DNA of 64,000 nucleotides from Massilia aquatica. Lineage in GTDB: Bacteria > Pseudomonadota > Gammaproteobacteria > Burkholderiales > Burkholderiaceae_D. The notes below the pieces were generated by a model. The model was not told where the DNA came from, searched no databases, and was given only the letters and a program-made list of their open reading frames with translations. The position numbers were made by a program, and so were the translations under genes. The stretch is from positions 124,001 to 188,000 of the forward strand of contig NZ_VVIW01000001.1 of NCBI RefSeq assembly GCF_011682045.1, given 5' to 3'. Position 1 is the stretch's first letter, and each line of letters begins with the position of its first letter. Of this stretch, positions 1-64,000 are shown one piece after another.

Positions 1-1573
1 GCAGCGCGCGCGCCCTGGCATCGCGCCCGATCACGATGCCGCGGCCCAGCATCCACTTCCAGCGCCCATCCTTGCAGCGCATGCGGAACTCGCACGCCAG
101 CACATTGCTGCCGGCCGCCGGCGACTTGAGGCAAGCCGACAGGTCGGCCTTCAGGCGCGCCACGTCTTCCGGGTGCACATGCAGCAGCCAGGCGTTGAAA
201 TCGACCGCGAATTCATCGGCCGCATAGCCCAGCAGCTCCTTGAAGCGCGCCGACAAGGCCAGCGCGCCGCTTTGCTGGGTCCACTCCCAGGTGCCGTGGC
301 CCGAGCCATCGAGCGCAAAGCGCAGCAGGTTTTCGCTGCTTTCGAGGCGCGCGCGGGTGTCGGCCAGCAGGGCGCGTTCGGCTTGCAAGGCCGCCGCCAG
401 CCGCCGCGCGCGCCACCACGCCGCCGCTGCCGCCAGCAGCAGTGCCAGCAGCGCCAGCGCCGACAGCGTGCCGGGCAAGGCGAAGCGCGCATCGGGCCGC
501 GCCTCCTGGTACAGGAAACCATCGAGCGAAAAATCGGCCGGCAGCAGGCCAAGGCTGGCGTAGGCGCTGGCGATGGCGCGCCAGCGCGCCGGATTGCTGT
601 AACCCGGTTCGAGCATGTCGGCCTCGATCAGCGGCACGATCCCGTGCGCCTCGTACAGCAAATGCTCGCGGCTGAGGCGATGCGGATAGCGCGCGCGGAT
701 CAGGTCCACCGTCTCGGCCTGGTGCGCCAGCGCGTGCTGCCAGCCGCGCAGGGTGGCCGCGCGCATGGCCGCTGCCCGCGCCGGATGCTCGCGCAGTTCG
801 GCCTCGCTGGTAAACAGCAGGTCGCCGTAAAAATCGATGCCCGCCGCGCGCGGCGTGAGCGTGGCAAAACGGGTATGGTCGCGTTCCAGCAGGTAGGGCT
901 GGTCGGTGCTGAAAGCCGACATGGCCGCCACCCGCCCATTGGCCAGGTCGCCCACGTTATAGCTGTGGCGCACCTGCGCATAGCCGGCCAGCGGCGCGCC
1001 GAACTTCTTCATGAACACCAGCAGCTCCACGCTGTTGGGCGAAATCATCACGGTGCCGCTGGCGGGTAGCTGCGGCTGGCCGGCCGCGTCGGCGCGCACC
1101 AGCAGCACCGCCGGCGAATGCTGGAACACCGACGCCAGCACCACCACCGGCTTGCCGCGCCCGCGCGCCACCAGCAGATTGGTATTGGCCACCCCGTATT
1201 CGGCCGCGCCCGAGGTCACCGCCGACACCGCGTCGTCGCCGCGCTCGGCCTCGCGCAAGGTCACCTCCAGCCCCGCCTCGCGGTAAAAGCCCTGCTCCTG
1301 GGCCGCGTAATAGCCGGCGAACTGGAACTGGTGCTGCCATTTCAGCTGCACCACCACCTTTTCGAGCGCCAGCGCATCGCCCCCGGCCAGCGCCGCCGCC
1401 AGCAGCGCGCACGCGCGCCAGCAGCGCAGCGCGTGCGCCAGCGCATCGCCCCCGGCCAGCGCCGCCGCCAGCAGCGCGCACGCGCGCCAGCAGCGCAGCG
1501 CGGCGCGGTGACGGGTGAACGAGATCGGAACGGGCATGGCGGGGCCATCGACGAGGTTTAGGCTAAGCTCCAT
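1..1573 (-). CDS. NMT1-type substrate-binding/PAS sensor protein, C-terminus cut by window edge
   Basis: Reading the minus strand from ATG at 1573 gives an open frame that runs off the left edge (about 524 residues visible). In order: an Ala-rich signal region (residues about 20-70), an NMT1/THI5-like periplasmic binding domain starting VVVQLKWQHQFQFAGYYAAQ (about 73-350), one membrane helix (about 363-385), and a PAS fold containing GTWEW (about 415 onward). Such proteins normally end in GGDEF or histidine-kinase output; that part lies outside the window, so the output type is unknown. Ligand inferred only by fold: a pyrimidine-like or organic solute. A later in-frame ATG at 1537 (MPVPISF) is an equally good start; neither has a clear ribosome-binding site. 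The signal region carries an exact in-frame duplication (separate entry). Confidence 0.75.
   Translation of the reverse strand, partial: MELSLNLVDGPAMPVPISFTRHRAALRCWRACALLAAALAGGDALAHALRCWRACALLAAALAGGDALALEKVVVQLKWQHQFQFAGYYAAQEQGFYREAGLEVTLREAERGDDAVSAVTSGAAEYGVANTNLLVARGRGKPVVVLASVFQHSPAVLLVRADAAGQPQLPASGTVMISPNSVELLVFMKKFGAPLAGYAQVRHSYNVGDLANGRVAAMSAFSTDQPYLLERDHTRFATLTPRAAGIDFYGDLLFTSEAELREHPARAAAMRAATLRGWQHALAHQAETVDLIRARYPHRLSREHLLYEAHGIVPLIEADMLEPGYSNPARWRAIASAYASLGLLPADFSLDGFLYQEARPDARFALPGTLSALALLALLLAAAAAWWRARRLAAALQAERALLADTRARLESSENLLRFALDGSGHGTWEWTQQSGALALSARFKELLGYAADEFAVDFNAWLLHVHPEDVARLKADLSACLKSPAAGSNVLACEFRMRCKDGRWKWMLGRGIVIGRDARARAL
1366..1503. repeat. Exact 69-bp tandem direct repeat (two units)
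   Basis: Two adjacent near-identical 69-bp units (about 1366-1434 and 1435-1503) lie in frame inside the sensor gene. They encode two copies of a 23-residue unit beginning ALRCWRACALLAAALAGG, which is the hydrophobic core of the signal peptide. Only the flanking codons differ, so the duplication looks recent, probably replication slippage in GC-rich DNA. Confidence 0.9.
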
Positions 1574-1673
1574 AGTAGCCATTTTTCGGCGCAGGCAATT
1601 TACCAATAGGAATCTTCGCCTATCGTGCGGGTAAAAGTGTCGTATTTCTGCTGCGCGGACGCGCTTGTGCCGC

Positions 1674-2393
1674 TCAGCCGACCTTGCCGGTGAACTGATA
1701 TAACTGACCGGGATGCCACATTGTCACCACCGACGCCACCTGGCCCAGGGCCCGGGTCTGGCGCTTGAGCACCAGGCAGCACTGGCGCGGCCCCACCGCC
1801 AGCATGTTCGCGATCTCGCGCGGGGCGGGCAGGGCCTCGATGCTGTAGCTGGCGTTTTGCAGCGGCGCGGCCTGGGTCAGGTGCTCGTTGGGCGTGATGG
1901 CCGAAAAATCCTGGGCCAGGTAATCGGGCGCGCAGGCTGGATTGACCCAGCGGTCCTCGACCTGGATCGGCACCTCGTTCTCGAAGTGCACGATCACCGA
2001 ATGGAACAGCGGCTGGCCGGGCGCCAGTGCGAACTGCAGCGCCAGCAGCTCGCTGGCGCGGCCCTTTTCGAGCAGATGCAGGCTGCTGCGGTGCGCGTGG
2101 CCGCGCGCGCGGATCTCGTCGGCGATGCTCTTGATCTCGACCAGGGTGGCCTGGTACTTTTGCGGCGCCACGTAGGTGCCCGAACCCTGGCGCCGCGTGA
2201 GCACCTGTTCCGCGGTCAGCTCGCGCACGGCGCGGTTGACGGTCATGCGCGAGACCCCGAACTGGCGCACCAGGGCCTGCTCGGACGGCACCACATCGCC
2301 CTCCTTCCAGCGGCCGGCGGCGATCTCGCCGAGCAGATAATCCTTGATGCGCTGGAAAATCGGCGTCGTGTCTTGCGCAATCTGCTGTTCCAA
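1674..2393 (-). CDS. hutC: Histidine utilization repressor HutC (GntR family)
   Basis: GntR/HutC regulator: an N-terminal winged helix (FQRIKDYLLGEIAAGRWKEG, then PSEQALVRQFGVSRMTVNRA) followed by a UTRA ligand domain with the family elements EDRWVNP and NEHLTQ. In characterised relatives urocanate releases the repressor from hut promoters. Start is uncertain: both candidates are TTG. TTG at 2393 is chosen because GGAG lies about 6 nt upstream; TTG at 2417 would add eight residues without a visible ribosome-binding site. Length (239 residues) is normal for HutC. It is about 4.6 kb from hutU, whose promoter holds a HutC-like palindrome at 6998-7011. Confidence 0.92.
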   Translation of the reverse strand: MEQQIAQDTTPIFQRIKDYLLGEIAAGRWKEGDVVPSEQALVRQFGVSRMTVNRAVRELTAEQVLTRRQGSGTYVAPQKYQATLVEIKSIADEIRARGHAHRSSLHLLEKGRASELLALQFALAPGQPLFHSVIVHFENEVPIQVEDRWVNPACAPDYLAQDFSAITPNEHLTQAAPLQNASYSIEALPAPREIANMLAVGPRQCCLVLKRQTRALGQVASVVTMWHPGQLYQFTGKVG

Positions 2394-2543
2394 ACTACTC
2401 TCCGAAAGCCGGCTCAAACACCGATTTTAGCACCGTGGCCGCGTGCCCGGATTCAAAAGCAAGCAGCGGGATGACCGCCCGCGGCGCGCCGCCTACGATG
2501 GATGCCTGCGAAACCGATCGCGAACGACAGCAGGAGCACAGCC

Positions 2544-3647
2544 ATGAAAACAGCAATTAACCCGGTCAGCGTCGACAATACTATTGACGCCTTCGATAAC
2601 GACGACGCGCGCTGGGCCGCCGTGCAGCGCCGCGACGCCGGCGCCGACGGCCGCTTTTACTACTCGGTGCGCACCACGGGCGTATACTGCCGGCCCTCGT
2701 GCGGCGCGCGCGCCGCGCTGCGCGCCAACGTCGCCTTCCACGCCAGCGGCGCCGCCGCCGAGCGGGCCGGCTTTCGGCCCTGCCTGCGCTGCAAGCCCGA
2801 CCAGCCGCCGCTGGCCGAGCGCCACGCGCAGGTGGTGGCGCAAGCCTGCCGCCTGATCGACGCCAGCGACGCCGCGCTCGATCTCGACAGTCTGGCGCTC
2901 GCCTGCGGCATGAGCCGCTTTCATTTTCACCGCGTCTTCAAGCAGCACACCGGCATTACCCCCAAGGCGTATGCGGCCGCGCGCCGCGCCGGCAAGATCG
3001 ATCTTGAGCTGGCCGGCGCCGCCAGCGTCACCGAAGCCATTTACGCGGCCGGCTACAACTCCAGCGCGCGTTTCTACGCCAGCGCCCCCGCGCGCCTCGG
3101 CATGACCCCCACCGCCTGGCGCGCCGGCGGCAGCGGCGCCGTGATCCGCTTCGCCATCGGCGCCTGCTCGCTCGGCGCGATCCTGGTGGCCGCCACCGAC
3201 AAAGGCATCTGCGCGATCCTGATCGGCGACGACCCCGACCTGCTGGCGCGCGACCTGCAAGACCGCTTTCCCGCCGCCGACCTGCGCGGCGCCGACGCCG
3301 GCTTCGAGGCGACGGTGGCGCGCGTGGTCGGCCTGGTCGAAGCGCCCGCTCTGGGGCTCGACCTGCCGCTCGACGTGCGCGGCACCGCCTTCCAGCAGCG
3401 CGTCTGGCAAGCCTTGCGCGAGATCCCGGCCGGGCAGACCCTCAGCTACGCCGAACTGGCCGCGCGCATCGGCATGCCGACGGGGGCGCGCGCCATTGCC
3501 GGGGCCTGCGCCGCCAATCCGGTCGCGGTCGCCATTCCCTGCCACCGGGTGGTGCGCACGGACGGCGCGCTGTCCGGCTACCGCTGGGGCGTCGAACGCA
3601 AGCGCATCCTGCTCGATCGCGAGAGGGAAGGCGGGGGCGGGGCATGA
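2544..3647 (+). CDS. ada: Ada: methylphosphotriester/O6-methylguanine-DNA methyltransferase and activator
   Basis: Three-part Ada protein of 367 residues. The N-terminal zinc domain has Cys49, Cys53, Cys80 and Cys83, the same 4/27/3 spacing as Cys38/42/69/72 of E. coli Ada, so the methyl-acceptor cysteine is Cys49. An AraC-type helix-turn-helix follows (about 95-190), then the C-terminal O6-alkylguanine methyltransferase with the PCHRVV motif (acceptor Cys333). The protein removes methyl groups from DNA by transfer to itself and activates adaptive-response genes when methylated. The ATG at 2544 is preceded by AGGAG; an upstream in-frame ATG at 2502 lacks one. The stop codon overlaps the next gene's ATG (ATGA), so the two are an operon. 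Confidence 0.96.
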   Translation: MKTAINPVSVDNTIDAFDNDDARWAAVQRRDAGADGRFYYSVRTTGVYCRPSCGARAALRANVAFHASGAAAERAGFRPCLRCKPDQPPLAERHAQVVAQACRLIDASDAALDLDSLALACGMSRFHFHRVFKQHTGITPKAYAAARRAGKIDLELAGAASVTEAIYAAGYNSSARFYASAPARLGMTPTAWRAGGSGAVIRFAIGACSLGAILVAATDKGICAILIGDDPDLLARDLQDRFPAADLRGADAGFEATVARVVGLVEAPALGLDLPLDVRGTAFQQRVWQALREIPAGQTLSYAELAARIGMPTGARAIAGACAANPVAVAIPCHRVVRTDGALSGYRWGVERKRILLDREREGGGGA

Positions 3648-4339
3648 GCGTCGCTGCGATTGACTGGGACCAGGCCGGCGCCGCTCTCGATGCGCGCGGC
3701 TGCGCGGTGGTGACGGGCCTGATCGACGCCGCGACCTGCCGTGCCTATGCCGCCGGGTACGACGACGACGCGCGCTACCGCAGCCGGGTGGTGATGGAGC
3801 GGCACGGCTTCGGGCGCGGCGAGTACCGCTACTTTGGCTACCCGCTGCCGGCCGGTCTCGCCGCGCTGCGTAACGCGCTATATGGACCGCTGGCGCGCAT
3901 TGCCAACCGCTGGCATGAAGCGATGGGGCTGGGCGAGCGCTTTCCGGCGCAGCATGGCCAGTTCCTGGCGCGCTGCCACGCGGCCGGCCAGCAGCGGCCC
4001 ACGCCCCTGATCCTGCGCTATGGCGAAGGTGACTACAACTGCCTGCACCAGGATCTGTACGGCGAACACGTGTTCCCCTTGCAGGTGGCGGTATTGCTGT
4101 CGCGGGTGGGGCAGGACTTCACGGGAGGCGAATTCGTGCTGACCGAACAGCGCCCGCGCATGCAATCGCGGGTCGAAGTGGTGGGGCTGGAGCAGGGCGA
4201 CGCCGTGATTTTTCCGGTGAACCAGCGGCCGGTCAACGGCACGCGCGGCGTCTACCGCGTCGCCATGCGCCATGGCGTGAGCCGCCTGCGCTCCGGGCAA
4301 CGCCACACCCTCGGCATCATCTTCCACGACGCCGAATAG
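3644..4339 (+). CDS. 2OG-Fe(II) oxygenase coupled to ada
   Basis: Protein of 231 residues with a double-stranded beta-helix dioxygenase signature: NCLHQDLYGEHVFPLQ gives the HxD iron ligands, a distal His in the C-terminal MRHGVSRL segment and an Arg nearby (LRSGQRHTLG) for 2-oxoglutarate. It starts inside the ada stop codon (ATGA), so it is translationally coupled and probably part of the alkylation-damage response. Many bacteria place such a protein after ada; substrates of this branch are not established, so alkylated DNA or RNA repair is inference from position. It differs from canonical AlkB at the N-terminus. The stop codon abuts a REP palindrome. Confidence 0.85.
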   Translation: MSVAAIDWDQAGAALDARGCAVVTGLIDAATCRAYAAGYDDDARYRSRVVMERHGFGRGEYRYFGYPLPAGLAALRNALYGPLARIANRWHEAMGLGERFPAQHGQFLARCHAAGQQRPTPLILRYGEGDYNCLHQDLYGEHVFPLQVAVLLSRVGQDFTGGEFVLTEQRPRMQSRVEVVGLEQGDAVIFPVNQRPVNGTRGVYRVAMRHGVSRLRSGQRHTLGIIFHDAE

Positions 4340-4373
4340 TTGCAAAACCGGGGACAGACCCCGGTTTTGCAAC
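4339..4373. repeat. REP-like palindrome, copy 1
   Basis: Perfect inverted repeat with 15-bp arms starting GTTGCAAAACCGGGG and a 5-nt loop ACAGA. Its first base is the last base of the oxygenase stop codon. It is in opposite orientation to copy 2 (loop TCTGT), so the two bracket the RAYT gene as an inverted pair. In RNA it would also form a strong hairpin. Confidence 0.93.
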
Positions 4374-4382
4374 ATCGCCCAT

Positions 4383-5066
4383 TCAAATTTCTGGCCGTCC
4401 ACCTTTTTGAGGCACGACGATGCGGTCGAGGGCGCCAGATACGACATCGGAAAAGCATTCGTCTCCAAGTACGAAATTGCCGTTTGTGGCGCGTCGGACG
4501 GCCTGTAAATCGTCAGTGCGAAGCTCGTCGTTAAATAGTGCCTGGTATGACGTCCGGCGCTCGGCGATTGTTCCAGCGAGCGCCAGATAGAGGGGATGGG
4601 GCGTGATGAGTGATGTCGGCGCTCCCAGCGCATTGACAGCGTAGCTGGACCAGCGATAGTCGCCAGGATGCGCCACCATGTGCGCACGTACAGGATTAAG
4701 TTCGATGTAGCGGTGGCAAACCAGTAGGTAGCGCGCCTCATCAACCAGGCATGAGCGGAATCGCCCTTCCCACAGTGTCCCGGAGCGCTGCTGACGCCGA
4801 TTGACGTATTGCGTATAACGCTGGCCAAGAAATTTCATCATCATCGCTGGCGCCGTTTGGCTTGTCGGCGAAATCAGCAAATGGACGTGGTTGGTCATCA
4901 ACACATAGGCATGCACTTTGCAGCCGCTTTCCCTGGCGTACAGCGCGAGCAGATCCAGGTAAACAAGATAGTCGGATTCTGTGAAAAAGCAATTCAAGCG
5001 GTTATGTCCCCGCTGGATGATATGCAGTGGAACATCACTCAACACTAAGCGAGCTTGTCGGGACAC
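4383..5066 (-). CDS. REP-associated tyrosine transposase (RAYT, Y1 HUH family)
   Basis: Protein of 227 residues of the TnpA_REP/Y1 transposase family. Visible motifs: PLHIIQRGHNR near the N-terminus, the HUH metal motif in MTNHVHLLIS (about residues 57-66), a candidate catalytic tyrosine in RYTQYVNRRQ (about 83-92), and the family block LWEGRFRSCLVDEARYLL. RAYTs cut and join single-stranded DNA at REP hairpins and are domesticated rather than freely mobile. The gene lies between two inverted REP palindromes 10 bp downstream and 88 bp upstream, a self-contained REPtron. The frame looks intact, so it may be active. Confidence 0.95.
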   Translation of the reverse strand: MSRQARLVLSDVPLHIIQRGHNRLNCFFTESDYLVYLDLLALYARESGCKVHAYVLMTNHVHLLISPTSQTAPAMMMKFLGQRYTQYVNRRQQRSGTLWEGRFRSCLVDEARYLLVCHRYIELNPVRAHMVAHPGDYRWSSYAVNALGAPTSLITPHPLYLALAGTIAERRTSYQALFNDELRTDDLQAVRRATNGNFVLGDECFSDVVSGALDRIVVPQKGGRPEI

Positions 5067-5154
5067 AGGATTCTCCAGCCGGAAACATGGGAAGTAACGC
5101 TATCGTAAATTCCGGTGCATTACGTCCGTCATGATCAAAAGTCATGCATCTGAA

Positions 5155-5189
5155 GTTGCAAAACCGGGGTCTGTCCCCGGTTTTGCAAC
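5155..5189. repeat. REP-like palindrome, copy 2
   Basis: Same 15-bp perfect arms as copy 1 with loop TCTGT, the reverse complement of the copy 1 loop, so it is inverted relative to copy 1. It lies upstream of the RAYT gene and about 95 bp before the amidohydrolase start. Confidence 0.93.
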
Positions 5190-5284
5190 ATGTTCACTTT
5201 TGCATCATATTCCCGGTTAAGCAACACGTTGACGAGCAGGCAAAGCGCGCTACACTTTGGCCTTGCCCACCGAATGGAGTAATA

Positions 5285-6955
5285 ATGCGTCCGATCCCTC
5301 TGCAGTGCTCCCTTGCCATCCTCGCCGCCCTCGGGGCGCTCGCGCCGGCGCAGGCGGACACCGTCCTCGATAACGCCAACGGTTACACCCTCAACAGCCG
5401 CAACGAGCTGCTGCGCTTCACGTCCCTGGCGTTCAACGACAAGGGCCGCATCCTGGCCGTCGGCAGCGCCGCCCAGACCCGCGCCAGGGCGCCCAAGGCG
5501 CGCCACATCGACCTGCAGGGCAAAACCGTCCTCCCCGGGCTGATCGACGCCCACGGCCACGTGTTCGGACTCGGCGAGATGCTCACCCAGCTCGACCTGG
5601 CCGGCAGCGCCACCCTGGCCGACGCCCTCAAAGCGGCCACCGAGTACGCGCGCGCCAATCCTTCGCACCCCTGGCTGCGCGGGCGCGGCTGGAACCAGGA
5701 AATCTGGAAGCTGGGCCGCTTCCCCACCGCCGCCGAACTCGATGGCGCCGTCGCCGACCGCCCCATCTGGCTCGAACGGGTCGACGGCCACGCCGGCTGG
5801 GCCAACACGCGCGCCCTGCAACTGGCCGGCATCACCAGGGACACGCTTGATCCGGCCGGTGGAAAAATCCTGCGCGATGCCGACGGCAATCCCACCGGGG
5901 TCCTGATCGACGCCGCCCAGGACCTGGTCGCCAAGGTCCTGCCCAAGCAAGCGGAAGCCCAGGCCCGGGTCGTCCTCGAGCGCGCCCTCAGGCAGATCGC
6001 GCACATGGGCCTGACCAGCGTGCATGATGCGGGCATCAACGTCAGCCAGGATGCGCTCTACCGCAGCTACGCCGACCAGGGCAAGCTCACGGCGCGCGTG
6101 TACGCGATGATCGGCGAGGTCGGCGCCGACTTCGACCAGCTCTCGGCCAAGGGCCCGTTGACAAGCTACGCCAACGACCTGTATGCGCTGCGCGCGGTCA
6201 AGCTGTATTCGGACGGCGCCCTGGGCAGCCGCGGCGCCGCGCTGATCGCGCCCTACAGCGACGAGCCGAAGTCGCATGGCCTGCTGTTCCGCCAGAACGC
6301 CGATATTGTCGCGATGATGGACAAGGCCATGCAGCGCGGCTACCAGGTCAACGTGCACGCCATCGGCGACGCCGGCAACCGCCAGATCCTGGACGGCTAC
6401 CAGCAGCTGCTCCCACGTTACAAAGGTGCTTCCCTGCGCCACCGCATGGAACACGCGCAGGTCGTCGCCCCCGCCGACATCGGGCGCTTCAAGACCATCG
6501 GCATCGTGCCGTCGATGCAGCCGACCCACGCCACGTCCGACATGAACATGGCCGAACAGCGCGTCGGCCCGGAACGCATCAAGGGCGCCTACGCCTGGCG
6601 CACGTTTCTCAAGCAGGGTTCGCGCATCGCCTGCGGCTCGGACTTCCCGGTCGAGTCGTCCAACCCGTTCTTCGGCATCCACGCGGCCGTCACGCGCCAG
6701 GATGCGGCGGGCCGGCCGGCCGCCGGCTGGTATGCCAACCAAGCCATGACGCTCAAGGAGGCCCTGCGCTGCTTCACGCTCGACGCGGCCTGGGCCGGCC
6801 ACCAGGAAAAATCCACCGGCTCGCTGGAAAAGGGCAAGTGGGCCGATTTCATCGTCGTCGACCAGGACTTGTTCACCATGCCTGCGGCCGATATTCACAA
6901 GGTCGGCGTGCTGCAAACCTGGGTCGGGGGCCGTCAGGTGTTCAAAAAAGAGTAG
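5285..6955 (+). CDS. Secreted amidohydrolase (YtcJ-like)
   Basis: Metal-dependent amidohydrolase of the YtcJ/N-substituted formamide deformylase group, 556 residues. A signal peptide (MRPIPLQCSLAILAALGALA, cleaved near AQA) predicts export to the periplasm. Motifs in order: LPGLIDAHGHVFGLGE (metal-binding HxH), WLERVDGHAGWAN, a Lys in RAVKLYSDGALGSRG, NVHAIGDAGNR, RMEHAQVV and ACGSDFPVESSNPF (the distal Asp). The real substrate of this family is rarely known; an N-acyl or formamide compound is likely. The ATG at 5285 follows GGAG by about 6 nt; upstream in-frame codons would run through the REP element. It is encoded just upstream of the hut promoter, with no clear pathway link to hut. Confidence 0.9.
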   Translation: MRPIPLQCSLAILAALGALAPAQADTVLDNANGYTLNSRNELLRFTSLAFNDKGRILAVGSAAQTRARAPKARHIDLQGKTVLPGLIDAHGHVFGLGEMLTQLDLAGSATLADALKAATEYARANPSHPWLRGRGWNQEIWKLGRFPTAAELDGAVADRPIWLERVDGHAGWANTRALQLAGITRDTLDPAGGKILRDADGNPTGVLIDAAQDLVAKVLPKQAEAQARVVLERALRQIAHMGLTSVHDAGINVSQDALYRSYADQGKLTARVYAMIGEVGADFDQLSAKGPLTSYANDLYALRAVKLYSDGALGSRGAALIAPYSDEPKSHGLLFRQNADIVAMMDKAMQRGYQVNVHAIGDAGNRQILDGYQQLLPRYKGASLRHRMEHAQVVAPADIGRFKTIGIVPSMQPTHATSDMNMAEQRVGPERIKGAYAWRTFLKQGSRIACGSDFPVESSNPFFGIHAAVTRQDAAGRPAAGWYANQAMTLKEALRCFTLDAAWAGHQEKSTGSLEKGKWADFIVVDQDLFTMPAADIHKVGVLQTWVGGRQVFKKE

Positions 6956-6989
6956 GCCGGCACGGGGGACGGCGGGGCGCATAAATGAT

Positions 6990-7018
6990 TTGACTTGGTT
7001 GTATATACAACTTAGACT
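6990..7018 (+). promoter_or_regulatory. hut operon promoter with HutC-type operator in the spacer
   Basis: Candidate -35 TTGACT (6990-6995), 17-bp spacer and -10 TAGACT (7013-7018). The spacer contains the perfect palindrome GTTGTATATACAAC (6998-7011), which resembles known HutC operators (TTGTATATACAA-like). A repressor bound here would cover the RNA polymerase site, consistent with induction by urocanate. Start codon of hutU is about 70 nt downstream with AAGGAG at 7076-7081. Confidence 0.8.
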
Positions 7019-7085
7019 TTGAAGCTGCACGCAGGCGCGTGGCGGTTGCGCATGCGCCTGCCCCTAAACTCTTGAAGGAGATGCC

Positions 7086-8798
<1,713 letters not shown>

Positions 8799-8823
8799 TC
8801 CCGACGACATCTGAAGAGCACAC

Positions 8824-10374
8824 ATGAACACGACTTCGAACAAGGGCTGGACCCTCACTCCCGGCGCCATGACCATGGCCGACCTGCGCGCCGTCTGGGC
8901 CGCGCCGGGCGCGCTCACCCTGGCGCCATCGGCTTACCCCGCCATCCTGGCCTCGGCGGCGGCGGTCGACGCCATCGTCGCCAAGGGCGATGCCGCCTAC
9001 GGCATCAACACCGGTTTCGGCATCCTGGCCAAGACCCGCATCCCGGACGACAAGCTGGAAGAACTGCAGCGCAACCTGATCCTGTCGCATTCGGTCGGCA
9101 CCGGCGCGCTGCTGCCGGATTCGGTGGTGCGCCTGATCGTCTTGATGAAAATCGGCAGCCTGGCGCGCGGCTTTTCCGGCGTGCGCCCGCTCATCATCGA
9201 CACCCTGATCGCGCTGTACAACGCCGGCATCATGCCGGCCATCCCGGCCAAGGGTTCGGTCGGCGCCTCGGGCGACCTGGCGCCGCTGGCGCACATGACG
9301 CTCGCCATGCTGGGCGTGGGCCAGGTGCGCGTCAATGGCGAGCTGGTGGAAGCGGCGGATGCGCTCAAGGCGGCCGGCATCGCGCCGGTGGTGCTCGGCC
9401 CCAAGGAAGGCCTGGCGCTGATCAACGGCACCCAGGTGTCCACCGCGCTGGCGCTGCATGGCCTGTTCATGACCGAGCGCCTGCTGGAAGCGGCCATGGT
9501 GACCGGTTCCCTGTCGCTGGACGCGGCCAGGGGCAGCGACGCGCCGTTCGACGCGCGCGTGCATGAAGTGCGCGGCCAGCCGGGCCAGATTGCGGCGGCC
9601 GCCATCTATCGCCAGCTGGTGGCCTCGAGCGCGATCCGCGCCTCGCACCTGGTCGGCGACGAGCGCGTGCAGGACCCGTACAGCCTGCGCTGCCAGCCGC
9701 AAGTCATGGGCGCGATCATGGACCTGATCGCGAACGTCTCGCGCACCCTCCTGATCGAGGCGAATGCGGTCACCGACAATCCGCTCATTTTCGCCGACAC
9801 GGGCGAGATCATCTCGGGCGGGAATTTCCACGCCGAGCCGGTCGCCTTTGCGGCCGACACGCTGGCGCTGGCGATCGCCGAAATCGGCGGCCTGGCCGAG
9901 CGCCGCATCGCGCTGCTGATCGACGCCACCTTGTCAAGCCTGCCGCCCTTCCTGGTGCGCGAGCCGGGCGTCAATTCGGGCTTCATGATCGCCCACGTCA
10001 CCGCCGCCGCGCTGGCCTCGGAAAACAAGTCGCTGGCGCATCCGGCCAGCGTCGACAGCCTGCCTACCTCGGCCAACCAGGAAGACCACGTCAGCATGGC
10101 GACCTTCGCGGCGCGCCGCCTGGACGAGATGGCGCACAATACGGCGGTGATTGTCGCCATCGAGCTCTTGGCGGCGGCGCAGGGCATCGATTTCCACCGG
10201 CCGCTCACCTCCTCGCCGCACCTGGAGCACGTGCACCAGCAATTGCGCCGGAAAGTGCCGTTCTTCGATGCCGACCGTTTCTTCGCGCCCGATATCGAGG
10301 CCGCGCGCCAGATGGTGCTGAACGGCGAGTTGAGTGCGTCCTGCAAGGTGCTGTTCGCGGCGCTGTACACTTGA
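8824..10374 (+). CDS. hutH: Histidine ammonia-lyase HutH
   Basis: First enzyme of the pathway: non-oxidative removal of ammonia from L-histidine to give urocanate. 516 residues. Ala148-Ser149-Gly150 within [14 protein letters not shown] forms the methylidene-imidazolone (MIO) electrophile. Other lyase-family blocks are present: YGINTGFG, the Asn-rich [10 protein letters not shown] and the SGGNFHAEP segment. Cytosolic homotetramer in known cases. The enzyme lies between hutU and hutG with short intergenic gaps, so it is cotranscribed. Confidence 0.98.
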
Positions 10375-10419
10375 GCTGCTAATCAAGCAAACATGCAAAA
10401 AAGGTAAAGGTGGGCGATC

Positions 10420-11208
10420 ATGGATTTTGACTTCAAGGCGGGCAGTATCCCTATGCTGGTGTCGATGCCGCACGTGGGCACCGACATCCCGGACGATATC
10501 GCGGCGCGCCTCTCGCCCGACGCGCTGGCGCGTCCGGATACCGACTGGCACCTGGCGCAGCTGTATGGCTTCCTGGGCGAGATGGGCGCCTCGACCCTGG
10601 CGGCGCGCTGGTCGCGCTACGTGATCGACCTCAATCGCCCGCCCGAAGACACCAACCTGTATCCGGGTCTGGACACCACCGGGCTGTGTCCGGTCGACAC
10701 CTTCGCCAATACGGCGCTGTACCTGGAAGGCCAGGCGCCCGACGAACACGACGTGCGCGGACGGCTGGTGCGCTACTGGCAGCCCTACCACCGCCAGCTG
10801 CGCTCCGAAATCGACCGCCTGCTGGCGCTGCACGGCAAGGTGGTGCTGTGGGATGCGCATTCGATCGCATCAAGGGTGCCGCGCTTTTTCGAGGGCCGCC
10901 TGCCGGACCTCAATTTCGGCAGCGCCCAGGGCACGTCCTGCGCGCCGGGGCTGGAGCAGGCCGTGGTCGGCGTGGCGCAAACGCAGGACCGTTTTTCGGT
11001 GGCCGTCAATGGCCGCTTCAAGGGCGGCTACATCACGCGCCACTACGGCCAGCCGGACGTCAACGTGCACGCCATCCAGCTGGAGATGTGCCAGGTGCTG
11101 TACATGGACGAAAGCGCGCCGTTCGCCTACCGGCCCGATGTCGCGGCCGCGGTCCAGCCGCTGCTGCGCAAACTGACCGAAGCGGCGGTGGGCTGGGTGC
11201 GCAAGTGA
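10420..11208 (+). CDS. hutG: N-formylglutamate deformylase HutG
   Basis: Last step of the five-step hut route: N-formylglutamate to glutamate plus formate. 262 residues of the FGase family (PF05013), with the conserved blocks SMPHVGTDIP, RYVIDLNRPPED, WDAHSIASRVPRFFEGRLPD and GRFKGGYITRHYG. ATG at 10420 follows AGGTGG. Its stop overlaps the GTG start of hutF (GTGA at 11205-11208). Together with HutF it shows that this organism uses formiminoglutamate deiminase plus deformylase rather than a direct formamide-releasing HutG. Confidence 0.97.
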   Translation: MDFDFKAGSIPMLVSMPHVGTDIPDDIAARLSPDALARPDTDWHLAQLYGFLGEMGASTLAARWSRYVIDLNRPPEDTNLYPGLDTTGLCPVDTFANTALYLEGQAPDEHDVRGRLVRYWQPYHRQLRSEIDRLLALHGKVVLWDAHSIASRVPRFFEGRLPDLNFGSAQGTSCAPGLEQAVVGVAQTQDRFSVAVNGRFKGGYITRHYGQPDVNVHAIQLEMCQVLYMDESAPFAYRPDVAAAVQPLLRKLTEAAVGWVRK

Positions 11209-12590
11209 AGGTGGCCATCAGCGAGCCGCGCGTCCTGTTTGCGCGCCAGGCGTTACTGGCCGATGGCTGGCAGCGTGACGTGCGTCTGGAATGGGATGCC
11301 GGCGGCACGCTGCTGGCGGTCACGCCGGGCGCGCGGCACGAGGACGAGCCGGTGGCGGACATCGTCTTGCCCGGCATGGTCAACCTGCATTCGCACGCCT
11401 TCCAGCGCGCCCTCGGCGGCCTGACCGAAACCGCCGGCGAAGGCCCGGACAGCTTCTGGACCTGGCGCCAGCTGATGTACCGCTTCGCGCGCAACATCAC
11501 GCCGGAGCATATCGAGGCCATCGCCGCGCAGCTGTTCTCGGAATGCCTGCGCCACGGTTACACCTCGGTGTGCGAATTTCATTATGTGCAGCGCGACCAG
11601 GGTGGCGCGATGTATGCGCGTCCGGCGCACACGGCCGAACGCGTGGTCGCCGCCGCGCAGATCACCGGCATCGGCGTGACCATGCTGCCGGTCCTGTACA
11701 GCTACGCCGGCTTCGGCGACAAGCCGCTCGCGCCCGAGCAGCAGCGTTTTCGCACCGATGCCGCCGACGTGCTGCGCATCGTGGAAGCGCTTGAACCTTT
11801 GCGCGGCAGCCAGGTCGAAGTCGGGGTGGCGCCGCATTCGCTGCGCGCGGCCTCGCTGGGCCAGATCCGCGAGGTGCTGGCGGCGCTGCCGGCGGCCCGT
11901 CCGCTGCACATCCACATCGCCGAGCAGCAGGGCGAAGTCGAACAGTGCCTGGCGGCGACCGGCCAGCGCCCGGTGCGCTATTTGATGGACAAGGTGGCGC
12001 TCGACGCGCGCTGGTGCCTGGTGCACGCCACCCACCTCGACCAGGGCGAAGCCGCCGCGCTGGCCGCCAGCGGCGCCGTGGCCGGCCTGTGCCCGACCAC
12101 CGAGGCCAACCTGGGCGACGGCCTGTTTCCGCTCGCGCCTTTCCTGGCGGCGGGCGGGCGCATCGGCATCGGCAGCGACAGCCATGTGTCGCAGTCGCCG
12201 GTGGAGGAATTACGCTGGCTCGAATACGGCCAGCGCCTGCTGCACCAGAAGCGCAACGTGGCGGCGTCGCCAACGCAGCGCCGCGTGGGCGACTTTCTGT
12301 GGCACAGTGCCTTGCAGGGCGGCGCGCTAGCCAGCGGACGCCCGGTCGGCGTGCTGGCGGCGGGCAAACGGGCCGACCTGCTGGTGCTCGACAGCGAGCA
12401 TCCTAATCTGGCCGGCATCGGCGCGGACGATGTGCTGGGCACTGTTGTCTTCTGCGGTAACGACAATCTGGTCAGGGATGTGATGGTGGGCGGCCGCTGG
12501 GTCGTGCGCCATCGCGAGCACATTGCGCAAATGGCGATTGCGCAGCGCTACAAACAGACCATCGCCGAACTGCGCAAGCTACGACCATGA
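11205..12590 (+). CDS. hutF: Formiminoglutamate deiminase HutF
   Basis: Fourth step: hydrolyses N-formimino-L-glutamate to N-formylglutamate and ammonia. 461 residues, amidohydrolase fold: VNLHSHAFQRALGGL (metal-binding HxH; the family's typical HAFQR), WTWRQLMYRF, EFHYVQRDQGG, VAPHSLRAAS, HIHIAEQ and GSDSHVSQS (terminal metal Asp). GTG at 11205 is chosen because it overlaps the hutG stop (GTGA) and gives a normal length; an in-frame upstream extension would run backward through hutG. Its own stop overlaps the hutD start (ATGA). Confidence 0.96.
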   Translation: MKVAISEPRVLFARQALLADGWQRDVRLEWDAGGTLLAVTPGARHEDEPVADIVLPGMVNLHSHAFQRALGGLTETAGEGPDSFWTWRQLMYRFARNITPEHIEAIAAQLFSECLRHGYTSVCEFHYVQRDQGGAMYARPAHTAERVVAAAQITGIGVTMLPVLYSYAGFGDKPLAPEQQRFRTDAADVLRIVEALEPLRGSQVEVGVAPHSLRAASLGQIREVLAALPAARPLHIHIAEQQGEVEQCLAATGQRPVRYLMDKVALDARWCLVHATHLDQGEAAALAASGAVAGLCPTTEANLGDGLFPLAPFLAAGGRIGIGSDSHVSQSPVEELRWLEYGQRLLHQKRNVAASPTQRRVGDFLWHSALQGGALASGRPVGVLAAGKRADLLVLDSEHPNLAGIGADDVLGTVVFCGNDNLVRDVMVGGRWVVRHREHIAQMAIAQRYKQTIAELRKLRP

Positions 12591-13171
12591 CAATCCTGAT
12601 CCCCTACGCCAGCCTGCAAGCGACCCCGTGGAAGAACGGCGGCGGCAGCACCACCGAAATCGCCATCTCGCCCCCTGGCGCGGGGCTCGACTCTTTTGAT
12701 TGGCGCATCAGCCTGGCCACCATCGCGGCAAGCGGGCCGTTCTCGGTCTTCGAGGGCATCGACCGCACCCTGGCGCTGGTCGACGGCCCGGGCGTGACGC
12801 TCGATATCGAGGGCGACGGCCGCTTTGTGCTCGGCGAAGACGAACCGGTGCTCGAATTCGCCGGCGAAGCACAGGTGCTCGCCACCGTCGGCGCGCAGCC
12901 GACCACCGACTTTAACGTCATGACGCGGCGCGCGCGCTGCTCGCACCAACTGGGCAAGCGCAGCCTGTCGGGCATGTCCGGCTTTGCCACGCGCGCCGAC
13001 CTGACCATCCTGTTCCTGGCCGAGGGCGAGAGCCTGGAAGTGAGCAGCGACGACCAGCGCATCGGCATGGTGCGCTACGACGCCATGCTGTTCGATGGCG
13101 ACGCCACCTGGACCCTGGAAGCCGGCCAGGCGACGATCTTCATCGTCGATATCTACTTTCACGAGGACTGA
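12587..13171 (+). CDS. hutD: HutD family cupin protein
   Basis: Protein of 194 residues of the HutD/Ves family (bicupin fold), recognisable by the start segment ATPWKNGGGSTTEIA, then FDWRISLATIAASGPFS and the DFNVMTRR block. HutD is conserved in hut operons; in Pseudomonas fluorescens it is reported to limit excess hut induction, perhaps by binding formylglutamate, but no enzyme activity is established. Start overlaps hutF (ATGA), and hutI starts 3 bp after its stop, so it is coupled to both neighbours. Confidence 0.95.
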   Translation: MTILIPYASLQATPWKNGGGSTTEIAISPPGAGLDSFDWRISLATIAASGPFSVFEGIDRTLALVDGPGVTLDIEGDGRFVLGEDEPVLEFAGEAQVLATVGAQPTTDFNVMTRRARCSHQLGKRSLSGMSGFATRADLTILFLAEGESLEVSSDDQRIGMVRYDAMLFDGDATWTLEAGQATIFIVDIYFHED

Positions 13172-13174
13172 CCG

Positions 13175-14398
13175 ATGACGCTTTGCGACGCGCTCTATAC
13201 CAATGTACACCTGGCCACCATGGAGCAGGGCTACGGCGAACTGCGCGACGGCGCCATTGCGGTAACCAATGGACGGATTGCCTGGCTCGGGCCGCGCGCC
13301 GACGCGCCGCCGGCGACAAGCGTGCACGATGGCGGCGGCTGCTGGCTCACGCCCGGCCTCATCGACTGCCACACCCACATTGTCCACGCCGGCAACCGCA
13401 GCGACGAATTCGAAGCGCGCCTGAACGGCGCCACCTATGAAGACATCGCCAACGCCGGCGGCGGCATCATGTCCACCGTGCGCGCCACCCGCGCCGCCTC
13501 CGAAGACGAGCTGCTGCGCCAGAGCCTGCCGCGCGTGGCAAGCCTGCTGGCCGAAGGCGTGACCACGCTCGAAATCAAGTCCGGCTACGGCCTCACCCTG
13601 GACGACGAGGCCAAGATGCTGCGCGCGGCGCGCCGCGTGGCGCAGGTGCTGCCGGTTAGCGTGTCGGCCACGTTCCTGGGCGCGCACGCGCTGCCGCCCG
13701 AATTTGCCGGCCGCGCCGACGATTATGTGGACGAGATCTGCCAGCGCATGTTGCCGCAACTGGCAGCCCTGGGCCTGGCCGACGCGGTCGACGCCTTTTG
13801 CGAGCGCATCGGCTTCACCACTGCCCAGACCGAGCGCATTTTCGAGGCGGCGCGGCGCCACGGCATGCCGGTCAAGCTGCATGCGGAGCAGTTGTCGGAC
13901 CAGGGCGGGGCCGAACTGGTGGCGCGCTTCGGCGGCCTGTCGGCCGATCACCTGGAGCATCTGAGCCTGGCGGGCATCGACGCCATGGCGGCGTCCGGCA
14001 CGGTGGCGGTGCTGCTGCCGGGCGCTTACTACTTCCTGCGCGATACCGTGCAGCCGCCCGTGACGGCGCTGCGCGCGGCCGGCGTGCCGATGGCGGTGGC
14101 CACCGACTGCAATCCCGGCACCTCGCCGATGACCTCGATCCTGCTGGCGATGAACATGGCCTGCACCCTGTGGCGCCTCACGCCCCGGGAAGCGCTGGCC
14201 GGCGCCACCATCCACGCCGCGCGCGCGCTTGGCCTGGAGGCGGAGATCGGCTCGCTGGCGCCCGGTAAGCGCGCCGATTTCGCGCTGTGGGACATCGCGC
14301 GCCCGGCCGACCTGTCATACGCGATCGGCTTTAACCCCTGCCGCGCTGTCGTCAATGCGGGCGTGCTGCGCAAACCGGTGGTAAGCTTGCCCGATTAA
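13175..14398 (+). CDS. hutI: Imidazolonepropionase HutI
   Basis: Third enzyme: opens the imidazolone ring of 4-imidazolone-5-propionate to N-formimino-glutamate. 407 residues. Metal-site motifs [19 protein letters not shown] (HxH), [25 protein letters not shown] and [11 protein letters not shown] are all intact. Last core gene of the hut operon. No clear terminator separates it from the transporter gene 18 bp downstream. Confidence 0.98.
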
Positions 14399-14416
14399 TT
14401 TTGTCGGGAGAGTGCC

Positions 14417-15934
14417 GTGCGCACCTTTTTTGCCACGGCCTTGCGGTCGCTATCCATCTTTACGCTCCTCGTCGGGGGCGCCGCCACGGCGGCCGGCGGC
14501 GACGCCCTGCGCGTCGGGTCCAAGCGCTTTACCGAGTCGTACATCCTGGGCGAAGTGCTGACCCAGACTGCGAACGCGCAAGGCAAGGCCGAACACCGCC
14601 AGGGCCTGGGCAATACGGCCATCGTGCTGGCCGCGCTGCAGGCCGGCAGCATCGACGTGTACCCCGAATATATGGGCACGATCGACCTCGAAATCCTCAA
14701 GAACGCCAGCGCCAGTTCGCTCGACGAGATGCGCGCCGCTTTGAAACCCATGGGCCTGGGCGTGGCGGTGCCGCTCGGGTTTAATAATACCTACGCGTTG
14801 GCCATGCGCGCCGACAGCAAGGATGTCGCGAGCCTGTCCGACCTGGCGCGCCAGCCGGGGCTCAAGCTGGGCCTGTCGCACGAATTCATCGGCCGCGCCG
14901 ACGGCTGGCCGGGCCTCAGGCAGCGCTATGGCTTGCCGCACACCCCGCGCGGGCTCGATCACGGCATCGCCTACGAAGCCCTGGCGCAGCGCCAGGTCGA
15001 CCTGATCGACATCTACTCGACCGACGCCAAGATCCGTCAATACGGCCTGCGCGTGCTCAAGGACGACCTGGGCTATTTTCCACGCTACGACGCCATGCTG
15101 TTGTACCGGCTCGACGCGCCGCAGCGCTTCCCGACGCAGTGGGCCGCCATCGCCAGGCTGGAAGGGCGCATCAGCGCCGAACAGATGATCGCCATGAACG
15201 CGCAGGTCGAACTGGAAGGGAAGAGTTTTGCCGCCGTGGCGAAGAACTGGCTGACCCCGGCCAGCGCTGTGCAAGGTCCTGCGCAAGGTCCCGCGCAAGG
15301 TCCTGCACGCCTTGGGCTGATGGCCAAAATGTTCGACGCCAGCCTGTGGACCCTGACGCGCCAGCACGTGCTGCTGGTGCTGGCGTCCGTCATCCTGGCC
15401 TGCCTGGTCGGCATTCCGCTCGGGATCGTGGCCGCCTTTGCGCCGCGCCTGCGCCAAACGGTGCTGGCGCTGGCCGGGGTGCTGCAAACGGTGCCGTCGC
15501 TGGCCTTGCTGGCGATCCTGATTCCGGTGCTGGGCATGATCGGCACCGTGCCGGCTTTGGTCGCCCTGTTTGTGTACGCGCTGCTGCCGATCGTGCGCAA
15601 TACCTGCACTGGCCTTTTGGGCGTGCCACAGGGCTTGCGCACGGCGGCGCAGGCGCTGGGACTGGGCCGGCGCGCCACCTTGATCGATGTCGAGCTGCCG
15701 CTGGCGCTGCCGGTGATCCTGGCGGGCATCAAGACGGCGGCGGTGATGAGCGTGGGCACGGCGACGATCGCGGCCTTTATCGGCGCGGGCGGCTTTGGCG
15801 AGCGCATCACGATTGGCCTCGCGCTCAACGATAACGATATGTTGCTGGCTGGGGCGATTCCGGCGGCGCTGCTGGCCTTGCTGACGCAGGGCCTGTTTGA
15901 AGCAGGAGAACGCTTGATTGCGCGCCGCAATTAG
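14417..15934 (+). CDS. Fused OpuB-type glycine betaine/choline binding protein and permease
   Basis: Single 505-residue polypeptide: signal peptide, then an OpuAC/YehZ-like binding domain (about 25-285; VGSKRFTESYILGE, NTAIVLAALQAGSIDVYPEY), a Gln-Gly-Pro-Ala repeat linker (286-297), and an OpuAB/YehW-type permease (about 310-500; LQTVPSLALLAILIP and the EAA-like loop GLRTAAQALGLGRRATLIDVELPLALP). Fused binding-permease proteins are known for the osmoprotectant/choline importer family. No ATPase gene is adjacent, so an ATP-binding partner must be elsewhere. GTG at 14417 follows GGGAG by 6 nt. Position right after hutI suggests co-expression with hut; histidine or urocanate-related uptake is possible but choline/betaine is the better family-based guess. 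Confidence 0.88.
   Translation: MRTFFATALRSLSIFTLLVGGAATAAGGDALRVGSKRFTESYILGEVLTQTANAQGKAEHRQGLGNTAIVLAALQAGSIDVYPEYMGTIDLEILKNASASSLDEMRAALKPMGLGVAVPLGFNNTYALAMRADSKDVASLSDLARQPGLKLGLSHEFIGRADGWPGLRQRYGLPHTPRGLDHGIAYEALAQRQVDLIDIYSTDAKIRQYGLRVLKDDLGYFPRYDAMLLYRLDAPQRFPTQWAAIARLEGRISAEQMIAMNAQVELEGKSFAAVAKNWLTPASAVQGPAQGPAQGPARLGLMAKMFDASLWTLTRQHVLLVLASVILACLVGIPLGIVAAFAPRLRQTVLALAGVLQTVPSLALLAILIPVLGMIGTVPALVALFVYALLPIVRNTCTGLLGVPQGLRTAAQALGLGRRATLIDVELPLALPVILAGIKTAAVMSVGTATIAAFIGAGGFGERITIGLALNDNDMLLAGAIPAALLALLTQGLFEAGERLIARRN
15272..15307 (+). repeat. Three tandem 12-bp units encoding a QGPA linker
   Basis: Three consecutive 12-bp units (CAAGGTCCTGCG and two variants with one change each) encode Gln-Gly-Pro-Ala three times between the binding domain and the permease of the fused transporter. 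They look like a slippage-expanded flexible linker. Confidence 0.85.
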
Positions 15935-16003
15935 TGTTGCGGGCTTGTTCCATCAGCGCTGCGGCTTGCGCGGCGTCAAATGCGAAGAATCTCAGAGGGT
16001 AAT

Positions 16004-16047
16004 AATTGCTTACAACACCTTACGTATCTAAACAGAGGTAAGCAATT
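16004..16047. repeat. 10-bp inverted repeat in the gap after the transporter gene
   Basis: AATTGCTTAC (16004-16013) and its exact complement GTAAGCAATT (16038-16047) are separated by 24 nt. It sits 70 bp after the transporter stop, inside an AT-richer stretch with no ORF. It could be a protein-binding site or the 5' stem of a small RNA. Confidence 0.6.
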
Positions 16048-16170
16048 GTAAAGGCCCGCCCAATCGTTGCAAGCGGCAACTATAGTGAAGCCGTAGATTG
16101 TCTCCAGTCTCCCCTCCCCATTCTAAACAAATGGGTTTGCCCACGGTGATGTTATCCCGTGGGCTTTTTC
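16048..16170 (+). ncRNA. Candidate C-rich small RNA ending at an intrinsic terminator
   Basis: This 240-bp gap (15935-16174) has no convincing gene. Near its end a C-rich tract, CTCCCCTCCCC (16109-16119), is complementary to Shine-Dalgarno sequences, and 20 nt later comes a strong terminator hairpin (16139-16169). C-rich single-stranded loops before a terminator are the pattern of anti-Shine-Dalgarno small RNAs. No clear promoter was identified, so the 5' end given here is arbitrary; it could equally be the 3' UTR of the transporter gene. Confidence 0.3.
16139..16169 (+). terminator. Intrinsic terminator
   Basis: Stem GCCCACGG (16139-16146) pairs with CCGTGGGC (16157-16164), followed by five T. 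It ends transcription from the transporter side, just before the convergent acetyltransferase gene. Confidence 0.88.
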
Positions 16171-16174
16171 TTTT

Positions 16175-16666
16175 TCAGGCCGCCGCCAGCTTGGCCAGCG
16201 CCTCGCCGTCGACGCGGCAGATGCGCCAGTCCGGCAAGATCTGCGCACCGACGTTCTTGTAAAAGTTGATGGCATTCTCGTTCCAGTCCAGCACCGACCA
16301 CTCGAAACGCCCGCACTGCCGTTCGACCGCCAGTTGCGCCAGCGCGGCCAGCATCTGCTTGCCGTAGCCCTTGCCGCGATGGACTTGTTTGACGTACAGG
16401 TCTTCCAGGTACAGGCCCTTGCGCGTGAGGAAGGTGGAAAAATTGTGGAAGAACAAGGCGAAACAGGCGACCTCGCCATCTTCCTCGCCGACCAGCGCTT
16501 CGCACGATGGATGCGGGCCGAATAGCGCATCGTGCAACTGCGCTTCGGTGGCCACGACCAGGTGCTCGAGTTTTTCGAACACGGCCAGCTCGACAATCAT
16601 GCCGTAAATGTGGGCAACGTCGGACGGCTGCGCCGGGCGGATGGTAAAAGTGTGATCGGTCGTCAT
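16175..16666 (-). CDS. GNAT family N-acetyltransferase (diamine/thialysine acetyltransferase-like)
   Basis: Protein of 163 residues with the GNAT fold. Residues IRPAQPSDVAHIYGMI begin the fold; FEKLEHLVVATEAQL and FLTRKGLYLEDLYVK are typical of the spermidine/spermine and thialysine acetyltransferase branch; the acetyl-CoA loop is HRGKGYGKQML, and DWNENAINFYKNVGAQ is the C-terminal motif. It probably acetylates a polyamine or amino-acid-like amine. The start MTTDHTF at 16666 overlaps the stop of the upstream DMT transporter gene (ATGA), so a longer frame into that gene is rejected. The pair form an operon. Confidence 0.9.
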   Translation of the reverse strand: MTTDHTFTIRPAQPSDVAHIYGMIVELAVFEKLEHLVVATEAQLHDALFGPHPSCEALVGEEDGEVACFALFFHNFSTFLTRKGLYLEDLYVKQVHRGKGYGKQMLAALAQLAVERQCGRFEWSVLDWNENAINFYKNVGAQILPDWRICRVDGEALAKLAAA

Positions 16667-17625
16667 GGAACCTCGGGAATGGCGGCCAGGCTTGCTGCTG
16701 GCGCGGGTTGGGGTGAAGGGGAAGGGGCCGACGCTGCGGCAGGCGCGCGCAGTGCCCACGCCACGCTGGCCAGGCAGACGGCCATGCCCAGCCATTCGAC
16801 CGGACCCGGGCGGTAATGTTCAAGCTGGATCGACAGCAGCACGGAAATGACGGGCGTGACCACGCCGATGTACACGGCTTTCGCCGAGCCGATGCGGTTG
16901 ATCAGGGTGAAGTAGGCGTTGAAGGCGATCACCGAACCGAACAGCGACAGGTACAGCAGCGCCATCCAGTAGCGCGGCGCGCGCGGCAGTACGAATGGCT
17001 GGCCGGTGGCGAGCGCCCAGGCGACCACCATCGCGGTGCCCCAGAACATCGACCAGGCCATGGTCAGCATGAGGTTCGATGATTGTTCGCGCACTTTGGC
17101 GACCACCACCGTGCCGGCCGAGCTGGCAATGGTGGCGACCAGCGCCAGGATCAGGCCGAGCAGGAAATGGCCGGTGCCGCCGCCGGCGATTTCTTTCCAG
17201 GCGCCCGCGATTGAGTTGTAGAACAGCATCGTCACGCCGACAACGGAAATCATGCCCGCCGCCCAGGTGCGCCAGGAAATCGGCGTGCCGAACGCGATGC
17301 GGCTGCAGATCGGGGTCCAGAACACCATCAGCGCGAACAGCACCGCCACCAGGCCCGACACCAAATATTGCTCGGAACCATAAGTGCACACGTAGGACAG
17401 GGCGAAGGTGAAAAACCCTTGCAGCATCACCCAGCGCTGGGCGCGCCATGGCAGGCGCAGCTTGTCGCCGCGCAGCAGGCACCAGGTGAACAGGGTGGCC
17501 GAGGCCAGCCCGAAGCGGTACACCACCGACACCGCCGGCGCGACTTCGCCCAGCTGCAAGGTAATGGCAAAAAAGGTGGAGCCCCAGATCAGGGCCGCGA
17601 TCGCGAAGAGGAGTGGAGATGACAT
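16663..17625 (-). CDS. EamA/DMT family transporter
   Basis: Hydrophobic 320-residue protein with about ten membrane helices and two EamA repeats (starts LFAIAALIWGSTFFAI; second repeat around FLLGLILALVATIASSAGTV). Typical of inner-membrane drug/metabolite exporters; substrate unknown. The family landmark GSVIAFNAYFTLINRIGSAKA is near the end. The C-terminal tail is a Pro/Ala/Ser-rich extension. ATGA overlap with the following acetyltransferase suggests a shared role, perhaps detoxification of an amine. Confidence 0.92.
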   Translation of the reverse strand: MSSPLLFAIAALIWGSTFFAITLQLGEVAPAVSVVYRFGLASATLFTWCLLRGDKLRLPWRAQRWVMLQGFFTFALSYVCTYGSEQYLVSGLVAVLFALMVFWTPICSRIAFGTPISWRTWAAGMISVVGVTMLFYNSIAGAWKEIAGGGTGHFLLGLILALVATIASSAGTVVVAKVREQSSNLMLTMAWSMFWGTAMVVAWALATGQPFVLPRAPRYWMALLYLSLFGSVIAFNAYFTLINRIGSAKAVYIGVVTPVISVLLSIQLEHYRPGPVEWLGMAVCLASVAWALRAPAAASAPSPSPQPAPAASLAAIPEVP

Positions 17626-17696
17626 GCGGAAAGTATACGGTGATTCGGAACTTTCTGCCGGTCATCCTCAATTCGCCATCGGGCGCGGAAAAATGC

Positions 17697-18143
17697 CTAC
17701 CAGGCCAGGTTGAGGCGCCGGTACAGGAAGCTCAGCACGAACAGCGGGCCAATCAGCAGGAAGCGCAGGTCGTCAAAGAACGATGGCTTTTTGCCCTCGA
17801 TCTTGTGGCCGATAAACTGTCCGATCCAGGCCAGTACGAAGATCGCCAGCGAGAGCGGCAGCACGGTGGCCGGCGGCATCAGGCTGAGCAGCCCGAGCAT
17901 CAGGGCCGACATCGCCAGCATGCCGGCCGCAAACGGCTTCGATAACTGGAAGTAATAGCACAGCGACAGCACAGTAACGGCCACGGCAGCGAACGGGTGG
18001 ACCCACCAGATAATGCCGAGCAGGGTGAACACGATCACCGGCACGCAGACGAAGTGAATCAGCTCGTTGGTGTGGTTCAGGTGGCTTTCGCTGTATTTGG
18101 CGAGCAAGGTATCGATGGCGCGCGGCTGGGAAGCTTGGTCCAT
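17697..18143 (-). CDS. DUF962/Mpo1-like membrane protein
   Basis: 148 residues, four predicted membrane helices. The N-terminal YSESHLNHTNELIHFVCVP (conserved His of SHxNxxN) and the C-terminal FIGHKIEGKKPSFFDDLRFL are the diagnostic DUF962 motifs. The yeast relative Mpo1 is an iron-dependent dioxygenase that alpha-oxidises 2-hydroxy fatty acids; the bacterial role is not established. Divergent from the DNA glycosylase gene at 18223. Confidence 0.9.
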   Translation of the reverse strand: MDQASQPRAIDTLLAKYSESHLNHTNELIHFVCVPVIVFTLLGIIWWVHPFAAVAVTVLSLCYYFQLSKPFAAGMLAMSALMLGLLSLMPPATVLPLSLAIFVLAWIGQFIGHKIEGKKPSFFDDLRFLLIGPLFVLSFLYRRLNLAW

Positions 18144-18222
18144 GGGAGTCTCCGGATTTTGTTGTTGTGGTTGGCTTGCCGGACGATTCTACACCTCTCT
18201 TGCGGCCTGCTAGAATCGCGCC

Positions 18223-18780
18223 ATGAACGATTTTCAGCCTGCCAATGTCGAAGCCGATGGCGATGCGCTCAAGCGCTGTTTTGCGCCGGTGGCCGATGCC
18301 AACACCCGTATTCTTGTGCTCGGCAGCCTGCCGGGCGAACGCTCGCTCGCGCAGCAGCAATATTATGGCAATCGCCAGAACCGCTTCTGGGCCTTGATGT
18401 CGGAAGTCACCGGCGTCGACCTGGTGGCGCGCGATTACGAGGCGCGCCTGGCGGCCTTGCTGGCGCACGGCATCGGCCTGTGGGACGTGGTGGCGCAAGC
18501 CCGCCGCGAGGGCAGTCTCGACAGCCAGATTCGCGGCCATGTGGGCAACGACCTGGCGGGGCTGGTGCTGAGCCTGCCGCAGCTGACGACGATTGCTTTC
18601 AATGGCGGCACGGCGGCGCGCCTGGGCATCAAGGCGCTGGGCGACCTGGCGCAGCGCTATCGCATCGTCAACCTGCCGTCGAGCAGTCCGGCGTACACGG
18701 CGCCGTATGCGGAGAAATTGCTGGTGTGGCGGACGCTGGAAGATGATGTGACTCGCCCGGCCAGCAGCAGCCTGAAATAA
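18223..18780 (+). CDS. Hypoxanthine-DNA glycosylase (UDG superfamily, family 6)
   Basis: 185 residues. Motif 1 LVLGSLPGERSLAQQQYYGNRQNRFW and motif 2 LPSSSPAYT match DNA-deoxyinosine glycosylases of the uracil-DNA glycosylase superfamily, which remove deaminated adenine. GLWDVVAQARREGSLDSQI is also typical. The last few codons overlap, on the other strand, the frame of a broken vapC gene; the C-terminal tail after WRTLEDDV is short and may have been acquired in that rearrangement. Confidence 0.9.
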   Translation: MNDFQPANVEADGDALKRCFAPVADANTRILVLGSLPGERSLAQQQYYGNRQNRFWALMSEVTGVDLVARDYEARLAALLAHGIGLWDVVAQARREGSLDSQIRGHVGNDLAGLVLSLPQLTTIAFNGGTAARLGIKALGDLAQRYRIVNLPSSSPAYTAPYAEKLLVWRTLEDDVTRPASSSLK

Positions 18781-18812
18781 TCAATCCACACGCTTGAATC
18801 GACCAGCGTCAC
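18768..18812 (-). pseudogene. vapC toxin remnant (N-terminal codons only)
   Basis: Immediately after vapB, GTG at 18812 overlaps its stop (GTGA), and the frame reads VTLVDSSVWIDYFR, the standard start of VapC PIN-domain ribonucleases with the first catalytic Asp. After about 14 codons it runs antisense into the 3' end of the glycosylase gene and no further PIN motifs appear. The toxin body has therefore been deleted. Confidence 0.75.
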
Positions 18813-19003
18813 CGGTCAGTCCGTATGGCATCGAGGTCGCCTTCCCACATCAGCTTCCCGCGAAGTTGACGTATTTTTTCCTGTTGATGAAGGCGTAGAA
18901 TCGTTCGTAATCCTGGTTCCACCACCTCACGTTTGGTCTTCAGTCCGGTCAACTGGAGCGTTTCCTCCAACAACTTTTCATCAATCAAAATGCTCGTTCG
19001 CAT
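18809..19003 (-). CDS. vapB: VapB-type antitoxin, toxin partner lost
   Basis: 64 residues, MRTSILIDEKLLEETLQLTG then LKTKREVVEPGLRTILRL, the pattern of the DUF2191/VapB antitoxin family: a short DNA-binding N-terminus and a C-terminal LRGKLMWEGDLDAIR segment that would wrap the toxin. Its vapC is a remnant of about 14 codons, so this is an orphan antitoxin. An inverted repeat operator lies 18-38 bp upstream. It may still repress itself or neutralise a related VapC elsewhere. Confidence 0.85.
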   Translation of the reverse strand: MRTSILIDEKLLEETLQLTGLKTKREVVEPGLRTILRLHQQEKIRQLRGKLMWEGDLDAIRTDR

Positions 19004-19020
19004 GATGGTCTCGCTTGATC

Positions 19021-19041
19021 AGGTCTACCTATGCTAGACCT
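19021..19041. promoter_or_regulatory. Candidate VapB operator
   Basis: Perfect inverted repeat AGGTCTA-7-TAGACCT, 18-38 bp upstream of vapB. Position and symmetry fit autoregulation by a dimeric antitoxin. Confidence 0.6.
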
Positions 19042-19133
19042 GAGTGGCACGCGCCGCAATGGCGTTTCGCTCTTACGTGTCGCGCCACAATACCACTTAT
19101 GCAATTTGCATTAACCATAGAATAATATTTATC

Positions 19134-19162
19134 TTGACGCAATTTTGACATGCGACTAGGAT
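19134..19162 (+). promoter_or_regulatory. Candidate promoter of the RiPP operon
   Basis: -35 TTGACG (19134-19139), 17-bp spacer, -10 TAGGAT (19157-19162), in an AT-rich stretch 65 bp before the first precursor gene. A second TTGACA (19146-19151) lacks a well-spaced -10. Confidence 0.55.
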
Positions 19163-19226
19163 TTCCTTGCCGCTATAAGCGGTACACCGTTGGATTGAAT
19201 TTCGCTATTTTTTGAAAGATACGAAA

Positions 19227-19403
19227 ATGAAAAATCAAAATGGAATGAAAACGTTCGCGTTCAAGCTGGCCGAGAAAAAAACCAAGGAAGCAAAACCCGC
19301 ACCACAGTGGCAAGCGCGCGAAGGCGTCGCCAGCGCCGGCTGCTCCGGTCCGGATGCCCGCGGCGACCGCCGTCCAGGCCGCGACAACGGTATCTATTGC
19401 TGA
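19227..19403 (+). CDS. RiPP precursor peptide 1 (putative)
   Basis: 58-residue peptide, same length as and strongly similar to the peptide at 19493. Leader-like residues 1-30: shared block FAFKLAEKK (10-18) and KEAKPAPQW (20-28), Lys/Glu-rich and probably helical. Core-like residues 31-58: shared GVASAGCSG (33-41), Asp43, Arg45, Asp47, GRD (51-53) and a C-terminal Cys58. Two conserved cysteines (39 and 58) and three conserved aspartates are the candidate modification sites. A hairpin terminator follows at once, then the paralogue and an ATP-grasp ligase. ATG at 19227 is preferred to the upstream TTG at 19212 because it aligns with the paralogue's start; both precursors share TTTTTGAAAGA upstream. 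Precursor role inferred from context. Confidence 0.82.
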   Translation: MKNQNGMKTFAFKLAEKKTKEAKPAPQWQAREGVASAGCSGPDARGDRRPGRDNGIYC

Positions 19404-19421
19404 CAGATTCGCTGGATAAAC

Positions 19422-19448
19422 AGCCTTGCTCACCGCAAGGCTTTTTTT
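19422..19448 (+). terminator. Hairpin with T-tract between the two precursor genes
   Basis: Stem AGCCTTG (19422-19428)/CAAGGCT (19436-19442) with a 7-nt loop and a run of seven T. It should end part of the transcripts after precursor 1 and give the precursor an excess over downstream enzymes. Confidence 0.85.
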
Positions 19449-19492
19449 ATCCGAACTGCTGTCCTCCACATCACTTTTTGAAAGACCGATCC

Positions 19493-19669
19493 ATGGAAAA
19501 GCAAGAGAACACCAAGCTGTTTGCCTTCAAGCTCGCTGAAAAGAAAGCCAAAGAAGCCAAGCCAGCCCCGCAATGGAAACTGCGCGACGGCGTCGCCAGC
19601 GCCGGCTGCTCGGGCGAAGACCAGCGTGCCGATGGTTACTGGGGCCGCGATCTGGGCGTCTGGTGCTGA
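19493..19669 (+). CDS. RiPP precursor peptide 2 (putative)
   Basis: 58 residues, aligned without gaps to precursor 1. Identical: FAFKLAEKK (10-18), KEAKPAPQW (20-28), GVASAGCSG (33-41), D43, R45, D47, GRD (51-53), G55 and C58. Variable positions cluster in the core (QRADGYWGRDLGVWC here), including aromatic residues at 49-50 and 57. Asp32 replaces Glu32, and an extra Glu42 appears. Conserved leader, diversified core and adjacent ATP-grasp gene are the hallmark of RiPP precursors. Too short for many gene callers; ATG at 19493 follows the TTTTTGAAAGA box. Confidence 0.85.
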   Translation: MEKQENTKLFAFKLAEKKAKEAKPAPQWKLRDGVASAGCSGEDQRADGYWGRDLGVWC

Positions 19670-19688
19670 TCGCCTGATATCGCAGCAA

Positions 19689-19715
19689 GCCCTGCTCTCT
19701 CGGGCAGGGCGTTTT
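19689..19715 (+). terminator. Hairpin between precursor 2 and the ATP-grasp gene
   Basis: Stem GCCCTGC (19689-19695)/GCAGGGC (19704-19710) then GTTTT. With only four T it is probably a leaky terminator or an RNA-stabilising hairpin, letting some polymerase reach the enzyme genes. Confidence 0.7.
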
Positions 19716-19739
19716 CCGTTGACCTCTTCAAAGCGGTAT

Positions 19740-20738
19740 ATGGCGAAAAAGGTTTTGATTGTCAGTAACAGCGCCGACCTGCATGTCGACCTGCTCATCC
19801 CCATCCTGCACGCGAAGGGATGCGCGGCCTTCCGCATCGACCTCGATTGCTTCCCGCGCGATTACCAGAGCGCGCAATGGTTTGCCGCAGGCAGCCTGCG
19901 CCAGTGGATCCGCCACCTGCCCTCGGGCGTGGCGCTCGACCTGGCCGAGGTGGGCGCGATCTGGAGCCGCAAGCCGGCCGAATTCAGTTTTCTCAGTCCC
20001 GACCTGGGCGTGCAGGAACGCATCTACGCCAGGGCCGAAACCGAACAGGCGCTGTTCGGCATGCTCTACACGCTCGACTGCTTCTGGATGAGCCATCCGC
20101 TGGCCTTGCGCGGCGCCATGTGGAAGGGCGAGCAATTGCAGCGCGCCGCGCGCATGGGTTTTCGCATTCCCGCGTCGCTGACCACCAATTCGCCCGCCGA
20201 AGTAAGAGCCTTCCGCGCCAGTATTGACGGCCCGATGATCTTCAAGGCCCTGTCCAGCCCCAATCTGGGCGGCGAAGACCTGGACGATGACGAGCGCGTG
20301 GCGCAGGGCATCGGCACCACCCTGGTCGATGACGCCATGCTGGAACAACTGGACTCGGTGGGCGAGCTGGCCTGCCATTTTCAGGAGTACATTCCCAAAC
20401 TGTACGAACTGCGCGTGACGATCATCGGCGAGCGCGTGTTCGCGGCCAGGATCCATTCGCAGGACGACGAGCGCACCGCCATCGATTCGCGCGATATGTC
20501 GGCCGATATCCTGTACGAGGCGACCGTCCTGCCGGACGCGCTGCGCGAGCGCTGCCTGGCGTTCGTGCGCAGCTACGGCTTGCCATACAGTGCGCTGGAC
20601 CTGATCGTCACGCCCGATGAGGACATCGTTTTCCTGGAAAATAATCCGGTCGGCCAGTTTCTCTACATCGAACAGTTGATTCCCGCATTCGCCATGCTCG
20701 ACGCGCTGGCCGACCGACTCATTGAGGAGTGCGCATGA
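19740..20738 (+). CDS. Graspetide-type ATP-grasp peptide ligase (MvdC/MvdD-like)
   Basis: 332 residues. N-terminal Rossmann-like half (KKVLIVSNSADLHVDLL, 3-19), then the family marks IWSRKP (74-79; microviridin-ligase type), an ATP-binding Lys in MIFKALSS (166-173), FQEYIPKLYELRVTIIG (214-230), FAARIHSQ (234-241) and the metal-binding FLENNPVGQFLYIE (298-311). Known relatives activate Asp/Glu side chains with ATP and form ester or amide crosslinks in a precursor core (microviridins and other graspetides). Here the precursors are the two peptides just upstream, with Asp43, Asp47 and Asp53 as candidate acceptors and Ser36/Ser40 as donors; this is inference. Stop overlaps the protease start (ATGA). 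ATG at 19740 lacks a strong ribosome-binding site. Confidence 0.9.
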   Translation: MAKKVLIVSNSADLHVDLLIPILHAKGCAAFRIDLDCFPRDYQSAQWFAAGSLRQWIRHLPSGVALDLAEVGAIWSRKPAEFSFLSPDLGVQERIYARAETEQALFGMLYTLDCFWMSHPLALRGAMWKGEQLQRAARMGFRIPASLTTNSPAEVRAFRASIDGPMIFKALSSPNLGGEDLDDDERVAQGIGTTLVDDAMLEQLDSVGELACHFQEYIPKLYELRVTIIGERVFAARIHSQDDERTAIDSRDMSADILYEATVLPDALRERCLAFVRSYGLPYSALDLIVTPDEDIVFLENNPVGQFLYIEQLIPAFAMLDALADRLIEECA

Positions 20739-21619
20739 CCCAGTCACACCGTTTTCCCGTGCGTGAGCAGATCAAGGAGATCGAAGCGCTGCGCAACAGC
20801 CGCGTGCTGGTATTGGCGGCCTCGAACCTGGACATGGAAATCCTGCCGGCCTTGTATGAACAGTGCCGCGGCATTGGCCGGGTGGCGCGCCTGGACGTGG
20901 TGCTGCAATGCCGCGGCGGCATCGTCAACGCGGCGCGCCGCATCGCGCTGCTGCTGCGCCAGTTCAGCGAGCACCTGGCGTTCATCGTGCCGTATCACTG
21001 CGAGTCCTCGGCCACCATCCTGGCGCTGGCGGCCGATGAAATCATCGCTGGCGACCTGGCCATGTTTTCGCCGATCGACCCGCACCTGCACGGCGGTAGC
21101 GGCGACGACAGCGCCGCCTCGTCGTTTTCGTGCCAGGACATCAAGATGTTCGGCGCCATGAGCGAGGAGTGGTTCGGCGTCAGTTCCGATGAAGCGCGCC
21201 TGCAGTCGCTTGGTCTACTTTGCAGCAGCATCTTCCCGCCGACCCTCACCGCGTTTTACCGCAGCACCCAGGAAGTCATGCGGATCGGCGAAGAGCTGCT
21301 GCGCTTTCACATGCCCGACAAACCCGAGGCCTTCCGCCAGGATGTGGTCAAGGAACTGATGTTCGGCTACTACTCGCATAACTACGCGCTCACGCGCGAG
21401 GAGCTGGCGAAACTTGGCTTGAACATCCGGCGCGAAGCACAGGTGGAAGACTGCGCCTGGCGCATGTCGCGCGTGCTGCAAACGATCGTCGGCGGCGGCC
21501 TGCGCGAATCGGCCGAGGCACCGTGGAACGATGTGCTGCTGGCCACGCGCGACGGCGGCATGCTGCGCGAACAGCACAGCGGCGCCTTTCTGCCGCGCTG
21601 GAGCAAGCTGGCCGTATGA
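20735..21619 (+). CDS. SDH/ClpP-fold serine protease (SppA-like)
   Basis: 294 residues of the serine dehydrogenase proteinase (SDH) branch of the ClpP/crotonase superfamily. LDVVLQCRGGIVNAARRIA resembles the oxyanion-region glycine motif; PYHCESSATILALAADEI (86-103) carries the probable nucleophile Ser91 or Ser92, and FSPIDPHL (111-118) is an SDH family mark. No membrane segment. GAGGAG precedes ATG 20735; the start overlaps the ligase stop (ATGA) and its stop overlaps the MauE-like start (ATGA). In this setting it is the best candidate for the leader peptidase, although the SDH family is not a usual RiPP protease; this is inference from coupling. Confidence 0.82.
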   Translation: MTQSHRFPVREQIKEIEALRNSRVLVLAASNLDMEILPALYEQCRGIGRVARLDVVLQCRGGIVNAARRIALLLRQFSEHLAFIVPYHCESSATILALAADEIIAGDLAMFSPIDPHLHGGSGDDSAASSFSCQDIKMFGAMSEEWFGVSSDEARLQSLGLLCSSIFPPTLTAFYRSTQEVMRIGEELLRFHMPDKPEAFRQDVVKELMFGYYSHNYALTREELAKLGLNIRREAQVEDCAWRMSRVLQTIVGGGLRESAEAPWNDVLLATRDGGMLREQHSGAFLPRWSKLAV

Positions 21620-22137
21620 CCGCCGCAGCCTACCTGGCGGAGATCATCCGCTTCTTCACCGCGTTTTTTCTGGTGTGCGCCGCCATCGGCAAACTGCGCA
21701 CCCTGGCCGCGTTCGCGCATAATCTGGTCGAGTCGTTCGGCGTGAAGCGGCAGGCGGCCGCGCTGCTGGCACCGGCCGTCATCGCGCTTGAGGCCCTGCT
21801 GGCGGGCCTGATCCTGGCCGGCGGCGGCATCGGCCGCTTCGGCATGGCGGCCGCCCTGGTGCTGTTCGTGCTGCTGACGGCGCTCGTCGGCTACCGTTAC
21901 GTGGTCGAAGGCAGCGTCAAATGCAGCTGCTTCGGCGAGAGTGAACGGCCGGTATCGGGCTACGATCTGCTGCGTAATGGCCTGGTCATCGCCAGCATCG
22001 GCGCCTGCCTGGCATTCTCCGGCGGCGCCGTTTTCGGCAAAAAGGAAAGCGTGCTGGCCGCCGCGCTGGCGGCAATTGCCACCATCGGCGCGATCGGCTT
22101 CCACGACCTTGCCCGTACCTTCAAGCGGAGCGCCTGA
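21616..22137 (+). CDS. MauE/DoxX-like membrane protein
   Basis: 173 residues with four membrane helices. The start TAAAYLAEIIRFFTAFFLVCAAIGKLR and the loop YVVEGSVKCSCFGE (CxCFG motif) mark the MauE family, named for methylamine dehydrogenase maturation, where it works with the thioredoxin-like MauD, probably in disulfide formation. The CxC pair faces a thioredoxin-fold partner encoded by the next gene, overlapping in TGATG. In this operon it would serve redox handling of the two precursor cysteines; inferred. Confidence 0.85.
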   Translation: MTAAAYLAEIIRFFTAFFLVCAAIGKLRTLAAFAHNLVESFGVKRQAAALLAPAVIALEALLAGLILAGGGIGRFGMAAALVLFVLLTALVGYRYVVEGSVKCSCFGESERPVSGYDLLRNGLVIASIGACLAFSGGAVFGKKESVLAAALAAIATIGAIGFHDLARTFKRSA

Positions 22138-22703
22138 TGGATAGCGACGTCCTGGCCGTCATCCTGCTGCTGCTGGCGCTGAGCGTGGCCCTCAACCTCA
22201 AGCTGTCCTTGCAACTCCTGAACCTCGTGAACGGTCTGAGTGCCGCCGCAAAGGCGGCATCGATGCTGCCGCTGGGCGAAGCGCTCGACGCCTTCAGCGG
22301 CAAACGCCTGGCCAACGGCGCGCCGCTCACGGTGGGCGACGACGGCCAGCCGGCGGTGCTGCTGTTCCTGTCCAGCGCCTGTCCCAAATGCCGCCACAAG
22401 CTGCCCGAAATCGCGCGCCTGGCGCCGCTGGCGCGCGAGGCCGGCGTGGCGCTCTGGCTGGTCAGCCTGGAGCCGGGCTGGCGCCTGCGCCGCTTCCTGC
22501 AAGCGACCGCGCTGGCCGGCAGCACCGTGCGCGTCTCCAGCGCCGACTACGAGATGCTCAACCCGCTCATGTCGTCGCCTTCCTACCTGTTCGTCAGCCA
22601 GGCCGGCACGCTGGACGCGCGCGGCATGATCGGCGACGACGACTGGCGCAGCTTTTGCGAACAGATGGACGAGCTGCCGATGGCGCAAGAGGCAAACGCG
22701 TGA
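22137..22703 (+). CDS. Membrane-anchored TlpA/MauD-like thioredoxin-fold protein
   Basis: 188 residues: N-terminal membrane anchor (LAVILLLLALSVALNLKLSL), then a thioredoxin fold with active-site motif CPKC in LLFLSSACPKCRHKLPEI (about 75-92) and a cis-Pro-like SSPSYLFVS later. The shape is that of MauD, with the redox domain outside the membrane. Start overlaps the MauE-like stop and its stop overlaps the exporter's GTG start. It likely makes or breaks a disulfide in the precursor product, paired with MauE. Confidence 0.85.
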   Translation: MDSDVLAVILLLLALSVALNLKLSLQLLNLVNGLSAAAKAASMLPLGEALDAFSGKRLANGAPLTVGDDGQPAVLLFLSSACPKCRHKLPEIARLAPLAREAGVALWLVSLEPGWRLRRFLQATALAGSTVRVSSADYEMLNPLMSSPSYLFVSQAGTLDARGMIGDDDWRSFCEQMDELPMAQEANA

Positions 22704-24472
22704 GCAGGCCGTCGCCCCATCTGGACCGCCTGCGCCTGCTGCGCCCCTTCGCCGGGCGCCTGTGCGCGGGCCTGGCGTGCATGGCGGTGACGGTGCTGAT
22801 CCAGCTGGCCTACCCGAAGGCGCTGTCGTACTTCATCGATAACATCAACATGAGGAAGGACATGGCGTGGTTCAGCTCACTGGCCTTGACCATGCTGGCC
22901 GTGCTGGCGCTGCAGGCCGTGGCGGCCACCGCGCGCTATTACATTTTCGAGTCGACCGGCTACATGATCGTCACGCGCATCCGGCGCCAGTTGTATGCGG
23001 CGCTGATCGCGCAGCCGATCCGCTTCTACGACAAGCACCACGTCGGCGAACTGACCAACCGCCTCACGGCCGATGTCGACATCCTGCACGACACGCTGAC
23101 CATGGGCATGGCCGTGTCGCTGCGCTGCCTGTGCGTGTTCATCGGCGGCGTGGTGATGCTCTTGACGATTTCGCCGGTCCTCTCCCTGATGCTGGTGGTC
23201 TTTTTGCCGGCGACCCTGTTCATCGGCAAAATGACGGGCAAGGTGTACCGCAAGCGCGCCAGCCTGATGCAGGACGGCCAGGCCGACTGCGGCAAGGTCG
23301 CCCACGAACACCTGTCGAATATCCGCCTGGTGCACGCCTTCAGCCAGCAAGGTACCGCGCGCGCACGCTACGCCGGCGCGACCGAAAACGCGTTGTCGCT
23401 ATCGGTATCGAGCAGCGCGCTGTTTGCACTGTTTCGCGGCGGCTCGTCGTTCCTGGTGTACCTGGCGCTGCTGGGCACCTTGTGGTTCGGCGCGCGCCTG
23501 ATCGGGCAGGGCGCGCTGACGGTGGGCGAGCTGACCGCCTTCATCCTGTACGCCAGCATGGTGACCGAAGCGGCGGGCGCCATCGGCGAATTCTGGAATA
23601 CGTGGATGCGCACCATCGGCGCCACCGAATGGATCTTCAAGGTCATCAACAGCGAACGCGCGCAGGAGGCCGCGCCCGGTGCCGATGTGCATGTGCAGGG
23701 CAGGCTGGCATTCGAGAACGTGGTGTTCGCGTATCCCGGGCGGCCCGATACGGCGGCACTGAACGGCATCGATTTTTCCATCGCCGCCGGCGAGACGATT
23801 GCGCTGGTCGGCGCATCGGGCGCCGGCAAATCGACCATCGCCAGCCTGATCCTCGGTTTCTACCAGCCCGAGCGCGGCAGCATCCTGTTCGACGGCGTCG
23901 ACGCGCGCGCCATGCCGCTGGCGGGCCTTCGCAGCAAGCTGGCGATCGTGGAGCAGGAGCCATCGCTGTTCTCGGGCAGCATCTTCGAGAACATCGCGTT
24001 CGCGGTGGCGGAACGGGAAGTCACCCTGGACGAAGTGAAGGCGGCGGCCAGCCTGGCCTATGCCCACGATTTCATCAGCGCCTTCGCGGATGGCTACGAC
24101 ACCGTGGTCGGCGAGCGTGGCGCGCAACTGTCGGGCGGGCAGAAACAGCGCATTGCGATTGCGCGCGCCCTGCTGCGCGATCCGCGCATATTGATTCTGG
24201 ACGAAGCGACCAGCGCGCTCGATTCGGCCAGCGAACTGCAAGTCCAGCGCGCGCTCGACACCTTGATGCAGGGGCGCACCACGATCATCATCGCGCACCG
24301 CTTTTCCACCATCGTCAAGGCCGACCGCATTTTGGTGCTGGAGCAGGGCCGGCTGGCGCAGCAGGGCACGCACGCGCAACTGGTGGCGCAGGAGGGCTTG
24401 TACTTCCACCTGATGCGCCACCAGCTGGCGCGCGCCGGCACGGAACCGGCAGCGGAACCGGCAGCTGCTTAA
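22700..24472 (+). CDS. ABC exporter (permease-ATPase fusion)
   Basis: 590 residues. Six-helix transmembrane domain (about 15-300), then an ATPase with Walker A GASGAGKST, signature LSGGQKQR and Walker B RILILDEATSALD, and a switch His in IIAHRFST. MsbA/LapB-type half transporter; no C39 leader-peptidase domain at the N-terminus, so proteolysis must come from another enzyme (the SDH protease is the candidate). GTG at 22700 overlaps the upstream stop (GTGA). It would export the modified peptide. Its stop overlaps the stop of the convergent phoD gene by 4 bp. Confidence 0.9.
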   Translation: MSRPSPHLDRLRLLRPFAGRLCAGLACMAVTVLIQLAYPKALSYFIDNINMRKDMAWFSSLALTMLAVLALQAVAATARYYIFESTGYMIVTRIRRQLYAALIAQPIRFYDKHHVGELTNRLTADVDILHDTLTMGMAVSLRCLCVFIGGVVMLLTISPVLSLMLVVFLPATLFIGKMTGKVYRKRASLMQDGQADCGKVAHEHLSNIRLVHAFSQQGTARARYAGATENALSLSVSSSALFALFRGGSSFLVYLALLGTLWFGARLIGQGALTVGELTAFILYASMVTEAAGAIGEFWNTWMRTIGATEWIFKVINSERAQEAAPGADVHVQGRLAFENVVFAYPGRPDTAALNGIDFSIAAGETIALVGASGAGKSTIASLILGFYQPERGSILFDGVDARAMPLAGLRSKLAIVEQEPSLFSGSIFENIAFAVAEREVTLDEVKAAASLAYAHDFISAFADGYDTVVGERGAQLSGGQKQRIAIARALLRDPRILILDEATSALDSASELQVQRALDTLMQGRTTIIIAHRFSTIVKADRILVLEQGRLAQQGTHAQLVAQEGLYFHLMRHQLARAGTEPAAEPAAA

Positions 24473-26079
24473 ACCCCCGCTGCCGGCAGCGTTTTGCTGA
24501 ACTGCGATACGCCATTCAAGTCGAACAGGTCGACCTTCATGGCTTTCGACTGCGGGTCGATATTGACTTCGCCGAAGAACTGGTAGCCGGCGAACGGCGA
24601 CGAGTTCTGGATCGGCGGCGCCTTGGCAAACACCTCGGTCGGGCCGAACGTCATATCGAGTTTGCCCGGACCGAAGGCGCCGGCATTCATCGGGCCGGCC
24701 ACGAATTCCCAGAACGGCGCAAAGTCGGTGAAGTGCGCCTTGGCCGGGTCGTAGTAATGGGCCGCGCAGTAATGCACGTCGGTGGTGATCCAGACCACGT
24801 TCGGCACCGCCTTGATGCCCTTGAGCAGGCGCGCCATTTCCAGTTCGCGTCCCGAGGCCGGGCCGCTCACGCCATTGGCCACCGCTTCCCACATCGCCAC
24901 GCCCTTGGCGTCCTTGCCGTCGGCCACTTCCAGCCCGATCGGCATGTCCGACGAGATGACCTTCCAGGTCGCTTTCGAGGCGGTCAGCTCGGCGATCAGC
25001 CAGTCCACCTGGGCCGAGCCGAGGATGGCCGAACTGGCGTTTTCCTCGGTTTGCAGATTGGTGCTGTTCGGACCGCGGTAGCTGCGCATGTCGATCACGA
25101 ACACGTCGAGCAGCGGACCGTAGCCAATGCTGCGGTAGATGCGCTGGGGTTCGGCCTGTTTGTAGAAGCGCATCGGCGCGTATTCCAGGAAGGCGCGGCG
25201 GCCGCGTTCGGCCAGGGTGGCGACGTTCTTTTCCTTGTAGCGGGCATCAAACGTCAGGTCCTTGGCGCCGCTGTAGTTGTTGGTCACTTCATGGTCGTCC
25301 CACTGCCAGATCTGCGGCACCTGCGCGGCGAATTTACGGAAATTCAGGTCGAGCGTGTTGTACGAGTGGCGGCCACGGAATTCCTTGAGCGTCTCGGCGA
25401 CCTTGCTCACTTCTTCGGTGACGATGCTTTTCCAGATCTGGCCGTTTTCGGCCTTCGCTTCGGCCGCGATCGGGCCGTCGGCGTAGACCGTGTCGCCGTT
25501 ATGGATGAAGAAATCCGGATCGCGCTTGCGCATCGATTCGTACATGCGCACGCCGCCGAAGTCGGTGTTGATGCCCCAGCCCTGGCCGGCCTGGTCGCCG
25601 CTCCAGTGGAAGCGGATGGCGCGCTTGCCGTCGGCCTGCGGCATGGTGCGGAACTGGCCCGACACAGCTTCGCTCTCGATGCGGCCATTGGCCGGGTCGA
25701 CGTACTTCACGCGCACGAACACGGTCTGGCCGGCGGGCAGGCCGGACAAATCCACGCGCGAGGTGAAGTCGGTGGCCTCGGTGGCGGTGGGGCCGATAAT
25801 GCGGCTGGCGTTGGTGAAGCGCTCGCTGGTGTCGTATTCGACGATCATCTGGGCATTGCGGTCGCTGCGGCTCCAGATCACGGCGCGCTCGCCGGTCACG
25901 TCGCCGAACTGGATCCCGGAGGGCAGCTTGGGCCGTTCGGCTTCGCTCGGGACGATGGCCGGGGCCGGGGAGTCCGAGCCGCCGCAGGCCGACAGCAGCA
26001 GCGAACCATTGAGGGCGGTGCCGCCGGCGATGATGCCGCCGCGCGTGAGGAAACCGCGGCGTGAAAGTGTTGAGGTCAT
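24469..26079 (-). CDS. phoD: Alkaline phosphatase D (PhoD), Tat-exported lipoprotein
   Basis: 536 residues. The N-terminus has a twin-arginine motif SRRGFL (6-11), a hydrophobic stretch and a lipobox LSAC (Cys32), so it is probably a Tat-exported lipoprotein. PhoD metal/active-site motifs: FFIHNGDTVYADGPI, WQWDDHEVTNNY and WITTDVHYCAAH. It hydrolyses phosphodiesters and monoesters extracytoplasmically with calcium/iron. ATG at 26079 is the first that gives the Tat signal; the upstream frame extension is noncoding. Convergent with the exporter; no promoter motif was recognised. Confidence 0.93.
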   Translation of the reverse strand: MTSTLSRRGFLTRGGIIAGGTALNGSLLLSACGGSDSPAPAIVPSEAERPKLPSGIQFGDVTGERAVIWSRSDRNAQMIVEYDTSERFTNASRIIGPTATEATDFTSRVDLSGLPAGQTVFVRVKYVDPANGRIESEAVSGQFRTMPQADGKRAIRFHWSGDQAGQGWGINTDFGGVRMYESMRKRDPDFFIHNGDTVYADGPIAAEAKAENGQIWKSIVTEEVSKVAETLKEFRGRHSYNTLDLNFRKFAAQVPQIWQWDDHEVTNNYSGAKDLTFDARYKEKNVATLAERGRRAFLEYAPMRFYKQAEPQRIYRSIGYGPLLDVFVIDMRSYRGPNSTNLQTEENASSAILGSAQVDWLIAELTASKATWKVISSDMPIGLEVADGKDAKGVAMWEAVANGVSGPASGRELEMARLLKGIKAVPNVVWITTDVHYCAAHYYDPAKAHFTDFAPFWEFVAGPMNAGAFGPGKLDMTFGPTEVFAKAPPIQNSSPFAGYQFFGEVNIDPQSKAMKVDLFDLNGVSQFSKTLPAAGV

Positions 26080-26152
26080 GAAGGCTCCAGTGAAGAATGG
26101 CTGGAAGTCTAGAGCCTGTTTGTTACCTATTGATGAATTGCTAATTGGCAAA

Positions 26153-26719
26153 TCATGTTGCGTCGAACAGGGCGTGCAGGACGCTGGCGCTGTCGCTGAT
26201 GGTGGCGTAGTCGGCAGCCAGGTTTGCCAGCGCCATGGCGTGCACCTCGTCGGCGCTGCGCGCCTGGCCGGCGTAGTCGGTGCAGGCAAAGGCGAAGCAG
26301 GCGTCGGCCACCACCGTGGTATCAAAACCGAGGTTGCCGGCGCTGCGCGCGCTGCCTTCGACCGAATTGTTGGTGCTCACGCCGGCCATGACAACGCGTT
26401 CGATGCCGCGCACGTGCAGCCAGCGTTCCAGCCCTGAATGGACGAAGGCGTCGGGCACGTTTTTCTCGACCACGTGTTCGCGCGGCAGGGGCGCCAGCGC
26501 TTGCTGGAATTGCGCGCCGGCCTGGCCTGGCCAGAACAGGCTGCCCGGCGTGCGCGACATGTGGCGCACGTGGACCACCGGCGCGTCGGCCGCGCGCCAG
26601 GCAGCGAGCAGGCGTTCGATGCACTCGCCCGCTTCGGGGTTGTTACGGTGCCCGGCGTGGGGATTGGCCATGGCTTTTTGCATATCGATGATGATCAGGG
26701 CGGGCAGGTCGCAGCGCAT
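26153..26719 (-). CDS. Isochorismatase-family hydrolase with Ser in place of the catalytic Cys
   Basis: 188 residues. Isochorismatase/cysteine hydrolase fold: ALIIIDMQKAMANPHAGHR (catalytic Asp), VEKNVPDAFVHSGLERWL (catalytic Lys), and GVSTNNSVEGSARSAGNLGF, where active members have TNxCV. The nucleophile position here reads Ser (TNNSVE), so hydrolysis is uncertain; a distinct subfamily carries this change. Substrate unknown. Single gene, with no operon partner in the window. Confidence 0.85.
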   Translation of the reverse strand: MRCDLPALIIIDMQKAMANPHAGHRNNPEAGECIERLLAAWRAADAPVVHVRHMSRTPGSLFWPGQAGAQFQQALAPLPREHVVEKNVPDAFVHSGLERWLHVRGIERVVMAGVSTNNSVEGSARSAGNLGFDTTVVADACFAFACTDYAGQARSADEVHAMALANLAADYATISDSASVLHALFDAT

Positions 26720-26803
26720 GGAGGCTCGTTAAGAATGGACGAGTAACGAGTATAGGCCGGCCGTGTGGGGCGCGCCAGTTGCGACTACTACGTAGCGCCG
26801 GAT

Positions 26804-27985
26804 TCAGTAAGCGCGCTGGCGTTTTCCGGTCTGCGAGCGCAAGAAGGCCAGCTTGGCCGAATAGCGTTCGGTGGCCGCGTGCGTGGTGCTGTTGTCGAGC
26901 GCCAGCGCCAGTTCGTCGCGCGCGGGACCGGCTTCGCCCAGGCGCCAGTGCGCGATCGCCAGCCAGAAGTGGAACTCGTGGTTGAACGGCGCGCGCCGCA
27001 CTTCCTTGTTCAGCAAATCGCGCGCGTCGGCGTAGCGCAGTTCTTCCAGCGCCTTGATCGCCTTGTGAAAGTAGTGGTAGGGCGGAGTCGGTTCGAGCGT
27101 GGCCAGGCGCGCCGCCAGCGCTGCCGATTCCTCTTTCTTGCCCAGTTTGGACAGCACCGGCACCAGGTTGTGCATGGCGATCGTGCTCTCCGGTTCCAGC
27201 GTCAATGTGGCCTTGAAGGCGCGTTCGGCCAGCAGCTGGTCGCCGTGGCGCTGGTAGATCACGCCCAGCGTGTTGTAGGGCGTCGAGTAGGTCGGCAGGT
27301 GCAGCACCGCCGCGCGCGCCCACCAGTAGGCTTCGTCGAGGCGGTTCTCGGCCAGCGCTTCTGCCGCGCGGTTATTCATGAACATGGCCTCGATCATGCG
27401 CTCTTCGATCACGTGCGTGTTGTAGCGCGCGCTGTCTTCGGGCGGCAGGAAGTCGATGGTCAGCATGCGCTCCTCGCCGCCGATGGTGCGCGCCTGCGCC
27501 GTGCGGCGCTTGCCCATGGACAGGTTGACGTGGGTGCTGGCGAAATACAGGCTGGCGCTGCGGGTCCAGGTTTCGTCGATCATCACGTCCTGGTACTGCA
27601 CTTCGAGACCGAGGTGCTTGGCGAAAGCGGCGGTCATGACCACCAGCGACAGGCAGTTGCCCATGCGCGCGTCGAACGTTTCGGCGGCGTTGCGGGTGAC
27701 GCTGGCGTCGTATTCGAGTTTGAGCTCGCCCTTGGTGTAGAGCGCCTCGACCAGGCCGCGTTCGGGGCCGAGCCGGCGCAGCACGCTGCGAAATTCAGGG
27801 CTGTCGAGATAGGCGCGCATGGCGGGACTGAGCGCGAACAGCTGGTCCGGGCCTACCGGCGCCGGCGCTGGCGCAAACGAGGTGTCGCTCAGGACCGCCG
27901 GCAGCGGCAGCGGCACGCGCATGCTGGCGCAGCCGCTGCCCAGCAGCGCCAAGGTAAGGATGGCCAAGCTGGCAAGGTGTCGCAT
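26804..27985 (-). CDS. Transglutaminase-like/TPR lipoprotein
   Basis: 393 residues. Lipoprotein signal (LALLGSGC, Cys19) then a transglutaminase-like core with MGNCLSLVVMTAAFAKHLGL (about 108-127) containing the nucleophilic Cys, followed by about five TPR-like helical pairs in the second half (YNTLGVIYQRHGDQLLAERAF). Probably anchored to the outer-membrane inner face or the inner membrane. Role unknown; such proteins fit peptidoglycan- or protein-crosslinking/proteolysis. AGGAGG sits 8 nt before ATG 27985. The HDOD gene upstream is on the same strand, leaving a 51-bp gap. Confidence 0.85.
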   Translation of the reverse strand: MRHLASLAILTLALLGSGCASMRVPLPLPAVLSDTSFAPAPAPVGPDQLFALSPAMRAYLDSPEFRSVLRRLGPERGLVEALYTKGELKLEYDASVTRNAAETFDARMGNCLSLVVMTAAFAKHLGLEVQYQDVMIDETWTRSASLYFASTHVNLSMGKRRTAQARTIGGEERMLTIDFLPPEDSARYNTHVIEERMIEAMFMNNRAAEALAENRLDEAYWWARAAVLHLPTYSTPYNTLGVIYQRHGDQLLAERAFKATLTLEPESTIAMHNLVPVLSKLGKKEESAALAARLATLEPTPPYHYFHKAIKALEELRYADARDLLNKEVRRAPFNHEFHFWLAIAHWRLGEAGPARDELALALDNSTTHAATERYSAKLAFLRSQTGKRQRAY

Positions 27986-28036
27986 CGAAGCCTCCTGAAG
28001 TCTGACTTTCAGTATCGTCGCCGGCAGGCCGAAAGT

Positions 28037-28903
28037 CTAGTGCTCGTGTTCGCCGTGAAAGGAATCGTGCAGTTCGTCGAGCAGGTCGGTGATGTCGTCG
28101 TCGGACAGGCCCAGATAGGCGCTGGCGCGGGCACCACCCTTGTCCCATTCGAGCGAGCCGCCGTGGCCCTGGTACTGCTGGATGGCGCTTTCGGCCAGCA
28201 GCGACAGCGCCACCAGGGCGCGCACGGCGTCGTCGGTGGCTTCGTCTTCGAGCACGGTGTAATCCTGGTGGTGCAGGATGGCCCAGGCCACTTCGCTCGA
28301 CAGGCCCCAGTTGCGCGCCAGCAGGCAGCCGATGGCGGCGTGGTTGGTGCTGTGGCGCTCATCTTCGAGCGCGGTGAACGGGCGCAGCGGGTCGTTGGCC
28401 GCTTCGGCGAAGGTGGAGGCGTAGGCGGGAAAGCGCTGCATCAGGAGCGGCACGCCGGTGTCGCAGAACAGGCCGAAGGTATGGGCCACGTCGGCTTCGC
28501 CGATGCGCAGGCGGCGCGACAGGTACACCATGGCCTGGGCGCGCCGGGTCGACAGGTCCCAGAAACTGGCCAGCGAAGCGTGGTCGGTGCCGATGCTGCG
28601 CCGTGCCAGCAGGCCCGTCATCAGGGCCGCGACCTGGTTAATGCCCAGGAACAAAATGGCCTGTTCGATCGACTTGGCCTTGCGCTTGCCGCCGTAAAAG
28701 GAAGAATTGGCGAGCTTGAGCAGCGCGCCGGACATGCCGACATCGCTGGCGATGATGCGGCCGATGGTCGCCGGCGAGGGATCTTCCGACATCAGTTCGC
28801 GCTGCAGGTCGGCCAAGAGGCTCGGACGCGGCGGTATCCGGATCGACTTGATCAGGGCATCGACCGGGTCGTCGGCAGGGTTGGCTAGGGCTGGGTTGCT
28901 CAT
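28037..28903 (-). CDS. HDOD domain protein
   Basis: 288 residues. HDOD domain from about 18 to 215 (IRIPPRPSLLADLQRELMSEDPSPATIGRII, then ASDVGMSGALLKLANSSFYGGKRKAKSIEQAILFLGINQ), a metal-lacking HD-like signalling fold. Usually linked to regulation of motility, stress or cyclic nucleotides; partner unknown. ATG at 28903 chosen over the longer frame to 28981. The Asp/His-rich C-terminal tail HDSFHGEHEH is unusual and could bind metal. Confidence 0.88.
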   Translation of the reverse strand: MSNPALANPADDPVDALIKSIRIPPRPSLLADLQRELMSEDPSPATIGRIIASDVGMSGALLKLANSSFYGGKRKAKSIEQAILFLGINQVAALMTGLLARRSIGTDHASLASFWDLSTRRAQAMVYLSRRLRIGEADVAHTFGLFCDTGVPLLMQRFPAYASTFAEAANDPLRPFTALEDERHSTNHAAIGCLLARNWGLSSEVAWAILHHQDYTVLEDEATDDAVRALVALSLLAESAIQQYQGHGGSLEWDKGGARASAYLGLSDDDITDLLDELHDSFHGEHEH

Positions 28904-29109
28904 ATGATATCGAAGATTAATTTCCGTGTGGAATCTCTTGCAGTGCATCACTATAAACCAGGATGCCGTGCAGCGGCTCATCTTCTCTCAATCCAAAAGG
29001 AATCTTTCTTCAGTGTTGGCCCGCCGTCACACCCGGCGTGGGCAAAGCGGCAGGCTTGCCGCAAAACCAAGCGCCGGTGTCAGACACCGCAGTAGTAGAA
29101 TTGTTTCTT

Positions 29110-29688
29110 ATGAAAATGCAGACAATGACACAGTTGGCGGGCGTCGATTTTGGCGCGCCGTCGCAGGAGGTGGCGCGTCAGCTCATCGGCGTGGAGTTGC
29201 TGGTCGATGGCGTGGGCGGGCGCATCGTCGAAACCGAGGCCTACGACCGCGATGATCCGGCGTCGCACAGCTTTTCCGGCCCCAGCGAGCGCAACCTGGC
29301 CATGTTCGGCCCGCCCGGGCATGCCTACGTCTACCGTTCGTACGGGATCCACTGGTGCCTGAACTTCGTGTGCCGCGAGGATGGTCATGGCGCCGGGGTG
29401 CTGATCCGCGCCATCGAGCCGCTCGAAGGCATCGCCCTGATGCGCGCGCGGCGCGGCCTGGACGATGTGCGCCTGCTGTGCTCCGGTCCCGGCAAGCTGA
29501 GCCAGGCTTTGGGCATCACGCGCTTGCACAACGCGCTGGCGCTGGATGCGCCGCCGTTCGCCCTCATCGCCCCGGCCGCGCCGGCCACCGTGGTGGCCGG
29601 GCCGCGCATCGGCATTTCCAAGGCCATGGAGGTGCCCTGGCGCTTCGGCCTGGCCGGCTCGCGCTTTCTCAGCAAACCGTTCCGCTAA
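29110..29688 (+). CDS. DNA-3-methyladenine glycosylase (AAG/MPG family)
   Basis: 192 residues. MPG/AAG fold marked by [52 protein letters not shown] (minor-groove Tyr) and [32 protein letters not shown] ends the domain. It removes 3-methyladenine and hypoxanthine from DNA, complementing the Ada/oxygenase pair and the hypoxanthine glycosylase in this window. ATG 29110 is used; the upstream in-frame sequence encodes no conserved domain. Confidence 0.94.
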
Positions 29689-29711
29689 GACCGGTACCGC
29701 CAGCAGCTTGC

Positions 29712-31424
29712 TCAGTTGACGCGCTTTCCGGCGGCCCCGCGCGCCGCCGGCGACAGCCCGCGCGCGCCCACCGCCCGCATCCGGCTGGCCGCCGCGCGCC
29801 GCTCGGCCGGTGTGCGGTGAGCGGCGTCCGGGTCGCCATGCAGCGCCGGGGGCTCGCCGTGCGCCGCGTCCTGCGGATCGGCATCGATCTGGAAGATCGA
29901 TACCGCCTTCGACAGGTTCACCGTCTGCTCGTGCAGGCTCTCGGCCGCCGCCGCGGCCTGCTCGACCAGCGCCGCGTTCTGCTGGGTCATGGAATCCATC
30001 TGGCCGACCGCCATGTTGACCTCGGCAATGCCTTCGGCCTGCTCGGAACTGGCCAGGCTGATGCGCTCGATGATCTCGTTGACCTGCATGACCGAGGCCA
30101 CGATGTCGCCCATGCTGCTGCCCGCTTCGTTGACCGAGGCGCTGCCGCCGTCGATGATGGCGGCCGAGTCGGCGATCAGGGCCTTGATTTCCTTGGCCGC
30201 CGCCGCCGAGCGCTGTGCCAGGATCCGCACTTCGGCCGCCACCACCGCGAAACCGCGCCCCTGTTCGCCGGCGCGCGCCGCTTCCACCGCCGCGTTCAGC
30301 GCCAATATATTGGTCTGGAACGAGATGCCGTCGATCACGCTGATGATGTCGACAATCTTGGCCGAACTGGCCTTGATCTGGGCCATCGTATCCACCGCCC
30401 GGTTCACCGCTTTGCCGCCGCTGGCGGCCAGGGTGGCGGCACGCGAGGCCAGTTCGTTGGCGCGCCGCGCGTTGCCGGCGTTCTGCTTGACCGCCAGGGT
30501 CAGTGTTTCCATGGCGCTGGCGGTCTGTTCCAGCGAGCCGGCCTGCATTTCGGTGCGGTTCGACAGGTCCATGTTGCCGGTGGCGATTTCGTGCGAGGCG
30601 GTGTCGATCGAGCGCACCGAGTCCAGCACCGAACGCAAGGTCTGGTTCAGGGTGCCGATGGTCTGGTCCAGCGCGCGCGAGGTGTCGGCGATTTCGTCGC
30701 GGCCGCGGTTGGGCGCGCCCACCGTCAGGCGCCCGTTCGAGAGCGCGCCCACCACCCCGGCAATGGCGCGGATATCGGCCAGCATGGCGCGCCGCACCAG
30801 CATCGTGGCCAGCAGCGAGAGCCCGATCGAGAGCAGCACCAGCGCGCCCATCGCCCCGACCAGCGCGCGGAATTCCTCGCGCGCGTCGGCGTAGGCGCGC
30901 TCGCCCAACTGCTTTTCGAGGTCGGCCAGCTGGCCCAGGGCCGCGCTCAGGGCGACGAATTCCTTCTCCGCCTTTTGCATCGAATTGGTCGCGATCGACT
31001 GGTCCATCTGCGCCATTTCGATGGTCTCGACCACGCTCTTGCGGTAGGCGCCCAGCGCCACGGTGGAGGCGTCGATCAGCTTCTTCCCGGACGGGGGCGC
31101 CGTGCGCGCCAGCGCGCCCAGCTGGGCGGCGATGGCGGCGTGCTTCTTGCCGATGTCGGCGCTCAGCGCATCGACGCGCGCCTGGGCGAAGCTGCCGTTG
31201 ATCCAGGCCAGCAATTGATAGATGTTGGCGTGCGCATGCTTGGTGTCGCCGGCCACGTCGGCCGCCGCTTTCTGGCGCGTGGCGTGCACCTGCACCATTT
31301 TTTCCAGTGATTCATTCTGGCGCACCATGCCGTACCAGGCGCCCGCGGCCACCAGCATCAGCAGAATCAGTACCAGTCCGGGGGCCAACAACAGCTTGGG
31401 CCCAATACGCAATTTGTTCAACAT
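29712..31424 (-). CDS. Methyl-accepting chemotaxis protein
   Basis: 570 residues. Helix 1 (about 12-33), a periplasmic four-helix-type sensor domain (about 35-185), helix 2 (about 190-212), a HAMP region, and a cytoplasmic signalling hairpin with [16 protein letters not shown] at its tip. The C-terminus is a basic Ala/Pro-rich tail without a CheR/CheB tethering pentapeptide. Ligand unknown. ATG 31424 follows GGGAG; an upstream frame to 31490 is rejected because the helix would lose its N-terminal position. Confidence 0.93.
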
Positions 31425-31588
31425 GCCTGACTCCCGACAGAACGTCCGGCGGACGCTTTCGTGTATGGCGTAATTTATGCCCTCCCTCATGGCGTCGGTT
31501 GCGCCACATCAACATCGAGGTAAAGGATGCGTCCACGCCACACTCCGCAGCCGCGCGGGCGCCCCAAGGGACGGGGCGGCGCGTCATG

Positions 31589-31616
31589 TTGATCTATGAC
31601 AATTTAGTTCCATAAT
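31589..31616 (+). promoter_or_regulatory. Candidate promoter of the KamA-like gene
   Basis: -35 TTGATC (31589-31594), 16-bp spacer, -10 CATAAT (31611-31616). The 278-bp gap between the chemoreceptor and this gene holds no other ORF that I can support. Confidence 0.5.
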
Positions 31617-31702
31617 GCAAGCATATGATGGTTTCCTGCCTGCCATTCCGTTCCTGAAAGCGCTGATGGCATCCCCTTTCCGCCTTTCTCCAGGAGCCCA
31701 CC

Positions 31703-33088
31703 GTGACCGATGCCGTGCCCCCCAAATTCAAGCCCTATACCCGCCAGTCGATCGCCCAGGCGCGCCAGTGGCAATTCATGTCGCCCGAACTGCGCGAAGC
31801 GGTGGAAGTGGTCTCGCGCGTGCTGCCGTTTCGCACCAATGCGTATGTAATGGACCAGTTGATCGACTGGAGCAAGATTCCGGACGATCCGATCTACCGC
31901 CTGGTGTTTCCGCACCGCGACATGTTGCAGCCGCACGAGTACGCCCAGTTGCGCGAGCTGGTGCTGTTCAAGAAGGACGAGGCGGCCATCGACAAGCTGG
32001 TGCGGACGATCCGCATGCGCATGAACCCGCATCCGGCCGGGCAGATGACCCACAACGTGCCGCGCGTCAACGACGCGCCGCTGCGCGGCTTGCAGCACAA
32101 GTACAAGGAAACGGTGTTGTTCTTTCCCAGCGCCGGCCAGAGCTGCCACGCCTACTGCACCTTTTGCTTTCGCTGGCCGCAGTTCGTCGGCATGGACGAC
32201 CTGAAGTTCGATGCCAGCGAAACGACCGAACTGGTGGCTTACCTGGCAACGTGCCCGGAGGTCACCGACGTGCTCATCACCGGAGGCGACCCGATGATCA
32301 TGAATACCCGTTCGCTGGCGGTGTTCCTCGAATCGCTGCTGGTGCCCGAGCTGGCCCACATCCAGAACATCCGCATCGGCACCAAGGCGGTGGCCTACTG
32401 GCCGCAGCGTTTCGTTACCGACCGCGATGCCGACGACCTGATGCGCCTGTTCGAAAAAGTGGTCGCCGCCGGCAAGAACCTGGCCATCATGGGCCACTAC
32501 AGCCACGCGGTCGAACTGCGCAACGAGATGGCGCAAAAGGCGGTCAAGCGCATCGTCTCGACCGGCGCCACCCTGCGCATGCAAGGTCCGCTGATCCGCC
32601 ACATCAACGAAGACCCCGCCAGCTGGGCCGAGCTGTGGACCACCGGCGTGCGCCTGGGCGCGATTCCTTACTATATGTTCGTCGAACGCGATACCGGGCC
32701 GAGCGAGTATTTTTCGCTGCCGCTGGCGCGCGCGCACGATATTTTCCAGGCGGCGTTCCAGATGGTCTCGGGCTTGTCGCGCACGGTGCGCGGGCCCTCC
32801 ATGAGCGCCTTTCCCGGCAAGGTCGTGATCGATGGCGTGGTCACCATCAATGGCGAGAAACTGTTCGCGCTGCAATTTTTGCAGGCGCGCAATCCGGACT
32901 GGGTGCGCAAACCGTTCTTCGCCAAATACGATGACAGGGCGACCTGGCTGGATCACCTGGTGCCGGCCTTTGGCAAGAGCAAGTTCTTCTTCGAAGGCGC
33001 GGACGATGGCATCGTGCAGGCGCGGTCCGCCAAGGTGATTCCGATCAGGGAGGCGCTGCGCGCGGACGCCGGCCGCTGCCGGCAGTAA
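31703..33088 (+). CDS. KamA/YodO-family radical SAM protein (lysine 2,3-aminomutase-like)
   Basis: 461 residues. The radical SAM cluster motif CHAYCTFC (CxxxCxxC) lies at about 149-156, followed by LITGGDPMIMNTRSL; LRMQGPLIRHINEDPASWAELW is typical of the aminomutase family. Known members move the alpha-amino group of lysine to the beta position using PLP. The C-terminal region is shorter in obvious PLP features than classical KamA, so substrate and reaction remain open. GTG at 31703 follows CAGGAG with a 6-nt gap. Confidence 0.85.
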   Translation: MTDAVPPKFKPYTRQSIAQARQWQFMSPELREAVEVVSRVLPFRTNAYVMDQLIDWSKIPDDPIYRLVFPHRDMLQPHEYAQLRELVLFKKDEAAIDKLVRTIRMRMNPHPAGQMTHNVPRVNDAPLRGLQHKYKETVLFFPSAGQSCHAYCTFCFRWPQFVGMDDLKFDASETTELVAYLATCPEVTDVLITGGDPMIMNTRSLAVFLESLLVPELAHIQNIRIGTKAVAYWPQRFVTDRDADDLMRLFEKVVAAGKNLAIMGHYSHAVELRNEMAQKAVKRIVSTGATLRMQGPLIRHINEDPASWAELWTTGVRLGAIPYYMFVERDTGPSEYFSLPLARAHDIFQAAFQMVSGLSRTVRGPSMSAFPGKVVIDGVVTINGEKLFALQFLQARNPDWVRKPFFAKYDDRATWLDHLVPAFGKSKFFFEGADDGIVQARSAKVIPIREALRADAGRCRQ

Positions 33089-33272
33089 GCCTTGCCAGGG
33101 CCGCCGCCTTCAGCGCGGCGGCCTTGCCGGCGCGTTCGGGTGTGCGAGGAATTGGCTCAATGCATCGATTGCCGGGCAGCGCGCCGGATCGAGCGGGGCG
33201 CCCGCCGGCATCGGGCTGGACACGGCGCGCCCGCCTTCCGGCGCGGCCCGCGTGTCAGGTGAGGATGTTGAC

Positions 33273-33728
33273 TTATTTCTTGTAGATGCCGGCCTGCAAG
33301 ATGACATCGTCGACCCGCATCAGATAGGTGGTCTTCGGCTCGATCTTGCCGGAGGCGGGATTCTTGTAGGTGTAGTCGATCCAGCCCTTGCCTTGCTTGG
33401 CCACCAGATCGACACCCGCGCGGCGGAACGGCTTGCCGTTGGTGTCCGGCACGTCGATGAGGTCCTTGCCCACCAGGGCCGGGTTCATCGGGTGCGCCAG
33501 GATCACGCCGGTCTTGGCGTCCGACATATAGATATACAGCGCGCTTTGCACAAAGGTGGGGTCCTTGGCGTTGATGCGCTTGATCATCTCGGCCTTGCCA
33601 TCCGACTTGACCAGGGCGACGCCTTTTTCGACCAGGGCGATGGCATCTTTTTCGGCCGGCTCGGCAGCGCAGACATGCCCGGCCGCAATGGCCAGGCCCA
33701 GGGTGGTAGCGGTGAACAGCAGCTTCAT
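33273..33728 (-). CDS. Periplasmic single Cache-domain protein
   Basis: 151 residues: signal peptide (MKLLFTATTLGLAIAAGHVCAA) and one Cache fold (ALIYIYMSDAKTGVILAHPMNP; KGWIDYTYKNPASGKI). Stand-alone Cache proteins probably bind small ligands in the periplasm and deliver them to a receptor; none is coded next to it. ATG 33728 follows AAGGAAG. The 33089-33272 gap before it (184 bp) has a GC-rich hairpin at 33099-33123 but no gene. Confidence 0.8.
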   Translation of the reverse strand: MKLLFTATTLGLAIAAGHVCAAEPAEKDAIALVEKGVALVKSDGKAEMIKRINAKDPTFVQSALYIYMSDAKTGVILAHPMNPALVGKDLIDVPDTNGKPFRRAGVDLVAKQGKGWIDYTYKNPASGKIEPKTTYLMRVDDVILQAGIYKK

Positions 33729-33935
33729 GGTGACTTCCTTCAGGGAGAATTTCATTGGGTGAATATTGCCTTGACGCATTTCCCAATGTACGCCCGCGAC
33801 CGCGCTGCCAATTGCGCCAGGTCAAGCCAGCGCTATCCGCCAGGCCCGGCACGCCCCAAAGACAACACTGGGCATTTCTCTGGGAAATAGATTCCTCTGG
33901 GGAAGTTTTTGCCGGGTAAGTTGACGCAAGACAAT

Positions 33936-33964
33936 TTGGATCGGGTGCAGGCTTTTAGTATTAA
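33936..33964 (+). promoter_or_regulatory. Candidate promoter of the MFS transporter gene
   Basis: -35 TTGGAT (33936-33941), 17-bp spacer, -10 TATTAA (33959-33964). It lies in the 314-bp divergent gap 33729-34042, which has no supported gene. Confidence 0.45.
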
Positions 33965-34042
33965 TTCCTGTCGACAATTTTTTGAAGCGAAAAGTCGTTG
34001 GCGGCGAGCCTGCAACCTATTCATCGTTCACCGGAGTCCGCA

Positions 34043-35416
34043 ATGCGCACTGAGACCATCCGCAGCATTTTCTGGCGCGGCAAGGACGCGGACCCGGCCG
34101 CCAGCCCGGCACCGGATTTGGAACCTGCCACGAGCGATGTGCAAAAAACGGCCTGGCAACCGCGTGCCGCGCTGTTCTTCACGGTATTCCTGCCGTTCGC
34201 ACTCGGCCAGTACATGCATGCCTTGCTGCGCAATGTGAATGCGGTGCTGGTGCCGGACCTGGTTGCGTCGCTCTCGCTCAACCCGGGCCAGCTCGGCCTG
34301 CTCACCAGTACCTTCTTTTTTTCGGTGGTGCTGGCCCAGCTGCCCACCGCCTACGCCCTGGAGCGTCACGGCCCGCACAAGGTGCAGCTGGCCATGCTGC
34401 TGCTGGCGGCCCTCGGCGCGCTGATGTTCGCCTACGGACAAACCCTGACCCAGCTGGTAGCCGCGCGCGCGGTGATCGGCTTTGGCGTGGGCGGCACGAT
34501 GATGGTGGCGGTGAAGGCCATCTCGGCCGGGGTGGTGGCGGAACGGCTGCCATCGTCGGTCGGCTTCCTGATCGCCTTCGGCGGCCTGGGCTCGGCCTCG
34601 GCCACGCTGCCGGTGCGCCGCGTGCTCGAGCTCACCGACTGGCGCGGCCTGTTCATCGCCCTGGCCGTGCTGACCGCCGCCATCGCCGTGTTCGCCTGGA
34701 TGGTCAGGCCGCGCAAAAGCGCCGCACCGACCGGCAAGGCGCCGACCGCACAGGCGCTGCTGGACGTGTGGCGCAACCGCGCCTTTCGCAAGACCATCAT
34801 GCTGGTGCTGCTGTCGCACACCATTTACTGGGGCATGCAGGGACTGTGGATCGGCCGCTGGCTGTCCGACGTCGCCCGTTTTCCCGAGGGCACCGTGGCC
34901 TACCTGCTGTACCTGAGCATGGCCGCTGTCATCTTCGGCGCCATCGCGGTCGGCATGATTACCGAATGGGCCAAGCGGCGCGGGATCGCTCCGCTCGACG
35001 TGGCGGCGGTCGGGGTGGCCGGGTTCGTGCTGGTCCAGTGCGCGGTCGTGCTGAACCATTCGCCGACCTTTGCGCAACTGGCCGTGCTGTTCACCCTGGT
35101 GGGCACCATCACCGGCATCGAATACACAATCGTGCAGCAAAGCCTGCCGCGCGAGCTGGCCGGACCGGCTTCGTCCTGCCTGAACATGCTGATCTTTATC
35201 GGCGCCTTCCTAGTGCAGGCCGGTTTCGGCCAGCTGATCGGCTTGTGGGCGCCGGACGCGGTAGGCCACTATCCGGCCATCGCCTACCGGGTCGGGTTCG
35301 GCGTGCTGGTGCTGCTGCAACTGCCGGGCCTGGTGATGTATGCGCTGGAACGGCGCGCGGCCAGCGGCGTGGCGCCGATCCTGGTCGTTGAGGAGGATTT
35401 CGGCAAGACGGCCTGA
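34043..35416 (+). CDS. MFS transporter
   Basis: 457 residues with 12 predicted membrane helices. MFS sugar/organic-acid-like signatures: GLLTSTFFFSVVLAQLPTAYALERHGPHKV between helices 2 and 3, and RAVIGFGVGGTMMVAVKAIS in helix 4. An unusual 40-residue charged N-terminal tail precedes helix 1. Substrate unknown. ATG 34043 follows GGAG; the ORF is open further upstream but has no conserved sequence. Confidence 0.92.
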   Translation: MRTETIRSIFWRGKDADPAASPAPDLEPATSDVQKTAWQPRAALFFTVFLPFALGQYMHALLRNVNAVLVPDLVASLSLNPGQLGLLTSTFFFSVVLAQLPTAYALERHGPHKVQLAMLLLAALGALMFAYGQTLTQLVAARAVIGFGVGGTMMVAVKAISAGVVAERLPSSVGFLIAFGGLGSASATLPVRRVLELTDWRGLFIALAVLTAAIAVFAWMVRPRKSAAPTGKAPTAQALLDVWRNRAFRKTIMLVLLSHTIYWGMQGLWIGRWLSDVARFPEGTVAYLLYLSMAAVIFGAIAVGMITEWAKRRGIAPLDVAAVGVAGFVLVQCAVVLNHSPTFAQLAVLFTLVGTITGIEYTIVQQSLPRELAGPASSCLNMLIFIGAFLVQAGFGQLIGLWAPDAVGHYPAIAYRVGFGVLVLLQLPGLVMYALERRAASGVAPILVVEEDFGKTA

Positions 35417-35511
35417 AGGGGAGGATGGCGCGGCGTAACGGGCGAGCAAAACTGGACGATTCGTCTAGAATCGCCGGGACCGCTTTCCGTTCCAATCCAA
35501 GGAGATTTCCC

Positions 35512-36858
35512 ATGCGCGACCATCCGTCCGTTCGCCTGCTCGCAGGCTGCATGCTGCTGGGCCTGGCGGCCTGCGGCGAAAAGTCCACCCTGCCGCCCAC
35601 CGCCGATGTCGGCCCGGCCCCGGTGATTCCCGCGCCGAACAAGACGCTCATTCCCACTGTCAATATCGCACCCGCCAAGAGCTGGCCGGCGGGCGTGACC
35701 CCGCGCGCCGCCAGCGGCATGGCGGTCAAGGCCATGGCCAGCGGGCTGGACCATCCGCGCTGGCTGTACGTGCTGCCCAACGGCGACGTGCTGGTGGCCG
35801 AAACCAACGCCCCGCCCAAGCCCGAAGACGGCAAGGGCATCAAGGGCTTCGTGATGAAAAAGGTGATGGCCAAGGCCGGCGCGGGCGTGCCCAGCGCCAA
35901 CCGCATCACGCTGTTGCGCGACGCCGACGGGGATGGCGTGGCCGAAGTGCGCACCGAATTCCTCAAGGGCCTCAATTCGCCGTTCGGCATGGCGCTGGTG
36001 GGCGACGTGCTGTACATCGCGAATGCCGACGCCATCGTCAAGGTTCCTTACCGCAGCGGCGAGACGGCGATTTCCGCCGCGCCCGAAACGGTGGCCGCCT
36101 TGCCGGGCGGGCCGATCAACCACCACTGGACCAAGAACATCATCGCCAGCAAGGATGGCAGCAAGCTGTACGCGACGGTCGGATCGAACAGCAACGTGGC
36201 CGAAAACGGCATGGAGAACGAGGTCAACCGCGCCGCCATCCTCGAAGTCGACCTGGCCAGCAAGGCCACGCGCCTGTTCGCCTCGGGCCTGCGCAATCCG
36301 AACGGCATGGGCTGGCAGCCGCAGAGCGGCGCTTTGTGGACGGTGGTCAATGAACGCGACGAGCTGGGCAGCGATCTGGTGGCCGATTACCTGACCTCGG
36401 TGAAGGATGGCGGGTTTTACGGCTGGCCGTACAGCTACTACGGCAAGCATGTGGACGAGCGCGTCAAGCCGCCCAAGCCGGAGCTGGTGGCCAAGGCCAT
36501 CGTGCCCGACTACGCGCTGGGCAGCCATGTGGCGCCGCTCGGCATGGTATTCTATGAGGGCAAACTGTTCCCGGCGCAGTACGCGGGCGGCGCGTTTATC
36601 GGCCAGCACGGATCGTGGAATCGCGAACCGCTGAGCGGGTATAACGTGGTGTTCGTGCCGTTCGAAAACGGTGCGCCGAAAGGCAAACCGGTCAAGATCC
36701 TGACCGGCTTCGTGAACGAAGCGGGCGACGCCTATGGGCGTCCGGTCGGCGTGGCGGTCGACAAGGCCGGCGCGCTGCTGGTGGCCGATGATGTGGGTAA
36801 TGTCATCTGGCGCGTGACGCCGGCGGCACCGGCGGCCGCGCCCGTCGCGGCCAATTAG
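35512..36858 (+). CDS. Sorbosone/PQQ-dependent sugar dehydrogenase-like lipoprotein
   Basis: 448 residues. Lipobox LGLAAC (Cys22), then a beta-propeller of the glucose/sorbosone dehydrogenase family: HPRWLYVLPNGDVLVAETNAP, ITLLRDADGDGVAEVRT, FASGLRNPNGMGWQP, NERDELGSDLVADYL, GGFYGWPYSYYGKHVD and IGQHGSWNREP. Relatives are quinoprotein dehydrogenases of sugars or L-sorbosone in the periplasm; whether PQQ binds here is not proven. AAGGAG precedes ATG 35512. It is the last gene before the cytochrome oxidase cluster on the other strand. Confidence 0.92.
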   Translation: MRDHPSVRLLAGCMLLGLAACGEKSTLPPTADVGPAPVIPAPNKTLIPTVNIAPAKSWPAGVTPRAASGMAVKAMASGLDHPRWLYVLPNGDVLVAETNAPPKPEDGKGIKGFVMKKVMAKAGAGVPSANRITLLRDADGDGVAEVRTEFLKGLNSPFGMALVGDVLYIANADAIVKVPYRSGETAISAAPETVAALPGGPINHHWTKNIIASKDGSKLYATVGSNSNVAENGMENEVNRAAILEVDLASKATRLFASGLRNPNGMGWQPQSGALWTVVNERDELGSDLVADYLTSVKDGGFYGWPYSYYGKHVDERVKPPKPELVAKAIVPDYALGSHVAPLGMVFYEGKLFPAQYAGGAFIGQHGSWNREPLSGYNVVFVPFENGAPKGKPVKILTGFVNEAGDAYGRPVGVAVDKAGALLVADDVGNVIWRVTPAAPAAAPVAAN

Positions 36859-37187
36859 CCGCAGCCGTCCAGCATCAAGGCCGGCAGGCTGGTCCAGGCC
36901 ACGCCGGCCACGGCCAGCACCGCACTGCCGGCGCTGGCCCAGTCCAGCAAGCGCGTCGCCTCCGACGCGTTGGCCAGCACATGGCGCGCGCGCCACGCCA
37001 GCCACAGGCCCCCCCCCAGCGCCAGCGCCGACGCCAGTCCCACCACCGCCCGCCGCGGCGCCTCGCCGTCGATCAGGCCTGGGGCGCACAGCGCCGCCAC
37101 CCACACATAGCAAAAGAAAAAATGCAGGGCCCACACCAGCAGCGGTGCGCAGGCGTGCAGCAGTTTGCTGAAAAGGCGTTCGCGCAT
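36855..37187 (-). CDS. Small membrane protein of the cytochrome oxidase cluster
   Basis: 110 residues with three predicted membrane helices (LLHACAPLLVWALHFFFCYVWVAALC; the AVVGLASALALGGGLWLAW stretch; SAVLAVAGVAWTSLPALML). It starts 2 bp after the fused oxidase stop and is cotranscribed with it. It may be a subunit IV-like or assembly component; function unknown. Its stop overlaps the dehydrogenase gene stop by 4 bp. Confidence 0.75.
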   Translation of the reverse strand: MRERLFSKLLHACAPLLVWALHFFFCYVWVAALCAPGLIDGEAPRRAVVGLASALALGGGLWLAWRARHVLANASEATRLLDWASAGSAVLAVAGVAWTSLPALMLDGCG

Positions 37188-37189
37188 GA

Positions 37190-39709
37190 TCAGTCCATCA
37201 CCCATGGCACCACGTGGATCGCGGCCGCCGCCACGATGCCCTGCAGGCTGGTGTAATGCCACATCAGCGCCGTGTTATCCAGGGTCGCCCGGCTGGCGCT
37301 GGTCACATGCCCGCGCCAGGCGCGCGCGCACAGATACAGCGCCGCCAGCACCAGGGTGAGCACATGCAGGCCCTGGTAGGCGAGCAGGGTCGCCACCGTG
37401 GCGCTCCAGGCCTGCGCGGTGGGCGCGAGCCCGGCCAGGCGCTGGCCGTTGAAGTCGCACGCAAACGCGGCCAGCATGCACACCAGCGCCGCCAGCACCA
37501 GCGGGGTCAGGCGGCGCCGCTCCACCGCGCGGCTGGCCAGCCAGATCAGCGCCGAACTGGCGATCAGCAGGGCGCTCGATAGCAGCGGCCACAAAGGCGC
37601 GGCCAGCGCGGCCTGCGGCGGCGGGCACACGGTCAGGCGCATCGAAATATGAATGTAGGCGAACACGAAGGAGGCAAAGATGGTCGCATCGACCACCAGC
37701 ATGATCAGGGTCGCCCACCACGAATGCGAGGCGGTGCCGCGCGCGCCCACCGGCAGGGTCAGGTCCGCGCCCACCCTGGCATGCGCCAGCGGCGGCGGGC
37801 GGTCCGACTGCCACAGCCACGCCACAATGCCGACAATGGCCGCGATGCCGCAGGCCCAGGCGGTCCAGGTCAGTTTGACCGTCAGCAGCAGGAAGAAGCC
37901 GGCCGTGCCGGTGGCGGCGATGAGGGGCCACCAGCTGTCGCCGGGCAGGATCATCAGGTAGCGCGGCACGGCGCAGAGCGCGCTGGTGGCGATGGTCTCG
38001 CGCCGTCCGCTGACGGTGCCCGGCAGGTAGTGCTCTCCCGCCTCGACCTCGCGCGCCAGGGTCGGCTGCTCCCACAGCGGATCGGTCGAGGTGATGCGCG
38101 CGATGCTGCGGTTGCCGTAGTCTTCCGACGGCAGCCATTCGAGCGTGGCCGCGTTCCACGGGTTGCCGACGTCCTTGCCGGCCATGCGCAGGGTGCGCGC
38201 CAGGTCGAACAGGAACAGCAGCACCCCGGAGGCGAACACAAAGGCGCCCACGGTCGAGAGCATGTTCAGCCCATCCCAGCCCATCTCGCTGTTGTAGGTG
38301 TACACCCGGCGCGGCATGCCCAACAGGCCCGTGATATGCATCGGGAAGAAGGCCACGTTAAAGCCGCCGAACATCAGTCCGAACACCCAGCGCGCCAGGC
38401 GCTCCGAGAGCTGGTTACCGTTGATCAGCGGGATCCAGTAATACAGCGCCGCGAACACCGGAAACAGCATGCCGCCAATGAGCACGTAGTGCAGGTGGGC
38501 GACGATGAAGTAGGTGTCGTGCACCTGCCAGTCGAACGGCAGCACGGCGACCATGACCCCGGTCAGTCCGCCGAGAACAAAAATGAACATGAAGCCGAGC
38601 AGGAACAGCGCCGGCGCCGTCATGGCCACGCGACCGCGCCACATGGTGGCGATCCAGGCGAACACCTGGATCGCGGTCGGCACCGCCACGGCCATGCTGG
38701 CGGCCGACACGAAGCTCATTTTCAGCACGCCCAGGCCGGCCGTGAACATGTGGTGGGCCCACAGCGCAAAGCTGAAAAAGCCCACCGCCACCAGCGCCAC
38801 GATGATTGCGCGCCGGCCCACCAGCGGCACCCCGGCGATGGTCGGAATCATGGTCGAGACCATGCCGGCGGCCGGCAGGAAGATGATGTACACCTCGGGA
38901 TGGCCGAAGAACCAGAACAGGTGCTGCCACAGGATCGGATCGCCCCCGCGGTCGGCGATGAAGAACGGCCAGTCGTAGGCGCGTTCGAGTTCGAGCAGCG
39001 CGGTGCCGGCGATAATCGCCGGGAAGGCGAACACGATCATCAGGCCGACCACCAGCATGGCCCACGCGTACACCGGCATGCGGCCGAGCGTCATGCCCGG
39101 CGCGCGCGTAAACAGGATGCCGACGATCAGTTCGATCGCCCCGGCGATGGCCGAGATTTCGATGAAACCGATCCCGAGCAGCCAGAAGTCGGCGTTCAGG
39201 CCGGGCGAGTAGGCCTTGCCGGTCAGCGGCGGATACATGAACCAGCCGCCGTCCGGCGCCAGCCCGACGAACAGGGTGCAGAAAAACGCCAGCCCGCCGA
39301 TGGCGTAGGCCCAGAAAGCATAGGCCGACAGGCGCGGGAAGGGCAGGTCGCGCGCGCCCAGCATGTTGGGCAGCAGGTAGACCGCGATCGCTTCGACCAC
39401 GGGAATCGCAAACAGGAACATCATCACCGTGCCGTGCATGGTGAACACCTGGTTGTAGGTCGAGGCGCTTAAAAAAGTGTTTTCGGGGACCGCCAGCTGC
39501 ATGCGCATCAACAGGCCCAGGATACCGGCCAGCAGGAAGAACAGCAGCGAGGTGCCGATGTACAGCAGGCCGATATTGGTGTTGTTGACCGTGGTCAGAT
39601 AGCGCCAGCCGGTCGGCGTCTTCCATGCCGCTTCAAGGCGTTCGAGTTCGCCGGGAGGTCGCGGCAAAGCGTTGGGAAGTGCGTTGGGAAGCGATGCGGT
39701 GCTGGTCAT
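37190..39709 (-). CDS. Cytochrome c oxidase subunit I-III fusion
   Basis: 839 residues. The first about 560 residues form subunit I: MHGTVMMFLFAIPVVEA (heme ligand His), FWFFGHPEVYIIFLPAAGMVS (CuB His and the His-Tyr-type segment), WAHHMFTAGL and VAHLHYVLIGG (haem ligands). The C-terminal part (SHSWWATLIMLVVDATIFASFVF and following helices) is subunit III-like. Fused I/III enzymes are known in aa3/caa3-like oxidases. The electron donor reaches it through the subunit II-cytochrome c fusion encoded just upstream; the two genes overlap (ATGA). ATG 39709 is chosen by that overlap; the ORF extends further upstream without conserved sequence. Confidence 0.93.
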   Translation of the reverse strand: MTSTASLPNALPNALPRPPGELERLEAAWKTPTGWRYLTTVNNTNIGLLYIGTSLLFFLLAGILGLLMRMQLAVPENTFLSASTYNQVFTMHGTVMMFLFAIPVVEAIAVYLLPNMLGARDLPFPRLSAYAFWAYAIGGLAFFCTLFVGLAPDGGWFMYPPLTGKAYSPGLNADFWLLGIGFIEISAIAGAIELIVGILFTRAPGMTLGRMPVYAWAMLVVGLMIVFAFPAIIAGTALLELERAYDWPFFIADRGGDPILWQHLFWFFGHPEVYIIFLPAAGMVSTMIPTIAGVPLVGRRAIIVALVAVGFFSFALWAHHMFTAGLGVLKMSFVSAASMAVAVPTAIQVFAWIATMWRGRVAMTAPALFLLGFMFIFVLGGLTGVMVAVLPFDWQVHDTYFIVAHLHYVLIGGMLFPVFAALYYWIPLINGNQLSERLARWVFGLMFGGFNVAFFPMHITGLLGMPRRVYTYNSEMGWDGLNMLSTVGAFVFASGVLLFLFDLARTLRMAGKDVGNPWNAATLEWLPSEDYGNRSIARITSTDPLWEQPTLAREVEAGEHYLPGTVSGRRETIATSALCAVPRYLMILPGDSWWPLIAATGTAGFFLLLTVKLTWTAWACGIAAIVGIVAWLWQSDRPPPLAHARVGADLTLPVGARGTASHSWWATLIMLVVDATIFASFVFAYIHISMRLTVCPPPQAALAAPLWPLLSSALLIASSALIWLASRAVERRRLTPLVLAALVCMLAAFACDFNGQRLAGLAPTAQAWSATVATLLAYQGLHVLTLVLAALYLCARAWRGHVTSASRATLDNTALMWHYTSLQGIVAAAAIHVVPWVMD

Positions 39710-40668
39710 TTGAGTTGTTCGAGGTAGGCGGCCAGCGCGTTGAGGGTGCCGCCGTCCATGCTGGCCGGCGGCATGCGCGCGCCGGGCTTGATGCTGTGCG
39801 GGTCGGCGATCCAGCCGGCCAGGGTGCCGCGATGGGTGCGCAGGGTGCCGGCGGCGATGTGCAGCCGTCCGCCCACGTGGGTCAGATCGGGCCCCAGGCG
39901 CGTCACGTCGCTCACGCCGCGAATGGTGTGGCACACCACGCAGCGCTGGTCGATGAAGGCTTGTCGTCCGCGCGCGAGGATGGCGTCATTGGCCGGCTTG
40001 GCCGGGTTGGCCGGCCTGGCCTGGCGCGCCAGCCAGACGGCGTAATCGGCCGGCGCGTGGGCGATCACGTGCAGCGCCATGCGCGCGTGCTGCTCGCCGC
40101 AGTATTCGGCGCACTGGCCGCGGTACACGCCGGGTTTGTCGGCCTGCAAGGTCAATCCGGTGACGCGCCCCGGCACCATGTCCATCTTGCCGCCCAGCGC
40201 CGGCACCCACAGACTGTGAATCACGTCGCTGGCGGTGAGGCCCAGGTACACCGGGGTCCCGGTGGGAATATGGATTTCATTGGCGCTGACGATGTCCGGC
40301 CCGCCGGCCGGGTTTGGGTAGCGCACCTCCCACCACCACATGTTGGCGCTGACCGCGATGCGGGTGGCGTGCTGCGAGGTCTGGGCCGCCATCTGGCCGC
40401 TGCGCCAGGTGCTCCACGCCAGCAGCACGGTGAGCACCGCCACCGGAAAGGCTACGCCGGCGCCGGCGATCCAGGCCATCGGCCGCACCGTGCGCGCGCG
40501 CCGCCCCAGGCCCAGCGCGGTGAGCACCATCACCAGCGCGAACACCAGCGCGCCGCCGCCGAACAGGACCCAGGCGAACTGGCTGATGATGGCCGCGTCC
40601 GGGCCGGCCGGGTGCAGCACCGATTGAAGGACCGGCGCCAGCACGGGCGGCGACGAGGCTGCGCTCAT
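39706..40668 (-). CDS. Cytochrome c oxidase subunit II with fused cytochrome c domain
   Basis: 320 residues. Two membrane helices at the N-terminus, then the CuA cupredoxin fold: VIHSLWVPALGGKMDMVPG and CAEYCGEQHARM (C-x3-C-x3-H-x2-M copper ligands). A C-terminal cytochrome c domain has the CVVCH heme site and PGARMPP-type distal Met. This architecture is that of caa3-type oxidases. It overlaps the oxidase I-III gene (ATGA) and the preceding cytochrome gene (ATGA at 40665-40668). Confidence 0.93.
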   Translation of the reverse strand: MSAASSPPVLAPVLQSVLHPAGPDAAIISQFAWVLFGGGALVFALVMVLTALGLGRRARTVRPMAWIAGAGVAFPVAVLTVLLAWSTWRSGQMAAQTSQHATRIAVSANMWWWEVRYPNPAGGPDIVSANEIHIPTGTPVYLGLTASDVIHSLWVPALGGKMDMVPGRVTGLTLQADKPGVYRGQCAEYCGEQHARMALHVIAHAPADYAVWLARQARPANPAKPANDAILARGRQAFIDQRCVVCHTIRGVSDVTRLGPDLTHVGGRLHIAAGTLRTHRGTLAGWIADPHSIKPGARMPPASMDGGTLNALAAYLEQLK

Positions 40669-41045
40669 CGCAAGGTATACAGGTAGGCCGCCATGTGGCG
40701 CGCTTCGGCTTTGGAGACGCCGGCGTTGGGCATGGTGGTGCCGGGTTTCATGGCGGGGGGATCGACCAGCCAGTCGGCCAGCGGCCCCGGCAAATTGGGA
40801 AAGCGTCCGGCGATGTAGCTGCGGCGGCCGAATTTGTCGAGCGGCGGGCCGGCGCTGCCGGTGGCCGCGCCCACGCCGGGGATGGCGTGGCAGGCGCCGC
40901 ACTGGTACTGCTCCATGAGGCGTTTGCCCAGGGCCGCGTCGCCGCCGGCCAGCGCCAGGGGCAGGGGTTCGGCGCGATTGTCGCAGCCTGCCAGGGCCGT
41001 GCACAGCACGGCCGCCACGGCGATCGGAAGGGGAAACACGCGCAC
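40665..41045 (-). CDS. Cytochrome c lipoprotein
   Basis: 126 residues. Lipobox TALAGC, then a single cytochrome c domain with heme motif CGACH and PGTTMPNAGVS (Met ligand). It sits first in the oxidase operon, so it probably feeds electrons to subunit II. GTG at 41045 is preferred because it gives a clean lipoprotein signal and follows AGGA; ATG at 41102 would add 19 residues before the signal. Confidence 0.85.
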   Translation of the reverse strand: MRVFPLPIAVAAVLCTALAGCDNRAEPLPLALAGGDAALGKRLMEQYQCGACHAIPGVGAATGSAGPPLDKFGRRSYIAGRFPNLPGPLADWLVDPPAMKPGTTMPNAGVSKAEARHMAAYLYTLR

Positions 41046-41076
41046 GTTACGATCCTGCGAAAGCGACTTGGACCGA

Positions 41077-41082
41077 TATAAT
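41077..41082 (+). promoter_or_regulatory. Perfect -10 TATAAT in the divergent cytochrome promoter region
   Basis: TATAAT at 41077-41082 in the 94-bp divergent gap between two cytochrome genes. The best -35 for the plus strand (41055-41060) is weak, so the promoter is only a candidate. Confidence 0.35.
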
Positions 41083-41139
41083 ACAAGAAAATTTGCTATC
41101 ATTTTTTCAACAGAACGCGCCCTCCGGCGGCGCTAGACC

Positions 41140-41988
41140 ATGCCTTCCAACCGCGTCCGCCTCATCTTCAAGACCGCTGCCGCGACTGTGCTTATCGCCG
41201 CCGTGGCAGGCGCCACCGGCGCCGCGCTGGTGCTCAAAAGCGGCTGGTACAACGTGGCCGCGACCGACCAGCATTTCCAGTTCGTGCACACCTTGCTCGA
41301 GCAGGGCATGCGCGACTCGGTGCGCTTTCACGCGCGCGAGGTGACGGTGCCCAGGCTCGACGCGGCGCGCATCGCCCAGGGTGCGCTGGTGTACCGCGAC
41401 CACTGCGTGCAGTGCCACGGCGCGCCCGGCGTGGCGCAGCAGGACTTTGGCAAGAGCATGCAGCCGGTGCCAGGCCCGCTGGTCGACGCGGCGCGCCGCT
41501 GGCAGCCGGCGCAGTTATACTGGATTACCAGGAACGGCATCAAGATGAGCGGCATGCCGGCCTGGGAGTACCACCTGGCCGACGATGAAATCTGGTCGCT
41601 GGTGGCCTTCATGGTCAAGCTGCCGGAACTGGCGCCGCCCGCTTACGCCGCCATGACCGCATCGCCCGCGCGCGCAGCGGTGGCGCCCGCGCCGCCGGCG
41701 CGCTGGCCGGGCAACCCGCAGCGCGGGCGCATCGCGCTGACCCAGTACGCGTGCAACGCCTGCCACGTGGTACCCGGCGTGACCGGCCCCGAGACCTATG
41801 TCGGGCGGCCCCTGGACGGCCTTGGCAAGCGCCGCTTCATCGCCGGCCACCTGCCCAACACGCAGGAAAACCTGGTGCGCTGGATCCGCGATCCGCACGC
41901 CATCGACCCGCTCACCGCCATGCCGGTGCAGGACGTGAGCGAGGCCGACGCGGTCGACATCAGCGCCTATCTGCACACCCTGCGCTGA
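41140..41988 (+). CDS. Diheme cytochrome c
   Basis: 282 residues. N-terminal hydrophobic segment (TAAATVLIAAVAGATGAALVL), probably a membrane anchor, then two cytochrome c domains with CVQCH (about 88-92) and CNACH (about 205-209). The second domain resembles the neighbouring lipoprotein cytochrome (RFIAGHLPNTQENLVRW vs RSYIAGRFPNLPGPLADW), suggesting an ancient duplication. Likely electron carrier to the oxidase encoded divergently. Confidence 0.88.
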   Translation: MPSNRVRLIFKTAAATVLIAAVAGATGAALVLKSGWYNVAATDQHFQFVHTLLEQGMRDSVRFHAREVTVPRLDAARIAQGALVYRDHCVQCHGAPGVAQQDFGKSMQPVPGPLVDAARRWQPAQLYWITRNGIKMSGMPAWEYHLADDEIWSLVAFMVKLPELAPPAYAAMTASPARAAVAPAPPARWPGNPQRGRIALTQYACNACHVVPGVTGPETYVGRPLDGLGKRRFIAGHLPNTQENLVRWIRDPHAIDPLTAMPVQDVSEADAVDISAYLHTLR

Positions 41989-42065
41989 CCCTGCGCCAGG
42001 CCTGTGGGCCGGCCTGCGCTACAATCGCGGGCGACTTTACGCTGTCCCCCACTGAAGGAATACAC

Positions 42066-42917
42066 ATGAAACTGGTTCGTTACGGCCGTCCCGGCAAGGA
42101 AAAACCCGGCTTGTTCGATGAAGAAGGACGCCTGCGCGACCTGTCCGGCGTCGTCGCCGATATCGATGCGTCGCTGTTGTCGGACAAGGCGCTGCGCAAG
42201 CTGGCCAAGATCGATTACAAAACGCTGCCGCTGGTGCGCGGCACGCCGCGCCTGGGCGTGCCGATCAAGGGCGTCGGTAAATTCATCGGCATCGGCCTCA
42301 ATTACGCCGACCACGCCGCCGAAACCGGCGCCACGCCACCGCTTGAGCCGATCGTGTTCATGAAGGCGGTCACCTGCCTGTCCGGCCCGGACGATCCGGT
42401 GATGCTGCCGCAGGGTTCCAAGAAGACCGACTGGGAAGTCGAACTGGGGGTGGTGATCGGCACCCGCGCGCAGTACGTGAGCGAAGAAGAGGCGCTCGCT
42501 TACGTGGCCGGCTACTGCGTCGTCAACGATGTCTCGGAACGCTCGTTCCAGCTCGAACGCGGCCCGCAGTGGGACAAGGGCAAGGGCTGCGACACCTTCG
42601 GCCCGGTCGGCCCGTGGCTGGTCACGCGCGATGAAGTGATCGACGTGCAGCGCCTCGACCTGTACCTGGAACTGAACGGCAAGCGCATGCAGACCGGCTG
42701 CACCGAAACCATGATTTTCAGCGTGGCGCAGATCGTCAGCTACCTGTCGCGCTTCATGACGCTCGAACCGGGCGACATCATCGCCACCGGCACCCCGCCG
42801 GGCGTGGGCGTGGCGCGCAGCCCGCAGCGCTTCCTGAAAAAGGGCGACACCTTGCGCCTGGGTATCGCTGGTCTGGGCGAGCAGCAGCAGGACGTGATTG
42901 CCTACGCAAAAACCTGA
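42066..42917 (+). CDS. Fumarylacetoacetate hydrolase-family protein
   Basis: 283 residues. FAH fold: FIGIGLNYADHAAETG, FMKAVTCLSGPDDPV, DWEVELGVVIGTRA, GYCVVNDVSERSFQ and IIATGTPPGVGV. Metal ligands Glu/Asp of the family (EVELGVV and NDVSER) are intact. Family members hydrolyse or decarboxylate acylpyruvates or 2-keto-3-deoxy sugar acids; substrate open. GAAGGA precedes ATG 42066, which is chosen over the longer frame that begins in the cytochrome gene. Confidence 0.92.
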   Translation: MKLVRYGRPGKEKPGLFDEEGRLRDLSGVVADIDASLLSDKALRKLAKIDYKTLPLVRGTPRLGVPIKGVGKFIGIGLNYADHAAETGATPPLEPIVFMKAVTCLSGPDDPVMLPQGSKKTDWEVELGVVIGTRAQYVSEEEALAYVAGYCVVNDVSERSFQLERGPQWDKGKGCDTFGPVGPWLVTRDEVIDVQRLDLYLELNGKRMQTGCTETMIFSVAQIVSYLSRFMTLEPGDIIATGTPPGVGVARSPQRFLKKGDTLRLGIAGLGEQQQDVIAYAKT

Positions 42918-43132
42918 GCCAGGCAGTGCCGGCGCCGCCCGTGCAACGCTGGCGAGGATGCTTCTGCTGCGTCAAGGCGCAGCTTGATGCCCGGTGACTT
43001 TTCGTAAGATTGCAATGCGAAAAAGGGCACACCATGCAGTCCAGCATGCCAACATTCGGCGTGCGCGGCCTGCATGGACGGCTTGTTCCCGCCATGCCGG
43101 TCTTTCTCCTTTCAACCCGGAAGAAAGAGACC

Positions 43133-44719
43133 ATGACCAGCTATCGCACTTCCCTCTTGCTCGCCCTCGCGAGCTGGGCGCTGCCACTGTCCGCCAGTGC
43201 CCAGACGATTCCTAACGGTAGTTATCAACTTTCCTGTAGCAATATTTCGGTCAACGGCGACAAGCTCAGGGCCAACTGCAGGAAACTCAGCGGTGTGCAG
43301 CAGAGCACCACGCTCGACAAATTGGATACCTGCATGAACGCGATTCGCCAGTACGGCGATATCGGCAACCTCGACGGCAACCTGGTGTGCCTGCCGGACC
43401 TGCCGCGCCCGAATCCGGCGTTTGTGTTTCCCAAGGCCGAGACCCAGCTGAACAACTGGATTTTCAGCGGCCAGGACAGCCAGATCCATCAGCATGGCTG
43501 GGGCTTGTGGGCCGGGCTGACCCAGCCGGTCGGGAGCGTCGACGGCACCGTGGTGCGCGCTTTCGAAACCTGGACCTCGCCGGGGAACATCATTTTCCGC
43601 AGCGCGGCCGAGCGCAAGCGCGAGGAAAGCAAGATCGGGCCGCTTGAGCGTCCGACGCTCGACCTGCACCTGCCGCGCCAGTTCCAGCATGGCCACCGGC
43701 CCGACAGGAACGCGAACCTGGTATCGGCCGCGGCCCCCGGCCCCGGCAGACCGGACACGGCGATCGTGGTGTCGGTCGCTTACAATCCGCCGGCCGCGCA
43801 GCACGCGATCAGCAACCGCCTGTTCTACGAGAGCACCCTCAAGCAACTGATGGCGCAGGGCTACTCGGAAGTGCCGAATTTTCCGGCGAACGCGATTGTG
43901 ATCAAGCCCGTTTTCAAGATCATTCCCAAGAACGTGGATCGCGGCATCTACGCTTTTCCGGGCTGGCCGGGGCCGGGCGGCGCCAGGCCGAACAGCGGCT
44001 TTGGCGAAGAGGCCTGGAACAGCTGCGTGTATGTGGACATCAACCGTCCGATCGGCATCGGCGGCAACAGCAACGATGCCGGGTGCGACCGCCGCACGCC
44101 GGCCAACACCTTCTATTTGAGCGACTTCATCCACACGCGTATCACGGCCGAGAACGCGCCCTTCCTGTCGGCCCAGCTCAAGAAGCCGGTGGTGGCGGGC
44201 GACATCGCGATCTTGATCGGCATGCACATCACCTCGCGTGAAAACAAGATGTGGACCTGGCAAACCTTCTGGTGGGTGGCCGATCCCGACCGTCCGCTCG
44301 CGCCCAGTTCGCCTGCGATTGCCAGCGCGCGTCCGCTGGCTTACCTGGACGGGGCGGCGCGCCACTATGCGATGTCGCTGGCGTACTCCAGTGTTACCCC
44401 GGCGCAGCCGATCACCAGGGGCAAGAACGTGGGCGCGCCGGTGTATGGCTACAACCCCTACCTGGAAGCCGGGTTCGGGCCGGATGTGTTCGCCGGCATC
44501 AGCCGTCCGATCAATGGCACGATCAATGCCAATACCGGCATCCAGTCGAACTGCATCACCTGCCACAACATGGCGGCCTACGTGCCGGCGCCAAAACCCA
44601 TGATGCCGTACGCCACGGACTTTTACATGAGCATTACCGATCCGGTATTCGACAACACGCTGCGCTCCGACTTTTCGTGGACCATCGTCGACCTGATCGT
44701 CAAGACGCCGGCCAATTAA
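43133..44719 (+). CDS. Secreted protein with cyanovirin-N domain and a C-terminal heme motif
   Basis: 528 residues. Signal peptide (TSLLLALASWALPLSASA), then a cyanovirin-N-like domain (25-87) whose four cysteines (35, 49, 67, 86) match the two disulfides of CVNH lectins. The remaining about 430 residues contain GMHITSRENKMWTWQTFWW, resembling a family of cytochrome-linked secreted proteins, and one c-type heme motif CITCH (474-478). CVNH binds high-mannose glycans in known members; linking it to a heme-binding body is unusual. Function unknown; a glycan-targeted redox or haem protein is one reading. ATG 43133 follows AGAAAGAGA. Confidence 0.8.
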   Translation: MTSYRTSLLLALASWALPLSASAQTIPNGSYQLSCSNISVNGDKLRANCRKLSGVQQSTTLDKLDTCMNAIRQYGDIGNLDGNLVCLPDLPRPNPAFVFPKAETQLNNWIFSGQDSQIHQHGWGLWAGLTQPVGSVDGTVVRAFETWTSPGNIIFRSAAERKREESKIGPLERPTLDLHLPRQFQHGHRPDRNANLVSAAAPGPGRPDTAIVVSVAYNPPAAQHAISNRLFYESTLKQLMAQGYSEVPNFPANAIVIKPVFKIIPKNVDRGIYAFPGWPGPGGARPNSGFGEEAWNSCVYVDINRPIGIGGNSNDAGCDRRTPANTFYLSDFIHTRITAENAPFLSAQLKKPVVAGDIAILIGMHITSRENKMWTWQTFWWVADPDRPLAPSSPAIASARPLAYLDGAARHYAMSLAYSSVTPAQPITRGKNVGAPVYGYNPYLEAGFGPDVFAGISRPINGTINANTGIQSNCITCHNMAAYVPAPKPMMPYATDFYMSITDPVFDNTLRSDFSWTIVDLIVKTPAN

Positions 44720-44736
44720 GGCGCGGGTCTTGCGGC

Positions 44737-46059
44737 TCAGTCGAGCGCCGCCGCCAGCGAATCGGACAGGCGCGAGACGATTTCCGACAAGTCGGCATCG
44801 GTGGCGATGAACGGCGGCGCCAGCAAGATATGGTCGCCGCGCACGCCATCGATGGTGCCGCCCATCGGATAGACCATCAGGCCATTGGCCATGGCCTTGT
44901 TCCTGACCGACGCGTGCAGCTTGCGCGCCGGATCGAAGGGCTCCTTGCTGGGCCGGTCCCGCACCAGTTCGAGGGCGATGAGCAAACCGCGTCCGCGAAT
45001 GTCGCCCACGTTCGGGTGCGCTCCGAATTCGGCCTGCAGCATGCGCCGCAGCGCTTCGCCGCGCAGGCGCACCGCGGCCAGCAGGTCGTCGCGCTCGATC
45101 ACCTTCTGCACCGCCAGCGCGGCGGCGGCGGCCACCGGATGGCCGATGTAGGTGTGCCCGTGCTGGAACGCGCCGCTGCCCTTGCGCAACTGGTCGACCA
45201 GCGCGCGCTGGGCCAGCACCGCGCCGATCGGCTGGTAGCCGGCCCCGAGTCCCTTGCCGATGGTGATGATGTCGGGCGAAACGCCATCCTGCTCGATCGA
45301 ATACATGGTGCCGGTGCGGCCCATGCCGCACATGACTTCATCGGCGATGAACAGGATGCCGTAGCGGTCGCACAGGCTGCGCACGCCGCGAAAGTAGCCG
45401 GGCGTGGGGGCAATCGCGCCGCCGGTCGCGCCCACCACCGGCTCGGCCACGAAGGCGATGATGTTGTGCGGGCCGGCCTCCTGGATCTGTTCGTCGAGTT
45501 CGCGCAGCAGGGCGCTGGTGTACTGGTCCTGGGTCTGGTCGGGCAGGCGGTCGCGATACTCGTAGCAGGGCGCAACGCGCGCCACCTCGATCAGGAGCGG
45601 CCCGAAATGGCGGCGGCGCCATTCGTTGCCGCCCACGGCCAGCGCCCCCAGCGTATTGCCGTGGTAACTCTGGCGCCGCGCGATGAATTTGGTACGCCCG
45701 GCTTGCCCGGTTTCGACAAAATACTGGCGCGCCAGCTTCATCGCCGTTTCCATCGCCTCCGATCCGCCCGAGACCAGGTACACTTCCGTCAAGCCTTCCG
45801 GCGCGCCGGCGGTCAGGCGGTCGGCCAGTTCCTCAGCCACGTCGGTGGTGAAAAAGGCCGTGTGGGCGTAGGCGTTGCGGTCGATCTGGCGGTGCATCGC
45901 ACTGAGGATGTCCGGATGGCCGTGCCCGAGCGACGACACCGCCGCGCCGCCGCAGGCGTCGATATAGGTCCTGCCCTCGCTGTCGCGCACCAGCATCCCC
46001 TGGGCGCTGACGGCAACGCGCGGGGTTTGCCGGAGGTTGCGGTGCATCATGTGGCTCAT
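44737..46059 (-). CDS. Class III aminotransferase
   Basis: 440 residues, PLP-dependent fold type I. Motifs: YIDACGGAAVSSLGHGHPDI, YLVSGGSEAMETAMKLAR, FVAEPVVGATGGA, ILFIADEVMCGMGRTGT and TIGKGLGAGYQP (Schiff-base Lys). Related to omega-amino acid:pyruvate and diaminopimelate-type aminotransferases; amino donor unknown. ATG 46059 follows GAGGAC. It is divergent from a CMD-family gene, with a perfect palindrome between them (46078-46096), so both may share one regulator. Confidence 0.93.
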   Translation of the reverse strand: MSHMMHRNLRQTPRVAVSAQGMLVRDSEGRTYIDACGGAAVSSLGHGHPDILSAMHRQIDRNAYAHTAFFTTDVAEELADRLTAGAPEGLTEVYLVSGGSEAMETAMKLARQYFVETGQAGRTKFIARRQSYHGNTLGALAVGGNEWRRRHFGPLLIEVARVAPCYEYRDRLPDQTQDQYTSALLRELDEQIQEAGPHNIIAFVAEPVVGATGGAIAPTPGYFRGVRSLCDRYGILFIADEVMCGMGRTGTMYSIEQDGVSPDIITIGKGLGAGYQPIGAVLAQRALVDQLRKGSGAFQHGHTYIGHPVAAAAALAVQKVIERDDLLAAVRLRGEALRRMLQAEFGAHPNVGDIRGRGLLIALELVRDRPSKEPFDPARKLHASVRNKAMANGLMVYPMGGTIDGVRGDHILLAPPFIATDADLSEIVSRLSDSLAAALD

Positions 46060-46077
46060 ACTGTCCTCATCATGAAA

Positions 46078-46096
46078 ATTGTTGATGATCAACAAT
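46078..46096. promoter_or_regulatory. Perfect 19-bp palindrome operator candidate
   Basis: ATTGTTGAT-G-ATCAACAAT, exact dyad with 9-bp arms, 19-37 bp upstream of the aminotransferase start. GTTGATC recurs as a half-site near 46110. The sequence resembles operators of GntR/FadR-family regulators. No regulator gene is adjacent. Confidence 0.65.
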
Positions 46097-46191
46097 AAGC
46101 GGAGAACGTCGCCATTCTGTTGATCTAACTCCGGCCGCGTGCGAATATTTTTGCCTGCGGAAAAAACGCAACACATGAAAAGGGGAAGCGC

Positions 46192-46746
46192 ATGATCGAC
46201 CGGCTCGGACCATTGGCAGCGCAACAACTGACGGCGGCGCAGCGGGCGGCGGCGCAGGCGGTCATCGATGGCCCGAGGGGCGCGCTGGTCGGCCCGTTCG
46301 TGCCGCTGCTGCGCAGTCCGGAGCTGATGGAGTGCGCGCAGCGCATGGGCGAATACCTGCGCTATCGCAGCGCGATCGGCACGCGCCTGTCGGAAATCGC
46401 CATCCTGGTCACGGCGCGCGAGTGGGACCAGCAGGTGGAGTGGGCGATCCATGCGCCGATTGCCGGGCGCAGCGGGATCGCGCCGGACGTCATCGACGCC
46501 ATTGCCCAGCGCCGCAAGTCACCCGCGCTGCAGGCCGATGAAGCGGTGGTGTTCGATTTCTGCGTGGAGCTGCACCGCAGCAAGCGGGTGAGCGACGCGA
46601 CCTATGCGCATGCGCTGGCGCTGTTCGGCGAACAAGGGGTGGTCGATTTGATGGGGATCAATGGCTATTACACTTTTTTGGCGATGGTGATGAACGCGGC
46701 GCAGACGCCGGCGCCGGCATCGACGGCAGCGCCCTTGCCGGTGTAG
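46192..46746 (+). CDS. Carboxymuconolactone decarboxylase-family protein
   Basis: 184 residues. CMD/AhpD-like helical fold: GALVGPFVPLLRSPELMECAQRMGEYLRYRS and the family segment LSEIAILVTAREWDQQVEWAIH. The usual CxxC of AhpD is missing, so a peroxidase reductase role is unlikely; decarboxylase or unknown role. AGGGGAAG precedes ATG 46192. Divergent from the aminotransferase across the palindrome. Confidence 0.88.
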   Translation: MIDRLGPLAAQQLTAAQRAAAQAVIDGPRGALVGPFVPLLRSPELMECAQRMGEYLRYRSAIGTRLSEIAILVTAREWDQQVEWAIHAPIAGRSGIAPDVIDAIAQRRKSPALQADEAVVFDFCVELHRSKRVSDATYAHALALFGEQGVVDLMGINGYYTFLAMVMNAAQTPAPASTAAPLPV

Positions 46747-46922
46747 GGCCCGGGCAGGCCGGCGGCGCAACTAGTCCGGGATTGAACGCGATTGGATGAG
46801 CATGAGTGCATGAATGGTCGCTGAAATTTTCCACGCGCGTTTCTTCGACTGGCAAGCAGCGTCCGCCGTGGGGACGCGCCGTAGCCAGGCTGCAACGGCA
46901 GTCGAAGCGGGCAACACCATTT

Positions 46923-47174
46923 TCAGGTGCCGTCGTCGGCCAGTTCCCGCATCACTGCCGGGGAAAATGTCGATTCGCCGAACAGGGCTTTTTGCTGCTC
47001 AAAATTTAGAGGTTGGCCGGTCAGGGTCAGGCGAATTCTTCCGTTCACAGGAAGGATTTCGCGCTCGTCAGGAATCGCGGCGGCGGCTGTTTTCTTTCGC
47101 AAGGCCGCCGAAGCACGCTTGTATGTAGCGAGCTCATCAGCTTGCTGTTTACCCGGTGTCTTCATCGTGTTCAC
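46923..47174 (-). CDS. Small hypothetical protein
   Basis: Possible 83-residue basic-acidic protein (MNTMKTPGKQQADELATYKR start). GTG at 47174 or ATG at 47165; neither has a ribosome-binding site, so it may not be real. No domain recognised. It lies 46 bp downstream of the 47221 gene on the same strand. The stretch 46747-46922 before it shows nothing that I can support. Confidence 0.35.
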   Translation of the reverse strand: MNTMKTPGKQQADELATYKRASAALRKKTAAAAIPDEREILPVNGRIRLTLTGQPLNFEQQKALFGESTFSPAVMRELADDGT

Positions 47175-47220
47175 TTTAAGTGTCGTTGCAGGAAAATTGC
47201 TTTTGTGTTTGTAAAAGCGG

Positions 47221-47982
47221 CTAACGTGCTGCCAGCGTCTTCCAAATATAGTTTAGCAAAATGGACCATGATGGACTGTTCGCGCGCAAATGGAACTGCA
47301 TTGGCCGCGCGCTACCGTATGTTTTCCACCACGCGGGACAGCACGCCAAGACTTCTTGCACCGTACTCAGGCCGTGCATCGCAGTATCGGGATGCCGGGT
47401 CATTTCCGCCACGTGCACCGGGGCATCGAAACCGAGCTTGGGCCAGACCCAGTAGCCGATCAGCGCGTCCGGATCCCCGGGCTGCAAAGGGCCGTAGCCG
47501 GCGCCGTACAACTGGATATGCGAGAAGCCCAGGCGATACGCCGCGATCGCCATCAAGGCGAACGCCACAGTACAAAACCTGGGCGGGGTGTCGGGAGAGA
47601 GCATCATGCTGCCGATATGCAGGGCATCGCTCCCCACGCCCGGCGTTGGTTCCGAGCGAAACGCAATCACACTGTTCTGCCCACCGCCCTTGATGAATGG
47701 GTTGATGAACTGAACGTTCATGCCCGGTGGTGCATTGCCATGTTCGTTTACCCGCAAGGCCCATGCAGTCGAGCCGTCCGGAATCATGAAGAGGTGTGCG
47801 CTCTGTTGTTCAGTCAGTTCAAGTTGTTCGCCATCGTGTCGCTCCAGCGTGAAACCATCGAGCCGTTGGCCTCGCCTGTCATACAGTTCGCCCTGGAAGT
47901 AGTCGCGTGCGATGGGATGGGCGAGCAGGAGGGTCTCGATTTTCCTGATATTGTATTCGTCGAACCGTGGCTCGATAATCAT
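47221..47982 (-). CDS. Hypothetical protein with acetyltransferase-like tail
   Basis: 253 residues, family not recognised. The segment FALMAIAAYRLGFSHIQLYGAGYG followed by GYWVWPKLGFDAPV has the helix-strand shape of a GNAT C-terminal half, but no acetyl-CoA loop is evident. Ribosome-binding site AGAGGA stands about 8 nt before ATG 47982, supporting a real gene. It lies in a sparse patch with lower coding density, as found for recently acquired or decaying genes. Confidence 0.6.
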   Translation of the reverse strand: MIIEPRFDEYNIRKIETLLLAHPIARDYFQGELYDRRGQRLDGFTLERHDGEQLELTEQQSAHLFMIPDGSTAWALRVNEHGNAPPGMNVQFINPFIKGGGQNSVIAFRSEPTPGVGSDALHIGSMMLSPDTPPRFCTVAFALMAIAAYRLGFSHIQLYGAGYGPLQPGDPDALIGYWVWPKLGFDAPVHVAEMTRHPDTAMHGLSTVQEVLACCPAWWKTYGSARPMQFHLRANSPSWSILLNYIWKTLAAR

Positions 47983-48376
47983 GATGGTCCTCTGATGTGG
48001 TGTTGATGGACGAGTTCATCAGCGCAAGACCGTAACGCTCGGGTGCGAACGTCAGCGTAGGAAAGCGAGTTCGCGGCAGCGCGGATTGCAGGGATGAGTT
48101 CACCCAGCGTACTCGCCATTGGCGCGGGCGCACAGGGCGCTTTGAAGGAAACCGGCGGTCACTGTATCGTGGTCAATGATTGCCCGATTATTGAAAATTT
48201 CGTCCTGTCATATGGAACTTTCGTCATTCCAGTACCGATACGCCATCATCCGGACCCGGCAGTGCGGCGGTCGGGGATAGTAAAAAAGCGGCGCAGCGGA
48301 GGCGACCGGCAATCGGCGTCGGGAGTGGCACCGGCCGGCGCTGGAGGACTATGGGCAAGCTAAGGAAAAGGGATAA

Positions 48377-48835
48377 ATGAAATTGGATCGTCTTCTGACC
48401 GTCGACGCATATTACGACGGCGCGCTGCTCGGTATCGCGGAGTTCGACGGGGTACCGCACATCTACCAGAATGGCTATATATACGCGCTCGATGACGACG
48501 CGTCGGTGTATTTTCTGTCGCCGATCGGGCCCGAGCTGCTGGCGCTGGTGATGGAAGACTGGGCCATCTGGCGCCGCTATCTTGCGGCGAGCGGAACACC
48601 GGAAGCGGCCGCTGCGCAGCATCCGGCGCTGGCCTGCGATCGCGAGCGGCATGACGCGCTCGAACTGGCCATTGGGGATCGTCTCACGACCGACCCGGAT
48701 AACCGCAAGCGCTTCAAGGCCGATTTCTGGCCGCCGGCAGCGCCAGCCGACCCGGCTGACCTGTGGGACGGCCAGCGCGTACAGTGGACGCCTTGCGAGG
48801 CGCCGGACGCCCTGGAGGACCTGGCGCCTCGTTAA
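48377..48835 (+). CDS. Conserved small hypothetical protein
   Basis: 152 residues; starts KLDRLLTVDAYYDGALLGIA, continues FDGVPHIYQNGYIYALDDD and has MEDWAIWRRYL. I recall this pattern in many bacterial hypothetical proteins, but no function. Strong AAGGAAAAGGG before ATG 48377. The gap 47983-48376 (394 bp) contains an open frame at 48095-48363 that lacks support; I see nothing else there. Confidence 0.7.
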   Translation: MKLDRLLTVDAYYDGALLGIAEFDGVPHIYQNGYIYALDDDASVYFLSPIGPELLALVMEDWAIWRRYLAASGTPEAAAAQHPALACDRERHDALELAIGDRLTTDPDNRKRFKADFWPPAAPADPADLWDGQRVQWTPCEAPDALEDLAPR

Positions 48836-48885
48836 GCGAACGCATCTTTCGCAGCATCGTCGGGGGGCAGGGCAATCAGGCATCG
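48836..48885 (-). pseudogene. C-terminal remnant of a paralogue of the 49051 gene
   Basis: On the minus strand the frame ending at TAA (48834-48836) reads LPPDDAAKDAFA, aligned with LSPEEAAKEALA at the end of the 49051-49248 protein. At DNA level about 36 of 45 bases match. No upstream part or start remains. The surrounding 48837-49050 has no other gene. Confidence 0.55.
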
Positions 48886-49050
48886 AGTTGGCACGCCGCC
48901 CGTATGCCAGGCGGCGCCTGCTGGATATGGCTCAAGGATTGAGCGGGGATAGGGAACTTATGCGGCCTGCGGTTCGCAGTGGTGCCGTGGAGGGGAACAA
49001 TCAAACGGCCGATGCGTGGCACCGGCCGCGTCAAACAATGAAGCGCCGCT

Positions 49051-49248
49051 TTAAGCGAGCGCTTCCTTCGCAGCTTCTTCCGGGCTCAGTCCATCATAGA
49101 ACTGGTCGGTAAACCACTCGACCTGTTCCTCGATATGGTCCTGCGCCTGCTTCTGGGTTGCGCCGCCGGCCACCAGGAAGCCTTCCACCTCGATGCACCA
49201 GTGAATCAGCGCCAGGGTTTCCTCGTCGAGTTCTTCTTTCTTGGCCAT
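49051..49248 (-). CDS. Small acidic hypothetical protein
   Basis: 65 residues, mostly helical and acidic: KKEELDEETLALIHWCIEVEG, then QDHIEEQVEWFTDQFYDGLSPEEAAKEALA. Function unknown. AAAGAGGTGG before ATG 49248 supports translation. A decayed copy of its C-terminal end lies 200 bp downstream. Confidence 0.72.
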   Translation of the reverse strand: MAKKEELDEETLALIHWCIEVEGFLVAGGATQKQAQDHIEEQVEWFTDQFYDGLSPEEAAKEALA

Positions 49249-49296
49249 GTTGCCACCTCTTTCAGCGTTTGTTGTCCGAGAAAGGATGATAACCGA

Positions 49297-50397
49297 TCAC
49301 TCGCCGAGGTCGGTGACCATGCCCCACTTGGCGAACTCCGGTTCGAACTCCGCCAGGGTCAGCTGGCCGACGCTGGTATGCGCTCCAACCGCCTCCAAGG
49401 TGCCCGCAGCCAGGCGACGCGCCAGCAGCACCGCCGCCATGCACGGAATTTCCGGCCCGTGGTCGTTGTCGGCCGCGATATGCCAGGCGCGCTGCGCTGG
49501 CGCGCCGGCCGCGTCCACGCCCTGCACGCGCACCACCATCCCGCCCAGCGCCGAGCCGAGGAAATTGAGCCCGTCGGCGGCGCGGTTGAGCAGGCCGGCA
49601 AAGCGTTCCGGATGGCGCACCAGTCCGAAGCGGCGCAGGCCCGCCAGCGCCGCCATGCCGCGCTGGCTGATGCCGGTTTCCAGCGCGGCGCGGAACATCA
49701 CCGTCCGCACGCCCGCATAGTGGGCCGGAAACAGTTCCAGGTCGGGAATATCGCACAGCGACGCCAGGCGCGGGCGCAGGCGCGCGTAGGCCACCGTGAC
49801 CGGCGCCGCCCAGCCCAGCTGGGTGGTCCAGCGCCCGTCCTGCCAGACCTGGATCGGCGCGCCGCAATAGCTCAGCACGGCGGACATGGTCGCCACCCCG
49901 CGCGGCGCGGTCTGGGCCGGGGCGATGCACATCTCGATCGAGTCAATGCTGCGCCAGAGCGCCGTGAGATGGTCGACCACGGCCGAGGACATGGCCGGCA
50001 CGCTGCTCGCGCCCGTGATCGCCACGCGTTGCTGCTGGCGGAAGGCAGCGTCCAGCGCGGCTGGAAAGTCGCACACGAAGCGGCGTCCGTCGGCCAGGTC
50101 GATGTAATGCGCGCCGGCCGCGGCCGTGGCCAGGGCGGTGCCGTAATCCTGCTGCTGGAACGGGCCGGCGGTATGGATCACGAGCTCGGCGCCGAGGGCG
50201 CGCAGCGCTTGGGTCAGTTGGGGATCGTGGATGTCGATGCGGGCGGCGGTGGCGCCGTGTCCGCAGGCGCGGGCCAGGGCGCTGGCCTTGTCCAGGTCGC
50301 GCCCGGCGACGATCAGTTCGATGCCCGGGCTGGGCGCCAGGGCACGGCAGATGCGGGCCCCGAAGTTACCGTATCCGCCGAGAACGACCGTTTTCAT
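49297..50397 (-). CDS. Saccharopine dehydrogenase-family NAD(P)-binding protein
   Basis: 366 residues. Rossmann motif VVLGGYGNFGARICRAL at the N-terminus, then HTAGPFQQQDY and GAHYIDLADGRRFV, typical of saccharopine-dehydrogenase-like/trans-acting enoyl reductase proteins. Substrate unknown. ATG 50397 is directly followed by the Rossmann strand, so the start is secure. Confidence 0.85.
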   Translation of the reverse strand: MKTVVLGGYGNFGARICRALAPSPGIELIVAGRDLDKASALARACGHGATAARIDIHDPQLTQALRALGAELVIHTAGPFQQQDYGTALATAAAGAHYIDLADGRRFVCDFPAALDAAFRQQQRVAITGASSVPAMSSAVVDHLTALWRSIDSIEMCIAPAQTAPRGVATMSAVLSYCGAPIQVWQDGRWTTQLGWAAPVTVAYARLRPRLASLCDIPDLELFPAHYAGVRTVMFRAALETGISQRGMAALAGLRRFGLVRHPERFAGLLNRAADGLNFLGSALGGMVVRVQGVDAAGAPAQRAWHIAADNDHGPEIPCMAAVLLARRLAAGTLEAVGAHTSVGQLTLAEFEPEFAKWGMVTDLGE

Positions 50398-50407
50398 GCT
50401 GGGTGGA

Positions 50408-50674
50408 TCAGGCTGCGAGGGCCTTGGCCAGCAATTCGGCGACGACGTCGTTGAGGTCGGCGTCGCGTTCCTTGGCCAGGGTTTGCAGTTGCAGCACCAG
50501 GTCGCTGTTGAGCTTGACGGCGAAGGGAACCAGGCCGAGTGCCTGGTCGCGCTTGCGCTGTTCGCGGCGGTCGACGACGGCGTTGTCGGCGTTGCCGAAG
50601 CCGGCTGCGCCAGGGGCGACCATCTTGCCCATCAATTTTTTGGCGTCACTCTTTGCCATGCCGGTTTTTTTCAT
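50408..50674 (-). CDS. Small protein with ribbon-helix-helix-like segment
   Basis: 88 residues. The C-terminal part, VPFAVKLNSDLVLQLQTLAKERDADLNDVVAELLAKAL, has a strand-helix-helix pattern of RHH DNA-binding proteins; the N-terminus is Lys-rich. Possibly a regulator, but no partner gene is evident. The stop is 10 bp before the neighbouring dehydrogenase start on the same strand. Confidence 0.6.
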   Translation of the reverse strand: MKKTGMAKSDAKKLMGKMVAPGAAGFGNADNAVVDRREQRKRDQALGLVPFAVKLNSDLVLQLQTLAKERDADLNDVVAELLAKALAA

Positions 50675-50732
50675 TGTCTGCCTTTGCTATCAAAGAACGC
50701 ATTCTACGCTCTCTGGCGGTCGGCGGACGGAA

Positions 50733-50767
50733 GTTGCAAAACCGGGGTCTGTCCCCGGTTTTGCAAC
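50733..50767. repeat. REP-like palindrome, copy 3
   Basis: Identical arms to copies 1 and 2 and loop TCTGT (same orientation as copy 2). It lies 45 kb from the RAYT gene, between the esterase 3' end and the small 50408 gene, where it could also act as a transcript-stabilising hairpin. Confidence 0.92.
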
Positions 50768-50774
50768 TTTTTGA

Positions 50775-51443
50775 TCAGGCGAGGACTTTTTTGAGCCAGG
50801 CGCCGATGTGGTCGATTTCTTCCTGGCACAGCGAATGCTGCATCGGGTAATCGTGCCACTCGACCTGGTAGCCCAGCGCGGCGAGCAAGTCGCGCGAGGC
50901 CACGGCGCGGGAGATCGGAATCACGCCGTCGTGCTGGCCATGCACCTGGAAAATCGGGGTCGCCAGGCTCGCTTCCGAACGCTCGCCGGCCACCTTGTCG
51001 GCCAGCGGCACGTAACCTGACAGGCACATCAGCCCGGCCAGCGTTTCAGGATGGCGCAAGCCGGTCTGCAAGGTCATGGCGCAACCCTGCGAAAAACCGG
51101 CCAGGACGATGCGCGAGGCCGGAATGCCACGCGCTTTTTCGCGCGCGATCAAGGCTTCGACCTGCTGCTGCGACGCGCGCAGGCCGGCTTCGTCTTCGCG
51201 CCGGCCAAGGTCGGCGTGGACGATGTCGTACCACGAGCGCATCACGTAACCATTGTTGATGGTCACCGGCATGGTGTTGGCATTCGGGAACACGAAGCGG
51301 ATGCCGGGCAGGCCGGCCAGATCCAGCTCATTGACCAGCGGCACGAAGTCGTTGCCGTCGGCGCCCAGGCCGTGCATCCAGATGATCGCCACCGTCGGGT
51401 TGGGGGCGGTGAGGACTTCGATGGTTTCTAACAGTTCGCTCAT
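50775..51443 (-). CDS. Carboxylesterase/phospholipase, alpha/beta hydrolase (EstB-like)
   Basis: 222 residues. Alpha/beta hydrolase with WMHGLGADGNDF (oxyanion loop), nucleophile motif GFSQG (about residue 113-117), VHGQHDGVIP (Asp) and the terminal His in MQHSLC. Family of thioesterase/phospholipase-carboxylesterases of broad substrate range. Start overlaps the mog stop (ATGA), so the two are coupled. ATG 51443 chosen over a longer frame to 51503. Confidence 0.92.
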   Translation of the reverse strand: MSELLETIEVLTAPNPTVAIIWMHGLGADGNDFVPLVNELDLAGLPGIRFVFPNANTMPVTINNGYVMRSWYDIVHADLGRREDEAGLRASQQQVEALIAREKARGIPASRIVLAGFSQGCAMTLQTGLRHPETLAGLMCLSGYVPLADKVAGERSEASLATPIFQVHGQHDGVIPISRAVASRDLLAALGYQVEWHDYPMQHSLCQEEIDHIGAWLKKVLA

Positions 51444-52090
51444 GCGTTGTTCTCGGTTGGCGGCGCCGGACGCAGCGCCGATTTCGGCCGGAATGCCTTG
51501 CACACGGCCGGGTTGGTTTCCATATACGGTCCGCCGATCAGGTCGACGCAGTAGGGCACGGCCGCGAAAATGCCGCCGACCAGTTGCTTGCCGTCAGCAT
51601 CTTTAAGACCTTCGAGGGTTTCCTTGATCGCTTTGGGCTGGCCCGGCAGGTTCATCACCAGCGCCGCGTGGCCCTCGATTTCGCGGATCACGGCGGTCTG
51701 GCGCGACAGAATCGCGGTCGGCACGAACTGCAGGCTGATCTGGCGCATCTGCTCGCCGAAACCGGGCATTTCCCTGGTGCCAATGGCGATGGTCGCTTCG
51801 GGCGTGACATCGCGCCGCGCCGGGCCGGTGCCGCCGGTGGTGAGCACCAGGTGGCAGCGCGCCACGTCGACCAGCTCGGCCAGGGTTGCTTCGATCCGCG
51901 CCCGTTCGTCGGGAATCAGGCGCGTTTCAAGCCGATACGGCGTGGCGAGGGCGCTGGCGAGCCAGTCGGCCAGCGCCGGCAAGCCCTTGTCTTCGTACAC
52001 GCCGCCGCTGGCGCGGTCGGAGACCGACACCAGGCCGATCACGAGCTCAACCGCCAGCCCGGGCAGATTACGCGTCGTCGGACTCGTCAT
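51440..52090 (-). CDS. mog: Molybdopterin adenylyltransferase Mog
   Basis: 216 residues. MoaB/Mog fold: VELVIGLVSVSDRASGGVYEDKG, then LVLTTGGTGPARRDVTPEATI (MPT-binding) and MNLPGQPKAIKETLEGL. It adenylates molybdopterin before molybdate insertion. The N-terminal 22 bp overlap the end of darP. The 30-residue Pro/Ala-rich tail at the C-terminus is longer than in E. coli Mog. Confidence 0.94.
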   Translation of the reverse strand: MTSPTTRNLPGLAVELVIGLVSVSDRASGGVYEDKGLPALADWLASALATPYRLETRLIPDERARIEATLAELVDVARCHLVLTTGGTGPARRDVTPEATIAIGTREMPGFGEQMRQISLQFVPTAILSRQTAVIREIEGHAALVMNLPGQPKAIKETLEGLKDADGKQLVGGIFAAVPYCVDLIGGPYMETNPAVCKAFRPKSALRPAPPTENNA

Positions 52091-52688
52091 CGATCGGCTC
52101 GCCGTCTTCGTCCTCGTCCTGGCCGGCCGGCTTGGCGGCGGCCTTGCGCTTCTTGTCGATATCCTTGAGGATCTGGTAGATCTCGCGGTAAGCCTTCGGC
52201 GGCTTGCTCTCGGCTTGTTCCTTGCGCGCGTTGCGGATCAGGGTGCGCAAGTGCTGCACGTCGAGTTCCGGATTTTCTTCGAGCAACACGGTCAGGGCCT
52301 TGTCGTCGGCCAGCAGCTTGTCGCGGCGGCGTTCGAGCGCGTGCAGGGCGGCGGTATCGGCCTTGGACATGCCTTTCCAGCTATCGATGGTGCGCTGGAT
52401 GACGGCCACTTCTTCCTCGTCGAGGGTGCGCATCTTCTTGCCGACGAATTGCATCTGGCGGCGGCGTCCCTCGTGGTTGGTGATCAGCTGGCACGCCAGG
52501 ATGGCGTCGCGCACGTCTTCCGGCATGGGCACGCGCTTGACGCGGTCGCGCGCTTCGGCGACCAGTTCTTCGCCGAGCTTTTGCAGCTCGCTCATCTGGC
52601 GCTTGAGCTCGGACTTGGAAGGGCGTTCGTATTCTTGTTCGAACTCGGAGGATTGGAAGCCGCAGGCGCCCCGGTTTGGATTTGGCAT
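52068..52688 (-). CDS. darP: Ribosome biogenesis protein DarP (YjgA)
   Basis: 206 residues of the DUF615/YjgA family: PSKSELKRQMSELQKLGEELV, a basic-acid mixed helical core, and an acidic tail (DEDEDGEPIDDESDDA). DarP assists late 50S assembly. Divergent with pmbA, an arrangement conserved in many proteobacteria. ATG 52688. Confidence 0.95.
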   Translation of the reverse strand: MPNPNRGACGFQSSEFEQEYERPSKSELKRQMSELQKLGEELVAEARDRVKRVPMPEDVRDAILACQLITNHEGRRRQMQFVGKKMRTLDEEEVAVIQRTIDSWKGMSKADTAALHALERRRDKLLADDKALTVLLEENPELDVQHLRTLIRNARKEQAESKPPKAYREIYQILKDIDKKRKAAAKPAGQDEDEDGEPIDDESDDA

Positions 52689-52780
52689 GATATGGTTCCG
52701 ATAGGCGTAAAGCCGATCAGTGAAAACTGTAAACGACTGCTATCATACCCGTTTAACCGGACAGCCGAAGAAAACCACAC

Positions 52781-54133
52781 ATGAACGACTCCGTCTTTAT
52801 CCACACCCAGGATCAGCTGCAACAGCTGGCGCGCGACGTTTTGGCCTTTGCCAGGGAGATGGGCGGCACCGATGCCGCCGTCGACATCAGCGAGGGAAGC
52901 GGGCTTGCGGTGTCGGTGCGACGTGGCAAAATCGAGACGATCGAGCAAAATAAAGACAAAGGCATGGGCGTGACCGTGTACATCGGTCAAAAACGCGGCA
53001 ATGCCAGCACGTCCGACTTTTCCCCGGCGGCCCTGCGCGCCACCGTCGACGCGGCTTACAACATCGCCCGCTTCACGGCCGACGACGACTGCGCCGGCCT
53101 GGCCGACCCCGACATGCTGGAAACCAAGCCGCGCGACCTGCGCCTGTGCTACCCGTGGATGATCTCGACCGAAGAGGCCGTGGTGCTGGCGCAACGCGCC
53201 GAAGCGGCCGCGTTCGACGTCGACCCGCGCATCACCAACAGCGAAGGCGCCAGCGTGCACGTGCAGCAGTCGCACTTCGTGTCGGCCAATTCGCGCGGTT
53301 TCGCGGGCGGCTATCCGTTTTCACGCCATACCCTGTCGGTGGCGCCGATCGCCGGCAAGGGCAGCAAGATGCAGCGCGACGACTGGTACACCTCGGTGCG
53401 CGACCCGAAAAAAATGGCCCAGCCCGAAGCGGTGGGCCGTTACGCCGCCGAACGCGCGCTGGCGCGCCTGAACGCGCGCACGCTCGATACGCGCACCTGC
53501 CCGGTGCTGTTTGAAGCGCCGCTGGCGGCCGGCCTGCTCGGTTCCTTCGTGCAAGCCACCTCGGGCGGCGCGCTGTACCGCAAGTCGACTTTCCTGCTCG
53601 ATTCGCTGGGGCAATCGGTATTCCCGTCGCATATCCAGATCCTGGAAGACCCGCACGTGATCGGCGGCGTCGGCTCGGCCCCGTTCGATGAAGAAGGCGT
53701 GCGCACCGTGCGCCGCAACGTGGTCAAGGATGGCGTGGTGCAGGGCTATTTCCTGTCGTCGTACTCGGCGCGCAAGCTGGGCATGAAAACCACGGGCAAC
53801 GCGGGCGGGTCGCACAACCTGACCATGAGCTCCACCCAAACCAAGCGCGGCGACGATTTTGCCGGCATGATCAAGAAGATGGGGCGCGGCCTGCTGGTGA
53901 CCGAACTGATGGGCCAGGGCACCAATTACGTGACCGGCGACTATTCGCGCGGCGCCTCCGGTTTCTGGGTCGAGAATGGCGTAATTCAATATCCGGTCGA
54001 AGAAATCACCATCGCCGGCAACATGAAGGATATTTTCCAGCAGATCGTGGCCATCGGCAATGACGTGCTCATCCGTGGCAACAAGCAGACCGGCTCGATC
54101 CTGATCGAAAAGATGGTCGTCGCCGGCGGCTGA
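52781..54133 (+). CDS. pmbA: Metalloprotease PmbA (TldE)
   Basis: 450 residues, TldE/PmbA subunit of the TldD-TldE protease. Family blocks: ITNSEGASVHVQQSHFVSANSRGFAGGY, PVLFEAPLAAGLLGSFVQATSGGALYRKSTFLLD and GTNYVTGDYSRGASGFWVENG. The metalloprotease active site lies in TldD; TldE forms the heterodimer that trims the leader of some RiPPs such as microcin B17. TldD is not in this window. ATG at 52781 near the divergent darP. Confidence 0.96.
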   Translation: MNDSVFIHTQDQLQQLARDVLAFAREMGGTDAAVDISEGSGLAVSVRRGKIETIEQNKDKGMGVTVYIGQKRGNASTSDFSPAALRATVDAAYNIARFTADDDCAGLADPDMLETKPRDLRLCYPWMISTEEAVVLAQRAEAAAFDVDPRITNSEGASVHVQQSHFVSANSRGFAGGYPFSRHTLSVAPIAGKGSKMQRDDWYTSVRDPKKMAQPEAVGRYAAERALARLNARTLDTRTCPVLFEAPLAAGLLGSFVQATSGGALYRKSTFLLDSLGQSVFPSHIQILEDPHVIGGVGSAPFDEEGVRTVRRNVVKDGVVQGYFLSSYSARKLGMKTTGNAGGSHNLTMSSTQTKRGDDFAGMIKKMGRGLLVTELMGQGTNYVTGDYSRGASGFWVENGVIQYPVEEITIAGNMKDIFQQIVAIGNDVLIRGNKQTGSILIEKMVVAGG

Positions 54134-54229
54134 CCGGCCTTGTTGTTCGCGCGTGGGCCGCAGTGCCCACGCCTTACCCCTTACGCATCCCGCGCTTTGC
54201 CCTGTAAGACTCCTGTAAGATAAATTACG

Positions 54230-54258
54230 TTGCATGCTTGCCTAGACGCAAATACACT
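54230..54258 (+). promoter_or_regulatory. Candidate promoter of the first TRAP binding protein gene
   Basis: -35 TTGCAT (54230-54235), 17-bp spacer, -10 TACACT (54253-54258), 64 bp before the ATG at 54322. The 54134-54321 gap holds nothing else I can support. Confidence 0.45.
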
Positions 54259-54321
54259 AGCCCAGGCACCATGACACTGGTGGTATTTCCGTGACGTAAA
54301 CCCTTCAGGAGACACAGACAT

Positions 54322-55407
54322 ATGGAACGTCGTTCCTTTATTAAAAAAGCGGCAGTCGGCGCTGCGGCCGGCGCAGTCGCCGCACCGGCGCTGGCACAGT
54401 CGCTGCCTACCATCAACTGGCGCCTCGCCAGCAGCTTTCCAAAATCGCTCGACACCATTTTTGGCGCGTCGGACATCCTTACCAAACGTGTCGCGCAACT
54501 GACCGGCGGCAAGTTCAACATCCGCTCGTTCGCGGCCGGCGAAATCGTGCCGGGCCTGCAAGTGCTCGACGCGGTCCAGGCCGGCACTGTGGAAATCGGC
54601 CACAGCGCGTCCTACTACTACTTCGGCAAGGATGCCACCTTCGCCTTCGACTGCGCGGTCCCGTTCGGCCTGACCTCGCGCCAGCACACCGCCTGGTACC
54701 AGGAAGGCGGCGGACGCGAACTGACGCGCAACTTCTTCAAGGGCTACGGCATCGTCAACTTCCTGGGCGGTAACTCCGGCACCCAGATGGGTGGCTGGTT
54801 CCGCAAAGAAATCAAGTCGGTGGAAGACTTGAAGGGCACCAAGATGCGCGTTGGCGGATTCGCCGGCAAGGTGCTCGAGCGCCTCGGCCTGGTGCCGCAG
54901 CAATTGGCTGGTGGCGACATTTATCCGGCGCTGGAAAAAGGCACGATCGACGCGGCCGAATGGGTCGGTCCCTACGATGACGAAAAACTGGGCTTCTACA
55001 AAGTGGCGCCGTATTACTACGCGCCGGGCTGGTGGGAGGCGGGCGCGAGCTTCTCGTTCTACGTCGGCATCAAGGAGTGGGAAAAGCTGCCCAAGGAATA
55101 CCAGGCTGCGCTGGAATGCGCCACCTACGAGGCGCACATCGGCATGCAGGCCGAGTACGACGCCAAGAACCCGGCCGCGCTGGCGCGTTTGATGAAGAAC
55201 GGCGTCAAGCTGCGCACCTTCTCGAAAGACATCATGGATGGCTGCTACAAGGCGGCGCAGGACGTGATGAACGAGGAAGCGGCCAAGAACGCCAAGTTCA
55301 AGACCATCTACGAGCCATGGAAGCGATTCCGCCAGGACCAGAACATGTGGGCCTCGGTGTCGGAAGCGGCCATGCTTGACTATATGATCAAGGCCGGGCG
55401 GAAATAA
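54322..55407 (+). CDS. TakP-like TRAP transporter substrate-binding protein, copy A
   Basis: 361 residues. Tat signal (RRSFIKKAAVG), then a DctP-family fold: WRLASSFPKSLDTIFGA, VPGLQVLDAVQAGTVEIGH, YYFGKDATFAFDCAVPFGL, and the substrate-loop GTIDAAEWVGPYDDEKLG. The 2-oxo acid/monocarboxylate branch (TakP, with YYYxGKD) fits best. The DctQ/DctM permease genes are not adjacent. A close paralogue, copy B, lies at 59008 on the minus strand. AGGAGAC precedes ATG 54322. Confidence 0.93.
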   Translation: MERRSFIKKAAVGAAAGAVAAPALAQSLPTINWRLASSFPKSLDTIFGASDILTKRVAQLTGGKFNIRSFAAGEIVPGLQVLDAVQAGTVEIGHSASYYYFGKDATFAFDCAVPFGLTSRQHTAWYQEGGGRELTRNFFKGYGIVNFLGGNSGTQMGGWFRKEIKSVEDLKGTKMRVGGFAGKVLERLGLVPQQLAGGDIYPALEKGTIDAAEWVGPYDDEKLGFYKVAPYYYAPGWWEAGASFSFYVGIKEWEKLPKEYQAALECATYEAHIGMQAEYDAKNPAALARLMKNGVKLRTFSKDIMDGCYKAAQDVMNEEAAKNAKFKTIYEPWKRFRQDQNMWASVSEAAMLDYMIKAGRK

Positions 55408-55465
55408 GCTGAAGCGTCCCGTTGTTTCCGGCAAAGCCGGTGACGGCGGGCGTACGAAAAAAATT

Positions 55466-56113
55466 ATGAAACGAATCCTCTTCCTCGCCCTCATCGCCGG
55501 CGGCGCCTTCTATGCCTACAAGACCGGGCGCCTCGGCGGCGGCGGTGACGGCGCGTTCGACAAGGACGGCAAGCCGGCCGTGATGCTGTTTACCAGCGCC
55601 GAGTGCGGTGATCCGTGCGACAAGATCCGTGCTGAGCTGAAAAAGCGCGTCGCCAGCTTCGAGGAAGTGATCCTCACCGAGCCGAACAGCAAATACCGTG
55701 TGAACGCCATGCCCACCGTCATCGCCGGCAAGCAGCGCAGCGTGGGCGACGATGTGCACAAGCTGGCCGGGATGCTGGGCGAGGTGCTGGGCAAGGAGGC
55801 GCTGACGCGGCGCGAACGCATCGTGCTGGCCAATCACTTCGACGAGCAGGACAAGCCCAAGGTGGTGCTGTATGGGACCAAATGGTGCGGCTACTGCAAG
55901 GCGCAGCGCGAACTGTTTGAAGAAAAGAATATCCCGTTCGACGATGTCGACGTCGAGGCCTCCGAAGCGGGCCTGATGGCTTACAACGCGCTCGCAGGCA
56001 GCGGTTATCCGCTCACCTACGTGGGCTACCGGCGTTTCGACGGATTGCGGGAAGACGATATCCTGGCGGCCATCAAGGAACTGAAGGACAAGCCGCAGGC
56101 CGGCCTGCGCTGA
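55466..56113 (+). CDS. Double thioredoxin-fold protein with glutaredoxin domain
   Basis: 215 residues. N-terminal membrane/signal segment (RILFLALIAGGAFYAYKTG), then two thioredoxin-like domains: the first with CGDPC (residues about 47-51), the second, glutaredoxin-like, with WCGYC in VVLYGTKWCGYCKAQRELFEE. Likely periplasmic or membrane-anchored redox protein; no obvious partner. ATG 55466 is close to the TRAP gene (58-bp gap), but lacks a strong ribosome-binding site. Confidence 0.85.
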   Translation: MKRILFLALIAGGAFYAYKTGRLGGGGDGAFDKDGKPAVMLFTSAECGDPCDKIRAELKKRVASFEEVILTEPNSKYRVNAMPTVIAGKQRSVGDDVHKLAGMLGEVLGKEALTRRERIVLANHFDEQDKPKVVLYGTKWCGYCKAQRELFEEKNIPFDDVDVEASEAGLMAYNALAGSGYPLTYVGYRRFDGLREDDILAAIKELKDKPQAGLR

Positions 56114-56135
56114 GCGCGAACGGGCCAAAGAAAGA

Positions 56136-56155
56136 GGGCGTCCCGCAGGACGCCC
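56136..56155 (-). terminator. Intrinsic terminator of ompW
   Basis: Stem GGGCGTCC (56136-56143)/GGACGCCC (56148-56155); on the minus strand it is followed by a T-rich run (CTCTTTCTTTG), just after the ompW stop at 56163. Confidence 0.75.
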
Positions 56156-56162
56156 AGGTCAA

Positions 56163-56777
56163 TCAGAAGCGGTAACCGACACCGACGGCGATCAGCACAG
56201 GATCGACTTTCACGCTGCTCACTTTGGCGCCGGCGATCATCACATCGCTGCGGATATTGATGCGCTTGACGTCCAGGTTGAGCGACCAGTTTTTATCGAT
56301 CTTGAAATCCACGCCGGCCTGGAGGGCCAGTCCCACGCTGTCGTTTTCCAGGTCGCCCGCGCCGTTCAGCAGTTTCACCTTCGAGATGCGCGTGTAGTTG
56401 ATACCGGCGCCCAGGTAAGGCTTGAACTGGCCGATCGGGTTGAAGTGGTACTGGCCCAGCAGGCTTGGCGGCAGGTGCTTGAAGGTGCCGATCTTGGCGC
56501 CGTCGAGCATCACGTCATGTTTTTGCGGGTAGGTCAGCACCAGTTCGGCCGCCAGGTTCGGCGTGAAGAAATAGCTGACATCGAGTTCCGGAATCGTCTT
56601 GTCGGACACCGAAATGCGGTCCGATGCGCCCACGCCGCCAACCGGCGAGGACTTGTCGGCCGGGCTCAGATGCGCGGCGCGTGCGCGCACCAGCCATTGT
56701 CCATCTTGCGCGTGCGCTTCAACGGCCACCAGGCCCAGCATGCTGACTGCTACTGCTGCTAACAATTTGCTCTTCAT
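56163..56777 (-). CDS. ompW: Outer membrane protein OmpW family
   Basis: 204 residues. Signal peptide (KSKLLAAVAVSMLGLVAVEAHA), then an eight-stranded barrel: WLVRARAAHLSPADK, the ISVSDKTIPELDVSYFFTP strand, GQYHFNPIGQFKPYLGAGINY and the typical terminal VGVGYRF. OmpW forms a small outer-membrane channel for hydrophobic molecules and is controlled by oxygen in enterobacteria. ATG 56777 follows AAGGAAG; an in-frame GTG at 56780 is less likely. A perfect FNR box lies upstream. Confidence 0.93.
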   Translation of the reverse strand: MKSKLLAAVAVSMLGLVAVEAHAQDGQWLVRARAAHLSPADKSSPVGGVGASDRISVSDKTIPELDVSYFFTPNLAAELVLTYPQKHDVMLDGAKIGTFKHLPPSLLGQYHFNPIGQFKPYLGAGINYTRISKVKLLNGAGDLENDSVGLALQAGVDFKIDKNWSLNLDVKRINIRSDVMIAGAKVSSVKVDPVLIAVGVGYRF

Positions 56778-56815
56778 CACAACTTCCTTCTTCGTTTGTC
56801 ATTGGGTATGACTGA

Positions 56816-56857
56816 AGTTTATTGATTGACCTCAACAAAATCGTTGATGTGAATCAA
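56816..56857 (-). promoter_or_regulatory. FNR-type box and -10 element of the ompW promoter
   Basis: TTGAT-GTGA-ATCAA at 56844-56857, a perfect FNR/ANR-type site. A -10-like TAAACT (minus strand, 56816-56821) is placed so that the box is centred near -41.5, the usual activating (class II) position. The ompW start is about 66 nt further. Confidence 0.75.
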
Positions 56858-56891
56858 AAAAATCGAAGCAATGATGAAAAGCCGTATCGCC

Positions 56892-58037
56892 TCAAGCCGG
56901 GTTGCGCAGCGCCTGCAAGATGGGTTGCAGCACCGCCGCGCCCAGGCGTGCGCTGCGTGCGCCGTCCCAGCCGCAGATCGGATCGGGATCGTTGGCGTTA
57001 TCCTTGAACGGCAGCTCCAGGGTCAGCGACAGGCAGCCGAAGGCGTGCGTGATGTGCGGCGAGCCCATGGTGAGGGTTTCGTCGGTGTAGGGCGAGTCGC
57101 CGTAGCCGTGCATGTCCTGGAAATCGGGGCTGGCGATCTTGAAGTCGTCGGAAAAGCGCTTCTGTTGCGCGGCCTGGGCCGGCGTGAAGGTCGGCAACGA
57201 TTCGCTGCCGGCCACGAACACATACGGCAAGCCTTCGTCGCCATGCACGTCGAGGAACAGGTCGCAGCCGGTTTCCAGCATCTTGTTCTTGACCACGAAT
57301 ACCTCGGGGCTGCGCTCCATGGTTGGCGTATTCCACTCGCGGTTGAGATTGGCGCCGGCCGCGTTGGTGCGCAGGTTGCCGTGCACCGAGCCGTCCGGAT
57401 TCATGTTCGGCACCACATAGAACACCGCTTCCTTGAGCAGTTGGCGGCCAAAGGCGTCGGCCGGGTCGAGCAGGGCGTCGAGCATGCCCTCGACGAACCA
57501 CTCGGCCATGGTTTCGCCCGGATGCTGGCGCGCGATCACCCACACTTTTTTCTTGCCGTCCGGGGAGCCGGCGGCCGGGTCGCCGATCACCAGCACGTTC
57601 ATGTCGCGCCCTTCCACCGTGCTGCCCAGATCGAGCATGCGCACCTGTTCCGACAGCTGCGCGCGGTCCAGCAGTTCCAGGTGGCGTTCCCACGAGTAGG
57701 GCTCGAAGTAGGCGTAGTAGACGCTGTCCATCTCGGGCGTGTGGGAAATCGTCATCACCTCGCCGTCGAAGCTGGTGGGCACGCGGAACCACTCCACGCG
57801 GTCGTAGCTGGCCATGGCCTGGTAGCCGTCCCAGCCGGCCGGATAGGCGCTTTTGCCCGCATTCAGGAAGCGGATGGTGCTGGCCTGTCCCTGCGCGCCT
57901 TGCAGGCGGAAGTAGAACCACTGACTGATGTCGGCGTGCGAGTCGCGGCGGATGTTCAGGTCGATCGAGGAGGCGCTGGTGGCGCTCACGAGTTCGATGG
58001 CGCCAGCGTCGAACTGGCTGCTGATTTTGATAGACAT
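56892..58037 (-). CDS. M14-family zinc carboxypeptidase (cytosolic carboxypeptidase-like)
   Basis: 381 residues. An N-terminal beta-sandwich domain (about 1-120), then the M14 fold: zinc motif RQHPGE (about 175-180), NMNPDGSVHGNLRTNAAGANLNREW, FLDVHGDEGLPYVF (second zinc His) and TLELPFK (catalytic Glu). This matches the CCP/Nna1 branch that removes C-terminal residues; the bacterial substrate is unknown. ATG 58037 chosen over a longer frame to 58142. Confidence 0.92.
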   Translation of the reverse strand: MSIKISSQFDAGAIELVSATSASSIDLNIRRDSHADISQWFYFRLQGAQGQASTIRFLNAGKSAYPAGWDGYQAMASYDRVEWFRVPTSFDGEVMTISHTPEMDSVYYAYFEPYSWERHLELLDRAQLSEQVRMLDLGSTVEGRDMNVLVIGDPAAGSPDGKKKVWVIARQHPGETMAEWFVEGMLDALLDPADAFGRQLLKEAVFYVVPNMNPDGSVHGNLRTNAAGANLNREWNTPTMERSPEVFVVKNKMLETGCDLFLDVHGDEGLPYVFVAGSESLPTFTPAQAAQQKRFSDDFKIASPDFQDMHGYGDSPYTDETLTMGSPHITHAFGCLSLTLELPFKDNANDPDPICGWDGARSARLGAAVLQPILQALRNPA

Positions 58038-58186
58038 GGTGTGTCCTTGGCTGGTGAATGAGAGGCGCGGCTGCTGCGCGCGCGAGGCGTCATGATACGC
58101 CTTCGGATTAAACCCGGTTAATAGGGCGAAAATCGCCCGCATTGCGCCTTACCCTGTTGTTTTGAAAACAGCGAAGGAGAACCACG

Positions 58187-58591
58187 ATGAACAAGACCTA
58201 TCACGGCAGTTGCCACTGCGGCGCGGTCAGCTATGAAGCCGATATCGACCTGAGCCGGGGCACCAGCAAGTGCAACTGCTCGATCTGCGCCAAGACGCGC
58301 AACTGGAACGCCGTCATCAAGCCCGACGCGTTTCGCCTGCTCACCGGGGAGGATCAGTTGACCACGTACCAGTTTGCGACCAGGACCGGGCATTATCTGT
58401 TTTGCAGGCAGTGCGGCGTGCACTCGTTCGGACGCGGCTATGTGGAGTTTCTCGGTGGGGCGCTGGTATCGGTCAATATGGCCGCGCTCGACGATGTGAC
58501 GCCGGAAGAGCTGCTCGCGGCGCCGGTGGCGTATCTGGACGGCTTGAACGATAACTGGGGCAATCCGCCGGCGGAGACGCGGCATTTGTAG
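58187..58591 (+). CDS. GFA family protein (glutathione-dependent formaldehyde-activating-like)
   Basis: 134 residues with zinc-binding CHCGAV (9-14), CNCSICAK and [14 protein letters not shown] proteins have a Mss4-like zinc fold; only some act on S-hydroxymethylglutathione, so the function here is open. AAGGAG precedes ATG 58187. Confidence 0.92.
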
Positions 58592-58645
58592 GAAGGGGTT
58601 CGACCGGCAAGGTCCGCGCTCCCGCGCCGGGGCCGCCGGTCCTTC

Positions 58646-58906
58646 TCAGCAATCGTAATTCATGCTGTCGCGCGGATACGCCATGGGGTTGCGGATCGCC
58701 TCCAGCGTCAGATCGAGGTCGAGCTCCGGCCAGTACACGCGCCCGGTGCTCACGCACTTGACCCGGCAGATCTGCGCAATGGTCGCGTGTTCGAACAAGG
58801 GAAACTCCACGAACGGCAAGTACAACTCTTCCTCGCCACACTGCAGCCAGAAGCCGTGCGGGCTCAGGCTCGTCACTTCGGCGCATGAAAAATAGATGCC
58901 ATTCAT
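58646..58906 (-). CDS. DUF2442 protein
   Basis: 86 residues. GFWLQCGEEELYLPFVEFPLF and RVYWPELDLDLTLEAIRNP match DUF2442-type small proteins, some of which pair with DUF4160 proteins as toxin-antitoxin-like systems; no DUF4160 gene is seen here. ATG 58906 with GGGG 9 nt upstream is better than TTG at 58912. Confidence 0.85.
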   Translation of the reverse strand: MNGIYFSCAEVTSLSPHGFWLQCGEEELYLPFVEFPLFEHATIAQICRVKCVSTGRVYWPELDLDLTLEAIRNPMAYPRDSMNYDC

Positions 58907-59007
58907 AGTCAATCCCCGTTAAGCATGTTACCCAGGCAGGGTTGCCCGCATCGAAGGTATCAAATGCGCCAGGTAATTCCTTTGACCTGGCTCAAATGAC
59001 CCTGAAT

Positions 59008-60093
59008 TTACTTCCGTCCTATCGAAATCAGATAGTTTTGCATCGTCTGCTCGGATACCGAGGCCCACATGTTCTGGTCTTGCCGGAACCGCTTCCATGG
59101 TTCGTACACTTTTTTGAACTTCGCATTCTTCGCAGCCTCCTCTTCCATGACCGCGGTCGAGATCTTGTAGGCCTCGTCCATGATGGCCTTGGAAAAGCTG
59201 TGCAGCCTGGCGCCGTTCTTGATCAGACGCGCCAGCGCCTGCGGGTTCCTGGTGTCGTAGGCGGCCTGCATCGTCACGTGGCACTCGAAGCTGGCCGTTT
59301 CCACCGCCGCCTTGTACTGCGCGGGCAGCTTTTCCCATTCCTTGATGTTGATGTAGAACGACAGCTGCGGTCCGGCTTCCCACCATCCCGGCGTGTAGTA
59401 GTGCGGCGCCACCTTGGCCAGGCCGAGTTTTTCATCGTCGTACGGGCCGACCCACTCGGCCGCGTCGATCGTGCCTTTTTCGAGCGCCGCATACACGTCG
59501 CCGGCGGGAATCTGCTGCGGCACCGCGCCCATGCGCTCCATCACGCGGCCGGCGAAACCGGCGATGCGGATCTTCATGCCCTTGACGTCGGCCAGCGACT
59601 TGATCTCCTTGCGGTACCAGCCGCCCATCTGCGTGCCGGTGTTCCCGGCCATGAAGTTGATGATGCCGTAGTCCTTGAAAAAATCGCGCATCAGTTCACG
59701 CCCGCCGCCCTGGTCGAACCACGCGGTCTGCTGGCGCGAGGTCAGGCCGAACGGCACCGCGCAATCGAAGGCGAAGGTCGGGTCCTTGCCGAAGTAGTAG
59801 TACGACGGCGTGTGGCCCATCTCCACCGTGCCCGCCTGCACCGCGTCCATCACCTGCAAGCCGGGCACGATGTCGCCGGCGGCGAACTGGCGGATCTGGA
59901 AGCGCCCGCCGGTCAGTTGCGATACGCGCTTGGTGAAGGCTTCTGCCGCGCCGAAGATGGTGTCGAGCGACTTGGGAAAGCTCGACGCCAGGCGCCATTT
60001 GACTTCAGGATTAATTTGCGCGAACGCCGGCGTGGCGATGACGCCGGCCGTCGCGCCGATGGCGCTTTTGGTAAGGAAGGAACGACGTTGCAT
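59008..60093 (-). CDS. TakP-like TRAP transporter substrate-binding protein, copy B
   Basis: 361 residues, same length as copy A and about two thirds to three quarters identical by eye (WRLASSFPKSLDTIFGA, YYFGKDPTFAFDCAVPFGL and EWVGPYDDEKLG are shared). The N-terminus has a signal sequence with a dibasic start (QRRSFLTKSA), so a Tat signal is possible. No permease genes nearby. It may serve a different 2-oxo acid or organic acid, using a shared membrane component. Confidence 0.93.
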   Translation of the reverse strand: MQRRSFLTKSAIGATAGVIATPAFAQINPEVKWRLASSFPKSLDTIFGAAEAFTKRVSQLTGGRFQIRQFAAGDIVPGLQVMDAVQAGTVEMGHTPSYYYFGKDPTFAFDCAVPFGLTSRQQTAWFDQGGGRELMRDFFKDYGIINFMAGNTGTQMGGWYRKEIKSLADVKGMKIRIAGFAGRVMERMGAVPQQIPAGDVYAALEKGTIDAAEWVGPYDDEKLGLAKVAPHYYTPGWWEAGPQLSFYINIKEWEKLPAQYKAAVETASFECHVTMQAAYDTRNPQALARLIKNGARLHSFSKAIMDEAYKISTAVMEEEAAKNAKFKKVYEPWKRFRQDQNMWASVSEQTMQNYLISIGRK

Positions 60094-60185
60094 GACAGTC
60101 TCCGAGTTTTTTTAAACTATCTGAGGGACGTGCGACCCATTGTAGCCGCTTGTTCGCGCCAAAGTTTCATGTAATTGTAGCGTCG

Positions 60186-61148
60186 CTAACGCACCAGGGG
60201 TTTTACATTTCGCTGCGCCTCGCCGGCCAGCCCGCCGAAGCGCTGGAAGAAGCCGGCGTCAAGCTGCGGCGCACTGTCGTCCTCGCGCCGCATGGTCGCC
60301 ATGATGTGCGTTTCGGCGAGTGCGTATGTACGCGCATAGACCGCGCGCGCCAGTTCGTACGCGCTGCTGCCGGGCCAGGGATCGGGCAGCAGTTCGATCG
60401 GCAGCATCGGGTCGTGCAGCTGCACGCGGCGGTAGGCGTGGACCAGCAGGGTGCGGATCACGAAGGCTTGCTCGGGTGCCAGCGCGGCATCGCTTGTCAA
60501 CAGGTCCAGCAGCGGCGCAAAGCGTGCGATGAAGTGGCGGTAGCCTTCGACCACGCCCGACAAATCCCAGCCATCGTGCACCAGGTCCTGCAGCGGGCGG
60601 CTAGACACGCCCGGCAGCGCGCTGGCGCGGCACACGAACAGCTTGTCCTTCACGCCCACGCGCGCCAGCAGTTCTTCGAGCACGCCGGCGTCGCTGGCCG
60701 GATGCCCGAACATGCCCGGCGCGATCATGGCGTAACCCTCCCACAGCATCTCCTTGCGCAGCAGCGCGCGTTCGGGCGCGTCGATGTTGCCGGCGCCGGA
60801 GAGCACCAGGGTCCAGTTGCCGTCCCAGTGCGCCGCCAGCGGCGCGTAAATGCGGCGGTTGGCGCGTTCGAAGCGGGGCAGGGCCTGCGGCAGGATCGCA
60901 TACGAACTGCGGCGCCCGTCGCGGTTGGCCACCAGCCAGCCTTCCTGCGCCAGCCGGAACACGCTGGTGCGCAGCAGGCGGTCGTTGACGCCGAAGGGCG
61001 CCAGCAACTCGATCAGGCTGCCCAGCCAGATGGTGCCGCCGTGCGGGGCGATGGCGTCGCCGAAGATGGTCATCACTAGCGACTTGGAACGGGGCGGATC
61101 GCTCGCGAGAAAATCGGCGATCCATGCTGTGCTGGTAAGTTGTTTCAT
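60186..61148 (-). CDS. paaX: Phenylacetic acid degradation regulator PaaX
   Basis: 320 residues. PaaX family: an N-terminal winged-helix region ([32 protein letters not shown] then [29 protein letters not shown]) and a C-terminal ligand domain ([22 protein letters not shown]). It represses paa genes until phenylacetyl-CoA binds. Divergent from paaA, with a 200-bp shared regulatory gap. ATG 61148 chosen over a longer frame to 61187. Confidence 0.94.
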
Positions 61149-61267
61149 GGATGCATGGTCTGGCGCGGTGGGGTGATTGTCAAGCAAAGCAGCCGTTTAC
61201 TTTAGCGCGTGTTGGGCGCAGCATGGTTTTTTGCCATCGGTTTAATTGGAATCGGATACAGGTATAC

Positions 61268-61316
61268 AATACGACTCAATTAAACTGTGTACATCTGATT
61301 TTACGTATCGTATTAT
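61268..61316. promoter_or_regulatory. Divergent paaX-paaA regulatory region
   Basis: AATACGA (61268-61274) and its complement TCGTATT (61308-61314) form an inverted repeat with 33-nt spacing. A candidate paaA promoter overlaps it: -35 TGTACA (61288-61293), 17-bp spacer, -10 TATTAT (61311-61316). PaaX is the likely ligand. I could not match the E. coli PaaX consensus exactly. Confidence 0.5.
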
Positions 61317-61348
61317 CGGTTGATCGCCTTTGCAATGGGAGAAGCACC

Positions 61349-62335
61349 ATGTACGCACAACTCGTAGAAACCGGCCTCAAGAAAGTCCAGAGCGCCGAGG
61401 ACATGGATGAGCAGGAGCGCGAGTTCCAGGCGCGCATCGATGCCGGCGTCAAGATCGAAGCCAAGGACTGGATGCCCGAGGCTTACCGCAAGACCCTGAT
61501 CCGCCAGATTTCCCAGCATGCGCACTCCGAAATCGTCGGCCAGCTGCCCGAGGGCAACTGGGTCACGCGCGCCCCCACGCTCAAGCGCAAGTCGATCCTG
61601 CTGGCCAAGATCCAGGACGAGGCCGGGCACGGACTGTATTTATATAGTGCCGCCGAAACGCTGGGCGTCTCGCGCGACGAACTGCTCGCCGCTCTCCACT
61701 CGGGCAAGGCCAAGTATTCGAGCATTTTCAATTACCCGACCCTGTCGTGGGCCGACATGGGCGCGATCGGCTGGCTGGTCGATGGCTCGGCCATCATCAA
61801 CCAGATCCCGCTGTGCCGCTGCTCGTACGGACCGTACGCGCGCGCCATGATCCGCGTCTGCAAGGAAGAATCGTTCCACGCGCGCCAGGGCTACGACATC
61901 ATGCTGAGCCTCGCCCAGGGCACGCCCGAGCAAAAGGCGATGGCGCAGGATGCGCTCAACCGCTGGTGGTGGCCGTCGCTGATGATGTTCGGCCCGTCGG
62001 ACGCCGAATCGGTCAACAGCGCGCAGTCGGCGCAGTGGCGCATCAAGCTGTTCTCGAACGACGAACTGCGCCAGCGCATGGTCGACCAGACCGTGCCCCA
62101 GGCCGAGTACCTTGGCCTGACCGTGCCCGATCCCGACCTCAAGTTCAACGCCGAGACGGGCCACTACGAATTCGGCGAGATCGACTGGAGCGAGTTCCAG
62201 AACGTCTTGAAGGGCAACGGCCCGTGCAACCGCGAGCGCCTGCGCACCCGCGTGAAGGCCTATGAAGATGGCGCCTGGTTCCGCGATGCGCTGGTCGCCT
62301 ACGCTGACAAGAAATCCGCGCGCGCCGCCGCGTAA
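61349..62335 (+). CDS. paaA: Phenylacetyl-CoA epoxidase oxygenase subunit PaaA
   Basis: 328 residues, catalytic diiron subunit of the ring 1,2-phenylacetyl-CoA epoxidase. Diiron motifs [13 protein letters not shown] and [14 protein letters not shown] are intact. It forms the PaaABCE complex with PaaC as structural partner and PaaE as reductase. ATG 61349 follows GGGAGAAG. First gene of the operon in front of the divergent paaX. Confidence 0.98.
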
Positions 62336-62369
62336 TCGAAGCACTGGAAGCACTTTCACGGAGAACAAC

Positions 62370-62654
62370 ATGAGTAAAGAATGGCCCCTGTGGGAAGTCT
62401 TCATCCGCAGCCAGCACGGCCTGGCGCACAAGCACGTGGGCAGCCTGCACGCGTCCGACGCCGAAATGGCGGTCAATAACGCGCGCGACGTCTACACGCG
62501 CCGCAACGAAGGCGTGTCGATCTGGGTCGTGCGCGCCGCCGACATCGTCGCCAGCAGCCCGGGCGACAAGTCGGCCCTGTTCGAGCCGTCCAACAGCAAA
62601 GTCTATCGCCACCCGACCTTCTTCCCGATGCCGGAAGAAGTCAAGAACCTGTGA
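62370..62654 (+). CDS. paaB: Phenylacetyl-CoA epoxidase subunit PaaB
   Basis: 94 residues, WPLWEVFIRSQHGLAHKHVGSLHASDAEMA is diagnostic. Small bridging subunit of the epoxidase. Its stop overlaps the GTG start of paaC (GTGA at 62651-62654). The TTT-rich leader CACGGAG sits about 10 nt before its ATG. Confidence 0.98.
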   Translation: MSKEWPLWEVFIRSQHGLAHKHVGSLHASDAEMAVNNARDVYTRRNEGVSIWVVRAADIVASSPGDKSALFEPSNSKVYRHPTFFPMPEEVKNL

Positions 62655-63415
62655 GCGCGCCAGTGGATCAAAAAATCGACTACCTGCTGCGCCAGGGCGA
62701 CAACGCCCTGATCCTGTCGCAGCAGCTCTCCAAACTGTGCGGCAAAGGCCCGGCGCTCGAAGAAGACATGGCGCTGACCAACGTCGCCCTCGACCTGCTC
62801 GGCCAGACCCGCATGTGGCTGACCTACGCCGGTGAACTGGAAGGGCGCGGCCGCACCGAAGACCAGCTGGCCTTCCTGCGCGACGCCCACGACCTGCGCT
62901 GCTGCCTGATCGTCGAACAGCCCAATGGCAACTACGCCGACACGATGGTGCGCCAGTTCTACTTCGACACCTGGCACTACTTCCTGATGCTTGGCCTGAC
63001 CAAGTCGAGCGACCCACGCATCGCGCAGATCGCCGAAAAGTCGATCAAGGAAATCACCTATCACCTGCGCCGCAGCGGTGACCTGATCGTGCGCATGGGC
63101 GACGGCACGCCCGAGAGCCACGCCAGGACCCAGGCAGCGGTGAACGAACTGTGGATGTACAGCGGCGAGATGTTCCTCTATGACGCCGTCGACAACGCCA
63201 TGGTGGAGCAGGGTGTGGCGCCCGCCAGCGAGGGCTTGCGCGCCGCCTTCGTCGAACACGTGGCCGAGATTTTTGCCGAAGCCACGCTGGCGATGCCCGA
63301 TCCTTCCGTGTGGATGCAGCGCGGCGGTAAAACGGGCCGCCACAGCGAGCACCTGGGTTTCATTTTGGCCGAGATGCAGTTCCTGCAGCGCTCCTACCCC
63401 GGGGCCGAGTGGTAA
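62651..63415 (+). CDS. paaC: Phenylacetyl-CoA epoxidase subunit PaaC
   Basis: 254 residues; structural partner of PaaA, with the same ferritin-like fold but degenerate metal site. LGQTRMWLTYAGELEGRGRTEDQLAF and WHYFLMLGLTKSSDPRIAQIAEKSIKE are typical. GTG at 62651 overlaps paaB. Stop TAA shares a base with the paaD start (TAATG). Confidence 0.97.
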   Translation: MSAPVDQKIDYLLRQGDNALILSQQLSKLCGKGPALEEDMALTNVALDLLGQTRMWLTYAGELEGRGRTEDQLAFLRDAHDLRCCLIVEQPNGNYADTMVRQFYFDTWHYFLMLGLTKSSDPRIAQIAEKSIKEITYHLRRSGDLIVRMGDGTPESHARTQAAVNELWMYSGEMFLYDAVDNAMVEQGVAPASEGLRAAFVEHVAEIFAEATLAMPDPSVWMQRGGKTGRHSEHLGFILAEMQFLQRSYPGAEW

Positions 63416-63945
63416 TGAGCACGCAGCCGGCCAGCACGGAACAGGTCTGGGCCTGGCTGGGCGAGGTCAGCGACCCCGAGATCCCGGTGATCTCGGTCGT
63501 GGACCTCGGCATCGTGCGCGCCGTGGACTGGGACGACGCCACGTGCGTCGTCACCATCACGCCGACCTATTCGGGTTGCCCGGCGATGCAGGTCATCGCC
63601 GACTCGGTGAAGGACGCGCTGCATGGCCATGGCGTGCTTGATGTGCGGCTGGTGAACCAGCTTTCGCCGGCGTGGACCACCGACTGGATGAGCGAGGCCG
63701 GCAAGCTCGCCCTGAAAGGCTACGGCATTGCGCCGCCGGCGCAGCAGGTGATCGATATCAGTGGACTGCGCAGCGTCCTGCATACAGGCGTCAAGCGCGG
63801 CGCGGCGCCGAAGCTGATCGTGATCTGCCCCAATTGCGGTTCTGGCCATACGGAGCTGACCAGCCAATTCGGCTCGACGCCGTGCAAGGCGCTCTACAAG
63901 TGCCTGGACTGCCGCGAACCTTTCGACTATTTCAAGTGCCACTAA
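63415..63945 (+). CDS. paaD: Phenylacetate degradation protein PaaD (iron-sulfur assembly type)
   Basis: 176 residues. MIP18/DUF59 domain first (SDPEIPVISVVDLGIVRAV, YSGCPAMQVIADSV), then a C-terminal zinc-ribbon-like part (CPNCGSGH; CLDCREPFDYFKC). It is needed for epoxidase activity, probably cluster assembly for PaaE. ATG 63415 chosen because it overlaps paaC (TAATG). Confidence 0.96.
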   Translation: MSTQPASTEQVWAWLGEVSDPEIPVISVVDLGIVRAVDWDDATCVVTITPTYSGCPAMQVIADSVKDALHGHGVLDVRLVNQLSPAWTTDWMSEAGKLALKGYGIAPPAQQVIDISGLRSVLHTGVKRGAAPKLIVICPNCGSGHTELTSQFGSTPCKALYKCLDCREPFDYFKCH

Positions 63946-63953
63946 GGCAGACT

Positions 63954-64000
63954 ATGAGCAAATTCTACCCACTGACCGTCGCCAGGGTGCGCAACGAAAC
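63954..64000 (+). CDS. paaE: PaaE reductase, first codons only
   Basis: ATG at 63954, 9 bp after paaD, starts MSKFYPLTVARVRNE and is cut by the window edge. Position and N-terminus match PaaE, the ferredoxin-NADP reductase-type subunit of the epoxidase complex. Confidence 0.85.
   Translation, partial: MSKFYPLTVARVRNE

What the first reader, a model, noticed from the sequence alone, without database searches (positions are those of the whole stretch)
19134..24472. Apparently new RiPP biosynthetic locus: twin precursors, graspetide-type ligase, SDH protease, MauE/MauD-like redox pair and exporter
Seen: two 58-residue paralogues, each followed by a hairpin; then ATP-grasp, SDH/ClpP-like protease, MauE-like, CxxC thioredoxin-like and ABC genes, joined by four 2-4 bp overlaps. 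Known: such ATP-grasp enzymes make ester/amide crosslinks in graspetides. Not recognised by me: any described graspetide class that couples the ligase to an SDH protease and a MauE/MauD-like redox pair. The combination suggests a crosslinked peptide that also carries a disulfide or other Cys modification.
Basis: partly seen in the sequence, partly recalled or inferred. Interest (0 to 1): 0.9.

Follow-up and report, generated by a model that had tools for sequence, protein, structure and literature searches.

The report
Disulfide-clamped graspetide gene cluster
Seven bacterial genes appear to make small ring-shaped peptides in which an enzyme-made ester bond and a disulfide bond probably sit side by side and hold a highly variable loop; the gene set recurs in several bacterial phyla, and no description of it was found in the papers searched.

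Summary
In detail: two 58-aa precursor paralogues, an MvdC/MvdD-type ATP-grasp ligase, a ClpP-fold SDH protease, MauE, a CPKC thioredoxin-like protein and an ABC exporter, with overlaps of 4, 4, 1 and 4 bp. The set is co-conserved: of 39 named genome loci with such a precursor and at least 4 kb downstream, SDH lies nearby in 39, MauE and MauD in 36, an ABC gene in 37; genomes of the three MauE/MauD exceptions carry MauE beside a second SDH. All 93 distinct precursors end in C-[S/T]-X(9-25)-[D/E]-X4-C, against 1 of 10,666 other small ORFs. SDH-linked ligases form one clade. In five distant loci, the three with MauE/MauD have 4-8 core cysteines, the two without have 0-1. Best reading: a graspetide variant with a Ser/Thr-Asp ester beside a Cys-Cys disulfide clamping a hypervariable loop; SDH probably removes the leader, MauE/MauD probably oxidise the cysteines. 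All chemistry is inferred. No paper found describes this combination, but supplements and key subscription papers could not be read.

The parts
19134..19162 (+). promoter-like site (TTGACG-17-TAGGAT) upstream of preA
   Evidence: Consensus scan, 9 of 12 matches; 3 such sites in the region against 1.0 in shuffles; not evidence of function by itself.
19227..19403 (+). preA, 58-aa precursor; leader FAFKLAEKK, core AGC39-S40-X12-D53-xGxx-C58
   Evidence: member of a family of 103 ORFs in the fetched loci with a common C-terminal pattern.
19422..19442 (+). terminator-like hairpin after preA
   Evidence: z -4.85. Such hairpins follow 40 of 89 precursor genes of the named loci against 12 of 445 random stretches.
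19493..19669 (+). preB, 58-aa paralogous precursor
   Evidence: 67% identical to preA.
19689..19710 (+). terminator-like hairpin after preB
   Evidence: fold only moderately better than shuffles (z -1.61).
19740..20738 (+). ATP-grasp ligase (graspetide-synthetase type)
   Evidence: PF21068 over cut-off; TIGR04187/04184/04185 matched below their cut-offs; PDB relatives 5ig9, 7mgv CdnC, 5ig8, 7m4s AMdnB, 9bou.
20735..21619 (+). SDH-type ClpP-fold serine protease, probable leader peptidase
21616..22137 (+). MauE-like membrane protein, CxCFG motif (C103, C105)
   Evidence: PF07291 over cut-off; motif invariant in 19 of 19; helical bundle model, pLDDT 92.2.
22137..22703 (+). MauD/TlpA-like, probably membrane-anchored thioredoxin-fold protein, CPKC (C82, C85)
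   Evidence: CxxC in 19 of 19; PDB profile hits ResA, DsbF; one N-terminal hydrophobic segment 1-32; homologue fused to MauE in L018 and L042.
22700..24472 (+). ABC exporter, MsbA-like half-transporter; no peptidase-domain hit
   Evidence: PF00664 and PF00005.
24478..24491 (+). terminator-like hairpin at the end of the operon

Best explanation
A seven-gene operon for a graspetide variant. Two precursors are made in excess because terminators after each damp read-through into the enzyme genes. The ATP-grasp ligase binds the FAFKLA leader and activates the invariant Asp six residues from the C-terminal end, so that the Ser/Thr directly after the first Cys forms a side-chain ester (loss of water). 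The SDH protease cuts off the leader in the cytosol, most likely in the conserved W..R[DE]GV[AS].AGC stretch; the ABC transporter exports the peptide; the membrane-anchored MauD-like thioredoxin, re-oxidised by MauE, joins the first Cys to the C-terminal Cys (loss of 2 H). The product is a hairpin whose base is clamped by an ester and a disulfide and whose 9-25-residue loop is free to vary. Shown: gene set, co-conservation, invariant residues, predicted fold of SDH, conserved motifs. Inferred: every chemical step, the cleavage site, the order of steps, the transcription scheme and the biological role.
For: Co-conservation: 39 of 39 loci SDH, 36 of 39 MauE and MauD, 37 of 39 ABC. Exceptions: L019 and L031 lack MauE/MauD but their genomes hold a full second locus (L023, L026); L043's genome has SDH-MauE-MauD-ABC elsewhere (L097). 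Gene order: an in-frame ATG of SDH lies inside the end of the ligase gene in 35 of 44 loci (the ATG nearest the ligase stop was taken). Precursors: 93 of 93 end in C[ST]-X(9-25)-[DE]-X4-C, D in 92, G at -4 in 92; 1 of 10,666 other small ORFs does, and that one is no plausible precursor. In the window's own two precursors the 12-residue loop has no Ser, Thr or Lys. Mean loop identity 28% against 88% for the leader motif in 107 same-locus pairs. Ligase clade 100/99. MauE-MauD fusions in L018 and L042. Distant loci: with MauE/MauD 8, 4 and 6 core Cys (L051, L056, L125), the first followed by Thr in each; without, 0 and 1 (L055, L054). Negative control: 19 of 20 fetched Chloroflexota ligase regions lack SDH, MauE and MauD.
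Confidence: 0.6

Rival explanations
1. The locus is a graspetide group already catalogued (for example among groups 25-43 of the 2026 RODEO survey, several of which have a neighbouring protease), merely not singled out for its redox pair. This rival concerns novelty and can be true together with the best explanation.
For: PMC13097080 section 7 reports 19 new groups, with groups 26, 30, 32 and 40 having a neighbouring protease, peptidase or PCAT; the survey has 21,584 predicted graspetides, so some members are probably in it.
Against: MauE, thioredoxin, disulfide, SDH, Clp, PF01972, Massilia and Janthinobacterium do not occur in that paper's main text, nor MauE, SDH, ClpP or thioredoxin in that of PMC8939145. 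Group 9 ('serine proteinase') shares a precursor cluster with groups 8 and 11, apparently in the actinobacterial branch (PMC8939145 section 5).
Confidence: 0.35
2. The SDH protease is not the leader peptidase but a self-protection or quality-control factor, or a stand-in for the target of a protease-inhibiting graspetide.
For: Characterised graspetides include serine protease inhibitors (PMC13097080 passage), and its authors suggest proteases near graspetide genes may serve resistance; Arg is in 89 of 93 loops.
Against: It is the only SDH over the Pfam cut-off in the window's genome, so it is no duplicate of a resident SDH; it usually follows the ligase directly, with an overlapping ATG in 35 of 44 loci; no peptidase domain was found in the exporter, so something else must cut.
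Confidence: 0.2
3. The ligase joins other residues: a thioester from one of the invariant cysteines to the Asp, or esters or amides to the variable loop acids.
For: Loop acids are present in 87 of 93 precursors; ester-forming ATP-grasp ligases have been shown to form amides and thioesters when the nucleophile is substituted (PMC12291112 passage).
Against: Only one Ser/Thr and one acid are invariant; the leader-side acid of R[DE]G is not invariant; a thioester would use up a Cys that the redox pair is expected to oxidise.
Confidence: 0.2
4. MauE/MauD keep the cysteines reduced or serve the exporter or another secreted protein, and the product carries no disulfide.
For: TlpA/ResA-like proteins include reductases (recalled); ResA is the top PDB profile hit. 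L060 precursors have an odd number of Cys.
Against: Presence in the locus tracks Cys-rich cores in 5 of 5 distant loci, and the pair was absent from 19 of 20 other Chloroflexota ligase regions.
Confidence: 0.12

Closest known systems
Graspetides (microviridin, plesiocin, fuscimiditide and other numbered groups)
   Same: MvdC/MvdD-type ATP-grasp ligase beside short leader-core precursors with Ser/Thr and Asp in the core; aromatic leader motif.
   Different: One invariant Ser/Thr-acid pair flanked by two invariant cysteines; SDH protease and MauE/MauD pair, terms that do not occur in the main texts of PMC8939145 and PMC13097080. Leader removal described so far by a C39 transporter or the zinc protease NosP (PMC13039773 passages), not by an SDH.
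decRiPPter MauE/MauD candidate RiPP families of Streptomyces (PMC7794033, section 7 read)
   Same: MauE, once with MauD, beside candidate precursors with at least 8 Cys, with the same suggestion of precursor modification.
   Different: In that section the MauE families and the ATP-grasp families are described separately and no ligase-SDH-MauE-MauD set is reported.
SDH family Clp-fold serine proteinases (PF01972; NF047768)
   Same: Pfam match over cut-off, ClpP/1510-N fold, Gly-Gly and Ser91 kept.
   Different: 71.5 bits against the NF047768 equivalog cut-off of 250; coupled to an ATP-grasp ligase; SDH, ClpP and SppA do not occur in the 2023 review of RiPP leader proteases (PMC10885120, term search).
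mau-cluster MauE/MauD (methylamine dehydrogenase maturation)
   Same: PF07291 and weak TIGR02661 matches; CxC and CxxC motifs.
   Different: The pair sits in a peptide operon and is fused into one protein in two loci.

Membership tests
RiPP biosynthetic cluster | Small precursor gene with conserved leader and variable core next to a modifying enzyme | tested here: met
   103 homologous precursor ORFs in the ligase loci; leader motif 88% and loop 28% identical within loci.
Graspetide | MvdC/MvdD-type ATP-grasp ligase | tested here: met
   PF21068 over cut-off; PDB graspetide ligases CdnC and AMdnB among relatives. TIGR cut-offs not reached.
Graspetide | Core with nucleophile (Ser/Thr/Lys) and carboxylate (Asp/Glu) for a side-chain ester or amide | tested here: met
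   Invariant S/T and D/E in 93 of 93 distinct precursors; sequence level only.
Graspetide | Enzyme-made side-chain ester or amide in the product | not testable with these tools
   Needs mass spectrometry.
A numbered graspetide group (1-43) | Ligase falls in a published similarity-network group | not testable with these tools
   Group tables are in supplements (0 look-ups) or in papers not held.
Microviridins | PFFARFL leader (motif as given in PMC8939145) | tested here: not met
   PFFARF occurs in 0 of 103 precursor ORFs; FAF in 92 of 93 distinct ones.
SDH protease (PF01972) | Curated family score and Clp fold | tested here: met
SDH equivalog (NF047768) | Score over 250 bits | tested here: not met
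   71.5 bits; so an SDH-type protease, not that equivalog.
SDH protease (PF01972) | Active peptidase on this precursor | not testable with these tools
   Ser91 kept in 24 of 24; activity unknown.
MauE | Curated family score and CxC motif | tested here: met
   76 bits against 27; CxCFG in 19 of 19.
MauD equivalog (TIGR02661) | Score over 188.6 bits | tested here: not met
   23.2 bits; so 'MauD-like' only.

The most novel reading that the evidence does not exclude
A distinct graspetide class in which a ligase-made ester and an oxidase-made disulfide form a two-bond clamp that displays a hypervariable loop, with an SDH-type leader peptidase and a dedicated MauE/MauD oxidation module: in effect a natural loop-display scaffold. 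The exact clamp pattern occurs in Pseudomonadota and one myxobacterium; Cys-rich relatives with the redox pair occur in Chloroflexota and Actinomycetota, and redox-free relatives in Chloroflexota and Verrucomicrobiota.
Probability: 0.45. Interest if true: 0.8.

Novelty: new variant of a known kind. Interest (0 to 1): 0.68.

Why it matters
Few graspetide leader peptidases are known: PMC8939145 (2022) calls the enzyme unknown (section 5), and a 2026 paper describes a C39 transporter and the zinc protease NosP (PMC13039773, passages). This set offers an unrelated candidate that is kept beside the ligase in 39 of 39 loci. If the ester and disulfide both form, the family gives loops of 9-25 residues held by two neighbouring bonds and already diversified by nature (up to nine paralogues per locus), of use for protease-inhibitor or display work, and gives a testable role for MauE/MauD outside methylamine metabolism.

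Tried and rejected
Rejected: chance gene neighbours (refuted); SDH as a duplicate of a resident SDH (only one over the cut-off in G000); group 9 graspetides as the match (same precursor cluster as groups 8 and 11, apparently actinobacterial; not fully excluded).

Paper searches in which no such system was seen: 15 of 15 listed; 1 of 1; 4 of 4; 15 of 133 listed; 31 listed of 37; 20 of 20; 0 found; 3 of 3; 12 of 924 listed.

Counts to read with care: the Cys/[ST]/[DE] pattern was read off the same precursors that were then counted. The controls are, where of 126 ORFs with a FAF-like leader string the 102 that are profile hits fit and the 24 others do not (three of those 24 are the distant precursors of L051, L055 and L056), and the background of 1 of 10,666. 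In the tree, L035, L036, L037 and L050 were labelled SDH by hand: L036 and L037 show the start of SDH before the contig ends, L035's genome has SDH in another locus, and none was found for L050; L055 fell out by a length filter. In the Chloroflexota control 20 of the 29 listed matches were fetched, some contigs are short, and several are the Thermogemmatispora loci already among the named 79. The distant precursors of L051, L054, L055 and L125 were first picked by eye. Foldseek TM-scores for SDH are modest (0.28-0.48 by query length).
Full report
The finding is real. Exact coordinates give preA 19227-19403, preB 19493-19669, an ATP-grasp ligase 19740-20738, an SDH protease 20735-21619, MauE 21616-22137, a CPKC thioredoxin-like protein 22137-22703 and an ABC half-transporter 22700-24472. 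The four overlaps are 4, 4, 1 and 4 bp. Pfam names the ligase (PF21068), SDH (PF01972), MauE (PF07291) and ABC genes over their cut-offs; the CPKC protein is just under the AhpC-TSA cut-off. NCBIfam models match ligase, SDH and MauD-like protein below their cut-offs, and neither precursor matches a Pfam or NCBIfam family. A promoter-like site precedes preA, and terminator-like hairpins follow preA, preB and the ABC gene; the scan found 11 terminator-like and 3 promoter-like sites in the region against 5.6 and 1.0 in shuffles.

The genome looks Massilia-like (Oxalobacteraceae): the ligase is 97% identical to one in Massilia mucilaginosa (L047). Seven of the 17 same-genus genomes examined, the window's own included, carry the ligase; of all 100 genomes in that search 10 match at E up to 1e-10, one of the other three at 62% and two at 34% identity. 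In the class at large it is sparse: 1 of 369 at E up to 1e-60, the window's own genome. The protein search found 488 relatives at E up to 1e-20; the 120 listed are 60-100% identical.

Co-conservation was tested on 79 named loci found with a ligase alignment (113 candidates, best 80 kept). Forty-three carry FAFK-type precursors; 39 of these have at least 4 kb downstream of the ligase. In these 39, SDH lies within 6 kb in 39, MauE in 36, MauD in 36 and an ABC gene in 37. The misses for MauE/MauD are L019, L031 and L043. L019 and L031 are second loci of strains whose other locus (L023, L026) is complete, and genome searches place MauE beside a second SDH in all three genomes; for L043 this is SDH-MauE-MauD with a divergent ABC gene but no ligase or precursor (L097). 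Of the four precursor loci with shorter flanks, L036 and L037 show the start of SDH before the contig ends, L035 (3.6 kb) shows none but its genome has a second complete locus (L098), and L050 ends after 100 bases with no SDH or MauE found in its genome. Of 36 loci without such precursors only five have SDH: L044 (truncated upstream), L051, L054, L055 and L056. Of 20 Chloroflexota ligase regions fetched out of 29 listed matches, one (L125) has SDH, MauE and MauD and 19 have none; several of those contigs are short and several repeat named Thermogemmatispora loci. A tree of 98 ligases puts the 48 SDH-labelled rows on one side of a branch with support 100/99 (four labels set by hand, L055 absent). 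MauE and MauD are one fused protein in L018 and L042.

The precursors give the chemistry its clue. Iterated profile search returned 103 ORFs, 93 distinct; 89 of them lie in the 43 named loci and the rest in the genome-search loci. All 93 end in C-[S/T]-X(9-25)-[D/E]-X4-C, four with one extra Ala; the acid is Asp in 92 and position -4 is Gly in 92. The leader FAF is in 92 of 93; the L040 entry lacks it. Ninety have exactly two Cys; the three from L060 have three. The acid before the core (R[DE]G) is not invariant, so the only invariant nucleophile besides Cys and the only invariant carboxylate are the Ser/Thr after Cys1 and the Asp at -6. Further Ser/Thr occur in 67 of 93 loops and further acids in 87, so extra links cannot be ruled out. 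Among 107 same-locus pairs, mean identity is 88% in the leader motif, 75% in the W..GC[ST] block, 28% in the loop and 62% in the tail. One of 10,666 other small ORFs fits the pattern.

The distant members test the redox pair. L051 (Anaerolineae), L056 (Nocardiopsaceae) and L125 (an unnamed Chloroflexota genome) have MauE and MauD, and their precursors carry 8, 4 and 6 cysteines after the tryptophan motif, the first of them followed by Thr in each; L055 (Ardenticatenaceae) and L054 (Opitutae) lack the pair in the locus and have 0 and 1. Five of five agree, but L055's genome has MauE-like genes elsewhere and L054's one weak hit. The L056 precursor lies on the opposite strand and was noticed only.

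Mechanism: the ligase is expected to make the ester, SDH to remove the leader, the ABC protein to export, and MauD/MauE to form the disulfide outside. Only the parts list and its conservation are shown. The hypervariable loop with Arg in 89 of 93 suggests protease inhibition, which is a guess.

Literature. PMC8939145: outline, sections 5-7 read, term searches of the main text; no SDH, MauE, ClpP or thioredoxin. PMC13097080: outline, section 7 read, term searches; no MauE, thioredoxin, disulfide, SDH or Clp, but several new groups with proteases. PMC7794033: section 7 read, and passages. PMC12291112, PMC10885120 and PMC13039773: passages only. Ramesh 2021, Lee 2020 and Choi and Link 2023 are not held and are known to me only as citations and by recall. 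Searches in which no description of the combination was seen: some with capped lists. This is therefore filed as a new variant of graspetides, with a fair chance that it sits unnamed in an existing catalogue.

Noticed in passing
window 18657-19003 (-): A VapB antitoxin gene (PF09957) with a 51-aa ORF that resembles a truncated VapC (likeness recalled) sits just upstream of the cluster; about 18770-19092 has no counterpart in the aligned relatives L011, L012, L015 and L047, so it looks like a small insertion in this strain.
   Followed up: partly
L013 7928-9944 and L014 7926-9944: Nine tandem paralogous precursors in each of Pseudoduganella violacea and Massilia sp. BJB1822.
   Followed up: no
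L069, L070, L072 upstream of the ligase: Thermogemmatispora ligase loci have possible precursor ORFs with a PFAFFFAQER-like segment and no Cys, and no SDH nearby, suggesting the FAF leader is older than this variant.
   Followed up: no
L097 (G469:C32): SDH-MauE-MauD with a divergent ABC gene but no ligase or precursor; the ligase, precursor and another SDH lie elsewhere in the same genome (L043).
   Followed up: partly
L012: Massilia frigida has one precursor, most like preA, where the window has two; the other five genes are present.
   Followed up: no
window 18223-18780 (+): Gene for a DNA-deoxyinosine glycosylase (TIGR04274, over cut-off) upstream of the cluster; probably an unrelated neighbour.
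   Followed up: no
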